From Gammaproteobacteria bacterium (lineage in GTDB: Bacteria > Pseudomonadota > Gammaproteobacteria > DSM-19610): a stretch of DNA of 46,597 bases. The notes under the pieces were generated by a model. The model was not told the DNA's origin and searched no databases. It saw only the letters and a list, made by a program, of their open reading frames with translations. The translations under genes and the position numbers were made by a program. Shown here one piece after another: positions 1-46,597 of the stretch; within the stretch, counting starts at the first letter, position 1, and each line of letters begins with the position of its first letter. The DNA is taken from NCBI GenBank assembly GCA_011374975.1, contig DRNU01000004.1, positions 1 through 46,597 of the forward strand. Reading direction: 5' to 3'.

Positions 1-26
1 ATATCCGCAGCATCAATCGTAGTCAT
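1..26 (-). CDS. Possible 5' end of a truncated leftward gene
   Basis: On the minus strand an ATG at 26-24 is preceded by AGGTGA about 3 nt upstream and opens a frame (MTTIDAAD) that runs off the window edge. Only eight codons are visible, so no family can be named, and the spacing of the ribosome site is rather short. It would explain why the roughly 125 bp left of the diguanylate cyclase gene hold no other gene. Confidence 0.3.
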
Positions 27-152
27 CGCTCACCTGTTTTCACCGTTATACGGTCCGGATACCGTCAACAATTCAAGAGACGCAGTCTGTAAGCACTGCC
101 CGGACAATCCCTGGGGCATCGTCAGCATACAAGCGGTCTTTTGGGTCTGCTG

Positions 153-1157
153 TCAGGTGTCAGCCGAATATTGCTGTGCCCTGTTGCGCCCCTGCATCTT
201 GGCCTTGTAAAGCGCTTTATCGGCGGCAGACAGTATTGCCACATGATTTTCCGGTTCTTCAGCCTGCATGGTTGCAACACCAATGCTGAGAGTAACCACG
301 TCACCAACAGGGGAAGATGTATAGGGCAGGCATTTCCCCCGGATTTCCCCGATTAGCCGGTTGGCCAGTTCCATGGCCTTTGTGGAATCGAGGCCCGGCA
401 GGATGATGGCGAATTCTTCCCCGCCATAGCGGGCAACGAGGTCCGATGCGCGATTTATGGCATTGTCCAGGGTTGTCGCAATGATTTTCAGGCATTTATC
501 GCCGGCAACATGGCCATAGGTGTCGTTGTAATTCTTGAAATAATCAACATCGCACATCATCAGCGAAATCGGTCCCTGCGTGCGCATGGCGCGCCGCCAT
601 TCGGTTTCCAGTGCTTCGTTGAAATACCGGCGGTTGTATATCCCGGTTGTGCCGTCGATACGGGCGATTATCTCCAGTTGTTCGTTGGCATGGTTCAGTT
701 CGGCGGTGCGTTCCGCAATGATCAGTTCCAGGTTCTTCTGGTATTTTTCTATTTCCTGCTCGGCATCTTTGCGGTCTGTGATATCGATTCCTGTGGCGAT
801 AATGAAGACGATAGCCCCGTTTTCACCGGTAATTGAAGTATTTGACCAGTCTATCAATCGATGGCTGCCGGCCTTTGTGATCCAGTGGTTGATATGGCTG
901 TTGGGGAAATCACCGGAGGTGAGTTGGGCAAATACACTGCGAACGCCGTCGACCTCCTCGGGAAGAATAAAGCAGTCCCACGGGCATTTGCCTTTAACTT
1001 CCTCGAATGAGTACCCGGTCAGTGATTCGGCTGCCTTGTTGAACAGGATGATGCGCCCGTCCCTGTCCATGACCAGGATGACTGCGTTGACGATATTGAG
1101 AACTTCTTCAGCAATATTGGCCTCATGCAAGAGATATTCTTTCATGGTTACAGGCAT
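153..1157 (-). CDS. PAS-GGDEF diguanylate cyclase
   Basis: Predicted cytoplasmic enzyme making cyclic di-GMP from two GTP. The 334-residue protein has an N-terminal PAS sensor (about residues 12-130, ending in the typical DITDRK), a short coiled coil (130-160) and a GGDEF domain. The catalytic signature is intact as GGEEF (245-249), and RASD (236-239) lies five residues before it, the spacing of the inhibitory I-site, so product feedback is expected. No transmembrane segment is seen. The start is supported by AGGA seven nt upstream; a second ATG lies four codons in. It begins 12 bp after the di-heme peroxidase gene on the same strand, so the two are probably co-transcribed. The signal sensed by the PAS domain is unknown. 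Confidence 0.9.
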   Translation of the reverse strand: MPVTMKEYLLHEANIAEEVLNIVNAVILVMDRDGRIILFNKAAESLTGYSFEEVKGKCPWDCFILPEEVDGVRSVFAQLTSGDFPNSHINHWITKAGSHRLIDWSNTSITGENGAIVFIIATGIDITDRKDAEQEIEKYQKNLELIIAERTAELNHANEQLEIIARIDGTTGIYNRRYFNEALETEWRRAMRTQGPISLMMCDVDYFKNYNDTYGHVAGDKCLKIIATTLDNAINRASDLVARYGGEEFAIILPGLDSTKAMELANRLIGEIRGKCLPYTSSPVGDVVTLSIGVATMQAEEPENHVAILSAADKALYKAKMQGRNRAQQYSADT

Positions 1158-1169
1158 GCGGACATCCTG

Positions 1170-2147
1170 TTATTCCCTGTTTTTATCAGTCAATGTTGCG
1201 AGAAAGCCGGTAATATCGCTTACCTGCTGATCGGTAAGATCTTTGTCCAGTTGCAGTTTGCCCATCTTGCGCACCGCTTCTTCGAGCGAACTGATTTTTC
1301 CGTCGTGGAAGTAGGGGGCTGTCAGGGCCACATTGCGCAGTTGCGCCACCTTGAAAACCATGCGGTCATCTTCGTCCTTTGTGAGCGCATATATCCCCGG
1401 GTCAGCCTGGTTCTCGTAGGGGTTCTCCTTGCCCAGCCGTTCATAGGTCTCACCGCCAAGCAGTTTTCCGTCGTGGCATGACCTGCAATCGAGCTTGATA
1501 AAGGTTTTAAGGCCGCGTTGTTCAGCTTCGTTTAATGCGCTGGCATCGCCATTCAGAAAGTCATCGAAACGGCCCGGTGTTATTAACGTACGCTCGAAGG
1601 CCGCTATGGCTTCGGCAATATTCTGGTAGGTGACAGCCGGCCTGTCTGCCGGGAAGGCGACGGCGAAGGCCTCCCGGTATTCAGCAATATCCCGTATCTT
1701 CTTCTCGACTGCCTCTGCGTCGGGCATACCCATCTCAACCGGGTTGAGAATCGGCCCCTTGGCCTGTTCGACCAGGTCATCGGCGCGGCCATCCCAGAAC
1801 TGGCTGTCCTGCCAGCCGGCATTCAGTACAGTCGGGCTGTTGCGGGTTCCCGGCTTGCCTTTCGCGCCGGGTGAAGTGGGCAGATTATCGACACCTGCGG
1901 AACCCGACTCGAGACGGTGGCAGGAGGCGCAGGACTGGGTGTCGTTTATCGACAGACGCTTTTCAAAATAGAGTTTTTTGCCCAGGGCAATACGTTCAGG
2001 GGTGTCGTTCCCGGATCCCGGCATGGTCGGCGGCAGTGGTGAAAAATAGCGGTTCGCACGTTGTATCAGCCGCTCGGTATCGCCGGCGAAAGCATTGCCT
2101 GTCACCAGTAACAGGGCGGTGGTTACGATCCGGACAAGATGTTTCAT
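1170..2147 (-). CDS. Di-heme cytochrome c peroxidase family protein (CcpA/MauG type)
   Basis: 325 residues with a signal peptide (cleavage near NAFA-GD), so periplasmic. Two c-type heme motifs are visible, CASCH in the N-terminal half and CRSCH in the C-terminal half, as in bacterial di-heme peroxidases that reduce hydrogen peroxide with electrons from cytochrome c. The length matches the classic peroxidases (about 320-340) better than the longer MauG-like proteins. GGAG lies about six nt before the ATG. It sits 45 bp downstream of the secreted beta-lactamase-fold gene and 12 bp upstream of the diguanylate cyclase gene, all leftward. The exact substrate (peroxide or a protein cofactor) cannot be told from the sequence. 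Confidence 0.88.
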   Translation of the reverse strand: MKHLVRIVTTALLLVTGNAFAGDTERLIQRANRYFSPLPPTMPGSGNDTPERIALGKKLYFEKRLSINDTQSCASCHRLESGSAGVDNLPTSPGAKGKPGTRNSPTVLNAGWQDSQFWDGRADDLVEQAKGPILNPVEMGMPDAEAVEKKIRDIAEYREAFAVAFPADRPAVTYQNIAEAIAAFERTLITPGRFDDFLNGDASALNEAEQRGLKTFIKLDCRSCHDGKLLGGETYERLGKENPYENQADPGIYALTKDEDDRMVFKVAQLRNVALTAPYFHDGKISSLEEAVRKMGKLQLDKDLTDQQVSDITGFLATLTDKNRE

Positions 2148-2192
2148 GGCTACTCCGCCTGTGTCTGTTTCCCGGTTTGCCGGGTCGGGCGC

Positions 2193-3149
2193 CTAGAATT
2201 CAGCCGCTTCGATTTGCAGGTAGGCCAGGCTGATATGTTTGCCGAGCTGCTCCTCAAACCCCGACCAGCCGGCGTATGCGCCCAGGGCACCGGCGACCTG
2301 GTCTTTCATTTCAAAGTCACTCAGACCTTCATCGTAGTATTTTTTCACGGTTGTATACAGGACATCCAGGTATTTCCGGAAGCTTTCCGGAACGCCGGCA
2401 TCGCCGCTCGGCCCGTGGCCGGGGACATAGACCTTGCTGCCGGTTTCCAGGATCTGCGTGATGGTACCGATGTTGCCCTGGATGTCGCCGTCGTCGATGC
2501 GCGGGATACGGTCGTTCAGCACGTTGTCGCCAAGAAAGGTGACGGAACGTTCAGGGATCTCGATCATGAGGTCTGATGTGGTGTGTGCCTTGCCGTAATG
2601 GTGAATCTTTACAGTAGTACCCCCGTATTTGAAGGTGGCGCCGTGATCGACGGTCTTGTTGGGGCCGGTAACGACGGTGCCCGCGGTTTTGCCTTCGGTC
2701 ATCTGTTCCAGCCGGTCGGCCCAGTTCTGGCCTTCGCCGGCCTCGATCAGGGCAATCATATTCGGGTGGCCGTAAATCGGGGCATCCGGGTAAGCGGCCC
2801 TGAGCGCCTGGTTGCCCAGCCAGTGGTCACCGTGAATATGTGTGTTGAATACGGCGATGACCGGTTTGTCCGATATTTTAGCCATGACGCGCAGCATCAT
2901 TTCACCGGTCTGCACACTGGAGCCCGGATCAATGGCCACAATCCCGTCATTGGTGATGACAAAAGCCGGGTTGTTCATGAATCCCTGGTTCCCGGAATCC
3001 GGCAAACCCAGCGGGCCGTGAATGACGTAGATATTATCGGCCACCTTGTCGGCAGGATAATCCTTGATAGCGGGGCCCTTGTTTGCCAGGCACAGCGGGG
3101 AAAACAAAAATGCCGTAATCAGCGTCAGGGCTGTGATGCCAGGTTTCAT
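2193..3149 (-). CDS. Secreted MBL-fold metallohydrolase (SoxH / quinoprotein-relay type)
   Basis: 318 residues with an N-terminal signal peptide (hydrophobic core about residues 5-22), so periplasmic. The metal-binding motif THIHGDHW is intact, and further ligands are likely in the GHTTSD-like segment (AHTTSD) and in VPGHGPSG. The overall pattern resembles the MBL subgroup next to c-type cytochromes and quinoproteins (SoxH-like, 'quinoprotein relay' hydrolases) rather than glyoxalase II or true beta-lactamases. It is the first gene of a probable operon with the di-heme peroxidase and the diguanylate cyclase. The substrate is unknown; the assignment to the subgroup is an inference from family resemblance. 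Confidence 0.8.
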   Translation of the reverse strand: MKPGITALTLITAFLFSPLCLANKGPAIKDYPADKVADNIYVIHGPLGLPDSGNQGFMNNPAFVITNDGIVAIDPGSSVQTGEMMLRVMAKISDKPVIAVFNTHIHGDHWLGNQALRAAYPDAPIYGHPNMIALIEAGEGQNWADRLEQMTEGKTAGTVVTGPNKTVDHGATFKYGGTTVKIHHYGKAHTTSDLMIEIPERSVTFLGDNVLNDRIPRIDDGDIQGNIGTITQILETGSKVYVPGHGPSGDAGVPESFRKYLDVLYTTVKKYYDEGLSDFEMKDQVAGALGAYAGWSGFEEQLGKHISLAYLQIEAAEF

Positions 3150-3212
3150 GTCAATTCTCCTTGGGCGGTTGGGCCGGTAATATAATGAGACGTGTAACAG
3201 TTGCTGTCTATT

Positions 3213-3710
3213 TCATTCCGTATAACGAATGTCCAGTATTACGTAGCCTGCCACCTGCTCTCCGATGTTCAGAACCACTTCATCGTCCAGCGTTTTCTTC
3301 ATTAACGCCCGCGCCATGGGGGAGTCCATGCTGATCCAGCCCTTGCCGGGGTCGAATTCATCCGGGCCGACAATGCGGTAGGTAACTTCCTCTCCGGCGT
3401 CGTTTTCCAGCGTGACCCAGGCGCCGAAAAAGACGCGTTCGCGGTCGCTCGGCGGTTCTGACACCACTTTCAGTTCCGGCAGGCGCTTTTGCAGGTAGCG
3501 GATGCGCCGGTCGATTTCGCGTAACTCTTTCTTGCGGTAGATGTATTCGGCATTTTCGGAGCGATCGCCCTCGGCGGCGGCCGCGGACAGGGCTTTGGTG
3601 ACCTCGGCGCGACGTTTCCAGATGTCGCTATGCTCCTGCTGCAGGCAGGCGAAGCCGGCACGGGTGATGTACAGCGAGGATTCGGGTTGTGGTGGCCGGT
3701 AGCGTCCCAT
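3213..3710 (-). CDS. greB: Transcription elongation factor GreB
   Basis: Cytoplasmic factor that enters the secondary channel of RNA polymerase and stimulates cleavage of backtracked transcripts. It has the N-terminal coiled coil with the acidic tip (GDRSENAEY) followed by KKELREIDRRIRYL, and the C-terminal FKBP-like domain (FFGAWVTLEN, IVGPDEF, SMDSPMARALMKK). The wording DRSENAEY and SPMARALMKK is closer to GreB than GreA. I place the start at the ATG at 3710 (MGRYRPP), giving 165 residues; an in-frame start six codons upstream at 3728 is possible. It is divergent from the sprT gene, with only about 40 bp between the starts. Confidence 0.93.
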   Translation of the reverse strand: MGRYRPPQPESSLYITRAGFACLQQEHSDIWKRRAEVTKALSAAAAEGDRSENAEYIYRKKELREIDRRIRYLQKRLPELKVVSEPPSDRERVFFGAWVTLENDAGEEVTYRIVGPDEFDPGKGWISMDSPMARALMKKTLDDEVVLNIGEQVAGYVILDIRYTE

Positions 3711-3752
3711 GGCTGACAGTATATCCAATCCCCGTCGCGGTGGTTTTTCGCT

Positions 3753-4280
3753 ATGATAGCCGCCATGTCACCGCAACCCATCGATGCGCCGCAACAGGCA
3801 CAGGTGCGACAGGCCACGCTGGCGTGTGTGGCGCGCGCAGCCGGCCTGTTCGAGCGCGAGTTTGTCGCACCGCCGGTGCAGTTCGATCTCATCGGCCGTG
3901 CCGCCGGCCAGTACCGGGTGTTGCGTGGTGATGTGAGCATCCGCTATAACCCGTTTATCTTTGCGCGCTACTTCGAGGATAATCTCAACGAGACGGTGCC
4001 GCACGAAGTGGCGCACTTCGTGGTTGACCAGCTCTGGGGCCTGCGCCGGGTGCGTGCGCACGGCGCGGAATGGCAATCGGTAATGCGCGCACTGGGTGTC
4101 GAACCACGCGCCACGGCGCGCTATGACCTGACCGGCCTGCCGGGGCGCAGGCAACGCCGTTTTGCTTATCGCTGTGCCTGCAATACCCACCAGCTCACCA
4201 CCTGTCGTCACAACCGCGTGCAGCGCGGCAAGGCGCGCTATCACTGCCGCCGCTGCGGCCAACCGCTGGTGATCGATTGA
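3753..4280 (+). CDS. sprT: SprT family zinc metalloprotease
   Basis: 175 residues. The zinc protease motif HEVAH is at residues 84-88, after the SprT-typical start (FNPR-like pattern, here RYNPFIFARY). A C-terminal zinc ribbon is formed by cysteines near 141/143, 151, 165 and 168. Bacterial SprT proteins are cytoplasmic and of poorly known role; the fold is shared with the DNA-protein crosslink protease Spartan. A second ATG four codons in (3765) may be the true start. Its stop codon overlaps the start of the GIY-YIG gene (TTGA), so the two are translationally coupled. Confidence 0.88.
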   Translation: MIAAMSPQPIDAPQQAQVRQATLACVARAAGLFEREFVAPPVQFDLIGRAAGQYRVLRGDVSIRYNPFIFARYFEDNLNETVPHEVAHFVVDQLWGLRRVRAHGAEWQSVMRALGVEPRATARYDLTGLPGRRQRRFAYRCACNTHQLTTCRHNRVQRGKARYHCRRCGQPLVID

Positions 4281-4579
4281 GCACGGATAACTGGCAGGTG
4301 TATATCATCCTCTGCAGCGACAACTCGCTGTACACCGGCATCAGTAATGATGTCGAGCGGCGTCTGCAACAACATGCCAGCCAGCGCGGCGCACGCTACT
4401 TCCGTGGCCGCCAGCCGCAACAGCTGGTGTATCTGGAGGGGGGGCATGACCGCAGCAGCGCCAGTCGTCGCGAGGCGGCCATCAAGAAACTGCGGCGCCC
4501 CGACAAGGAATGCCTGATACAGTCGGAACTCAATGAAATCACCGCTGTTCCCGGGTGTCAGGCCCGCCGGCCGGCATAA
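4277..4579 (+). CDS. GIY-YIG nuclease superfamily protein (UPF0213/YhbQ type)
   Basis: 100-residue single-domain protein with the superfamily signature VYIILC...LYTGIS at residues 8-22, the arginine in ERRLQQH and the RREAAIKKL segment of the YhbQ/UPF0213 group. Such proteins are predicted nucleases, but cellular targets are largely unknown. The frame has no early ATG and opens with TTG at 4277, in a four-base TTGA overlap with the sprT stop, which points to coupled translation. The C-terminal tail after KEC overlaps the region just before the methyltransferase gene. Confidence 0.83.
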   Translation: MSTDNWQVYIILCSDNSLYTGISNDVERRLQQHASQRGARYFRGRQPQQLVYLEGGHDRSSASRREAAIKKLRRPDKECLIQSELNEITAVPGCQARRPA

Positions 4580-4601
4580 TATGGGCAAGCAGGAGAGTGT
4601 T

Positions 4602-5456
4602 ATGACAGGCATAGATCCACAGGCGATCAAGGAACGTGAGCGCAACAGCTGGCGTTCAGCGGCGGATGGCTGGCAGCGGCGTGATGCCCTGTTACGCGAG
4701 GGTGCGGCACCGGTCAGTGAATGGATGCTGGAGCGCGCAGGCATCACTGCCGGACACCGGGTGCTCGATATCGCCTCGGGTACCGGGGAACCGGCAATTT
4801 CTGCCGCGCACCGGGTGGGACGGCAGGGGCGCGTTATCGGCACCGACCTGGTTGAGGAAATGCTGGTGTTTGCGCGTCAGAAAGCGCAGCAGGCCGGGGC
4901 CGAAAATATCGAATTCCATTGCACCGACGGTGAGTTGCTGGCGTACCCGCCGGCAAGTTTTGATGCGGCCACGCTGCGCTGGGGGCTGATGTTCATGCCA
5001 CAGCCGGAACACTGCCTTGCCAGCGTGCACCGGCTCCTGAAGCCGGGTGCGCGTATGACACTGGCGTGCTGGTCGGACCCGGACAAGAACCCCTTTATCA
5101 GTCTGCTCACCCGGTCGCTGGGAAAGTTCATGGAACTGCCCGAAGCACCGCCCGGCGCGCCGGGTATTTTTGCCTTTGCCGACCCGCAACGCCTGCAGTC
5201 TGTGATCGAAGCGGCGGGTTTTCAGGATGTCGAGCTGGAAGAAATGGTGATCGATTTTATCGAGGTCGACAGCGGCGAGGCGTACTGGGAGACCATGTCA
5301 GACCTGGCGGCACCGGTCATGCTGCTGGTGGAGCAGCTGGATGCCGCGCTACGCGAACAGTTCGTGGAAGATGTCATCAGCAGCGCCGAGGCGCTGAAGC
5401 AGGACGGTATGGTGCGCCTGCGCGGCACCACCTGGCTGGCCTGCGCGACCAAATAA
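4602..5456 (+). CDS. Class I SAM-dependent methyltransferase
   Basis: 284-residue methyltransferase of the UbiE/Methyltransf_11 kind. Motif I (VLDIASGTGEP) and the acidic residue binding the SAM ribose (GTDLVEEML) are clear, followed by motif-II-like FDAATLRWGLMFMP and the LLKPGARM segment. The substrate is not evident. I chose the ATG at 4602 because AGGAGAG precedes it at proper spacing; the frame remains open back to 4533 but those codons lack a ribosome site. It lies 22 bp after the GIY-YIG gene. An ubiquinone-biosynthesis role is possible by family but not supported by the neighbours. Confidence 0.83.
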   Translation: MTGIDPQAIKERERNSWRSAADGWQRRDALLREGAAPVSEWMLERAGITAGHRVLDIASGTGEPAISAAHRVGRQGRVIGTDLVEEMLVFARQKAQQAGAENIEFHCTDGELLAYPPASFDAATLRWGLMFMPQPEHCLASVHRLLKPGARMTLACWSDPDKNPFISLLTRSLGKFMELPEAPPGAPGIFAFADPQRLQSVIEAAGFQDVELEEMVIDFIEVDSGEAYWETMSDLAAPVMLLVEQLDAALREQFVEDVISSAEALKQDGMVRLRGTTWLACATK

Positions 5457-5539
5457 CCTTCGGATCCGTGGACCATTTGCGGCCTCGTGGCGCGAGGCTG
5501 GACTAGACTTACTATCAGAGTCACTCATGGTTCGCGGCG

Positions 5540-6985
5540 ATGGACGATCCCTATGGTTTTCTGCGCTATCCACGCCAGGAACCGCGCAAGGAACCGGTTC
5601 CGCGGCGGGTTCGACACTGGCATGAGTACGTGCAGCTCATGCCTGACGGGCAGGCGTCGCGCCAGGCCAATCGCTGCATGGATTGCGGCACGCCGTATTG
5701 CCACCGTTTCTGTCCCGTTCACAACCTGATCCCGGAATGGAATGCGCTGGTGTTCAATGCACACTGGCGGCGTGCCTGGCGGCAACTCGACTCCACCAAT
5801 AACTTCCCCGAGTTCACCGGGCGGTTGTGCCCGGCCCCGTGCGAGGATGCCTGCACCCTGAAGCTTGCCGACAGCCCTGTGACCATCAAGTCGGTCGAAC
5901 TCGCCATTGCCGAACGCGCCTGGCAGGAGAGTTGGGTGTTGCCACAGCCTTGCAAACACAACAACGGCAAGCGCGTGGCGGTGATCGGCTCCGGCCCGGC
6001 CGGCCTGGCCTGCGCGCAGCAACTGGTGCGCGTGGGCTATCAGGTGACGGTATTCGAGCGGGCGGACCGTATCGGTGGCCTGTTGCGTTACGGCATTCCG
6101 GATTACCGGCTGGAGAAGCACGTGCTGGACCGGCGGCTGGTGCAACTTGAAGCGGAGGGTGTGACGTTCCGCAGCGCCGTGCAGGTCGGTACCGGCTTGC
6201 GGCCGGAAGAATTGCGCCGCCAGGTGGATGCCGTGGTGCTCGCCTGTGGCGCCGGCCAGCCGCGCGTACTGCACGTGCCGGGCTGCGACCTGCGTGGCAT
6301 CCATTACGCCATACCGTTCCTGGAGCAGCAGAACCGGCGCAATGCAGGTGACAGCATCGATCCGCAGCAGTTGATCGATGCATGCGACAGGGATGTGGTT
6401 GTCATTGGTGGCGGTGATACCGGTCAGGACTGTGTCGGCACCGCCATCCGTCAGGGCGCGCGCAGTGTCACCCAGGTCCAGTACCACGAATCTCCACCGC
6501 GACAGGCGGATATCCTGAACTTCTGGCCTGAGCCCGCGCCGCTACTGCGTGCCACCGATACCGACGCAGAAGGCTGCCGGCATATCTGGGGACAGGGTAC
6601 CGTAGCGTTCAGCGGCCGCCATGGCCATGTAACGGCCGTTCTGGTGCAACGCCTGCACTGGAAAAGAGGTCCTTGCGGCCACTGGGAGAAACATCACGGC
6701 CATGAGCCACCGCAACACCTGCCCGCACAGCTTGTGCTGATCGCCATCGGTTTTGCCCACCCGGTACACGATGCGTTGCTTGCGGACATGGCATTGAAAC
6801 TTGATGCATGCGGCAACGTGGCGGCTTCTGACGAGGATTATCAAACCAGCCTGGCAGGCGTCTTCAGCTGCGGTGACATGCGCCGTGGCCAGTCACTGGT
6901 GGTGTGGGCCATCCGTGAAGGGCGACAGTGCGCGCGGGCGGTGGATATGTACCTGTCGGGTGACAGCGAACTGCCGTACATCTGA
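5540..6985 (+). CDS. Glutamate synthase small-subunit-like (GltD family) FAD/NAD(P) oxidoreductase
   Basis: 481 residues, close to the usual GltD length of about 470. The N-terminal domain carries two cysteine clusters for [4Fe-4S] centres (CMDCGTPYCHRFCP and LCPAPCEDAC). They are followed by an FAD-binding dinucleotide fold (GSGPAGLACA), a NADPH-binding fold (GGGDTGQDC) and a C-terminal second FAD segment (GVFSCGDMRRGQSLVVWA). In glutamate synthase this subunit feeds NADPH electrons to the large subunit GltB, but no gltB lies next to it here, so it may pair with a distant GltB or serve another dehydrogenase. The start ATG at 5540 lacks a strong ribosome site. Confidence 0.85.
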   Translation: MDDPYGFLRYPRQEPRKEPVPRRVRHWHEYVQLMPDGQASRQANRCMDCGTPYCHRFCPVHNLIPEWNALVFNAHWRRAWRQLDSTNNFPEFTGRLCPAPCEDACTLKLADSPVTIKSVELAIAERAWQESWVLPQPCKHNNGKRVAVIGSGPAGLACAQQLVRVGYQVTVFERADRIGGLLRYGIPDYRLEKHVLDRRLVQLEAEGVTFRSAVQVGTGLRPEELRRQVDAVVLACGAGQPRVLHVPGCDLRGIHYAIPFLEQQNRRNAGDSIDPQQLIDACDRDVVVIGGGDTGQDCVGTAIRQGARSVTQVQYHESPPRQADILNFWPEPAPLLRATDTDAEGCRHIWGQGTVAFSGRHGHVTAVLVQRLHWKRGPCGHWEKHHGHEPPQHLPAQLVLIAIGFAHPVHDALLADMALKLDACGNVAASDEDYQTSLAGVFSCGDMRRGQSLVVWAIREGRQCARAVDMYLSGDSELPYI

Positions 6986-7045
6986 AGTTGTCACAGTAGT
7001 GCAACATAGTTGGGAATTTACACCCCTGGCGTTTATTATCCGCGC

Positions 7046-8398
7046 ATGAGTGCCTATCGCACCGCGCCTGTCGCGAGCCCCCGTCTTCCCGCAGGAATTC
7101 CCTTCATCATCGGCAACGAGGCCGCCGAGCGCTTCAGCTTTTACGGCATGCGCGCCATCCTGGTGGTGTTCATGACCCAGTACCTGCTGAATGCCGACGG
7201 TACGCAGGACATGATGGGGGAGGCGGAGGCAAAGGGCTGGTATCACCTGTTCGTGTCGGCCGTGTATTTCACTCCGCTGTTCGGGGCATTGCTGTCGGAC
7301 AGCCTGCTGGGCAAGTACCGGACGATTATTTTGCTGTCGCTGGTGTATGTGCTGGGACATTTCGCGCTCGCCATCGACCATACCCGGCTGGGCCTGGCGA
7401 TAGGCCTGGGGTTGATCGCCGTCGGCGCGGGCGGTATCAAGCCCTGCGTGTCGGCACACGTGGGAGACCAGTTCGGGCAGAGTAACCGGCACCTGCTGTC
7501 ACGTGTGTTCAGCTGGTTCTATTTTTCCATCAATCTCGGCGCCTTTGCTTCCATGCTGGCGACGCCCTGGCTGATGGAACACTATGGCCCGTCGCTGGCG
7601 TTCGGGGTGCCGGGTGTGCTGATGCTGCTTGCCACGCTGGTGTTCTGGTCGGGGCGCCGGCGTTTTGTGCATATCCCGCCGGCCGGCACGGGATTCATGC
7701 GCGAAGTGTTCAGCGGCACCGGATTGAAGGTGCTGGCGCGTCTGAGCCTGGTCTACCTGTTCATTGCCGTGTTCTGGGCGCTGTTCGACCAGACCGGCTC
7801 GGCCTGGGTGTTGCAGGCGCAACATATGGATCGCGAGCTGTTCGGTATCGAGCTGTTACCGGCGCAGATACAGGCGGCGAACCCGCTGCTGGTGATGTTG
7901 CTGATCCCGCTGTTCTCCTACCGGGTCTATCCCTTGCTGGAGCGCGTCTGGCCGCTGACGGAATTGCGCAAGATCGGCATCGGGCTGTTTGTCACGGTGC
8001 TGGCGTTTGCAATACCGACCTGGGTGCAGTTGCAGATCGACCAGGGCGGGATGCCCTCTATTGGCTGGCAGTTGCTGGCTTACCTGGTGCTGACCTCGGC
8101 TGAGGTGATGGTGTCAATTACGGCGCTGGAGTTTTCCTATACCCAGGCGCCGAAAACCATGAAGTCATTCGTGATGGCGTTTTTTATGATGTCGATCGCT
8201 GCCGGCAACCTGTTCACCAGCGCGGTGAACTTTTTTATACAGAACGACGACGGCAGCAGCCGGCTGGAGGGTGCTGATTACTACCTGTTCTTTACGCTGC
8301 TGATGCTGGCGACGGCCGTCCTGTTTGCCCTGCTGGCACGTTTCTACAAGGGCGAGACCTTCATCCATGCGGAGCAGCAGGACACTGTGCCGGTTTAG
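7046..8398 (+). CDS. POT family proton-coupled oligopeptide transporter
   Basis: Inner-membrane transporter of the PTR2/POT branch of the major facilitator superfamily, importing di- and tripeptides with protons. The EXXERFXXYG proton-coupling motif (EAAERFSFYG) is at the start of helix 1, and about 12-14 hydrophobic segments follow. The PTR2-type GAGGIKPC motif comes after helix 4. With the ATG at 7046 the protein has 450 residues. An in-frame TTG at 7010 exists, but neither site has a clear ribosome-binding sequence. It is rightward, about 60 bp after the GltD-like gene, and converges on slyD across a palindromic repeat. Confidence 0.87.
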   Translation: MSAYRTAPVASPRLPAGIPFIIGNEAAERFSFYGMRAILVVFMTQYLLNADGTQDMMGEAEAKGWYHLFVSAVYFTPLFGALLSDSLLGKYRTIILLSLVYVLGHFALAIDHTRLGLAIGLGLIAVGAGGIKPCVSAHVGDQFGQSNRHLLSRVFSWFYFSINLGAFASMLATPWLMEHYGPSLAFGVPGVLMLLATLVFWSGRRRFVHIPPAGTGFMREVFSGTGLKVLARLSLVYLFIAVFWALFDQTGSAWVLQAQHMDRELFGIELLPAQIQAANPLLVMLLIPLFSYRVYPLLERVWPLTELRKIGIGLFVTVLAFAIPTWVQLQIDQGGMPSIGWQLLAYLVLTSAEVMVSITALEFSYTQAPKTMKSFVMAFFMMSIAAGNLFTSAVNFFIQNDDGSSRLEGADYYLFFTLLMLATAVLFALLARFYKGETFIHAEQQDTVPV

Positions 8399-8420
8399 TA
8401 ACTACCAGGAAAGAATGACA

Positions 8421-8494
8421 CTCGCCAAGGCGCAAAGACGCCAGGGAAGAAGATCATTAAAGCTGATTCTTTGCGATCTTTGCGCCTTGGCGAG
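8421..8494. repeat. Dispersed intergenic palindromic repeat (CTCGCCAAGGCGCAAAG type)
   Basis: Arms 8421-8437 and 8478-8494 are perfect 17-bp inverted copies, with partly matching flanks inside and an AT-rich loop of about 40 nt. The arm sequence, built from CTTTGCGCCTTGGCGAG, is the kind found scattered between genes in many proteobacteria. It lies between the convergent POT transporter and slyD genes, so the hairpin could also end transcripts from both sides, although there is no long T-run. Confidence 0.75.
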
Positions 8495-8523
8495 AGTATA
8501 TTTCCGTTCCTGTGCGCAACGGC

Positions 8524-9009
8524 CTAGTCGTGATGGTGACCATCAGGACCGTGCACATGGCCGTGTTCGAGTTCTTCCGGTGATGCATCGCGTACTTCGA
8601 CGATTTCTACCGCGAAGTTCAGCGCAACGCCGGCCAGCGGGTGGTTGCCGTCCACGGTAACGCTGTCGTCGGCAACGCCGGTTACAGTGACCACGATGGT
8701 CTCGCCGTTCGGTCCCTGGGCGTGGAACTGCATGCCTTCCTCGATCGGAGCGTCTTCCGGGAACATGTCGCGCGGCACGCTCTGGGTCTTGCTGTCATCG
8801 CGTTCTCCGTAACCGTCGGCCGGTTCGACAGACACGCTCAGGGTATCGCCGGCAGCCTTGCCGGTGAGCGCATTTTCCAGGCCCGGTATGATGTTGCTGG
8901 CACCGTGCAGGTAGGCGAAGCTGCCGTCGTTGGACTGATCGATGACAGTACCTTCGTTGTCGGTCAGGGTGTAATTAAGGGTGACGACTTTCTGTGTCTC
9001 GATCTGCAT
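8524..9009 (-). CDS. slyD: FKBP-type peptidyl-prolyl isomerase SlyD
   Basis: 161-residue cytoplasmic prolyl isomerase and chaperone. It starts with the FKBP strand (VVTLNYTLTDNEG), then GLENALTGKAAGD. The chaperone 'insert-in-flap' segment is around residues 68-130 (the QSVPRDMFPE and DGNHPLAG region), and the fold closes with LNFAVEIVEV. The C-terminus is short and histidine-rich (HGHVHGPDGHHHD), the nickel-binding tail linked to hydrogenase and urease maturation in other bacteria, here shorter than in E. coli. GAGG seven nt upstream supports the start. It is divergent from the P-loop gene at 9185. Confidence 0.93.
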   Translation of the reverse strand: MQIETQKVVTLNYTLTDNEGTVIDQSNDGSFAYLHGASNIIPGLENALTGKAAGDTLSVSVEPADGYGERDDSKTQSVPRDMFPEDAPIEEGMQFHAQGPNGETIVVTVTGVADDSVTVDGNHPLAGVALNFAVEIVEVRDASPEELEHGHVHGPDGHHHD

Positions 9010-9184
9010 GTTGCATCCTCTGGCCGCTCCAGGCGGGCCTCAGTATCTGGAAAATCAGGCACCTTACCGGAATTGCGGGGCTAAATAAACTGTATCCTTT
9101 GCCCGGTGGTTTTTCGGCAGCTATTCCCGCATGGCGGTAAATGCTGCATAATCAAGCGCTTTCCGATCTTCTGGAGAATCGGCT

Positions 9185-10033
9185 GTGAAGTTCAGCAACG
9201 GCGAGTTCCGCGCCTGGAAAAACAAGAAAGTGACCCTGCTGGGGATGTCCGGGGTGGGCAAGACCTACCTGTCCAGCCTGCTGTGCGGGCATAACTGGTT
9301 CCATTATTCCGGCGATTACCGTATCGGCACCCGTTACCTGGACGAGCCGATCCTGGATATCATCAAGCAGCAGGCCATGCAGGTGGCGTTCCTGCGCGAC
9401 CTGTTGCGGCGTGACTGGATCTATATCCGCAACAACATCAAGGTGGATGACCTGGGGCCGGTGCTGAGTTTTGTCGGCAAGCTGGGTAACCCGGAACTGG
9501 GCGGGGTGGCGCTGGAGGAGTTCTCGCGCCGCCAGGCACAGTACCGCGAGGCGGAAATCGCCGCCATGAATGACGTGCCTGCGTTCATCCGCAAGTCGCA
9601 GGAGATCTACGGCTATCGGCACTTCGTCAATGACGTGGGCGGCAGTCTGTGTGAGCTGGACGAGCCGGCCGTGCTCGACCTGCTGGTTGAGCATACCCTG
9701 ATTCTCTATATCCAGGTCACCGACCAGGAAGAGGAGCAGAAACTGATCGAGCGCGCGCAGAGCGACCCCAAGCCTCTCTACTACCGGCCGGCGTTCCTGG
9801 CGGAGCAGCTGGAGATCTACCTGCGCGAGAACGGCCTGTCCTACGCCGCCGAGATGGACCCGGATGCGTTCACGCGCTGGGTCTTCCCGCGCCTGTTCCA
9901 TTCCCGTATCCCGCGCTACGAGGCAATCGCCAGACCGCACGGCTATACCGTGACCTCGCAGGAGGTTGCGCAGGTGCGTGACGAGGGGGATTTTCTCGAA
10001 CTGCTCGAAACCGCCATTGCCCGGACCGACTGA
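9185..10033 (+). CDS. P-loop NTPase of unknown function
   Basis: 282-residue protein opening with a clear Walker A motif (GMSGVGKT) in a short N-terminal strand-loop-helix. A possible Walker B-like strand is LILYIQVTD, and FVNDVGGSLCELDE may be a switch-like segment. No transmembrane helix or signal peptide is seen. The start codon is GTG at 9185, with GGAG eight nt upstream. It lies 14 bp before metA, so the two are probably co-transcribed. I do not recognise the family beyond the P-loop class; a small-molecule kinase or a regulatory ATPase are both possible. Confidence 0.75.
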   Translation: MKFSNGEFRAWKNKKVTLLGMSGVGKTYLSSLLCGHNWFHYSGDYRIGTRYLDEPILDIIKQQAMQVAFLRDLLRRDWIYIRNNIKVDDLGPVLSFVGKLGNPELGGVALEEFSRRQAQYREAEIAAMNDVPAFIRKSQEIYGYRHFVNDVGGSLCELDEPAVLDLLVEHTLILYIQVTDQEEEQKLIERAQSDPKPLYYRPAFLAEQLEIYLRENGLSYAAEMDPDAFTRWVFPRLFHSRIPRYEAIARPHGYTVTSQEVAQVRDEGDFLELLETAIARTD

Positions 10034-10047
10034 GGCGGAGCCTGCGC

Positions 10048-11112
10048 ATGCCACTGGTTGCCCACAACAAGCTGCCGACCTTCGAGCGCCTGCGTGCCGA
10101 GGGCACCAGTGTGCTGCCGCCGGGGCGTGCCTCGCAACAGGATATCCGCGAGCTGCACGTCGGCCTGCTGAACATGATGCCCGACGCCGCGCTGGCGGCC
10201 ACCGAGCGCCAGTTCTTCCGCCTGATCGGTGAAAGCAACCCGATTGCGCAGTTCTACGTGCACCCCTTCACGCTGCCGGAACTCGAGCGCAGCCCGGAGG
10301 CGCAGCGGCATATCGATACCTTTTACGAACCGTTCGACAGGATCAGGGCCGAAGGACTGGATGCGCTGATTGTTACCGGCGCCAACGTGGCCGGCCCGGA
10401 ACTCGCCAACCAGCCGTTCTGGGAACCGCTGATCGGCGTCATCGACTGGGCAACAGAGAATGTCACCTCGACACTTTGCTCCTGCCTGGCCACGCATGCC
10501 ATGTTGCAGTTTCGCTATGGCAAGCTGCGCACGCCGCAACCGGACAAGATCTGGGGCGTGTTCCCGCACCGCGTGGTCGACAAGCAGCACCCGTTGGTGA
10601 ATGACGTCAATACGCGCTTTGACGTGCCGCATTCTCGCTGGAATGCCGTTACGCGTGAACAGTTCGAGGCTGCGGGCCTGCACGTGCTGGTCGACAGCCC
10701 GGTCGGTGTGCACCTGGCAACCAGCCCGGACGGTCTGCGCGTGGTGTTTTTCCAGGGGCATCCCGAGTACGACACAATTTCACTGCTGAAAGAATACAAG
10801 CGTGAAGTCAGCCTGTATGCGCAGGGGCAGCGCAGTAATTACCCGCCGTTCCCGGTGAACTATTTTCATACCCGGGAACGGGCGCTGCTGGACGAATACA
10901 GCGGCCGGCTCGAAGCCGCGCTGGCACAGGGCGGGGCGCTACCGGAGTTCCCGGAACGCCTGATCGAACCGCGCCTGGAGAACACCTGGCACGATACCGC
11001 CGAGGCGGTGGTCGGCAACTGGATGGGTGTGGTCTACCAGGTCACGCACAGCGACCGGCGCATTCCCTTCATGGACGGTATCGACCCCGATAACCCGCTG
11101 GGGTTGTATTAG
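10048..11112 (+). CDS. metA: Homoserine O-acyltransferase, MetA type
   Basis: First committed enzyme of methionine synthesis, acylating homoserine (classically with succinyl-CoA) in the cytoplasm. The 354-residue protein has the MetA hallmarks: HVGLLNMMPDAALAATERQF near the N-terminus, a nucleophile segment STLCSCLATHA with Cys146 at the catalytic position, and FFQGHPEYD with His238 and Glu240, matching His235/Glu237 of E. coli MetA. It is some 45 residues longer than the E. coli enzyme, and the acyl donor (succinyl or acetyl) cannot be decided by eye. GGAG seven nt upstream fixes the ATG. No riboswitch-like leader exists, since it follows the P-loop gene by 14 bp. Its stop overlaps the convergent DUF302 gene. 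Confidence 0.9.
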   Translation: MPLVAHNKLPTFERLRAEGTSVLPPGRASQQDIRELHVGLLNMMPDAALAATERQFFRLIGESNPIAQFYVHPFTLPELERSPEAQRHIDTFYEPFDRIRAEGLDALIVTGANVAGPELANQPFWEPLIGVIDWATENVTSTLCSCLATHAMLQFRYGKLRTPQPDKIWGVFPHRVVDKQHPLVNDVNTRFDVPHSRWNAVTREQFEAAGLHVLVDSPVGVHLATSPDGLRVVFFQGHPEYDTISLLKEYKREVSLYAQGQRSNYPPFPVNYFHTRERALLDEYSGRLEAALAQGGALPEFPERLIEPRLENTWHDTAEAVVGNWMGVVYQVTHSDRRIPFMDGIDPDNPLGLY

Positions 11113-11696
11113 AAGTCCCCGTTGGCGCCGCGATTCATGATGTCGAGGATGATGTCCTTGACCTTGACGGCTTCCTCTTTCATGGCCGGGGGCAGTGTCT
11201 TGCCGCCGTAGATCATCAGGTCCATGTTGAGTGTGTACAGCCACAGCTTGCCGGTCTTGTCCTCGACCATGCTGATGCGGCAGGGCAGGTAGGCCGAGAA
11301 GGCATCGTTGATCTCCAGCATGCGCGAGGCGGTCATGGCATTGCAGAACATGTAGACGGTGATGAAGCGGAACGGTTTGCCGCTCATGGCTTCCACTTCC
11401 TTGTACAGGGGGAGTTCGCCAACATTTTTGATGTTGTGCTCGTTGGCGACGAAGCGCATGGTCTCTTCGACTTCCTGTGCGCTCAGTCCGTCGGCGACCG
11501 GGATTTTCCAGACTGTCGCTTCCGGCCCGCTGCCGGTTTCGAGCAGCGACCTGCCGATGCCCGCGTAGGTGGTGAGCGCCTGGTCGTCGAACTCAAACAG
11601 CCGGGTAATCGACGGCCCGATTTGTACGATTGCTGTAAGAAAAAGCAGCACGACCAGAAAGCCGAGCAGCCCAAACAGATTCCAGATAAAACGCAT
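11109..11696 (-). CDS. Membrane-anchored DUF302 protein
   Basis: 195 residues. One N-terminal transmembrane helix (about residues 5-27) is followed by a soluble domain resembling DUF302, with the family's aromatic/cysteine core (ITVYMFCNA) and the LPCRI segment, where a CxxC-like arrangement is absent but the single Cys is kept. DUF302 proteins are of unknown biochemical role and often occur in sulfur-oxidising bacteria. The gene converges on metA and shares four bases with its stop codon (11109-11112). AGGAGGATT lies just upstream of the ATG. Confidence 0.75.
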   Translation of the reverse strand: MRFIWNLFGLLGFLVVLLFLTAIVQIGPSITRLFEFDDQALTTYAGIGRSLLETGSGPEATVWKIPVADGLSAQEVEETMRFVANEHNIKNVGELPLYKEVEAMSGKPFRFITVYMFCNAMTASRMLEINDAFSAYLPCRISMVEDKTGKLWLYTLNMDLMIYGGKTLPPAMKEEAVKVKDIILDIMNRGANGDF

Positions 11697-11991
11697 ACCA
11701 ATCCTCCTCCCGCAAGCCTGAATGGCGGGTTCTGCTTTAACTATAGATGATTCTGTCGCTACAGTCGTGTGCGAGACGGTTGTCTATACTCGTGAGTAGT
11801 GGTGCACAGGTGACTGCCGTGAAATTCGATGTACAGGCTGGTCTCCCTGCACTGCAATTTTCTTCCACAGTGTAGTGTCACAGGGGTCTGGCCGGGTGAG
11901 ATGACAGCAGGGTTTCTGTCTGTGCTAGACTCTTGAAAACAAATATAATTTCAGGGAGATGTAACTGAATATATCACGGGTTACCCGGTGT
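11697..11991. other. 295-bp divergent intergenic region
   Basis: Separates the leftward DUF302 gene from the rightward periplasmic-sensor GGDEF/EAL gene and must hold both promoters. A TGCTAGACT at 11923-11931 looks like an extended -10 box for the rightward gene, and the same TAGACT hexamer occurs in the candidate sucA promoter. A TATAAT at 11944-11949 is also present but would put the start point on top of the ribosome site. No reading frame or structured RNA was recognised. Confidence 0.4.
11953..11967 (+). promoter_or_regulatory. Strong ribosome site six nt before an in-frame CTG
   Basis: AGGGAG at 11953-11958 is followed after six nt by CTG at 11965. That codon is in frame with the GGDEF/EAL gene and directly follows an in-frame TAA. 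The nearest conventional start, GTG at 11992, has no Shine-Dalgarno sequence. The ATG at 11959 is immediately followed by TAA and cannot start this gene. Translation may therefore begin at CTG, adding nine residues (MNISRVTRC) before the signal peptide. Confidence 0.4.
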
Positions 11992-14334
11992 GTGCGCTGG
12001 TTCGGCGAGAAGCTGCGCAGGGCGGCATTTTTCCTGCTGCTGGCGGTGCCGGCCCTTGCTGCGGCAGGCGAGCGGCTGGAAGTGCTCGTTATTCACTCCT
12101 ACCACCAGGACTATCCCTGGACGGCTCTCCAGCACGAGGGGTTTACCGGCACGCTGTCCCGTGCGCTGCCGGAGTACGACATCAATTACTCCGTCGAGTA
12201 CCTTGACACCAAGCGGGTCAGCCCCAGCTCCGAATACCTGCAGACATTCCTGTCTTACCTGCAGGCCAAACACCGCGACGACCTGCCCGACCTCATCTAC
12301 GTCACCGATGACAATGCCATAAATTTCATGCTGGGTGCCGGCGTGGCGACCTTCCAGGCATCGCCCGTGGTTTTTTCCGGGGTGAATAACCTGGCGCTCG
12401 CGGAAACGCTGGACCGGCAGCATGTCACCGGCGTATTCGAACGCAAGGGTGTGGAGCCCAGTATCCGCCTCGTACAGCAGATACGACCGGCGACGGAACG
12501 TATCATTTTCCTGGGCGATGGCGGGCCTACCGACCAGGCTATCGGCACCAGGATCAGGCAGGTTGCGCAACGCTACCCCGGGCTGGAAATCATCCATATC
12601 GGCGAGAGTTCGCGTGATGAATTACTGCAAAGGCTGCACACGGCCGGCCCCGGCGTGGTTATCGTGACCACGATAGGCGGTGTGCGCGGCAGCGGCGGGC
12701 GCGTGCTCGAACTCGATGAAGTCATAGGCCTGATTACAGGTACGGAGCGCATGGTGCTGGTCATGGAAGACGCCTACCTGTTTCCGGGCGTGCTGGGTGG
12801 CTATGTCACCACGGCCCGGCTGCAGGGCGAGACGGCGGCCCGGCTTGCGACCCGCATTGTCCGGGGTGAGGCAGTTTCCCTGGTCGAGCCTGTCACAGAC
12901 AGTCCCGGTGAACTGGTGTTCGACTGGAATGCATTGCAGTACTTTTCCGTGCAGCTGGACAGGGCGCTCCATGACAGGGCAAAAATCCTGAACCAGCCGT
13001 TGCCTTTCCTGGAACGTCACCCGCTGCTGGTGCGCTGGGCACTGGCGGTATTTATTGTCGTGACAGTGATTGTTATCGGCATTTTTATCCTGGTTACCCG
13101 GCACAAGAACCGTATCATCCGGGAACAGACCACCGACGAACTGACCGGCCTGCCTAACCGTACCCGCCTGTTGCAGGATACGCTGGCCATGCCCGCACCG
13201 CGCTTTGCCGTGATCGATATCAATAACTTCAAGGCGATAAATACCTTCTACGGACTGGATACCGGTGATGCGGTGCTGGTTGCTGTCAGCCAGGAAATCG
13301 CCGGCCTGCTCCCGGACGGGGTGCGGCTGTACCGCATGGGGCGCGACCAGTTCGGTGTGCTGGCGGACCGCTCCCTGGATTCCGCTGCATTCAAACAGCT
13401 GATTGCAAGGATTGTCGAGACACTCAGGCATAACCACCTGCCGATTGGCGAGCCGGAAATACATCTTACCGCCAGCGCGGGTATCAGCGGTCGTGAAAGC
13501 ACCTCACTGATTGCCGGTGCCGAGCAGGCCTTGCACATGGCCAGGGATCGCAACGAGGGCTACGCGGTCGACGAGGATGCGCTGGAAGATGCCGAGCGCC
13601 AGAAACAGAATATCCTCTGGGCCAATAAGCTGAGTTCAGCGCTGGAAGCCGGTCGTATCAGGCCCTTTTTTCAGCCGATTATCCACAATGCCAGCGGCAG
13701 ACGGGATAAATACGAGGCGCTGGTGCGCCTGGTCGACGAGGACGGCAGTATCGTTACTCCGTTTTTCTTTCTCGAAGCCGCCAAGCGTACGCGCCAGTAT
13801 GCGATGCTGACACGTGCCATGATCGAGCAGAGTCTCGCCATGCTGGGTGAACGCCCCATCAGTATTTCGCTCAATCTTACCGTGGAGGATATCCGCAACC
13901 ACGAGACCGTGCGTTTCTTCAAGGACAAGTTGCAGGAATACAATGTCGCGGAGCGGGTGGTGGTGGAGCTGATCGAGAGCGAGGGTATAGAGAATTATGC
14001 CGAGGTCAGTCGCTTTATCACCGAGATCAAGGACCTGGGTTGCCGTGTGGCCATCGATGATTTTGGCACTGGCTACTCCAACTTCACCCACCTCATGCAT
14101 CTCAACGCGGATTACCTGAAAATAGACGGTTCTATTATCAAGCGCATCAACGACGACAGGAACTCGGAGCTGGTTACCCGTACCCTGGTGGACTTCGCCC
14201 GTCGGCTGGGTATGGAAACCGTTGCCGAGTATGTCGATTCACAGGCGGTGCAGGACAAGGTGACCGCGCTGGGTGTGGATTATTCGCAGGGCTTCTTCCT
14301 GGGTAAACCGGCGCCCGAATTACCCGGGACCTGA
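11992..14334 (+). CDS. Periplasmic ABC-type sensor / degenerate GGDEF / EAL protein
   Basis: About 780 residues. The signal peptide (1-25) leads to a periplasmic domain of the ABC substrate-binding family (about 28-320; HSYHQDYPWT near its start). One transmembrane helix follows (about 345-368), then GGDEF and EAL domains in the cytoplasm. The GGDEF signature is altered to GRDQF (450-454), so cyclase activity is unlikely. The EAL domain keeps EAL (575-577), the Asn of SLNLT, the Glu of VELIE, IDDFGTGYSN, LKIDG, and the QGFFLG glutamine, so it should be an active c-di-GMP phosphodiesterase. It probably adjusts c-di-GMP in response to a periplasmic ligand. The start is uncertain (GTG 11992 or CTG 11965). 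Confidence 0.88.
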   Translation: MRWFGEKLRRAAFFLLLAVPALAAAGERLEVLVIHSYHQDYPWTALQHEGFTGTLSRALPEYDINYSVEYLDTKRVSPSSEYLQTFLSYLQAKHRDDLPDLIYVTDDNAINFMLGAGVATFQASPVVFSGVNNLALAETLDRQHVTGVFERKGVEPSIRLVQQIRPATERIIFLGDGGPTDQAIGTRIRQVAQRYPGLEIIHIGESSRDELLQRLHTAGPGVVIVTTIGGVRGSGGRVLELDEVIGLITGTERMVLVMEDAYLFPGVLGGYVTTARLQGETAARLATRIVRGEAVSLVEPVTDSPGELVFDWNALQYFSVQLDRALHDRAKILNQPLPFLERHPLLVRWALAVFIVVTVIVIGIFILVTRHKNRIIREQTTDELTGLPNRTRLLQDTLAMPAPRFAVIDINNFKAINTFYGLDTGDAVLVAVSQEIAGLLPDGVRLYRMGRDQFGVLADRSLDSAAFKQLIARIVETLRHNHLPIGEPEIHLTASAGISGRESTSLIAGAEQALHMARDRNEGYAVDEDALEDAERQKQNILWANKLSSALEAGRIRPFFQPIIHNASGRRDKYEALVRLVDEDGSIVTPFFFLEAAKRTRQYAMLTRAMIEQSLAMLGERPISISLNLTVEDIRNHETVRFFKDKLQEYNVAERVVVELIESEGIENYAEVSRFITEIKDLGCRVAIDDFGTGYSNFTHLMHLNADYLKIDGSIIKRINDDRNSELVTRTLVDFARRLGMETVAEYVDSQAVQDKVTALGVDYSQGFFLGKPAPELPGT

Positions 14335-14344
14335 ACGCTGCCCG

Positions 14345-15460
14345 CTAGCGGATCGAGTCGTAACCGCCATCCAGTCCCTTCTTGCTGTAGACAATCTGCC
14401 ATAACTGGTTGCGCCGTGCGCGTGCCGAGCCTGCGGATGACAGCAGGAAGTAACGCCACATGCGGTAGAACAGCGGGTCATAGCCCAGGTTTTCCAGTTC
14501 CTCGCGGTGCGCATCGACATTCGCCATCCAGGCCATCAGCGTCGGGTCGTAGTGGGTGCCGATATTGTGCAGGTCTTCCATAATGAAGATGCCGCTCACG
14601 GCCGCATCGATCTGCTCCGGCAACGGGAGTACGCCGCCGGGGAAAATGTATTTGTTGGTCCAGGGGTCGACGGCCGTGGCCTTTGTATTGGTGCCGATGG
14701 TGTGCAACAGGAACAGGCCGTCGTCTTCCAGGCAGTTTTCCACCACTTTCATGTAGGTGCGGTAGTTCCTGGGACCGACGTGTTCGAACATGCCGATGGA
14801 TATGATGCGGTCGAAGCGTTCGTTCACATCGCGGTAATCCTGGAAGCGCAGGTCCACGTCCAGATCCCGGTAGCGTTCCTGGCCCAGTTCGATCTGTTCC
14901 CGGGACACCGTCACACCCACCACCTTGACGCCGTAGCGCTCGGCGGCAAAGCCGGCGAAGCTGCCCCAGCCGCAACCGATATCCAGTACCCGCATACCCG
15001 GCTCCAGCCCGACCTTGCGGCACACCAGGTCGAGCTTGGCCTCCTGGGCATCGTTCAGGTTGTCGGCCTCTTTCCAGTAGCCGCAGGTATAGGTCATGCG
15101 CGGGTCCAGCATGCGCTGGTACAGTTCGTTGCCGATGTCGTAGTGGTGTTTGCCGATGTGGAAGGCGCGGTTGCGGCTTTGCAGGTTGACGAGTTTTGAC
15201 CAGAGCACCGGCCACAGCAGTTTCAGCGGCGAGATACGGTGTTCCAGGTCGGCGCGCAGCAGGCGGTAGATCAGGGTGTCCAGCGCCTCGCAGTCCCACA
15301 GGCCCTGCATGTAGGTCTCGCCGAAACCCAGCGCGCCGCCGCCCAGCAGTTGCCGGTAAAACAGCGGGTCGTTGACCTGGATATCATGCGGCGCACTGCC
15401 GTTGATTTCGATGCCGGCCAGCTCAACAAGGCCACGGATGGTGGCTTCGGCTTTGTCCAT
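14345..15460 (-). CDS. cfa: Cyclopropane-fatty-acyl-phospholipid synthase
   Basis: 371-residue SAM-dependent enzyme that adds a methylene bridge to unsaturated acyl chains of membrane phospholipids. The N-terminal domain (FGETYMQGLWDCEALD) and the SAM-binding motif VLDIGCGWGSFAGFAAE are clear. The family segments HYDIGNELYQRMLDPRMTYTCGYW and GMFEHVGPRNY are also present. The start at 15460 is preceded by GGAAGGAAG on the minus strand; the frame stays open further upstream but without a ribosome site. It converges on the GGDEF/EAL gene with 10 bp between stops and is divergent from the VWA lipoprotein gene. Confidence 0.93.
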   Translation of the reverse strand: MDKAEATIRGLVELAGIEINGSAPHDIQVNDPLFYRQLLGGGALGFGETYMQGLWDCEALDTLIYRLLRADLEHRISPLKLLWPVLWSKLVNLQSRNRAFHIGKHHYDIGNELYQRMLDPRMTYTCGYWKEADNLNDAQEAKLDLVCRKVGLEPGMRVLDIGCGWGSFAGFAAERYGVKVVGVTVSREQIELGQERYRDLDVDLRFQDYRDVNERFDRIISIGMFEHVGPRNYRTYMKVVENCLEDDGLFLLHTIGTNTKATAVDPWTNKYIFPGGVLPLPEQIDAAVSGIFIMEDLHNIGTHYDPTLMAWMANVDAHREELENLGYDPLFYRMWRYFLLSSAGSARARRNQLWQIVYSKKGLDGGYDSIR

Positions 15461-15592
15461 GTGCTTCCTTCCCGATTTTGCGGCGCAGGGTAGCACAGCC
15501 GGCACGCCTGCCGCTATTTTCGGGGTATTTAACCCCGATTGCACAGTACTGCGTTTACCCGGTAGAGACTCACAGAAACGCAGGAGACAATC

Positions 15593-17308
15593 ATGATCAG
15601 AAAATCCCTGATAAGCCTGGCCGTGGCCATCACCACGGTGCTGGGCGCGGCATGTGTACAGAACAGCGAACCGACAGCGCCGGCCCGTGTGGAAGCGCCG
15701 TCACAGGTGCCGCAGGAGCAGACTGTGGTGATTGAGGAGGTGCACCGGGAAGCAGAGCACAAGCTGCTGCCGGCTGTCCCGGTGCTGACCCGGCCGGCCG
15801 CCAAAATGCGCATGGCGGATGCCCTGGTGGCGCAGGGTCTGTCGATCGTGCGTGTACCCGTCGAACCGGTCAACCGCGAAAACTACGCGCATTTCACTGA
15901 CAACCCGGTGCGCCGGGCCGCCGAGCACCCGCTGTCGACGTTCAGTATCGACGTGGACAGCGGTGCCTACAGCAACGTGCGGCGCATGATCAATGCCGGC
16001 CAGCTGCCGGTGCGCGACGCGGTGCGTGTCGAGGAGATGATCAACTACTTTTCCTATGCTTACCCGTTGCCGGATTCCGATAAGACGCCGTTCCGCGTGA
16101 CGACCGAGATCGGACCTACACCCTGGAACAGCGCAACCCGGCTGCTGCATGTCGGCATCAAGGGGTACGATATCGACCGGCGCGACCTGCCGCCCGCCAA
16201 CCTGGTATTCCTGGTTGATGTCTCGGGCTCCATGCAGTCGCAGGACAAGCTGGGCCTGCTGAAATCCGCACTGACATTGCTGACGCGCCAGTTGCGTGAG
16301 CAGGACCGGATCTCGCTGGTGGTGTATGCCGGCGCCAGCGGTGTGGTGCTGGAACCGGTGAGCGGGCGCGAAGGCGCAAAAATCCAGAATGCGCTTGAGG
16401 GCCTGACCGCCGGTGGCAGCACCAACGGTGCGGCGGGTATCCGGCTTGCCTACCGGATGGCGGAGCAGGCGTTTATCGAGGACGGTATCAATCGCGTGAT
16501 AATCGCCACCGACGGGGATTTCAATGTTGGCACAGTCAGCTTCGAGGCGCTGCTGGACCTGGTCAGGGAGAAACGCAAATCCGGCATCGCGCTGACCACG
16601 CTGGGTTTCGGGACCGGTAATTACAATGACCGCCTGATGGAACAGCTGGCCGATGTCGGCAACGGCAACTATGCCTACATCGATACGCTCAACGAGGCGC
16701 AGAAGGTGCTGGTCGATGAAATGGGCTCGACGCTGCAGACCATTGCCGGCGACGTCAAAATCCAGATCGAGTTCAACCCCGCCGTGGTGGCCGAGTACCG
16801 GCTGGTGGGTTATGAGAACCGCACCCTGCAACGTGAGGATTTCAGCAACGACAAGGTGGATGCCGGTGATATCGGTGCCGGGCATACGGTGACGGCACTG
16901 TACGAGATCGCCCTGGTCGGGGAAGGCGGGCAGCGCATGGAGGCATTGCGTTACAGCCGTGAGAATAAACCGTCGCCCGATGCCGGCAAGGAACTGGCCC
17001 TGTTGCGCCTGCGTTACAAACAGCCGGGTGAAACGCGCAGCCGACTGATTGAAACGCCGCTGTACCGGGCGGATATCATGTCCGACCCGGGCAAGACTTC
17101 AGACCGGTTCCGCTTTGCAGCGGCAGTTGCCGGTTTCGGCCAGTTACTGCGCGGTGGCAAATATGTCGAGGATTTCGATTACACGTCGGTGCTGGAGCTG
17201 GCGCGCAATGCCCGTGGTACGGACCGTTTCGGTTACCGCGGCGAATTCATCCAGCTGGTGAACCTGGCCGCTTCCCTGCAACAGCAGCAGGTGCGGGCCG
17301 GCCGTTGA
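15593..17308 (+). CDS. VWA-domain lipoprotein (YfbK type)
   Basis: 571 residues with a lipoprotein signal (LGAAC, Cys21). The family's N-terminal region contains HPLSTFSIDVDSGAYSNVRR, and then comes a von Willebrand factor A domain with an intact MIDAS start DVSGSM (209-214), GGSTNGAAG and ATDGDFNVG. The C-terminal DUF3520-like part carries LRLRYKQPG and FAAAVAGFGQLLRGG. Such proteins are envelope-attached and of unclear function, often encoded beside a sigma factor. The stop overlaps the sigma factor frame (TTGA), implying coupling. AGGAG lies upstream of the ATG. Confidence 0.87.
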   Translation: MIRKSLISLAVAITTVLGAACVQNSEPTAPARVEAPSQVPQEQTVVIEEVHREAEHKLLPAVPVLTRPAAKMRMADALVAQGLSIVRVPVEPVNRENYAHFTDNPVRRAAEHPLSTFSIDVDSGAYSNVRRMINAGQLPVRDAVRVEEMINYFSYAYPLPDSDKTPFRVTTEIGPTPWNSATRLLHVGIKGYDIDRRDLPPANLVFLVDVSGSMQSQDKLGLLKSALTLLTRQLREQDRISLVVYAGASGVVLEPVSGREGAKIQNALEGLTAGGSTNGAAGIRLAYRMAEQAFIEDGINRVIIATDGDFNVGTVSFEALLDLVREKRKSGIALTTLGFGTGNYNDRLMEQLADVGNGNYAYIDTLNEAQKVLVDEMGSTLQTIAGDVKIQIEFNPAVVAEYRLVGYENRTLQREDFSNDKVDAGDIGAGHTVTALYEIALVGEGGQRMEALRYSRENKPSPDAGKELALLRLRYKQPGETRSRLIETPLYRADIMSDPGKTSDRFRFAAAVAGFGQLLRGGKYVEDFDYTSVLELARNARGTDRFGYRGEFIQLVNLAASLQQQQVRAGR

Positions 17309-17922
17309 ATCCATCTTCTTCAGACCACGCAGTTTGCATGCAGCCGGGGAGTGCGTATGCTCTTCCCGGCATGGGGCAGGACAGTAGCGACGAGGCGTTG
17401 ATGTTGCGTTTCCGCGCAGGCGATGCGGATGCATTCGAAGTGCTGTACCGGCGGCACAAGGGCCCGCTGTACCGCTACATGCGGCGCCAGTGCGGCCAGG
17501 ATGCGCTGGTGGATGAACTGTTCCAGGATGTCTGGACGAAACTGATCCAGGCGCGTGAGCGCTACCGGCCAACGGCGAGTTTCAAGACCTACCTGTACCA
17601 TATTGCACGTAACCGGCTGGTGGATCACTACCGGCGCCAGGGTGCTGCACCCGCCACGCAGGATGCCGCTGAAACACGGCTGCCCGCCCGTGCCAGTGAC
17701 CAGCCCGAGCAGCATGCGCAGACCGGCCAGCAGGTGCAGCAACTGCTGGTATTGCTGGAAGGGCTGCCGGCCGAGCAACGCGAGGCATTCCTGTTACGTG
17801 AAGAGGCGGGCCTGGCGCTGGCCGATATCGCCAGTATCACCGGTGTTGGCCAGGAAACCGCCAAAAGCCGTTTGCGTTACGCACTGCAGCGCCTGCGGGA
17901 GGGACTGAAAGAATGGCTATGA
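17305..17922 (+). CDS. ECF-type sigma-70 family factor
   Basis: Up to 205 residues. Region 2 (about 30-95; YRRHKGPLYRYMRRQ, DELFQDVWTKL, FKTYLYHIARNRLVDHYRR) and region 4 (about 150-200; LLEGLPAEQREAFLL then a helix-turn-helix ITGVGQETAKSRLRYALQRLR) are clear, and region 3 is absent, as in ECF factors. It should direct RNA polymerase to a dedicated promoter set. The frame can open with TTG at 17305 inside a TTGA overlap with the VWA stop, or with ATG at 17338 or 17371; none has a good ribosome site, so the start is open. It overlaps the next gene, likely its regulator. Confidence 0.85.
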   Translation: MNPSSSDHAVCMQPGSAYALPGMGQDSSDEALMLRFRAGDADAFEVLYRRHKGPLYRYMRRQCGQDALVDELFQDVWTKLIQARERYRPTASFKTYLYHIARNRLVDHYRRQGAAPATQDAAETRLPARASDQPEQHAQTGQQVQQLLVLLEGLPAEQREAFLLREEAGLALADIASITGVGQETAKSRLRYALQRLREGLKEWL

Positions 17923-18635
17923 AACCCGAAGACGACCGGATCCGCGAGTTGTACCGCCAGGCGCGCGACGAAGCGCCGCCGGCGCATCTCGATCACGCCA
18001 TACTGGAAACAGCGCGCAAGGCGACAGCCCGGCGGGCGCGTGCCGTGAGTCCTTTCTCGGGACGCTGGCAGGTGCCGGCGGCACTGGCCGCGGTGCTGGT
18101 GGTGGCGGTGCTGCTGGTACCTTTGCTGGAACATGAACCGGTAGACAGCGAACTCCAGGTGCCGGCTCCCGTTGTGCTGGAGGAACCCCGGCCTGCTGCA
18201 GCACCCCCCCCGGAACGGCGCATACCTGACAAGACCGAGGAAGAAGCCCCGCCTGCTGCACAAGGACTTATGGACAAGCGCATGCCGGAGAAGCTCATGG
18301 CGCCGGAACAGGCTGTCCGCCAGGAACGCATGCTTCGCCTTATTGCGCCACTGGCAAAGCCGAAGGCCGTGGCACGCAGCAAAAAGAGGGCGGCCGATAG
18401 CCGTGCAGAAAAACACACCGATCCGGGCGGAAACGCCGCGGTCGGTAACCTGATGAGCGGCCTGCGCGGGGACACTGTCGAGCCGCCGCAACAGTGGCTG
18501 GAGACCATCAGCGCCCTGCTCGAAGCGGGGGAGGAGGCCCGTGCCGGTGAGGAACTGCAGGCTTTCCTGGTGCAGTACCCGGATTACAGGCTGCCGCCGG
18601 CATTGCTTGAATTGCAACAACGCACCCGGCACTGA
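17913..18635 (+). CDS. Single-pass membrane protein, probable anti-sigma partner
   Basis: 240 residues. The N-terminal cytoplasmic stretch (1-50) is charged and helical, one transmembrane segment spans about 52-72, and a proline/alanine/glutamate-rich linker leads to a C-terminal helical part. This layout, and the overlap with the sigma factor stop codon, suggest an anti-sigma factor, but no zinc-finger (ZAS) motif is visible, so the role is inferred. ATG codons at 17913 and 17919 are both possible; the second forms an ATGA overlap with the sigma stop. The VWA-sigma-membrane protein order is a recurring arrangement in proteobacteria. Confidence 0.65.
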   Translation: MAMKPEDDRIRELYRQARDEAPPAHLDHAILETARKATARRARAVSPFSGRWQVPAALAAVLVVAVLLVPLLEHEPVDSELQVPAPVVLEEPRPAAAPPPERRIPDKTEEEAPPAAQGLMDKRMPEKLMAPEQAVRQERMLRLIAPLAKPKAVARSKKRAADSRAEKHTDPGGNAAVGNLMSGLRGDTVEPPQQWLETISALLEAGEEARAGEELQAFLVQYPDYRLPPALLELQQRTRH

Positions 18636-18785
18636 CGAAAAAACGGCATTCCGGGTGCCGGGAAGCCCGCACAGCGTCAACATTGAGTCGGGTAGCCTGT
18701 CATTTGCCGGGGTGGTTCCCGCACTTGCGCAAGCCGGGGGCATGGTCTAAGCCTTTGTGTAAGGAAATGCATGTAACTCGCGGAC

Positions 18786-18814
18786 TTGGCGTGACAATTG
18801 CGTAGTATTAGACT
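18786..18814 (+). promoter_or_regulatory. Candidate sigma-70 promoter of sucA-sucB-lpd
   Basis: TTGGCG (18786-18791) and TAGACT (18809-18814) stand 17 bp apart, each matching four of six consensus bases, about 45 bp before the sucA ATG. The 223-bp gap between the anti-sigma-like gene and sucA contains nothing else recognisable. Confidence 0.45.
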
Positions 18815-18858
18815 CTGCCGGGGGTGCTGGATCCGGATGGTCAGGGGCAACAATAACG

Positions 18859-21717
18859 ATGGATGATATTTACAGGCACAAGAGCCTGCACGAATTCTGG
18901 GACGACTCGCTGCTGGCAGGTCAGAATGCCGCGTATCTTGAAGATCTCTACGACCAGTTCCTGAGCGACCCGAACCAGGTGTCGGGCGAATGGCGTGCCT
19001 TTTTTGAAACGCTGCCGCGGGTCAACGGGCACGGTACCGAGGTCAGGCACTCCGCGATCCGCGAGGCGTTCCGCAACCTGACACGGCAACCGGCCGCACA
19101 ACGGCAGGCGGTCACCACGCTGCCGGGCAGCACCCAGCACGAAGAACGCCAGGTGCGCGTCCTGCAGCTGATCAATGCGTACCGTTTCCGTGGTCACCAG
19201 ATCGCAAAAATCGACCCGCTGGAACTGCAAAGCATCCCGGATCTGCCGGAGCTTAGCCCGGAATTCCACGGGCTGAGCACGGCCGACATGGATACGCTGT
19301 TCGATACCGGCTCTTTTGCCGGCATGGAAAAAGCCACGCTGCGCGAGATACTCGACCAGCTGCACGCGGTGTATTGCGAAAGCGTCGGCAGCGAGTACAT
19401 GCACATCACCGAGACCACCGAGAAACGCTGGATACAGCAGCGCCTGGAACACGCCGGCGGGCGGGTGCAGTTCAGCAGTGCCGAGCGCCTGCGCATCCTG
19501 CAGCGCCTGACCGCGGCGGAAGGTCTCGAACGTTACCTGCATACCCGTTACGTGGGCCAGAAACGTTTCTCGCTGGAAGGCGGCGACAGCCTGATCCCGC
19601 TGCTGGATGAACTGGTCCACCGTGGCGGCAGTCATGGCGTCCGGGAAATGGTCGTCGGTATGGCGCACCGTGGCCGTCTCAATGTGCTGATCAATGTCGT
19701 CGGCAAGACCGCGGCCGAGCTGTTCCAGGAGTTCGAGGGAACGGCGGGCCAGTCTTCCAACGGCTCCGGCGACGTGAAGTACCACCAGGGTTTTTCCGCC
19801 AACCTGAAAACCGAAAAAGGGCTGGTGCATGTCGCGCTGTCCTTCAACCCGTCGCACCTGGAGATCGTCGACCCGGTGGTGGAAGGCTCGGTACGCGCCC
19901 GCCAGCAGCGCAGCGGCGACGAGACCGGTGACTGGGTGGTGCCGATCCTGATTCACGGCGATGCGGCCTTTGCCGGGCAGGGCGTGGTGATGGAAACAAT
20001 CAACATGTCGCAGTCGCGCGGTTTCTCGACCAAGGGCACCGTGCACATCGTCATCAACAACCAGATCGGTTTTACCACCAGCTACCAGCGCGACTCGCGT
20101 TCCACGCTGTACTGCACCGATATCGCCAAGATGGTCAATGCGCCGATCTTCCACGTCAACGGCGACGACCCTGAAGCCGTTATCCAGGTCACGCGCATGG
20201 CGCTGGATTACCGCATGAACTTCCACAAGGATGTCGTGATCGACATGGTGTGTTACCGCCGCCACGGCCACAGCGAGGCCGACGAGCCTACCGCCACCCA
20301 GCCGATCATGTACCAGGCTATCCGCAACCGCCTCACCACGCGCGCGCTGTATGCCGAAGCGCTGGTGGAAGAGGCTGTATGCGATGAAAAGCAGCCACAT
20401 CAATTAATGGACGACTACCGCGACCGCCTCGACCAGGGTGTTTCGGTGGTCGAGGAACTGGTGCCGAAAGAGCAGGCCAACTATCCCTTCGCCGTCGACT
20501 GGGCGCCTTACCTGGCACAGGCCTGCACGGCTTTCCTGGAAACCGCGATCCCGCTGTCGCGCATCAAATCCCTGTGGCACAGCCTGATGCAGCTGCCGGA
20601 CGGTTTTGAGTTGAACGGCAACGTGGCCAAGATCATGGACAACCGGCGCAAGATGGCGGCCGGCGCCTTGCCGGTCGACTGGGGGTTCGCGGAAACCAGC
20701 GCCTATGCCGCGCTGGTGGACGACGGTTACAGCGTGCGCCTGTCCGGGCAGGACAGCGGGCGTGGTACGTTTTTCCACCGCCACGCGGTACTGCATAACC
20801 AGAAAGACGGCTCGCTGCATGTGCCGCTGCGGCATGTCAGCGAGGGGCAGGCCAATTTCCTGGTCATCAATTCATTGCTGTCCGAGAATGCGGTACTGGC
20901 GTTCGAATACGGCTATTCCACCACCGACCCCAACACGCTGGTGATCTGGGAGGCCCAGTTCGGCGACTTTGCCAACGGTGCGCAAGTGGTCATCGATCAG
21001 TTCATCAGTGCCGGTGAGCAGAAATGGAACCGTCTCAGCGGGCTGGTGATGTTCCTCCCGCACGGCATGGAAGGTCAGGGCCCGGAACATTCCTCGGCGC
21101 GCCTGGAGCGCTTCCTGCAACTCTGTGCCGAACAGAACATGCAGGTCTGCGTGCCGACCACGCCGGCGCAGATTTTCCACCTGCTGCGCCGCCAGATCAT
21201 GCTGGAATGCCGCAAGCCGCTGGTCGTCATGACACCCAAGAGCCTGCTGCGCCACCGTCTGGCGGTCAGTTCGCTGGAAGATCTCAGCAACGGTGAGTTC
21301 CAGCCGGTACTCCCGGAAGTGGACGCGCTGGATGCCGGTAAAGTTACCCGCATTGTGATGTGCAGCGGCAAGGTGTACTACGATCTGCTGGAGAAGCGTC
21401 GCGAGGAAGGCCTGGAGCACGTGGCGATCATCCGTATCGAGCGCCTGTATCCTTTCCCCCGGGTGCAGGTGCGCAAGCTGATCGAGAGTTACCCGAACCT
21501 GAAAGACTACATCTGGTGCCAGGAAGAACCGCAGAACCAGGGCGCCTGGTTCTCCAGTCAGCACCACATCCGTTCGACATTACCCAAGCCGTACCTGCTG
21601 CAGTATGCCGGCCGGGAATTCTCGGCCGCACCCGCTGCCGGTTACGCCTGGCTGCACCTTAAACAACAACACCGGCTGGTGGCCCAGGCGCTGGGCCTGG
21701 CCACAGACGACGCATAG
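18859..21717 (+). CDS. sucA: 2-oxoglutarate dehydrogenase E1 component
   Basis: 952-residue thiamine-diphosphate enzyme of the TCA cycle that decarboxylates 2-oxoglutarate and passes the succinyl group to the lipoyl arm of SucB. It begins with the typical N-terminal helix (LHEFWDDSLLAGQNAAYLEDLYDQF). It then shows MAHRGRLNVL, KYHQGFS, LSFNPSHLEIVDPVVEGSVRA, HGDAAFAGQG, and the C-terminal HGMEGQGPEHSSARLERFLQL and WCQEEPQNQGAW. Length is near the usual 930-950. It is the first gene of sucA-sucB-lpd; sucB starts 9 bp after its stop. Confidence 0.97.
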   Translation: MDDIYRHKSLHEFWDDSLLAGQNAAYLEDLYDQFLSDPNQVSGEWRAFFETLPRVNGHGTEVRHSAIREAFRNLTRQPAAQRQAVTTLPGSTQHEERQVRVLQLINAYRFRGHQIAKIDPLELQSIPDLPELSPEFHGLSTADMDTLFDTGSFAGMEKATLREILDQLHAVYCESVGSEYMHITETTEKRWIQQRLEHAGGRVQFSSAERLRILQRLTAAEGLERYLHTRYVGQKRFSLEGGDSLIPLLDELVHRGGSHGVREMVVGMAHRGRLNVLINVVGKTAAELFQEFEGTAGQSSNGSGDVKYHQGFSANLKTEKGLVHVALSFNPSHLEIVDPVVEGSVRARQQRSGDETGDWVVPILIHGDAAFAGQGVVMETINMSQSRGFSTKGTVHIVINNQIGFTTSYQRDSRSTLYCTDIAKMVNAPIFHVNGDDPEAVIQVTRMALDYRMNFHKDVVIDMVCYRRHGHSEADEPTATQPIMYQAIRNRLTTRALYAEALVEEAVCDEKQPHQLMDDYRDRLDQGVSVVEELVPKEQANYPFAVDWAPYLAQACTAFLETAIPLSRIKSLWHSLMQLPDGFELNGNVAKIMDNRRKMAAGALPVDWGFAETSAYAALVDDGYSVRLSGQDSGRGTFFHRHAVLHNQKDGSLHVPLRHVSEGQANFLVINSLLSENAVLAFEYGYSTTDPNTLVIWEAQFGDFANGAQVVIDQFISAGEQKWNRLSGLVMFLPHGMEGQGPEHSSARLERFLQLCAEQNMQVCVPTTPAQIFHLLRRQIMLECRKPLVVMTPKSLLRHRLAVSSLEDLSNGEFQPVLPEVDALDAGKVTRIVMCSGKVYYDLLEKRREEGLEHVAIIRIERLYPFPRVQVRKLIESYPNLKDYIWCQEEPQNQGAWFSSQHHIRSTLPKPYLLQYAGREFSAAPAAGYAWLHLKQQHRLVAQALGLATDDA

Positions 21718-21726
21718 GAAAACAGC

Positions 21727-24392
<2,666 letters not shown>

Positions 24393-24411
24393 ATAAAACC
24401 TCCAGCCCGTC

Positions 24412-24461
24412 ATTCCGGCCAGGGCCGGAATCCAGTGCATTAAACCCGGTAACGCCGGGTT
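24412..24461. repeat. Two adjacent hairpins, one of a dispersed GGCCGGAAT type
   Basis: ATTCCGGCC (24412-24420) and GGCCGGAAT (24423-24431) form a perfect 9-bp stem with a 2-nt centre. The surrounding CGTCATTCCGG...CCGGAATCCAG wording is common in intergenic repeats of proteobacteria. The second stem, AACCCGG (24443-24449) with CCGGGTT (24455-24461), is followed by TTCTTC. Together they could end the sucA-sucB-lpd transcript, although no long T-tract is present. Confidence 0.65.
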
Positions 24462-24560
24462 CTTCACCAGGACTGTTAGCATTTTCTAATCAAGGAAGTG
24501 CTGAATTTCCCGAGTCGATCTGTTTCGGTATTTTAGCGATTCATTAACAAGTAAATGCTA

Positions 24561-24576
24561 ATTGACCTATGTCAAT
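24561..24576. promoter_or_regulatory. FNR/CRP-like palindrome ATTGAC-N4-GTCAAT
   Basis: A perfect 6+4+6 inverted repeat, similar to the TTGAT-N4-ATCAA box bound by Fnr-family regulators (and to TTGAC-type variants of nitric-oxide-responsive relatives). It lies 168 bp before the start codon of the first VPLPA-CTERM gene. A TTGACC at its left arm could also be read as a -35 box, but no good -10 follows. Confidence 0.35.
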
Positions 24577-24743
24577 TCCATGCGACATTTAGTGGTGGTA
24601 GAGGCAAATTGGTCTACGTTTAAACTTGCGCGGTGGGATAAAGGAAATTATCTGTCCGTACTTGTGCCCAGGCCGTTCAAATATTTTTTGCTACGTGTCA
24701 GGCCGGCATATGGTTTTTGTAAAAACTCGAGAGGGAATTTGAT

Positions 24744-25433
24744 ATGAAGGACTATCTCTCAACAACATTAAAATCCGCTGTGTTCACGCTGGCATCCTTT
24801 GTTGCGTTGCCGGCATTTTCAGTTACTTTATCCGGACCGGGGACAGCTGATTTTGCCCTGCCCGGAACTACGGCAGCAGCACAGCCGGATCTTGGTGGTT
24901 TGATTATCGAAGACGTTATCAGTGATTTCTCGATTTCCGGTGCTGGGGAAACCTTGCAGGGAACGATACAGAACCGCGTAGTCAGGGGGGCTGATGACAC
25001 GTTGACGTTTTACTGGAGAATACGGCCAATATCCGGAAATGGCGATATATTATCATTTCGTGTGGGCGGGTTCGGAAACTTTGCCCTGGACGCCAACTGG
25101 CGTATTGATGGATTAGGTGCAGAGTCGCCGAACATTGCACGTTATTTTGGTGATGGTTCAGGCGCTGTTAATTTTCTGTTTGAGAACAGCGAAGTTGGTG
25201 TAGGAACCAACCCCGACGGGAGTTTAACGACATCAGTATTCTTTTTTCTTGATACGGAAGCGAAAAATTATACGATGAATGGCCAGTTCGATTTGCTGTG
25301 CGCACCAAGTAGCTGCGTTTCACAGTCATACCCAACGTTTTCGCCATCGACTATACCCGTTCCGGCAGCAGCATGGTTGTTTGTCAGCGGTTTATTAGGC
25401 CTGACTGGTCTTGCCGGAAAGAAAGCAGCATAA
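24744..25433 (+). CDS. Exported protein with VPLPA/PEP-CTERM sorting tail (1)
   Basis: 229 residues: signal peptide (about 1-27, cleavage near AFS-VT), a beta-rich soluble part with no recognised enzyme domain, and a C-terminal sorting tail. The tail reads IPVPAAAW, then a hydrophobic helix (LFVSGLLGLTGLAG) and basic KK, the layout of VPLPA-CTERM variants processed by exosortase. Proteins of this kind are delivered to the envelope or extracellular matrix, often alongside exopolysaccharide genes. GAGGG precedes the ATG. Base composition is lower in GC than the neighbours. A similar but not closely matching gene follows 96 bp downstream. Confidence 0.82.
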   Translation: MKDYLSTTLKSAVFTLASFVALPAFSVTLSGPGTADFALPGTTAAAQPDLGGLIIEDVISDFSISGAGETLQGTIQNRVVRGADDTLTFYWRIRPISGNGDILSFRVGGFGNFALDANWRIDGLGAESPNIARYFGDGSGAVNFLFENSEVGVGTNPDGSLTTSVFFFLDTEAKNYTMNGQFDLLCAPSSCVSQSYPTFSPSTIPVPAAAWLFVSGLLGLTGLAGKKAA

Positions 25434-25529
25434 CCATGAGAGCGGGAGCAGCAGAGAGGGCGGGTTCGGTTGGTACGCCGCATCGGCTGATTAGTGTGAC
25501 GGAACCAGGGAAATAACAGGGAGATCGAC

Positions 25530-26243
25530 ATGTTTACTAATATATCAGTCAGAGATTTTTTCTTAAGAGTATGTACGCTTGCTGTTTTATTCTATGCTTC
25601 GGTGAGCAGTGCAGTTGTCATTGACGGGTTTACCTACGCGATTGCGAATAACGGTTTCCCTACAGTAGATGGACATCACTTCCATAGCGAATGCGGTACG
25701 GTTTCCCCGCCGCCGCCCGAGTGTTTCGGGCTGGCTGGCGTAGTACAGTGGGAACCGGGTGACGAACAGGTCCGGGGGTTGTCAGAGTTCGCCCTGTCAG
25801 GGCCAGCCGCCTCCAGCGCCATCTTGAGCTTCGTCGCGTTTCGGGAAGGCAGCCTGATTTTTAGTGAAGAATCGGGTTTTACCAGTTCGTTTGATGAACT
25901 GGTCGACGTATTCGCTTACGCGGGTAACAATGCCGCCGACCTTTCCGATTACCAGGCGATTGTAACTGGCGGCATCGGAACCTTCGACACGACGGGCATG
26001 TTCGTCGGAGACACGATCAGCTTTGACATAACCGGCATTTATAATGCCGCCATGAGCGGCGGCGATCCTGCCCTGGGTGTGCGGTTGCAATTTGCTGAAT
26101 TATTTCCGGCTGTGATTCCGTCAGGCTGGGTTTTCTCGGACTTCCAGATCAGTGTTAATCCCGTGCCACTACCCGCAGCTCTATACCTCTTCGGTTCCGG
26201 CCTGCTGGGATTGGTCGGTATAGCAAGACGCAAGAAGGCGTAA
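25530..26243 (+). CDS. Exported protein with VPLPA/PEP-CTERM sorting tail (2)
   Basis: 237 residues: signal peptide (about 1-26, ending VSSA), a soluble domain with few recognisable features including a CGTVSPPPPEC segment, and a sorting tail NPVPLPAALYLFGSGLLGLVG ending in ARRKKA-type basic residues. This tail is a closer match to the VPLPA-CTERM consensus than that of the preceding gene. AGGGAG lies seven nt before the ATG. It converges on the chemoreceptor gene with 16 bp between. No exosortase gene is in the window, so the sorting enzyme must lie elsewhere. Confidence 0.85.
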   Translation: MFTNISVRDFFLRVCTLAVLFYASVSSAVVIDGFTYAIANNGFPTVDGHHFHSECGTVSPPPPECFGLAGVVQWEPGDEQVRGLSEFALSGPAASSAILSFVAFREGSLIFSEESGFTSSFDELVDVFAYAGNNAADLSDYQAIVTGGIGTFDTTGMFVGDTISFDITGIYNAAMSGGDPALGVRLQFAELFPAVIPSGWVFSDFQISVNPVPLPAALYLFGSGLLGLVGIARRKKA

Positions 26244-26259
26244 TCAGTTACAACACATA

Positions 26260-27489
26260 TCAGCTGGCAGAGTTCGACTCTCCGCCCGCTGCATCGTCGT
26301 CGCCACCGAGTTGCGCGACAATCAGGTTCAACCGGTCTGCAGTCTCCGCCAGTTCGTCACACCAGGCCGTGATGCGTTCGGCATCTGCGACTGTGTCGCG
26401 TGTTACTTCAGTAATAGTATCTACAGCTGTGCTGATGCCATGCGCCGATTCAGTCTGCAGGTGTGCCGCATCGGAGATGCCGCCGTTCGCGCCCTTGAGA
26501 CTCTCCACCGCGCCGACGATTTCAGAAAATGTGATGGTTGCATCTTCTACCATGGATTCACATTCACCGGTTTTCTTGCTGCTGTCGGTGATGGCGCTGA
26601 TGGCCTGTTCGATACTGCTCATGACGGATTCGATAATGATGTGAATGCTGGAGGTCGATTCCTGGGTGCGTGCCGCGAGCTGGCGGACTTCGTCCGCCAC
26701 TACTGCAAAACCGCGTCCTGCTTCACCGGCGCGCGCGGCCTCGATAGCGGCATTTAATGCCAGCAGGTTGGTCTGTTCGGCGACGCCGTTGATGACGTCG
26801 AGTACCTCGCGGATATCCCGGGATTTTTCTCCCAGTTCGACGATGACTTCGGAAGCCTGTGTGACATCGGAAGACAGTGCCATGACGGACCCGATGGCAC
26901 TGGTCATCACTTCCTTGCCGGTCTGTGCCAGTTTGTCGGATTCGGCGACGTGTTCTGCGGCTTCGTGTGCCTGTTGCGCCACCTGGGTTACCGCCGATGC
27001 CATGCCGGTTATCGCTGCGCCGATATTGCGGGTTTCGTGGTCCTGCCGGTTCATGCGCTGTGAGGTACCGGCGCTGGTGCTGGCTATTTCACTCGCAACT
27101 GCCGAGAAACGTTGGGCGGATTCGGCCAGCAAGGCCGTTATTGGCTGAAACCGGTCTGCCAGTCCGTTGTAGGCGTCAGCGAGCGGTTGCAGTTCACGCG
27201 CCTGCGGGAATGCCAGGCGCCGGCCCTGGTCGCTATCGCCGGCATAGAAGGCTTCAATATCATGTGCGGCGCGCCTGACCGGGGCGGCCAGACGGTTGCG
27301 CATCAGCCACCACACCACTGCGGTGACCACAGCACTCAGCAGGGGCGCTGCCGGCAGCAATGAGCTGTCGGATAAATCCTCATTTGCTTCAACGAGTAAC
27401 AGGGAAAAAATGCCGAGCGCCAGGGTCTGGGCCAGGAGCAGGCCGGTTATCAGGGTGCCTAACGAAATGCTGCTCATCCATTTTTTCAT
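26260..27489 (-). CDS. Methyl-accepting chemotaxis protein without a periplasmic sensor
   Basis: 409 residues. Two hydrophobic segments near the N-terminus (about 8-28 and 38-58) are separated by only about ten residues, so no sizeable periplasmic ligand domain exists. A HAMP-like linker ([17 protein letters not shown]) follows. The signalling domain has the invariant hairpin [18 protein letters not shown] (about residue 240) and [15 protein letters not shown]. It should form trimers and control CheA, possibly sensing a cytoplasmic or membrane signal. The ATG at 27489 has AGGGGAA upstream; an in-frame TTG at 27510 is less likely. No che genes are nearby. Confidence 0.9.
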
Positions 27490-27646
27490 TGCGTGAGGTT
27501 CCCCTGGCAAAGCCGGTCGCCGCAGTTTGATGATGACAATACCCGTGTTATCGGTATGGTATGGCTAGATCTTGAGAGGCAACGGACGGAAATTCAGCTG
27601 CACCAATGGCTTGCAAGCCCAGGGCAGCTTGGGCAAGGTAGCCTGC

Positions 27647-29797
27647 ATGTCATCTCCCCCTGAATTACCGGCAGACGCGTGTACGCAGGATCTCACGGCG
27701 GCTGTCAATGGTCTGCTGGCAGAAGCGCGGGCTTGCCGGCAGCGCCGGATGCTGGTGATTTGCGGTGCACGCGAGGCGTCGCTTGTAATGGCCGCGAAGC
27801 TGCTGGAGGCCAGTGACCTGTCAGCGGTTCACTGGTTCAGTGACCGTGCACCACGCGGTGCCGCAGCGAGCCAGGGCCAGGCAGCATTCGGCCTGCTCGG
27901 TAGCGAACTCGATGCGCTGGTGTTCGATGCCTGGTCGGGGTTCGACCCGGATGCGTTCGGTGCACTGAGCGGCACGCTGCGCGGTGGCGGGTTACTGCTG
28001 TTGCTGTCGCCGGAGCTTGACCAGTGGCAGGATTACCCGGATCCGTTAAATGCACGTATCACGGTTGCACCCTGTACACCGGACCAGGTGAGCGGGAATT
28101 TCCTGTCACGCCTGGCGAGGGTGCTGGAAGCTGACCCTGGTGTGCTGCTGATCGTGAATAACCGTGTGCGCCGTTTACCGGCACCGGAGCCTGCTGTAGA
28201 GCCCGCGGCACAGGAAACCGTTGCAGCACCATATCGGACCTGCGACCAGCAACGGGCTGTCGAAGCTGTGTTGCACGTGGTCAACGGTCACCGGCGCCGG
28301 CCGGTGGTGTTGAGTTCGGATCGCGGGCGCGGCAAGTCGGCCGCGTTTGGTATCGCGGCGGCGCAGTTGATCGCAGCGGGGCGTGACAATATTCTGCTGA
28401 CCGGACCGCGCCGTGCATCGGTCGATGCGGTTATCGAGCATGCACGCGCGCTGGTGCCGGAGCGTATCGACGCCCTGCGTTTCGTTGCCCCTGACGAACT
28501 GGTACGCAACCCGCAGCCGGCCGACCTGCTACTGGTCGACGAGGCCGCTGCTATTCCTGCGCCACTGCTGGAAACCCTCCTGAAGCGTTATGCGCGCATT
28601 GCTTTTGCCACTACCGTACACGGCTATGAGGGGACCGGGCGCGGGTTCGCGCTGCGTTTCTCGCGCCTGCTGGATCAGCACAGCAACAGCTGGCAAACCA
28701 TCACGCTCGAAACACCGGTCCGCTGGGCAGCACACGACCCGCTGGAGCGACTGGTGTTCCGTATGCTGGCGCTGGATGCCTGTGCTGCGCCCGATGCTGT
28801 GCTGGCGGATGCCGACCCGGATGCAGCCCGCATCGAACGCCTCGATCGGGAAAACCTGGCACATGACGAGCAGACCCTGTCGGAACTGTTCGGACTGCTG
28901 GTGCAGGCACATTACCGCACCCGGCCCATGGACCTGCGTCATTTGCTGGATGGCCCGAACCTGTCGGTGTATGTGTTGCGTCTCAACGACCATGTCGCCG
29001 CCACGGCCCTGGTTGCCGATGAAGGTGGTTTTGATGAAGCGACCGCGCAGGCTGTCCGGGCGGGTCGATCACGTCCGCACGGTCACCTGTTGCCGGAAGC
29101 GCTGGCTGCACACCTTGGCCTGGTACAGGCACCGCAACTGCGTTGTGCGCGTATCATGCGCATCGCCGTACACCCGGCCGTGCAGCGCCGTGGGCTCGGG
29201 CAACGGCTGGTTGAGCACATCACGACGCAGGCACGCCAGGCGCAGCAGGATTATATCGGCAGCAGTTTCGGCGCCACGCCGGAACTACTGGATTTCTGGC
29301 ATGCGGCGGGCTGGTCGCCGGTCCGGCTCAGCGTTCAGCGCGGCGCCAGCAGCGGGACCCATTCTGTGATCATGTTGAAAGCCCTGGGTGAGGCGGGTGA
29401 GGCGCTGGCAGGGCAGGCCGGGGAGCGTTTCATCGCCCAGTTCCCGCACCAGCTATCGGACAGCCTGCGCGAGCTGGATGCGACACTGGTGAGCCGCCTG
29501 CTGCAGTATGCACAGGCGCCTGTTGCCGCACCTGACAGTGCCGACTGGCGCGACATCGAATCGGTTGCCCGCGAGCAGCGCCAGCCGGAAGGGGCTATCG
29601 GCGCGTTGTGGCGGCTGGCCTGCCATGCGCTGAGTGATGCCCGCGGCGAGCTTCTGCAAAGCGATGAACTCGAACTGCTGGTGATGCGCGTATTACAGAA
29701 GCACAGCTGGCAGGCCTGTGCGCGGCGACTCGATGTGCCCGGCCATGCGCAGGCGCTGACGATGCTGCGTGCGGCCGTGCTGAAGTTGCTGCGCTGA
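27647..29797 (+). CDS. tmcA: tRNA(Met) cytidine acetyltransferase TmcA
   Basis: About 716 residues. TmcA acetylates the wobble cytidine of elongator tRNA-Met using acetyl-CoA and ATP. The N-terminal DUF1726-like domain comes first, then an RNA-helicase-like ATPase with Walker A DRGRGKSAAFG (Lys about 230) and Walker B LLLVDEAAAIP. A GNAT acetyltransferase domain (IMRIAVHPAVQRRGLGQRL) and a C-terminal tRNA-binding tail follow. The ATG at 27647 gives the most family-like length; the frame extends to 27572 but the extra codons look unlike the family. It is 35 bp before hemH. Confidence 0.93.
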   Translation: MSSPPELPADACTQDLTAAVNGLLAEARACRQRRMLVICGAREASLVMAAKLLEASDLSAVHWFSDRAPRGAAASQGQAAFGLLGSELDALVFDAWSGFDPDAFGALSGTLRGGGLLLLLSPELDQWQDYPDPLNARITVAPCTPDQVSGNFLSRLARVLEADPGVLLIVNNRVRRLPAPEPAVEPAAQETVAAPYRTCDQQRAVEAVLHVVNGHRRRPVVLSSDRGRGKSAAFGIAAAQLIAAGRDNILLTGPRRASVDAVIEHARALVPERIDALRFVAPDELVRNPQPADLLLVDEAAAIPAPLLETLLKRYARIAFATTVHGYEGTGRGFALRFSRLLDQHSNSWQTITLETPVRWAAHDPLERLVFRMLALDACAAPDAVLADADPDAARIERLDRENLAHDEQTLSELFGLLVQAHYRTRPMDLRHLLDGPNLSVYVLRLNDHVAATALVADEGGFDEATAQAVRAGRSRPHGHLLPEALAAHLGLVQAPQLRCARIMRIAVHPAVQRRGLGQRLVEHITTQARQAQQDYIGSSFGATPELLDFWHAAGWSPVRLSVQRGASSGTHSVIMLKALGEAGEALAGQAGERFIAQFPHQLSDSLRELDATLVSRLLQYAQAPVAAPDSADWRDIESVAREQRQPEGAIGALWRLACHALSDARGELLQSDELELLVMRVLQKHSWQACARRLDVPGHAQALTMLRAAVLKLLR

Positions 29798-29832
29798 CCG
29801 CAGCCGGGGGCGGATTCGGGTATGATGCGCGC

Positions 29833-30927
29833 ATGAATAAACTGCAAGGCGAAGCTGATTTCCGGCACGATGCGGCACCCTGCACCGGAGTGCTGCTGGT
29901 GAACCTCGGCACCCCGGATGAACCGACCACCGCGTCAGTACGTGACTACCTGGCCGAGTTCCTGTGGGACCCGCGCGTGGTGGAAATGGCACGCCCGCTG
30001 TGGTGGCTGGCCCTGCACGGCATTATCCTGCGGCTGCGCCCGGCCAAAGTCGCACGTGCCTACCAGTCGATCTGGACCGATGAAGGTTCGCCACTGCTGT
30101 CTATTTCCAAACACCTGGCGGGGGCGCTGCAACAGCATTTCTCTCGTGCTGAAGGTGAACGCATCGAAGTCGAACTCGCCATGCGCTACGGCCGGCCGTC
30201 GATCGAACAGGCACTGAATGCGTTGCGCGCAAAGGGGATGCGCCGCCTGCTGGTGGTGCCGCTGTATCCCCAGTATTCCTCCACCACCACCGCCACGGTC
30301 TTCGATGAGGTTGCACGTGTGCTTGGCCAGTGGCGCCGGGTACCCGGCCTGCGTTTCATACAGAACTATCACGACCGGCCGGCCTACATCCGCGCGCTGG
30401 CCAACAGTATCCGTGAACACTGGCAGCAACAGGGGCAGGCCGGACGTTTGATGATGTCCTTCCACGGCATTCCCGAGCGCTATTGCCGGGCCGGTGATCC
30501 CTACTACTGTGAATGCATCAAAACCGCGCGCCTGCTGGCAGACGAACTTGACTTGAACGAAGACCAGTGGCAGTTGACCTTTCAGTCGCGCTTCGGGCGC
30601 GAACCCTGGTTGCAGCCCTATACCGACCACACGCTCAAGGAATGGGCGGCGCAGGGCATCAAGCGGGTCGATGTGGTGTGCCCCGGTTTCAGTGCCGACT
30701 GCCTGGAAACACTGGAGGAAATCAGCGAACAGAACCGTGACCTGTTCCTGGCCGCAGGTGGCGAAGCTTTTCATTACATTCCCGCGTTGAATGACCGCCC
30801 GGATCATGTTGCGGCGCTGGCGGAGTTGATCGAAAGCCAGCTGCAGGGCTGGACTGAAACAACCCCGCCCGGCGAAGAGCCGGCCGAGCGCCTGGCTCGG
30901 GCTCAGGCGCTCGGCGCCAGGCAGTAG
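29833..30927 (+). CDS. hemH: Ferrochelatase
   Basis: 364-residue last enzyme of protoheme synthesis, inserting Fe2+ into protoporphyrin IX at the membrane surface. The family start GVLLVNLGTPDEPT, the VPLYPQYSS loop, the catalytic histidine in SFHGIPERY (His211) and the CPGFSADCLETLEEI segment are all present. Heme demand fits the di-heme peroxidase in the window, though there is no direct genetic link. The ATG at 29833 lies 35 bp after tmcA. The DUF523 gene starts two bases after its stop. Confidence 0.95.
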   Translation: MNKLQGEADFRHDAAPCTGVLLVNLGTPDEPTTASVRDYLAEFLWDPRVVEMARPLWWLALHGIILRLRPAKVARAYQSIWTDEGSPLLSISKHLAGALQQHFSRAEGERIEVELAMRYGRPSIEQALNALRAKGMRRLLVVPLYPQYSSTTTATVFDEVARVLGQWRRVPGLRFIQNYHDRPAYIRALANSIREHWQQQGQAGRLMMSFHGIPERYCRAGDPYYCECIKTARLLADELDLNEDQWQLTFQSRFGREPWLQPYTDHTLKEWAAQGIKRVDVVCPGFSADCLETLEEISEQNRDLFLAAGGEAFHYIPALNDRPDHVAALAELIESQLQGWTETTPPGEEPAERLARAQALGARQ

Positions 30928-30929
30928 CC

Positions 30930-31454
30930 GTGGACCGTCCGCGTATCGCCATCAGCAGTTGCCTGCTTGGTGAGCCGGTACGCTACGACGGAGGCCATAA
31001 ACGCAATCCCCGTATTACCGATGAATTGTCGCAACAGTTTGACTGGCTGCCATTGTGCCCGGAGCTGGAAGCCGGGCTGGGCGTGCCGCGGCCGCCGGTG
31101 CGGCTGGTGGGTGACCGGCAACAGCCCAGGGCACTGGGCATCGATAACCCGGGGCTGGATGTCAGTGCGGCACTGACAGGTTGCGCGCAGCGCATGTTGC
31201 CCCGGTTGCACGACGTCAGCGGTTATATTTTCAAGAGCCGTTCACCCAGTTGCGGGCTGATCGATACTCCCCTGGTCGACAGCGACGGCCGTGACAGCGG
31301 TGTAACGGCGGGCCTCTATGCAGCGCTGGTCAGGGCCGCCATGCCGAAGCTGCCGCTGATCGACGAGCAGCAGCTTGAACAGGCCGACCGGCGCGAACAG
31401 TTCCTGCGCGAGGTTGAGGCATACCGGCAGTCACAGGCGGGGCGTGGGGGATGA
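30930..31454 (+). CDS. DUF523 protein, TudS-like [4Fe-4S] desulfidase candidate
   Basis: 174 residues of the DUF523 (YbbK) family. Three cysteines in conserved settings, Cys11 (SSCLLG), Cys43 (PLCPE) and Cys108 (SPSCG), match the three-Cys iron-sulfur cluster site described for the thiouracil desulfidase TudS, which removes sulfur from thiolated uracil or 4-thio-UMP. Whether this member has that activity is an inference. The start is GTG at 30930, two bases after the hemH stop. Its own stop overlaps the DUF3024 gene as ATGA. The neighbourhood with tRNA modification (tmcA) would fit salvage of thiolated nucleotides. Confidence 0.8.
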   Translation: MDRPRIAISSCLLGEPVRYDGGHKRNPRITDELSQQFDWLPLCPELEAGLGVPRPPVRLVGDRQQPRALGIDNPGLDVSAALTGCAQRMLPRLHDVSGYIFKSRSPSCGLIDTPLVDSDGRDSGVTAGLYAALVRAAMPKLPLIDEQQLEQADRREQFLREVEAYRQSQAGRGG

Positions 31455-31765
31455 GTGTTGAATCACTGGAATTCCAGCGCGCACGACGCCTGCTGGACAC
31501 CTTCTGTACACGCCGGAATACGGCAGGCAACACAGCAGCATTGAGCTGCCGGCAACAGGACAACAGCCTGTTACTGATTGCAACCGAAGCGCATTCCGCA
31601 ACCTTCCGTACCCTGGTAAAACTCGACTACCGGGATAACCACTGGTCAGTGTTCTGGCCGCGCGAAGACGGCAGCTGGCAGCCCTGGCCGCACCTGCCCG
31701 AGACAGACAGCGTGCAATTCATCCTCGATGAGCTGGAGCAGGCCCCACTCCACGTGCACTGGTAA
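31451..31765 (+). CDS. DUF3024 protein
   Basis: 104-residue small soluble protein matching the DUF3024 pattern: a CTRRN start region, LVKLDYRDNHWSVFWPREDGSWQPWPH in the middle (aromatic-rich strands) and a C-terminal helix ending DELEQAPLHVHW. No function is known for the family. It is translationally coupled to the DUF523 gene by an ATGA overlap, and its stop is three bases from the end of the convergent mltD gene. Confidence 0.7.
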   Translation: MSVESLEFQRARRLLDTFCTRRNTAGNTAALSCRQQDNSLLLIATEAHSATFRTLVKLDYRDNHWSVFWPREDGSWQPWPHLPETDSVQFILDELEQAPLHVHW

Positions 31766-31768
31766 AGA

Positions 31769-33376
31769 TCAGGTGCCGGCTTGCTGCGTTACGTCTACGT
31801 AGAGTTTCAGTTTCTGGCCCGGCTGCAGGTAGCGCCCCCGGGGCAGGGTGTTCCACTTGCGCAGGTCCGTGACCGAGACCTTGAAGCGGCTGGAGATGCG
31901 TGACAGGGAATCGCCCCGGCGCACTGTGTAGTGGATCGGGCGCACCTGTGCGCCGGGGTGGTAACTGTTGCGCGAGGGTTGTTTGGTCCAGACCACCAGC
32001 TTCTGGCCTACGCGCAGGGTGTCACCCGGCGCCATGCCATTCCAGGACGCCAGTTTGCGCACGCTGACCTTGTACTGCCGGGACAGGTCCCAGAAGGTGT
32101 CGCCATTGCCCACGATGTGGCGTGTCTTGTGGCCTTTGCGGGTACGGTTCTGCTTGCTGCTGAGGCGCTGTTGTGCGCTTAGCTGGTAGCTGTTCTGGCC
32201 CTGGCTGGCGACCGGCACCATGAGGTGTTTGCCGGCCCGGATGGAGGTGCCGCGCAGGTTGTTGGCGGCCTTCAGAGCATCCACCGTGGTGTGGTATTTG
32301 CCGGCAATATGACTCAGGGTCTGGCCGGTCTTCACCTTGTGGCGTACCCAGTGTATACGCTGCTGCGGGGGCAACTGGGCCAGTGCACGGCGGAAGTTGT
32401 CAGCTTTCTCGACGGGTACCAGCAAGCGGTGTGGCCCTTTCGGGGCTGTGGCCCACTGGTTGTAACCGGGGTTGAGGCGGTACAGGGCATCGAGTTCCAT
32501 GCCGGCCAGGTCGGCGGCAACCGCCAGGTCGATCTGGGCACCGGTATCGATGATTTCAAAGTAGGGCAGGTCGGGCAGCGTTTCCAGCGTAATCCCGTAG
32601 CTGTCAGGTGTGTTTACCATCTGCTTCAGGGCGATCAGTTTGGGAACGTAGGCGCGGGTTTCCTTCGGCAGTTTCAGGGTCCAGAAATCGGTCGCCTTGC
32701 CGCGCTTGCGGTTGCGCCGCTGCGCCTTGAGCACGGTGCCTTCACCCGAGTTGTAGGCGGCCAGCGCCAGCAACCAGTCGCCTTTAAAGCGTTTGTGCAG
32801 GTATTGCAGGTAGTCCAGTGCGGCGCGGGTGGAGTCCACCACGTCACGACGGCCGTCGTACCACCAGTCCTGCTTCAGGCCGAAACGTTTGCCGGTGGCA
32901 GGGATGAACTGCCACAGACCGGCCGCGCGGCCGTGCGAATAGGCGAACGGGTCGTAGGCGCTTTCCACGATCGGCAGCAGGGCGATTTCCGCGGGCATGC
33001 CACGCCGTTCCAGCTCCCGCTGGATATGCCAGGCGTAGCGGCGTGAACGCTCGGTGACGCGCTGCATGTATTTCGGGTGCTTCACATACCAGTTACGCTG
33101 CACGGCGATACGCGCGTTGTCCTGGTCAGGCAGGCTGAAGTTGTCGCGCATGCGCTGCCACAGGTCGGGCGCTTCCAGCGGCTGGTAGGGGGCGACATCC
33201 ACGCTGGTGGCCGGCTGTGCAGCGGCCAGCAGTGTCGGCGCTGCCTCCTGTGTTGCTGCAGCCGTGGCCGCAGCGGATTCGGATGCTTCGGTGACGCTGT
33301 CTTGCGGGCGTTGCGGACCGCCGGTGGAACAGGCGCCAAGGAGTAATGCGAGCAGAGGGAGAAATCGAGTAGCCAT
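31769..33376 (-). CDS. mltD: Membrane-bound lytic murein transglycosylase D with LysM repeats
   Basis: 535-residue outer-membrane lipoprotein (LLGAC, Cys16) that cleaves peptidoglycan glycan strands. The SLT catalytic domain (about 105-240) has the catalytic glutamate in PIVESAYDP (Glu138), then GLWQFIPATGKRFGL and ALAAYNSGEGTV. Three LysM glycan-binding repeats follow at roughly 347-393, 420-465 and 481-528; E. coli MltD has fewer. AAGGA precedes the ATG. It is divergent from the yafS-like methyltransferase gene across 149 bp, where gloB sits in E. coli. Confidence 0.94.
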   Translation of the reverse strand: MATRFLPLLALLLGACSTGGPQRPQDSVTEASESAAATAAATQEAAPTLLAAAQPATSVDVAPYQPLEAPDLWQRMRDNFSLPDQDNARIAVQRNWYVKHPKYMQRVTERSRRYAWHIQRELERRGMPAEIALLPIVESAYDPFAYSHGRAAGLWQFIPATGKRFGLKQDWWYDGRRDVVDSTRAALDYLQYLHKRFKGDWLLALAAYNSGEGTVLKAQRRNRKRGKATDFWTLKLPKETRAYVPKLIALKQMVNTPDSYGITLETLPDLPYFEIIDTGAQIDLAVAADLAGMELDALYRLNPGYNQWATAPKGPHRLLVPVEKADNFRRALAQLPPQQRIHWVRHKVKTGQTLSHIAGKYHTTVDALKAANNLRGTSIRAGKHLMVPVASQGQNSYQLSAQQRLSSKQNRTRKGHKTRHIVGNGDTFWDLSRQYKVSVRKLASWNGMAPGDTLRVGQKLVVWTKQPSRNSYHPGAQVRPIHYTVRRGDSLSRISSRFKVSVTDLRKWNTLPRGRYLQPGQKLKLYVDVTQQAGT

Positions 33377-33525
33377 AAAGTCCTTATCGGCCCTTTGAGC
33401 GAGGTTTTAAGCCCAAGTGAGTGAAGAATAGCGTTTTTTTGACATGGGCGAAGAATGCTGACAGGCTCGGCCGGCAGCGTCAAGCGCTGTAACCGGGGAT
33501 TCCGGATACGTTATTATCGAGGCTT

Positions 33526-34296
33526 ATGAAGACTCCAACTGCACCTGTCGGGGACCGGCGACAACTGCCCGAATTACGCGCCTGGTGCCGGCAGGCACTC
33601 GGCCAGCAACTCGCTGCCGCAGAGCAGACGGCACTGTGCGAGGTGCTGGGCGATGTTTTCGGGTACCACCTGGTGGTACTCGACCCGCCCTGTCAGCCGG
33701 TTGCGCTGGGCGCCAGCCGTATCCTGCACCAGGTGGTGCAGAGCGGCACCGGTCAGGGGCTGGAGAATGCGCCGGGCCTGTTGGGCAACGCCGAGCAGAT
33801 GCCCCTGCAGACCGACAGTATCGATGCTTTTGTGTTGTCGCATGTGCTGGAGATGGCCGGCGACGCCCACCAGGTGCTGCGCGAGATCGACCGCTGCCTG
33901 GTAGCCGAAGGCCATCTCATTGTGCTGGGTTTCAACCCGTACGGCTGGTGGGGGCTGCGCAAGCTGTTGCTGGGCAAGCGCGGTGGTGTGCCCTGGTCGC
34001 TGCGTTTTATCAGTATGCCGCGGCTCAAGGATTGGCTTTCACTGCTGGGGTTTGACACTATCCACACCCGGTATCTTTTTCCACACCCGCCGTGGCAGTA
34101 CGGCACCGGACCCGCGAAAGGAACTCTGTTGCAACGCCTGCACCGTGATCACTGGCCGTTATTGGCGGCCTCCTACCTGCTGGTGGCGCGCAAGCGCGTG
34201 GCCACCCTGACGCCGATCAAGCCGCGCTGGCGACCACAGCGTTCTGTCCTCACCGGGGTCGCCGAGACCCGCGGGAGCCTGCACCCGCATGGCTGA
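33526..34296 (+). CDS. Methyltransferase-fold protein, YafS type
   Basis: 256 residues. The fold is that of Class I methyltransferases ([25 protein letters not shown] and [21 protein letters not shown]), but the glycine-rich SAM motif I is degenerate near residue 55 ([16 protein letters not shown]). This is the YafS-type pattern, and position before rnhA and dnaQ agrees with YafS. Its substrate is unknown. The stop overlaps the rnhA start by eight bases, so it is coupled to rnhA. Confidence 0.8.
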
Positions 34297-34720
34297 AGTG
34301 GAAATCTTTACCGACGGCGCCTGCCGCGGCAACCCGGGACCGGGTGGCTGGGGCGCACTGCTGCGCTACGGCGACCACGAGCGTGAACTCTACGGCGGTG
34401 AGGCGCTGACCACCAACAACCGCATGGAACTCATGGCGGCCATCCAGGCGCTGGAAAGCCTCAAACGGCCCTGCAAGGTGAATGTCACCACAGACTCTGT
34501 TTACGTGCGCAACGGAATCACCCAGTGGCTGCCGAACTGGAAGCAGCGCGGCTGGAAGACTGCGGCGAAAAAACCGGTAAAGAACGCGGATCTCTGGAAG
34601 CGCCTGGACGCCGCCGCGCAAGCACACGATGTAGACTGGCACTGGGTGAAAGGGCACAGCGGCCACCCTGAAAATGAACGCGCCGACCAGCTTGCCAACC
34701 GCGGCATCGACGAACTCTGA
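34289..34720 (+). CDS. rnhA: Ribonuclease HI
   Basis: 143-residue endonuclease that cuts the RNA strand of RNA-DNA hybrids, removing primers and R-loops. The four active-site carboxylates are recognisable: [16 protein letters not shown] (Asp), [10 protein letters not shown] (Glu), TTDSVYV (Asp) and [11 protein letters not shown] (Asp), with the WVKGHSGH loop before the last. The start ATG overlaps the preceding gene. dnaQ follows after 15 bp, the widely conserved rnhA-dnaQ pair. Confidence 0.97.
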
Positions 34721-34735
34721 TACGGGACAGTACAC

Positions 34736-35461
34736 GTGCGAAGAATCATTCTGGATACTGAAACCACCGGCCTTGAGCACCAGCAGGGGCATCGCATTAT
34801 CGAAATCGGTTGTGTGGAAATGGAGGGGCGCCGGCTGACCGGCAATAATTTCCACCAGTACCTGCAACCGGATCGCGAAATCGACGCCGGGGCTATCGAG
34901 GTGCACGGGATCAGCAACGAGTTCCTCGCCGACAAGCCGCGCTTTGCCGATATTGCGGAAGATTTTATCGGCTATATCCGGGGCGCCGAGCTGGTCATTC
35001 ACAATGCGCCGTTCGATGTCGGCTTCATCAATAACGAGTTGCGCCTGTGCGAGACGGGGCAGCAGGTAAGCGATCTCTGCACGGTGCTGGATACCCTGGC
35101 CATGGCGCGCAAAATGCATCCGGGCCAGAAGAACAGCCTGGATGCACTGTGCAGGCGCTACAGCATCGATAACACCCACCGCGAACTGCACGGCGCGTTG
35201 CTGGACGCGGAAATCCTGGCCGATGTGTATCTCGCCATGACCGGTGGCCAGGTCGCGTTGTCACTCGGCAGTGCCGGCGAGGGCGACAGCAGGGCACACG
35301 AAGAACGCATCCGGCGCCTGCCGGAAGGGCGTTCGCCGCTGCGGGTTATACGTGCCGATGATAGTGAAAACAGCGCACACCAGGCGCGTCTGGATGCCAT
35401 TGCAAAGGCTGCTGGCGGCGGTTCGGTATGGGAACGCCTGGAAAACAGTTCTGCAGACTGA
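34736..35461 (+). CDS. dnaQ: DNA polymerase III epsilon subunit (3'-5' exonuclease)
   Basis: 241-residue proofreading subunit of the replicative polymerase. The Exo I motif (LDTETTGLE), Exo II (IHNAPFDVGFINNEL) and Exo III (HGALLDAEILADVYLAM, with the general-base His) are intact. The C-terminal region, which binds the alpha subunit, is about 60 residues long. The frame starts with GTG at 34736, with GGGACAG eight nt upstream. It converges on nhaD with 6 bp between the stops. Confidence 0.96.
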   Translation: MRRIILDTETTGLEHQQGHRIIEIGCVEMEGRRLTGNNFHQYLQPDREIDAGAIEVHGISNEFLADKPRFADIAEDFIGYIRGAELVIHNAPFDVGFINNELRLCETGQQVSDLCTVLDTLAMARKMHPGQKNSLDALCRRYSIDNTHRELHGALLDAEILADVYLAMTGGQVALSLGSAGEGDSRAHEERIRRLPEGRSPLRVIRADDSENSAHQARLDAIAKAAGGGSVWERLENSSAD

Positions 35462-35467
35462 TTGCCG

Positions 35468-36940
35468 TCAGGGGTTGACGATAACTTTGAAGGTGTCGGC
35501 ATTGAGCCACATGTGGGTCAGGATGCTGGCGGTATAACCCAGTGCAATGGCGGGAGTCCACTTGAGGTGGGTAAAGAACGTGTACCGGCCGCGCGCCTGT
35601 CCCATCAGCGCCACGCCCGCGGCGGAGCCGATCGACAGCATGCTGCCGCCTACCCCGGCAGTCAGCGTTACCAGCAGCCATTGCCCCAGCGGCATGTCCG
35701 GGCTCATGGACAATACCGCGAACATTACCGGGATATTGTCGACCACGGCGGACAACAGGCCGACCAGGATATTGGCGTTGGTGGCGCCCAGGTCGACGTA
35801 CATCAATTGTGAAATCGTGGTCAGGTAACCGATGAACCCCAGGCCGCCGACGCACAGTACCACGCCGTAGAAGAACAGCAGCGTATCCCACTCGGCACGC
35901 GCCAGGCGCCGGAAAATGTCGAAGGGACGGTCATCCTTGCCCAGTGGCACCACGTCGCCAACCACGTGCTGGATGCCGTTTTTTGCCGGCAGGTTGTGGG
36001 TCATTTTCAGGTAATAGCCAAAAAACTGCAGGTAACCGAGCCCCGTCATCATGCCCAGCATCGGTGGCAGGTGCAGGAAACTGTGAAAGCCGACTGCGGT
36101 TGCGATGGTGCAGGCAAACAGGAACAGAATAGTGATGGCGCCACGCCGCATTTTGACGGGTTCGCCATCGGCATACGGGGTTTCGCGCGGTATGGCAAAG
36201 TGCATCATCAGCGCCGGTATCAGGAAGTTGACTGCGGAAGGTATAAACAGCAGGAAGAAGGTCCGGAAGTCCACCAGCCCTTTTTGCCAGACCATCAATG
36301 TGGTGAGGTCGCCGAACGGGCTGAAGGCGCCGCCGGCATTTGCGGCTACCACGATATTGATGCAAGCCAGGCCAATGAAGCGAGTGCTGTCCTTGCCGAC
36401 CGCGAGCACCACGGCACACATCACCAGTGCCGTGGTCAGGTTGTCGATTACCGGCGACAGGAAGAACGACAGCCCGCCGGTGATCCAGAACAATGTCCGG
36501 TAGCTGCATCCCTTGCGCATCAGCCAGCTGCGCAGCGCTTCGAACACCTGTCGCTCTTCCATGGCGTTCACGTAGGTCATGGCGGCGAGCAGGAACAGGA
36601 ACAGTTCGGAAAATTCCAGCAGCGTTTCGCGGAATGCTGCTTCGGCGGCGTGGTTGAGGCCCTGTACATGGTATTGCCACGCGATCAGTGCCCAGATCAT
36701 GCCGGCCGCAAGTATCACCGGCTTGGATTTGCGCAGGGAGGTGAATTCTTCTGACATCACCAGCAGGTAGGCGAGGATGAACAGGGCGAGGGCCGTGTAA
36801 CCGGCGCTGTTGTGGGTCAGGTCGATCCAGGGTGTGCCGGTGGTTGGTGCAGAGGCCAATGCTGCCAGCGGCAACAGCACAAGGGCGACGAAAACAGTCA
36901 GCGGTGGTCGGAGCAGGGCGCTGAGCCTCAGGTGTTGCAT
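35468..36940 (-). CDS. nhaD: NhaD-type Na+/H+ antiporter
   Basis: 490-residue inner-membrane protein with a signal-like first hydrophobic segment and about 11-12 further helices. The family segments SPVIDNLTTALVM and NAGGAFSPFGDLTTLMVW are present, along with SAVVDNIPVMFAVLSM, typical of the NhaD branch of the IT superfamily. NhaD antiporters export Na+ (and Li+) in exchange for protons and are frequent in marine and haloalkaliphilic bacteria. It is transcribed toward dnaQ; a repeat-rich leader of about 230 bp lies upstream. Confidence 0.9.
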   Translation of the reverse strand: MQHLRLSALLRPPLTVFVALVLLPLAALASAPTTGTPWIDLTHNSAGYTALALFILAYLLVMSEEFTSLRKSKPVILAAGMIWALIAWQYHVQGLNHAAEAAFRETLLEFSELFLFLLAAMTYVNAMEERQVFEALRSWLMRKGCSYRTLFWITGGLSFFLSPVIDNLTTALVMCAVVLAVGKDSTRFIGLACINIVVAANAGGAFSPFGDLTTLMVWQKGLVDFRTFFLLFIPSAVNFLIPALMMHFAIPRETPYADGEPVKMRRGAITILFLFACTIATAVGFHSFLHLPPMLGMMTGLGYLQFFGYYLKMTHNLPAKNGIQHVVGDVVPLGKDDRPFDIFRRLARAEWDTLLFFYGVVLCVGGLGFIGYLTTISQLMYVDLGATNANILVGLLSAVVDNIPVMFAVLSMSPDMPLGQWLLVTLTAGVGGSMLSIGSAAGVALMGQARGRYTFFTHLKWTPAIALGYTASILTHMWLNADTFKVIVNP

Positions 36941-36970
36941 ATTGGTACCTTAGCCACGAAATCCTGAAAA

Positions 36971-37058
36971 ATCTGCCAAAAAGCAGGCAGATTGGGCTGA
37001 ACGGGGCGAAGCCCAACATCATACGGCGGCTGGCCGGGCTTCGCTGCACCCAGCCCAA
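36971..37058. repeat. Hairpin plus dispersed TTGGGCT...AGCCCAA inverted repeat
   Basis: ATCTGCC (36971-36977) pairs with GGCAGAT (36986-36992). Beside it is a larger inverted repeat: 36992-37014 and 37036-37058 are each 23 nt, with matching outer (TTGGGCTG) and inner (CGAAGCCC) 8-nt blocks and a divergent 7-nt middle. The wording GGGCTTCGCTGC...CAGCCCAACCT is a well-known dispersed intergenic repeat style in proteobacteria. It lies between nhaD and the PilZ gene, in a gap of about 230 bp with no gene. Confidence 0.65.
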
Positions 37059-37168
37059 CCTGCTGCTTCGCGATAACGGAGGGAGAGTATAGCGTATAGG
37101 TGCACGCCAGATCGCTATCGACGACAGGCGGCCGGGAGATTGGAGGAGTGCGGTGAACCGGTGGAGGG

Positions 37169-37519
37169 TTAGTCCTTTACTACAGCGTTCAGGATTGCCT
37201 GGTGCTCCGGTGAGATGTCGATGATCTGGAAGCCGGTCCAGTGCGAGCCGGAATCATTGGCATCCTCGCTCCAGAGGCTTTCGGCGCCGACCTTTATCTC
37301 CACATTCTCCCCGTTACAGATCAGGGGGATGCGCATCTGGCAAAGCGTCCCGCAGACAATACTGACGGGACTCACGGCCATCAGTCCGTCGACTGACAGA
37401 TTCACCAGTTCGCCGAGTACCTCGCCGCTGTGGGCATCCAGAATCTGTGGGTGGTCAGGTATAGTCACGCGACGTTTTCTCCGTTGTTCTGAAGGCGCTG
37501 ATTTGGCTGTGTTGCTCAT
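37169..37519 (-). CDS. PilZ-domain protein
   Basis: 116 residues, essentially one PilZ domain, the common receptor for cyclic di-GMP. The binding signature is present as RRKRRV near residue 14 and NLSVDGL near residue 41, corresponding to RxxxR and (D/N)xSxxG. The ATG at 37519 has GGAG seven nt upstream, while the alternative two codons earlier (37525) is too close to it. It is 21 bp after the DUF1631 gene on the same strand, so it is probably co-transcribed with it. Its partner is unknown. Confidence 0.88.
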   Translation of the reverse strand: MSNTAKSAPSEQRRKRRVTIPDHPQILDAHSGEVLGELVNLSVDGLMAVSPVSIVCGTLCQMRIPLICNGENVEIKVGAESLWSEDANDSGSHWTGFQIIDISPEHQAILNAVVKD

Positions 37520-37540
37520 GGTCATGCTCCGGTAGTTGCT

Positions 37541-39859
37541 TTATGCCGCTCGATCCAGCATGCGATGAATGGCGCTCATGGCACGGTCGACAAAAGGTTT
37601 CTTCTCGCTGGTGGCGATACGCGCCGTGCCGGCCAGCATGTGGTCGGCAAGATCCTGCATGGAAATGACGGCGGCTTTTACGCCCATCTGGTCGACGAAC
37701 ATGAATTTTCCGGTGACGGTGCTGCGCCAGGACAGTTTGGCACGTTTTTTCACTTCGCCCGATTCGTGGAATTCAAACCAGGTGCCAAACGGAATATCCT
37801 TGAGTTTTTCGATTTCGGCCTGCTGCTCCGGGGTCAGCACAGTGTCATCAGGCGCCGCGCTTTGCGCAGGTTGTTCCTCGACCGGTTCCGGTGCTACCGG
37901 CGGCGGTGTGGTGATATCTTCTTTGAGCATCTGTTTCTGGATTTCAAACAGGGCGGCAATGAGTTTTTCCTTGTCGACCTGTTGCAGGGACCGGGTTCCT
38001 TCACGCAGTTCCTCCTGCAAGGCGGCCAGCCCTTCATGGCGTTGCGCGCGGTCACTCACGCTGGAGGGCGGCAGCGTCGACTCGACAACGCGGGCCGCAA
38101 GCCCCGTGGCATTGTGCCAGTCTTCGCTGGCGTCACCCTGGTCGTTGCGCAGCAGAATGAAGGTCAGTTTATCCGCCCAGATGTGCTGCAGGAAATCGCG
38201 TGCGGCGTCCGGTACCGGTTTGCCACGGCACAGGGTGTGGGCTTCGTTCTGTGCGCGGCTGCGTGCGGCCAGCAGCTTTTCCTGGCCGCTGGCAGCTTCA
38301 TTAGTGCGTTTCTCGACCATGCTGGCACGTTTTTCGAGATCGTGTACTACCTTGCTGAATTCTTCCAGCAGGGTGTCGAATATTTCGACATTCTCATTGA
38401 AGTCGGTCAGTACCTTGTCGACGATCTCCTTCATTTTCGGGAAGATGCCGCGGTCAATCTCGTTTTCATCGACCCAGCGTATGCCGGCCGACGTCATGTC
38501 ATTGAGCAGCAGGCGTGCTGAATGCCTGGTATGAGTAAAGAAGTTGCGGTCCACCACGGCCACCTTCAGCAGCGGCGTGTGCAGCCGGCTGAGCAGGGCC
38601 TTGACGACGTTGGGAAGCTGTTCTTCCTTGAGCATGAACTCAAACAGCATGCCAACCAGTTCGATAACGTTGGTATCCGCGGCCGGCAGCTTGCGCCGGT
38701 CCACGGCACCGAAAATCTTTTCCCGTTCTTCGGCGAGGGTTGTCTGCAGGCGGCCGATCAGGTTCTGGTCGATTTCTATATTCTCGATAAATTCGCTGCT
38801 GGACAGTCCGACCGAGCCGGATTGAATCTGTGACTGAAGTGAGCTGATCTGGCTGACCAGTGTCGTGCCGATACCACCGGCAGCGCCTCCGCCCATGCCT
38901 TCTCCCGGAGCTCCGGCGCCACCGCCGGCGTAGCCCCCGCCGCCTGCATAGCTGCCACCAGCGCCACCGCCGGCCTGCCCACCACCGGCATAACCACCGC
39001 CGTGGATGGATGAGACGTTGCCGGCACCGCCCTGGGGGGATGCACCCACACGCCGTACGGACATCAGGTCACAGATACGCGAGAACAATTCATCGCCCAG
39101 TTCGGAAGGGGTCTGTGAGCCGATTTCCTCGCTGGAGTCCATGTCGGCAGAAGCGTCTTCCTGGTCCTGGACAAATTTCTCGATAATTTCCACACCGCCC
39201 GGTTGCTTGCGGACTTCGTAGCGGAGGTTGGGGAGGATGTCAGCCTGGATCAGGCGCTTGTTGAACTCGTCGTACAGGGCATCGACCTGGTTGAGCACGT
39301 ACTTGTCGAACAGTGCAATAAATACCAGGCGTACCTTGTTTTCCAGCTCCAGTTGCTCGACGGCGTGCTGGAAGGCGCGGCCCAGCCAGGCCGGGCCACC
39401 GGGGATCTGGTCCTCGGTAATGGTGGTACCGCTGTTGACGATGGACAGCCGCTGTTTAAGCGCAAAGATGTTCTCCATGATCCGGCTGGCCAGTTTGCCG
39501 GCGGCATTCTGTGTGGCCACCGCGGTTTCCAGTTCTTCGGTATCGACCAGGGTAAGGCTGGACAGTCCGTTGTCTTCCGGTGCGGTGTTTTCCTTTTCAT
39601 ACGGTTTGGCGGGGAATTCGATAAAACTGCGTTTCAGTTCGGCATATAGATGTTGTTCGATGGCGGAGCGTTTTTTTCGCACTTCACCCATGGCATCGAA
39701 GAACAGCGACTGGGCCATGTTGTTTTCTGCTTTTTCGGCAAAATCAAGCAATGCAACGTCCGCATTTTCGAACATGCGGTCGACCAGGGGCCGCAGGTGG
39801 CTGAACTCCATTTCCTGGCAGCTGTTCAGCAGTTTCTGGAATTGTGGTGCAATTGCCAT
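37541..39859 (-). CDS. DUF1631 family protein with a glycine-rich linker
   Basis: About 772 residues, a large cytoplasmic protein. The N-terminal part (1-270) and the C-terminal half match DUF1631: helical, with VDRMFENADVALLDFAEKAENN, LPNVVKALLSRLHTPLLKVAVVD, and the C-terminal GTWFEFHESGEVKKRAKLSWRS block, which resembles a PilZ-like barrel. They are joined by a linker of about 55 residues (276-331) that is almost all Gly, Ala and Tyr. No membrane segment is seen. The ATG at 39859 has GGAG nine nt upstream; the frame is open upstream but lacks a ribosome site. The PilZ gene follows. Confidence 0.82.
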   Translation of the reverse strand: MAIAPQFQKLLNSCQEMEFSHLRPLVDRMFENADVALLDFAEKAENNMAQSLFFDAMGEVRKKRSAIEQHLYAELKRSFIEFPAKPYEKENTAPEDNGLSSLTLVDTEELETAVATQNAAGKLASRIMENIFALKQRLSIVNSGTTITEDQIPGGPAWLGRAFQHAVEQLELENKVRLVFIALFDKYVLNQVDALYDEFNKRLIQADILPNLRYEVRKQPGGVEIIEKFVQDQEDASADMDSSEEIGSQTPSELGDELFSRICDLMSVRRVGASPQGGAGNVSSIHGGGYAGGGQAGGGAGGSYAGGGGYAGGGAGAPGEGMGGGAAGGIGTTLVSQISSLQSQIQSGSVGLSSSEFIENIEIDQNLIGRLQTTLAEEREKIFGAVDRRKLPAADTNVIELVGMLFEFMLKEEQLPNVVKALLSRLHTPLLKVAVVDRNFFTHTRHSARLLLNDMTSAGIRWVDENEIDRGIFPKMKEIVDKVLTDFNENVEIFDTLLEEFSKVVHDLEKRASMVEKRTNEAASGQEKLLAARSRAQNEAHTLCRGKPVPDAARDFLQHIWADKLTFILLRNDQGDASEDWHNATGLAARVVESTLPPSSVSDRAQRHEGLAALQEELREGTRSLQQVDKEKLIAALFEIQKQMLKEDITTPPPVAPEPVEEQPAQSAAPDDTVLTPEQQAEIEKLKDIPFGTWFEFHESGEVKKRAKLSWRSTVTGKFMFVDQMGVKAAVISMQDLADHMLAGTARIATSEKKPFVDRAMSAIHRMLDRAA

Positions 39860-39983
39860 TTCTTGAACTCCGTTTGGTTTTATCGACAACAATGGGGGTG
39901 TCGCCCAGAACATAACGGCCGGGGCGTTTTTCCACTTGAGCCCGATATGTGTCTGTAGCGGTGGTTATTCGGCAGGTATGTGT

Positions 39984-40012
39984 TGAAACAATAAGTATCC
40001 GCTAATATACTG
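39984..40012 (+). promoter_or_regulatory. Sigma-70 promoter candidate for the small membrane protein gene
   Basis: TTGAAA (39984-39989) and TATACT (40007-40012) are 17 bp apart, five of six consensus bases each, about 30 bp before the ATG at 40042. It is one of the best promoter matches I found in the window. Confidence 0.6.
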
Positions 40013-40041
40013 AATCACATATCTACAAGGGACACTCAGAT

Positions 40042-40272
40042 ATGAAACTGTGCGAAGAATGCAGAAAAAAGCCCTGGCCCTATGCCATAGCGTTGTTTAT
40101 CTCCGGATTCGTGGCTTTTGTCACCTGGCTGACTTTCTCCGCCGCCGGGGTGTCACTTCTGGTCAGCCGCTGGGCGACCGGTATCGCTTTCCTGCTGGCT
40201 GTGATCATCCTGGGGACCTATATGGTTTCCTGTATGCGACGCCATTGCGCCGAAGACCGGCACGACCACTAG
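40042..40272 (+). CDS. Small two-TM membrane protein
   Basis: 76 residues: a CEEC motif at positions 4-7 near the N-terminus, then two hydrophobic helices (about 13-35 and 43-64), and a basic/His-rich tail containing MRRHC and HDH. No family was recognised. The two cysteine pairs (the N-terminal CxxC and the two near the C-terminus) suggest metal or disulfide chemistry, but this is speculation. A good promoter precedes it. It lies 106 bp upstream of the first sulfur-globule-type gene in the same orientation. Confidence 0.65.
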   Translation: MKLCEECRKKPWPYAIALFISGFVAFVTWLTFSAAGVSLLVSRWATGIAFLLAVIILGTYMVSCMRRHCAEDRHDH

Positions 40273-40294
40273 ACGAACGTCCGATTTAAAGTAC

Positions 40295-40323
40295 TTGCAT
40301 ATATTCGTATATTCTGAAATACT
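40295..40323 (+). promoter_or_regulatory. Promoter/operator candidate of the sulfur-globule-type genes
   Basis: TTGCAT (40295-40300) and AATACT (40318-40323) lie 17 bp apart. Between and over them sit two exact TATATTC repeats (40300-40306 and 40308-40314, period 8) and an imperfect palindrome, GTATATTCTGAAATAC (40307-40322). An AT-rich palindrome over the -10 region is where ArsR-family repressors usually bind. The leader to the ATG at 40379 is about 50 nt. Confidence 0.45.
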
Positions 40324-40378
40324 TTCCCTCGTGCTACAGATTTCAAACAAGATCATTCACATTTCGGAGAGAGACATC

Positions 40379-40921
40379 ATGAAAAAAATCGCAACTTTTA
40401 TTGCTGCTGCCGGCCTGGCCGCAGTTTCCGGTACCGCCAGCGCCTGGTGGGGTCCTTTTGACAACAACGGTTACGGTAACAACGGCTGGAACAACAACGG
40501 CTCAACCGATGGTGCTGCTGACGGTGATTTCGACGGTGGTTTCAGCATGAACTTCAGTGGTCGCGGCCACGGCCGCGGTCAGGGCAACGGTTATGGCAAT
40601 GGCTACAACCGTTACAACAACGGCTATGGCTATGCACCTTACGGCTACGGCGCGCCTTACGGTTATGCCCCGGCTCCTGCTGCCTATGCCGCTCCGGTGA
40701 TGGGTGAAGAGCAGATGAAGGCCCAGCGCGAAGCTTTTGAAGCCCAGCAGAAAGCCCAGGCTGAATACTTCAAGAAGATGGAAGAGCAGCGCCAGGCGAT
40801 GCAGAAGTCCATGGAAGAGCAGCGCAAGGCCATGCAGAAGTCCTACGAGGACATGATGAAAAGCCGCCAGGCCATGTGGGACAACCGCTACGGCGTCGCC
40901 CCGGCTCCTGCTGCCAAATAA
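40379..40921 (+). CDS. Sulfur-globule-type protein with a coiled-coil extension
   Basis: 180 residues. The signal peptide ends at TASA, giving a mature protein that begins WWGPFDNNGYG. Residues 28-106 are Gly/Asn/Tyr-rich with the NMNF-like motif (SMNFSGRGHGRG) and repeats of GYAPYGYG, as in the sulfur globule proteins (CV1/CV2-like) that coat periplasmic sulfur deposits of sulfur oxidisers. Unlike the short classical members it carries a predicted alpha-helical coiled coil (108-167), with near repeats MEEQRQAMQKS and MEEQRKAMQKS, then a short PAPAAK tail. GGAGAG precedes the ATG. A tandem paralogue follows 52 bp downstream. Confidence 0.72.
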   Translation: MKKIATFIAAAGLAAVSGTASAWWGPFDNNGYGNNGWNNNGSTDGAADGDFDGGFSMNFSGRGHGRGQGNGYGNGYNRYNNGYGYAPYGYGAPYGYAPAPAAYAAPVMGEEQMKAQREAFEAQQKAQAEYFKKMEEQRQAMQKSMEEQRKAMQKSYEDMMKSRQAMWDNRYGVAPAPAAK

Positions 40922-40927
40922 GCATTC

Positions 40928-40946
40928 GAACCGTTTATACCGGTTC
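40928..40946 (+). other. Intercistronic hairpin between the two sulfur-globule-type genes
   Basis: GAACCG (40928-40933) pairs with CGGTTC (40941-40946) around a seven-nt loop, followed by AACTTTT. The weak T-run suggests partial termination or an RNA-stability element that could set different levels for the two proteins, but a role is not demonstrated. Confidence 0.4.
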
Positions 40947-40973
40947 AACTTTTAAAGCCAAGAGGAAATTATT

Positions 40974-41357
40974 ATGAATTTCAGGAAAACTGTATTTGCA
41001 GTGATGCTGGCCGGTGCAACTGCGCTGTCCATGAGCTCCGCCCAGGCGTGGTGGGGTCCTTTCAACGACAACGGTTACGGCAACAACGGCTGGGGCAACA
41101 ACGGCTGGGGCGACGGCATGGGTGACATGTTCGGCGACGGCGATTTCAGCATGAACTTCAGCGCCCGCGGTAACGGTCGTGGCTATGGCCGCGGCAACGG
41201 TTACGGCAACAGCTACAACCGTTACAACAACGGCTACGGCTATGCGCCTTACGGTTACGGTGCCCCGTATGCTTACGGTGCTCCCTATGGCTATGGCGCG
41301 CCTTACGGCTATGCCCCCCAGGCTCCTGCACAGGCTCCTGCGGCACCTGCCAAGTAA
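40974..41357 (+). CDS. Sulfur-globule-type protein, short form
   Basis: 127 residues. The signal peptide ends at AQA, giving the same mature start WWGPF as its neighbour. The body is a low-complexity Gly/Asn/Trp then Gly/Tyr/Pro/Ala array: [36 protein letters not shown], then repeats of APYGYG and APYAYG. It matches the classical short sulfur globule protein layout better than the upstream gene and lacks the coiled coil. GAGGAAATT precedes the ATG. A strong terminator follows 24 bp after the stop. The two genes are clearly paralogues ([15 protein letters not shown] shared). Confidence 0.75.
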
Positions 41358-41381
41358 GACACCGCTTTCCGGCGGTTATAG

Positions 41382-41408
41382 AAAAGGGGCCTTCGGGCCC
41401 CTTTTTTT
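41382..41408 (+). terminator. Strong intrinsic terminator with UUCG tetraloop
   Basis: AAAAGGGGCC (41382-41391), TTCG, and GGCCCCTTTT (41396-41405) form a 10-bp stem with the very stable UUCG loop, followed by T to 41408. It ends the sulfur-globule-type transcript. Because the left flank is A-rich it can also serve the convergent ArsR operon. Confidence 0.9.
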
Positions 41409-41425
41409 ATGCGCAGGACAGGTGT

Positions 41426-41746
41426 TCAGTCATCCAGGTTGGTCTGGCACAGTACCGAGCGCATGCTGCCGATCAGTTCCAGCAGGGCCTCGTTGCGTAC
41501 CCGGTAATAGATACGGTTGGCTTCCTTGCGCGACACCAGGATGCGCTTGTTGCGCAACTGGTCGAGGTGCTGCGACATGTTGCTCTGCGTGGTACCGATC
41601 TGCTTGGCCAGTTCGCCCACGGTAATCTCGTTTTCGCCCAGCGCACACAGGATACGCCAGCGCAGCGGGTGGCCCATGGCCTTGAGCGCGTCCGCCGTCA
41701 GTACGGCATCTTCCGGTGAAACATCTTCGTCCTTCATGTCATTCAT
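41426..41746 (-). CDS. ArsR-family regulator with SqrR/BigR-like cysteine spacing
   Basis: 106 residues. It has a winged helix-turn-helix (LRWRILCALGENEITVGELA, recognition helix TTQSNMSQHLDQLRNKRIL, wing RKEANRIYYRV). Cys34, in the helix after LRWRIL, and Cys100, in the C-terminal helix (SVLCQ), are 66 residues apart, the same separation as in the persulfide sensors SqrR (41/107) and BigR (42/108). No metal-binding CxC motif of arsenic or cadmium sensors is seen. It probably represses genes until reactive sulfur species bridge the two thiols. I placed the start at the ATG at 41746; a TTG two codons upstream is possible. It is the last gene of the kinase / receiver-PAS / ArsR operon, 15 bp after the receiver gene. 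Confidence 0.85.
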   Translation of the reverse strand: MNDMKDEDVSPEDAVLTADALKAMGHPLRWRILCALGENEITVGELAKQIGTTQSNMSQHLDQLRNKRILVSRKEANRIYYRVRNEALLELIGSMRSVLCQTNLDD

Positions 41747-41761
41747 ACACAATATCCCGGG

Positions 41762-42619
41762 TCAGTCGGAGCATGTTTCGGTGTCCGCCGCAGGGCGGTA
41801 GCCGGTCATGTCCTTGGCAATGCAAAGTATATCTGTAATGTTACCGCATTCGTCGGTCATGGCGGTACGTGAAAACAGGATCGGCACGCGGGTGCCGTCG
41901 CTGGCGATAAAGCGCGCCTCGATACTGCTGAGGCTGCCGGTGCGTATCAGCGCTTCCAGCCAGGTGCCCATGAAGGCGCTGGCCTGTTCCGGTGCGTCTT
42001 CTTCAAAGACATCGCCGATATTGCTGCCGATCAGCCGCTCTTCGCTGTAGTCGAGCATGCGGCAGGCAGCCGGGTTGGCGGACTTAATGTTGCCGGTCGG
42101 CTCCAGCACCAGCAGCGCCTCGCCCATGCTGTCGATAATGCCGGCCAGGTACTGGTTGGCACGGCGCAATTCCTCGGTACGCGCGGCGACCTGATCTTCC
42201 AGCCGGCGGTTGAGGTCGCGCTCTTTCTGGATAAGGCGGAAGTAGGTGCTGATCTTGTTGATGAGCTGGTTGTCATCGATAGGTTTGAGCAGGTAGTCCA
42301 CCGCGCCGACCGCGTAGCCTTTCTGCTGGAACTCGTCCGTCTTGAAGGCGGCTGTCAGGAAGATGATGGGTATGTCACGGCTCTTGCGCCGGATCTTGAG
42401 CATGGAAGCGGTCTGGAAGCCGTCTATTTCCGGCATCTGGATATCCAGCACGATCAGGTCGATGGCACTGTCGCCGAGTGCGATATCCAGCGCCCGCTGG
42501 CCGGAATCGGCTTCCAGGACCTCGACATCCATATGCTCCTGTACCAGCGTGCGCAGGCTGAACAGGTTGTGCGGGTTGTCATCGACAATGAGCAGTGTGA
42601 AACCGGGGTAGCGACTCAT
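41762..42619 (-). CDS. Receiver-PAS signalling protein
   Basis: 285 residues. A CheY-like receiver (1-125) has the phosphoacceptor Asp59 in IVLDIQMPEIDG, acidic residues VDD at 12-14 and the conserved Lys in LLKPID. A short coiled coil (135-160) leads to a PAS domain (about 160-275; DSMGEALLVLEPTGNIKSANPAA). No DNA-binding, kinase or enzymatic output domain is present, so it may bind a partner or act as a phosphorelay intermediate. It overlaps the hybrid kinase gene by four bases (ATGA) and precedes the ArsR gene. Confidence 0.88.
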   Translation of the reverse strand: MSRYPGFTLLIVDDNPHNLFSLRTLVQEHMDVEVLEADSGQRALDIALGDSAIDLIVLDIQMPEIDGFQTASMLKIRRKSRDIPIIFLTAAFKTDEFQQKGYAVGAVDYLLKPIDDNQLINKISTYFRLIQKERDLNRRLEDQVAARTEELRRANQYLAGIIDSMGEALLVLEPTGNIKSANPAACRMLDYSEERLIGSNIGDVFEEDAPEQASAFMGTWLEALIRTGSLSSIEARFIASDGTRVPILFSRTAMTDECGNITDILCIAKDMTGYRPAADTETCSD

Positions 42620-44991
42620 GACGGCTCCTGTGACAGGTCATTTGTGTCGGCCATGCCCAGATAGTGATCAAGAACCCGTTTCAGGTCCAGCGCTTCGACC
42701 GGTTTGGACAGGTAGTCATCGGCGCCGGCAGCCAGTGCCATGTCGCGGTCTTCGGCAGCGGCGCGCGCGGTAAGCACCACCACGGGCAGGTGCTGCAGGG
42801 CCGTTTCGGCACGGATGCGGCGCAGGGTTTCACAGCCGTCCATGTCCGGCATCATCAGGTCCAGCAGCACCAGGTCAAAGTGTTCGTCGTCGTGCAGCAG
42901 GGATTCCAGCGCTTCCGCGCCGCTGCCGGCGGCCAGTACGCTGATATCCCAGCGTTCCAGCAGCGGGCTAAGGGCCAGCAGGTTGCGGATGTCGTCGTCG
43001 ACCAGCAGCACGCGCTTGCCGGGGTAATGCGCATCCGGGAGTGCGGTGTCCTGTTCGTTGTCGGGTCGGGCTTCGCCGTGCGGTATGGCGGGAAGTTTAT
43101 GCTCATGGGCCGTGTCGGCATCAAGTACCGGTGGCAGCAGCAGGGTGAAGGTCGAGCCGCTGCCGGTATCACTTTTGACTTCAATACGGGCATCGATCAG
43201 GGTCGCCAGCTCGCGGCTGATAGTCAGTCCCAGGCCGGTGCCGCCGTAGCGCCGGCTGGTGGAGCCGTCCACCTGGTTGAAGGCTTCGAATACCAGTGCC
43301 TGCTTTTCAGCAGGGATGCCGATGCCGGAGTCATGTACGCTGACCGCCAGCGGGTGCGAGTCGGCCTGGTCACCGCTGTTGCGCGACAGTTGCAGCGTGA
43401 CCTTGCCCTGTTCGGTGAACTTGAGCGCGTTGGACAGGAAATTGACAATGATCTGGCGCAGTTTCTCGCCGTCACTGACCAGCGTGGCGGGTGCCTTATT
43501 GTCAATGACCAGTTCCAGCTGCAGGCCTTTTTCCTCGAACTGGGGACGCATGATCTCGGTGACATCGCCGAGCAGTGCCGGCAGGTCAAGGGTCTCTGTG
43601 TTTAGCCGGGTTTTGCCGGCCTCGATGCGTGACAGGTCGAGGATGGTATCGATCAGTGTCCTGAGATCCCGGCCGGCAGCATGAATGACGCGCGCCTGCT
43701 GCAGCTGGTCGGGGGGCAGGGCGTCGGCCTTGTCGGCGAGCAGTTTGGACAGCAGCAGGATGGAGTTGAGCGGCGTGCGCAGTTCGTGGCTGACATTGGC
43801 GAGGAACTCGGACTTGTAGCGGTTGGAGGCTTCCAGTTCACGGGCATGCTCGCGCAGCGCCTGGGCATCCTGCGCGTGGCACTGCGCGAGGCGGGTAAGG
43901 TTTTCGCCCAGCTTGCGCAATTCCTCCGGGCGTTGCCAGCTGAAGTTCACACTGTGTTCCTGTTCCAGCACCTCGGTGATGCCCTCGGTCAGTTCGTGGC
44001 TGATACGTTCCATGCGCAGGGCAATGGCGCGTGCGACCACCACGATCACCAGCACCAGCACGGTCACGATGCTGATGACGCGCAGTTCCAGTGTTTTAAC
44101 AAACTCGGTCAGCGGTGAAGGGTCTACGCTGCGGCCTACCCACAGCGGCCCGGTGTCCTGGGTGATGAACAGCGGCAGCCAGAACATCTGCTGGCCGCCG
44201 AGTTCCCACAGCGCCAGCTCGCCCTTGGCAAACAGCTGTTCAAGCCCCGGGAAATCGCGGAAGGCGGTGGAGGTCGGTGTCATGTCCTGGCGGTCGGACA
44301 GGTATTCCCCGTTATTCTGTACCCAGTAGATACCGTTATAGATTTGCGCCAGGCCACCCACGTCAAGGTTGAACACCACCACGCCCTGCAGCTCGGGTGA
44401 ACCGTCTTCCTCCGACGTCGTGATCAGCGGGCTGATAAAACTCAGCGTCATGAAACGGCTGGGGTCGGCGCTGTCGCGCTGCCGGTTGAAGCTGATCGGG
44501 CTGGTGAGTACTGCGCCCGGCGCCAGTTTCAGGCCGGCGGTGAGGAACTCGGTACTGGGCAGGTCGGTTACGTGGTTATCGCTTTTGAGCAGGCCGGTTT
44601 TGCGGTCACGGTCCAGCGAGAAAGAGACTTCACCGTTACGATTGATGAAGATGACCTGGATGATATCGAGCTGGTCGAACAACACCCGGTTGGCCCATTC
44701 GGTATACGCCGCGCGGGTACGCATAAAGCGGTTGCCGCTGCTGTCTTCGCTGTCCGGCTCCAGCGCTATACCCGGCTCGGGGAGTTTTGCGAACAGGCGC
44801 ACCATTTCCTGGCGCCGGGTGATGTGCTGGTCGAGGTCGTGGAAATCGGTGCGCAGTTTTTCCAGGTAGGCCTCGTGGTAGAAGGACTCCAGCTTCTCGA
44901 ACACCAGCGGTAAATTGATGGCCAGCGCGACCAGCAGGGGGGTCAGCCCGAGCAGCAGGAGGATCAGGGAAATTTGACTGCGCAGTTTCAC
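42616..44991 (-). CDS. Hybrid sensor histidine kinase
   Basis: 791 residues. Two transmembrane helices (about 7-27 and 302-322) flank a periplasmic domain of about 275 residues of the Cache-like kind, not further identified. Then come a HAMP-like linker (330-380), a coiled coil, and a HisKA domain with the phosphorylated His402 (NVSHELRTPLN). The HATPase (NALKFTEQG, DSGIGIP, GGTGLGL) and a receiver with Asp711 (LLDLMMPDMDG) follow. The terminal receiver makes it a hybrid kinase, so phosphate probably passes via an Hpt protein elsewhere. The periplasmic ligand is unknown. It is the first gene of the operon with the receiver-PAS and ArsR genes and is divergent from the porin gene. Confidence 0.92.
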   Translation of the reverse strand: MKLRSQISLILLLLGLTPLLVALAINLPLVFEKLESFYHEAYLEKLRTDFHDLDQHITRRQEMVRLFAKLPEPGIALEPDSEDSSGNRFMRTRAAYTEWANRVLFDQLDIIQVIFINRNGEVSFSLDRDRKTGLLKSDNHVTDLPSTEFLTAGLKLAPGAVLTSPISFNRQRDSADPSRFMTLSFISPLITTSEEDGSPELQGVVVFNLDVGGLAQIYNGIYWVQNNGEYLSDRQDMTPTSTAFRDFPGLEQLFAKGELALWELGGQQMFWLPLFITQDTGPLWVGRSVDPSPLTEFVKTLELRVISIVTVLVLVIVVVARAIALRMERISHELTEGITEVLEQEHSVNFSWQRPEELRKLGENLTRLAQCHAQDAQALREHARELEASNRYKSEFLANVSHELRTPLNSILLLSKLLADKADALPPDQLQQARVIHAAGRDLRTLIDTILDLSRIEAGKTRLNTETLDLPALLGDVTEIMRPQFEEKGLQLELVIDNKAPATLVSDGEKLRQIIVNFLSNALKFTEQGKVTLQLSRNSGDQADSHPLAVSVHDSGIGIPAEKQALVFEAFNQVDGSTSRRYGGTGLGLTISRELATLIDARIEVKSDTGSGSTFTLLLPPVLDADTAHEHKLPAIPHGEARPDNEQDTALPDAHYPGKRVLLVDDDIRNLLALSPLLERWDISVLAAGSGAEALESLLHDDEHFDLVLLDLMMPDMDGCETLRRIRAETALQHLPVVVLTARAAAEDRDMALAAGADDYLSKPVEALDLKRVLDHYLGMADTNDLSQEPS

Positions 44992-45075
44992 GGGTGATGG
45001 ATACGTCTGTGCTATGGGCCGGGATCAGGGCTGTTCGGGGTCAATGTTAGCAAAGCCGGCGTCCCGGCAGTTGCC

Positions 45076-45131
45076 TTGTCATACAACCGTAAACGTATCT
45101 TAACATACCTGACATAAACGCCCGTTAGTCT
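45076..45131 (+). promoter_or_regulatory. Pho-box-like array with a -10 candidate, upstream of the porin gene
   Basis: Four consecutive 11-mers start at 45076, 45087, 45098 and 45109: TTGTCATACAA, CCGTAAACGTA, TCTTAACATAC and CTGACATAAAC. The first and last resemble the CTGTCATAWAW unit of PhoB-binding sites, with one or two mismatches; the middle two are weak. A TAGTCT (45126-45131) could be the -10 box at the usual place. The gene downstream is a phosphate-selective-type porin, which strengthens the reading. Confidence 0.5.
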
Positions 45132-45188
45132 CTCCCCGGTCGCACGCAATGGCGTGTTCCCAACCTGTACCGTCCCGGGAGGACTTTT

Positions 45189-46544
45189 ATGAAATTTCGA
45201 CTCCGTTTGCCCCTGTTACACTGCGCTGTGCTGTGTGCTGCCGGCAGTTTTTCCTTACCCGCACTTTCCGCCGATGGCGCCATGGACGATCTGCTCCGGG
45301 TTTTGCGCGACAGGGGGGCTATCAGCGCTTCCGAATACGAAGTTCTGAAGGATTCGGCCGCAGCGGACCGGGAGCGTGCCAGCCAGGCAGTTTCCGAGGC
45401 GACCAAAGACACGGTAAAGGTCAAAACGGGCAAGTCCGGTCTCAAGCTGTCTTCAAGTGACGGGGATTTCAAATTCCAGCTCGGCGGTCGCGCGATGATT
45501 GACGCGGCCTATTATGACAAGGATTCAACCCGGCTGGGTAACGGTGCGGAGCTGCGTCGTGCGCGTTTGTTCGCCAAAGGCACTGTCTACCACGACTGGT
45601 TTTACAAGGCGCAGATCGATTTCGCCGGCAACAGCACATCACTGAAAGACTTTTACCTGGGTTACAGCGGCTTTGACTCAGCTAAAGTCAAAGTCGGTAA
45701 TTTCAAGGAACCCTTCAGTCTTGAAGAACTGACCAGTTCCAAGTACATCACTTTCATGGAACGCGGTCTGCCGAATACCTTCTCGCCGGGGCGTAATACC
45801 GGCCTGGCGGTGAGTACCCGCGGTGATAAATGGGGTGCTGCGGCCGGCTATTTCTTTGAAGGCATAAAAAATGACAGCTCACCGAAGAGCCAGGGCTGGG
45901 GCGCCACCGGGCGTGTTCATTTTGCACCTCTGGCGGAAAAAGAACGCGTCGTTCACCTGGGTGCCGCGGTCAGTTACCGGGGCTCTGACGGGGACAATGA
46001 AATCCGTTTCCGCGAGCGGCCAGAGTCGCACGTTACCAGTACCCGCCTGGTGAATACCGGGACCATTTCCGGCTATGACAACCAGACCTTGTATGGCCTG
46101 GAAGCAGCTACCGTCTATGGCCCGTTCTCGCTGCAGGGTGAATACATGCAGGCCAGTGTCGATGTATCCGGTGCGGGCCCGGACCCGGACTTCAGCGGCT
46201 GGTATGTCTACGGCAGTTACTTCCTGACCGGTGAACATCGTCCGTACAAGGCCGGCAGTGGCACCTTTGGTCGCGTCAAACCCGCCAGCGTGGTCGGCCA
46301 GGGTGGCTCCGGTGCCTGGGAAATAGCTGCGCGTTACAGCAGTATCGATCTGGAAGACAGTGGCTACACGGGTGGGGAGGAAGACAATATCACCCTGGGT
46401 GTGAACTGGTACGCAACACCGAATGTCCGTTTTATGGCGAACTATATCCACGCCAGTACGGCCCCTTCATCGCCGGACGCATTCCCGGGTACGGGTGACG
46501 AAGATGTCAATATCTTCCAGGTGCGCAGCCAGATCGATTTCTAG
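45189..46544 (+). CDS. OprO/OprP-type outer membrane porin
   Basis: 451 residues. The signal peptide ends at ALSA. A short coiled-coil start (DDLLRVLRDRGAISASEYEVLK) matches the trimerising N-terminus of phosphate- and pyrophosphate-selective porins. The beta-barrel follows, with family segments QLGGRAMIDAAYYD, RRARLFAKGTVYHDWFYKAQIDF and KVGNFKEPFSLEELTSSKYITFMERGLPN, and it ends in an aromatic residue (QIDF). It should conduct phosphate or related anions; the exact anion is uncertain. GGGAGG before the ATG fixes the start. A Pho-box-like array precedes it. Confidence 0.9.
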   Translation: MKFRLRLPLLHCAVLCAAGSFSLPALSADGAMDDLLRVLRDRGAISASEYEVLKDSAAADRERASQAVSEATKDTVKVKTGKSGLKLSSSDGDFKFQLGGRAMIDAAYYDKDSTRLGNGAELRRARLFAKGTVYHDWFYKAQIDFAGNSTSLKDFYLGYSGFDSAKVKVGNFKEPFSLEELTSSKYITFMERGLPNTFSPGRNTGLAVSTRGDKWGAAAGYFFEGIKNDSSPKSQGWGATGRVHFAPLAEKERVVHLGAAVSYRGSDGDNEIRFRERPESHVTSTRLVNTGTISGYDNQTLYGLEAATVYGPFSLQGEYMQASVDVSGAGPDPDFSGWYVYGSYFLTGEHRPYKAGSGTFGRVKPASVVGQGGSGAWEIAARYSSIDLEDSGYTGGEEDNITLGVNWYATPNVRFMANYIHASTAPSSPDAFPGTGDEDVNIFQVRSQIDF

Positions 46545-46597
46545 CGTTTCAGCGCTGCGAACAGAGCCGGTGACGGATGCATTGCCAGCAATGCCCG

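Follow-up and report, generated by a model that had tools for sequence, protein, structure and literature searches.

What switches on the genes for the protein coat of sulfur globules does not seem to be settled in the literature that we searched. The locus described here raises the question of whether a reactive-sulfur sensor does so. It lies in a window of 46,597 nucleotides (contig DRNU01000004.1 of the Gammaproteobacteria assembly GCA_011374975.1), in which a pair of sulfur globule protein (SGP) genes adjoins an operon for a hybrid kinase, a receiver-PAS (REC-PAS) protein and an ArsR regulator. Judged by their titles, none of the papers matched in the searchable open-access literature, most subscription journals lying outside it, describes a regulator of this kind for globule-coat genes, nor do the accessible parts of PMC9774590 and PMC9995734. 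Since the operon is conserved, is restricted to SGP-bearing genomes in our sample, and comes with a candidate operator, the question of how sulfur storage is switched becomes directly testable.

Two convergent gene blocks

A preliminary description of the locus had named a sulfur-globule pair and a three-gene operon of hybrid kinase, receiver-PAS protein and ArsR, and all five genes are found where it placed them. Position 40042, which it had given as the start of the island, belongs to a separate membrane ORF and not to an SGP gene. The features are as follows.

40042..40272, forward strand: membrane ORF of 76 aa, located 5' of SGP1 and bearing a CxxC near its N-terminus
40295..40323, forward strand: SGP promoter or operator-like element TTGCATATATTCGTATATTCTGAAATACT, with a -35-like TTGCAT, a 17-bp conserved spacer and a -10-like AATACT
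40379..40921, forward strand: SGP1 (180 residues, of which 23-110 match PF17228 at E 5.9e-21)
40974..41357, forward strand: SGP2, second gene of the SGP pair (PF17228, E 1.8e-18)
41386..41408, forward strand: hairpin GGGGCC-TTCG-GGCCCC with a run of seven Ts after it, resembling a terminator and read in the sequence between the two blocks
41426..41752, reverse strand: arsR, with the likelier start at ATG 41746 (TTG start at 41752)
41762..42619, reverse strand: REC-PAS gene (PF00072, 9e-26; PF00989, 1.1e-12)
42616..44991, reverse strand: membrane hybrid histidine kinase (Pfam HisKA, HATPase_c and REC)

The kinase and REC-PAS genes overlap by four bases, and 15 bases separate the end of the REC-PAS gene from the arsR ATG at 41746. 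The SGP block and the operon stand tail to tail and, being convergent, have no common promoter. The pair "faces" the operon, as had been written, in the sense of a convergent neighbour; a divergent arrangement with a shared promoter is ruled out. An automatic scan of the window did not report the hairpin between the blocks.

SGP1 and SGP2 score 75.5 and 67.6 bits against a PF17228 gathering score of 26.7, which places both in the family, and both have signal peptides. SGP1 consists of a signal peptide, the SGP domain and a C-terminal tail rich in Gln, Glu, Lys and Met that, judged by eye, looks coiled-coil-like; its identity is 51-66% in the four genus loci in which the full gene was matched. 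SgpA-D of Allochromatium vinosum belong to the same SGP family as the present pair with its signal peptides, and SGP1 differs from them in adding the coiled-coil-like tail to the SGP domain. In A. vinosum, sgpD has as neighbours genes for an exporter and for a probable two-component regulator, and the accessible part of that report does not mention an ArsR (PMC10386293).

Conservation of the operon and its confinement, in the sample, to SGP-bearing genomes

Loss of this neighbourhood from relatives had been named beforehand as evidence against a link between the genes. It is kept: arsR, REC-PAS and SGP genes occur together in 7 of the 17 genus genomes, the window's genome included, and the same grouping appears in loci of other families. 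We compared 46 loci, from which three with identical arsR DNA (L243, L244, L247) had been removed and L140-L145 left out as repeats of genus loci. The REC-PAS gene directly precedes arsR in all 46, and the kinase is present in 40 of 42 evaluable loci, partial alignments counted. The position of the SGP genes follows the ArsR subclades, a convergent SGP gene adjoining arsR in 20/21 evaluable loci of one subclade and in 0/21 of the other; this second subclade, with non-adjacent SGP genes, makes up 21 of the 46 loci. The arrangement of the island is beyond chance.

Across 369 genomes of the class, SGP genes were found in all 26 genomes with an island-type ArsR, compared with 30 of the 343 without one (Fisher p 1.2e-24, related genomes being non-independent). 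The 26 genomes span 14 families by their labels, and in this sample the island ArsR clade is confined to SGP-bearing genomes. No SGP was called in the 50 loci of ArsRs at <=58% identity, a count taken over the loci themselves. Where SGP genes occur without the island ArsR (30 genomes), a search for the island REC-PAS protein returned three matches at 36-51% identity, none of them ortholog-like. The window's genome itself gave no dsrA match; classing it as a non-sulfur-oxidizer was set aside because the MAG is 88.8% complete and dsrA is over the cut-off in 13 of the 17 genus genomes.

A regulator with the cysteine pair of sulfane-sulfur-responsive repressors

SqrR of Rhodobacter capsulatus, BigR of Xylella, YgaV of E. 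coli, HlyU of Vibrio and SoxR/sHdrR of Hyphomicrobium are ArsR repressors that respond to sulfane sulfur. The island ArsR shares with them the family, two aligned cysteines about 66 residues apart and, likely, a target in sulfur metabolism. These cysteines, C36 and C102 in TTG numbering (66 apart), are invariant in the seven genus orthologs and are also present in the rows of the wider island-type alignment. In the printed PDB-match alignments, SqrR not being among them, they fall on the cysteines of YgaV, HlyU and BigR, which bears out the persulfide-sensor spacing read earlier from the window; the protein has the two cysteines by which this group is recognized. The corresponding residues are given as Cys41/Cys107 in SqrR and Cys42/Cys108 in BigR in the accessible part of PMC9774590, and as Cys31/Cys98 in YgaV in that of PMC9774250.

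The island ArsR exceeds the cut-off of NF033788 (84.1 bits, cut-off 55); its 68.6 bits against the BigR equivalog NF040642 fall short of that model's curated threshold of 155 bits, and we therefore do not class it as BigR. Its best PDB match by sequence is YgaV (63.9 bits), and the second-best, NolR, is without the two cysteines, so kinship alone is no proof of a sensor role. The island ArsRs form a single clade (support 100/99) against 72 other ArsR rows, in a tree from whose rows the SqrR, BigR, YgaV, HlyU and SoxR/sHdrR proteins themselves are absent. Unlike those repressors, which are linked to sqr, blh, ygaP or sox, the island ArsR belongs to a clade of its own, is the third gene of a kinase operon and is linked to sulfur globule proteins. 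Taken together, it appears to be of the SqrR/BigR/YgaV/HlyU kind and may sense persulfide.

A conserved element in SGP promoters

The top-scoring site of the window, at 40295..40323, is a 29-bp element of SGP1 promoters whose spacer is conserved as strongly as its hexamers: in eight genus SGP1 promoters, identity is 0.89 in the spacer, 0.49-0.52 in the inner flanks and 0.30-0.32 in the outer flanks, a degree of spacer conservation like that of a site bound by protein. Genus SGP genes and 411 kb of genus loci were scored with a matrix trained on five genus promoters, and the class-wide promoters, the kinase upstream regions, the window and genome G362 with a matrix trained on 15 island promoters; since training promoters are among those scored, the scores on them are circular. 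All 13 sites scoring >=20 in the 411 kb stand before SGP genes, in loci mostly fetched for SGP genes and with five of the 13 having trained the matrix. The element is found on an SGP1-type gene in all seven island genomes of the genus, with G010 and G007 carrying it on a different contig; G013 also has it on an SGP1-type gene, and its contig stops shortly past that gene. In the window, SGP2 is not itself preceded by a strong element (best upstream score 10.3).

A pattern search of the genus with up to 3 mismatches found 16 sites, of which seven exact ones and two others stand before SGP genes; the remaining seven have 2-3 mismatches, and a reversed control pattern gave three sites. The Ectothiorhodospiraceae-type pattern gave just six sites in 24 genomes, three of them before SGP genes. 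A promoter of similar shape and place is that of A. vinosum sgpD, published as TTGATA-N13-TTATATACT with its end 79 nt ahead of the ATG, according to the accessible part of PMC10386293.

Known operators, in the accessible parts of the reports, are of the type ATTC-N8-GAAT for SqrR/YgaV (PMC9774250) or have a CTAA..TTAG core for HlyU (PMC10509353). The genus element contains ATTC and TGAA, without an exact ATTC-N8-GAAT. More distant SGP elements carry CTAATATTAG or GCTTATTTAAGC, and the CTAATATTAG core, present in several of them, is close to the ACTAAATTAGT that the accessible text of PMC10509353 gives for the HlyU operator. In genome G214, one related site stands before genes for a rhodanese and a metallo-beta-lactamase-fold protein. 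The best NCBIfam match of the latter is Blh at 118.7 bits, far under the cut-off of 625, and the next is glyoxalase II at 108.1 bits; Blh, a known target of BigR, is encoded in BigR's operon, as stated in the accessible part of PMC5823870. Upstream of the kinase gene, no element was found in 39 loci (three duplicates; position of L246 invalid), the best score being -2.3; the operon thus gives no sign of autoregulation, a further difference between the island ArsR and the known repressors.

Proposed control of the globule genes and its alternatives

We propose, with a probability of roughly 0.58, that the island regulates sulfur storage as a conserved module, in which the ArsR represses the SGP genes, sulfane sulfur releases them, and the kinase and REC-PAS protein probably provide a second input. 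As a dithiol repressor of the SqrR/BigR/YgaV/HlyU kind, the ArsR would occupy the element between -35 and -10 in SGP promoters and thereby prevent transcription. Oxidation of sulfide or thiosulfate would raise cytoplasmic sulfane sulfur, the two cysteines would be bridged by sulfur, and the ArsR would leave the DNA, such that coat proteins would be produced while zero-valent sulfur accumulates. If true, persulfide sensing would reach storage, beyond detoxification and respiration. Gene order, occurrence in SGP-bearing genomes only (26/26), the conserved operator-like element and the rhodanese/Blh-like site of G214 favour a reactive-sulfur sensor as the regulator of the globule genes, the idea first put forward from the layout of the window.

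The class-wide comparison speaks against a reading of the element by this ArsR in particular. We looked in 80 SGP promoters across the class for a specific tie between the element and the island ArsR and found none: scores above 12 were obtained for 24/56 promoters from genomes with the island ArsR vs 8/24 from genomes without it (Mann-Whitney p 0.43), the promoters having been hand-picked among the matches listed, from 23 of the 24 non-genus island genomes and from 14 of the 30 that have SGP genes but no island. Genomes that lack the island ArsR thus have similar elements at their SGP promoters too, where another ArsR may read them. We regard it as doubtful, on balance, that the element is read mainly by the rhodanese-linked ArsR or by several members of the ArsR family, in which case the SGP neighbourhood would reflect a common ecological role and the island ArsR would share targets or have others. 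A match of the wider ArsR kind (E 1e-25 or better) exists in all 56 SGP genomes, including the 30 without the island type, and in the eight of these 30 that were checked it is 84-91% identical to the rhodanese-linked ArsR of the window's genome. This second ArsR also has both cysteines, sits beside a rhodanese-like gene, as read from the translation, and in the island-less G362 its promoter holds ACTAATATTAGT. However, its own promoter region in five genus genomes holds ATTATTGTATAAT, unlike the SGP element, and G002 and G009, two island-less genomes of 99-100% completeness in which the second ArsR is present, lack the element at all four of their SGP genes.

The element could also be a strong sigma-70 promoter, shared by descent among SGP genes, and no ArsR operator, which we consider improbable. 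Its -35 and -10 hexamers are good, SGP genes are paralogs, and the genus form has no significant palindrome: 332 and 281 of 500 shuffles (two spellings) were as good, the corresponding numbers being 93 for the second-subclade form and 13 for the Ectothiorhodospiraceae-type form. Yet sigma-70 hardly reads the promoter spacer, and here the 17-bp spacer is conserved like the hexamers. The element is, moreover, missing from 21 of 34 genus SGP genes (35 matches, less G001:C165 at a contig start), some of them the second gene of a pair, and the related G214 site stands before genes that are not SGP paralogs. That the operon senses some other stress (metal, redox or oxygen) through the cysteine pair, with the globule genes as one target among many, is very improbable: the ArsR passes an NCBIfam cut-off only as a metalloregulator-type ArsR and misses that of BigR, but its cysteine positions are those of YgaV, HlyU and BigR, within the sample its clade is confined to genomes with SGP genes, and most genus genomes (13/17) have dsrA over the cut-off.

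A possible second input through the kinase and REC-PAS protein

Sulfur globules lie in the periplasm. In the storage module that we propose, the kinase, whose N-terminal sensor region is membrane-bound, and the REC-PAS protein would probably supply a second, periplasmic input. The route from kinase to ArsR is the weakest part of the explanation. The phospho-accepting residues of a two-component phosphorelay are in place: kinase H402 (HisKA) in 37/37 rows and D711 (REC) in 34/37, and D59 of the REC-PAS protein, whose receiver site is intact (D13, D14, D59, T89 and K112) and, together with C266, conserved at the 97% level in 46 sequences. The order HisKA-HATPase_c-REC with conserved H402 and D711 is that of the BarA, TorS and ArcB types. 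In contrast to these, the partner of the island kinase is a REC-PAS protein in which no DNA-binding or other recognized output domain was found, a Pfam search found no Hpt domain in the three operon proteins, and the operon encodes no DNA-binding protein other than the ArsR. A phosphorelay may feed into the ArsR. A stricter version, a two-input switch in which the ArsR would read cytoplasmic sulfane sulfur, the kinase and REC-PAS protein would gate it by protein contact, and the coat would be made only when both compartments agree, seems to us rather unlikely; it would link a two-component system with an ArsR repressor.

For the sensor region of the window's own kinase, Pfam gave no family, and no convincing PDB relative was found. 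Among relatives, dCache_1 was matched in 3 of 32 (best E 6.7e-8), the other Pfam matches being weak ones to Cache, CHASE4 and HK_sensor_dom; the best 25 NCBIfam matches of the kinase were all under their cut-offs.

The 76-aa ORF 5' of SGP1, which has no Pfam or NCBIfam family, is possibly a passenger of the island within the genus: its orthologs (64-73%) stand 5' of SGP1 in the genus genomes G016, G007 and G001.

Genes of the island and their genome

The ORF list and family scans recovered all five genes of the preliminary description:

40379-40921, + strand, SGP1 gene, sulfur globule protein (PF17228; ORF list and family scan)
40974-41357, + strand, SGP2 gene, sulfur globule protein (PF17228; ORF list and family scan)
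41426-41752, - strand, ArsR gene (ORF list and family scans)
41762-42619, - strand, REC-PAS gene (ORF list and family scans)
42616-44991, - strand, hybrid kinase gene (ORF list and family scans)

The last three form a tightly packed minus-strand operon, convergent with the plus-strand SGP block. The island had been drawn from 40042; the ORF there encodes a 76-aa membrane protein rather than an SGP. The window corresponds to contig 4 in a 3.33-Mb assembly of 249 contigs that is 88.8% complete, and its named close relatives in the genome scan were MAGs labelled Thiohalobacter, Thiogranum, Ectothiorhodospiraceae and unclassified Gammaproteobacteria. A dsrA match was absent from this assembly, probably reflecting a gap; 13 of 17 genus genomes have dsrA over the cut-off. 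Adjoining the kinase gene is a phosphate-selective-type porin gene (45189-46544), found in the same place in two relatives (G016 and G007) at ~84% identity, which exceeds the kinase's own 69%.

Conservation of the gene order

The proposed neighbourhood is kept in relatives: arsR, REC-PAS and SGP genes occur together in 7 of 17 genus genomes, the window's own included. Genus orthologs share 81-92% identity in ArsR and 79-83% in the adjoining REC-PAS, with an SGP sequence directly beside in each. A scan of one genome per species yielded 74 ArsR loci, of which 24 (L140-L163) share 66-91% identity and 50 share ≤58%; ArsR matches of at least 138 bits were found in 26 of 369 class genomes, the next match dropping to 121 bits. 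In a tree of 117 ArsR rows, built on few columns and with many unresolved forks, the 45 island-type rows form one clade (support 100/99).

All 46 loci examined have REC-PAS immediately 5' of arsR, and the kinase sits immediately 5' of REC-PAS in 40 of 42 evaluable loci, counting partial alignments and setting aside four loci cut by contig ends (L146, L154, L160, L245). The other two, L255 (genome G159) and L266 (G135), have REC-PAS and arsR, with no kinase homolog next to them over 19.9 kb. In the subclade to which the genus belongs, 20 of 21 evaluable loci have a convergent SGP gene immediately 3' of arsR, the exception being L153; in this count L160 was called by one profile search alone, L147 is masked, and L148, L149 and L163 end too soon. 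The arrangement occurs in 0 of 21 loci of the other subclade, three of which (L248, L253, L262) have an SGP gene elsewhere in the stretch examined. One island (L159, JABDRC010000084.1) comes from a MAG whose label, Halobacteria archaeon, is probably wrong or the result of misbinning, as its ArsR clusters with gammaproteobacterial rows.

Of the 369 class genomes, 56 carry SGP genes. They are present in all 26 with an island-type ArsR, even where not adjacent to arsR, versus 30 of the 343 others (Fisher p 1.2e-24, a value that overstates independence because the genomes are related; the 26 span 14 families by labels). At E 1e-25 or better, an ArsR of some kind was matched in 56 of 56 SGP genomes and 120 of 313 others.

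The island ArsR resembles sulfane-sulfur sensors

The island ArsR scored 84.1 bits against the NCBIfam metalloregulator ArsR/SmtB subfamily (cut-off 55) and 68.6 bits against BigR, under that family's cut-off of 155. A profile of seven ArsR orthologs matched ten PDB sequences, YgaV first (63.9 bits), the others including NolR, HlyU, BigR, SmtB, Rv0081 and the 6o8n group, which is SqrR by the name used in an excerpt of PMC9774590. The persulfide-sensor cysteine spacing previously proposed was borne out by the PDB alignments: both ArsR cysteines align with those of YgaV, HlyU and BigR; NolR lacks the two. The pair is invariant in the seven orthologs and also present in the island-type rows aligned. 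The corresponding residues are Cys31/Cys98 in YgaV (PMC9774250, in part), and Cys41/Cys107 in SqrR and Cys42/Cys108 in BigR (same excerpt of PMC9774590); an intraprotomer sulfur bridge is described as the common mechanism in the available portion of PMC12423496. Because of its PDB kinship and the aligned, conserved cysteine pair, the island ArsR would belong, by anatomy, with the sulfane-sulfur-sensor group.

A conserved promoter element precedes SGP genes

In the genus, SGP1 is preceded by TTGCATATATTCGYATATTCTGAAATACT, which reads as a -35 and a -10 with a 17-bp spacer; the G004 form has diverged. Among eight genus promoters, mean pairwise identity is 0.89 in the spacer and 0.82 and 1.00 in the hexamers, falling to 0.49/0.52 in the adjoining 15 bases and 0.32/0.30 in the outer flanks. 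The element matrix scored at least 24 in 13 of 34 genus SGP genes examined and at most 11.6 in the rest; at ≥20 it returned exactly those 13 sites in 411 kb of genus loci, most of them chosen for carrying SGP genes. When 17 whole genus genomes were searched by pattern, seven exact matches turned up (one each in seven genomes), plus nine with 2-3 mismatches; the seven exact sites and the two mismatched ones examined all precede SGP genes. In related families TTGCTTATTTAAGCATTTGCTTATATTAT or a variant occupies the same place before the SGP gene. Across island loci every site scoring at least 16 sits at an SGP start, bar two exceptions: sites that border masked stretches in L147/L243, and the L161/L247 site as read on the reverse strand. 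The window's second-best site for the element matrix (39983-40011, score 11.0) is promoter-like for the 76-aa CxxC membrane ORF; comparison with two genus relatives showed no conservation of it.

Candidate readers of the element

We consider it somewhat probable (about 0.58) that the island ArsR represses the SGP promoters until sulfane sulfur releases it; bound there, it would keep the globule genes silent. This would put a known sensor type into an operon, and onto a target, that are both new. The 28-fold rise of the A. vinosum sgpD transcript on sulfide, given in an excerpt of PMC10386293, is the behaviour that such release would predict, by analogy, for globule genes. Adjacency and the genus element pattern favour the island ArsR as reader; G002 and G009, genus genomes without the island (99-100% complete), have four SGP genes, none of which carries the element. 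In the recognition helix, genus ArsRs have QSNM and other island rows QSNV or QSNI; the helix and element changes in the same lineage, a single event, are only suggestive.

Exclusive reading by the island ArsR is opposed by similar elements on SGP promoters of island-less genomes: the element scored >12 in 24 of 56 SGP promoters with an island ArsR in the genome versus 8 of 24 without (p 0.43). The window's genome also encodes a second ArsR:

G000:C26:10107-10442, second ArsR (L096), both cysteines present

The genes after it read, from translations, as rhodanese, secB and gpsA, and ATTATTGTATAAT lies in its promoter region in five genus genomes. The island-less G362 has a matching ArsR, 84% identical, with ACTAATATTAGT in that promoter position. 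Relatives of the second ArsR occur widely across the class, and several have ATTATTGTATAAT in their promoter regions.

A pattern search over 13 genomes, 10 with the island and 3 without, found 18 sites (reversed control pattern, 0 matches). Of these, 11 clearly precede SGP genes, one lies near an SGP gene on the opposite strand, and six are elsewhere; five of the six were read, the sixth being on contig G155:C8. The G214 site precedes genes for a rhodanese and for a protein of the metallo-beta-lactamase fold, which scores best in NCBIfam against Blh (118.7 bits, cut-off 625). Since Blh belongs to BigR's operon in Xylella (PMC5823870, in part), this one site is compatible with the element serving as an operator for this ArsR group, irrespective of which member reads it. 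In G155, without the island, a site (G155:C2:158684, L383) flanked by a peroxiredoxin gene and a SLAC1/TehA-type gene possibly hints at a wider reactive-sulfur regulon. The G081, G053 and G362 sites precede, respectively, genes for an HlyD-type adaptor and a SPOR-domain protein, and a short ORF.

Kinase and REC-PAS protein

H402 of the kinase is kept in all 37 rows and D711 in 34 of them; in REC-PAS, the receiver site shows conservation at the 97% level across 46 rows. No Hpt domain appeared in a domain scan of the operon proteins. Since no product of the operon other than the ArsR binds DNA, and the genes stay together in almost every locus, the simplest reading would be that the kinase is functionally linked to the ArsR. 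No Pfam family matched the kinase's N-terminal region in the window's own protein; in 3 of 32 relatives dCache_1 did. The PAS domain of REC-PAS (41762-42619) contains Cys266, likewise conserved at the 97% level in 46 sequences and a possible redox or sulfur-reactive site.
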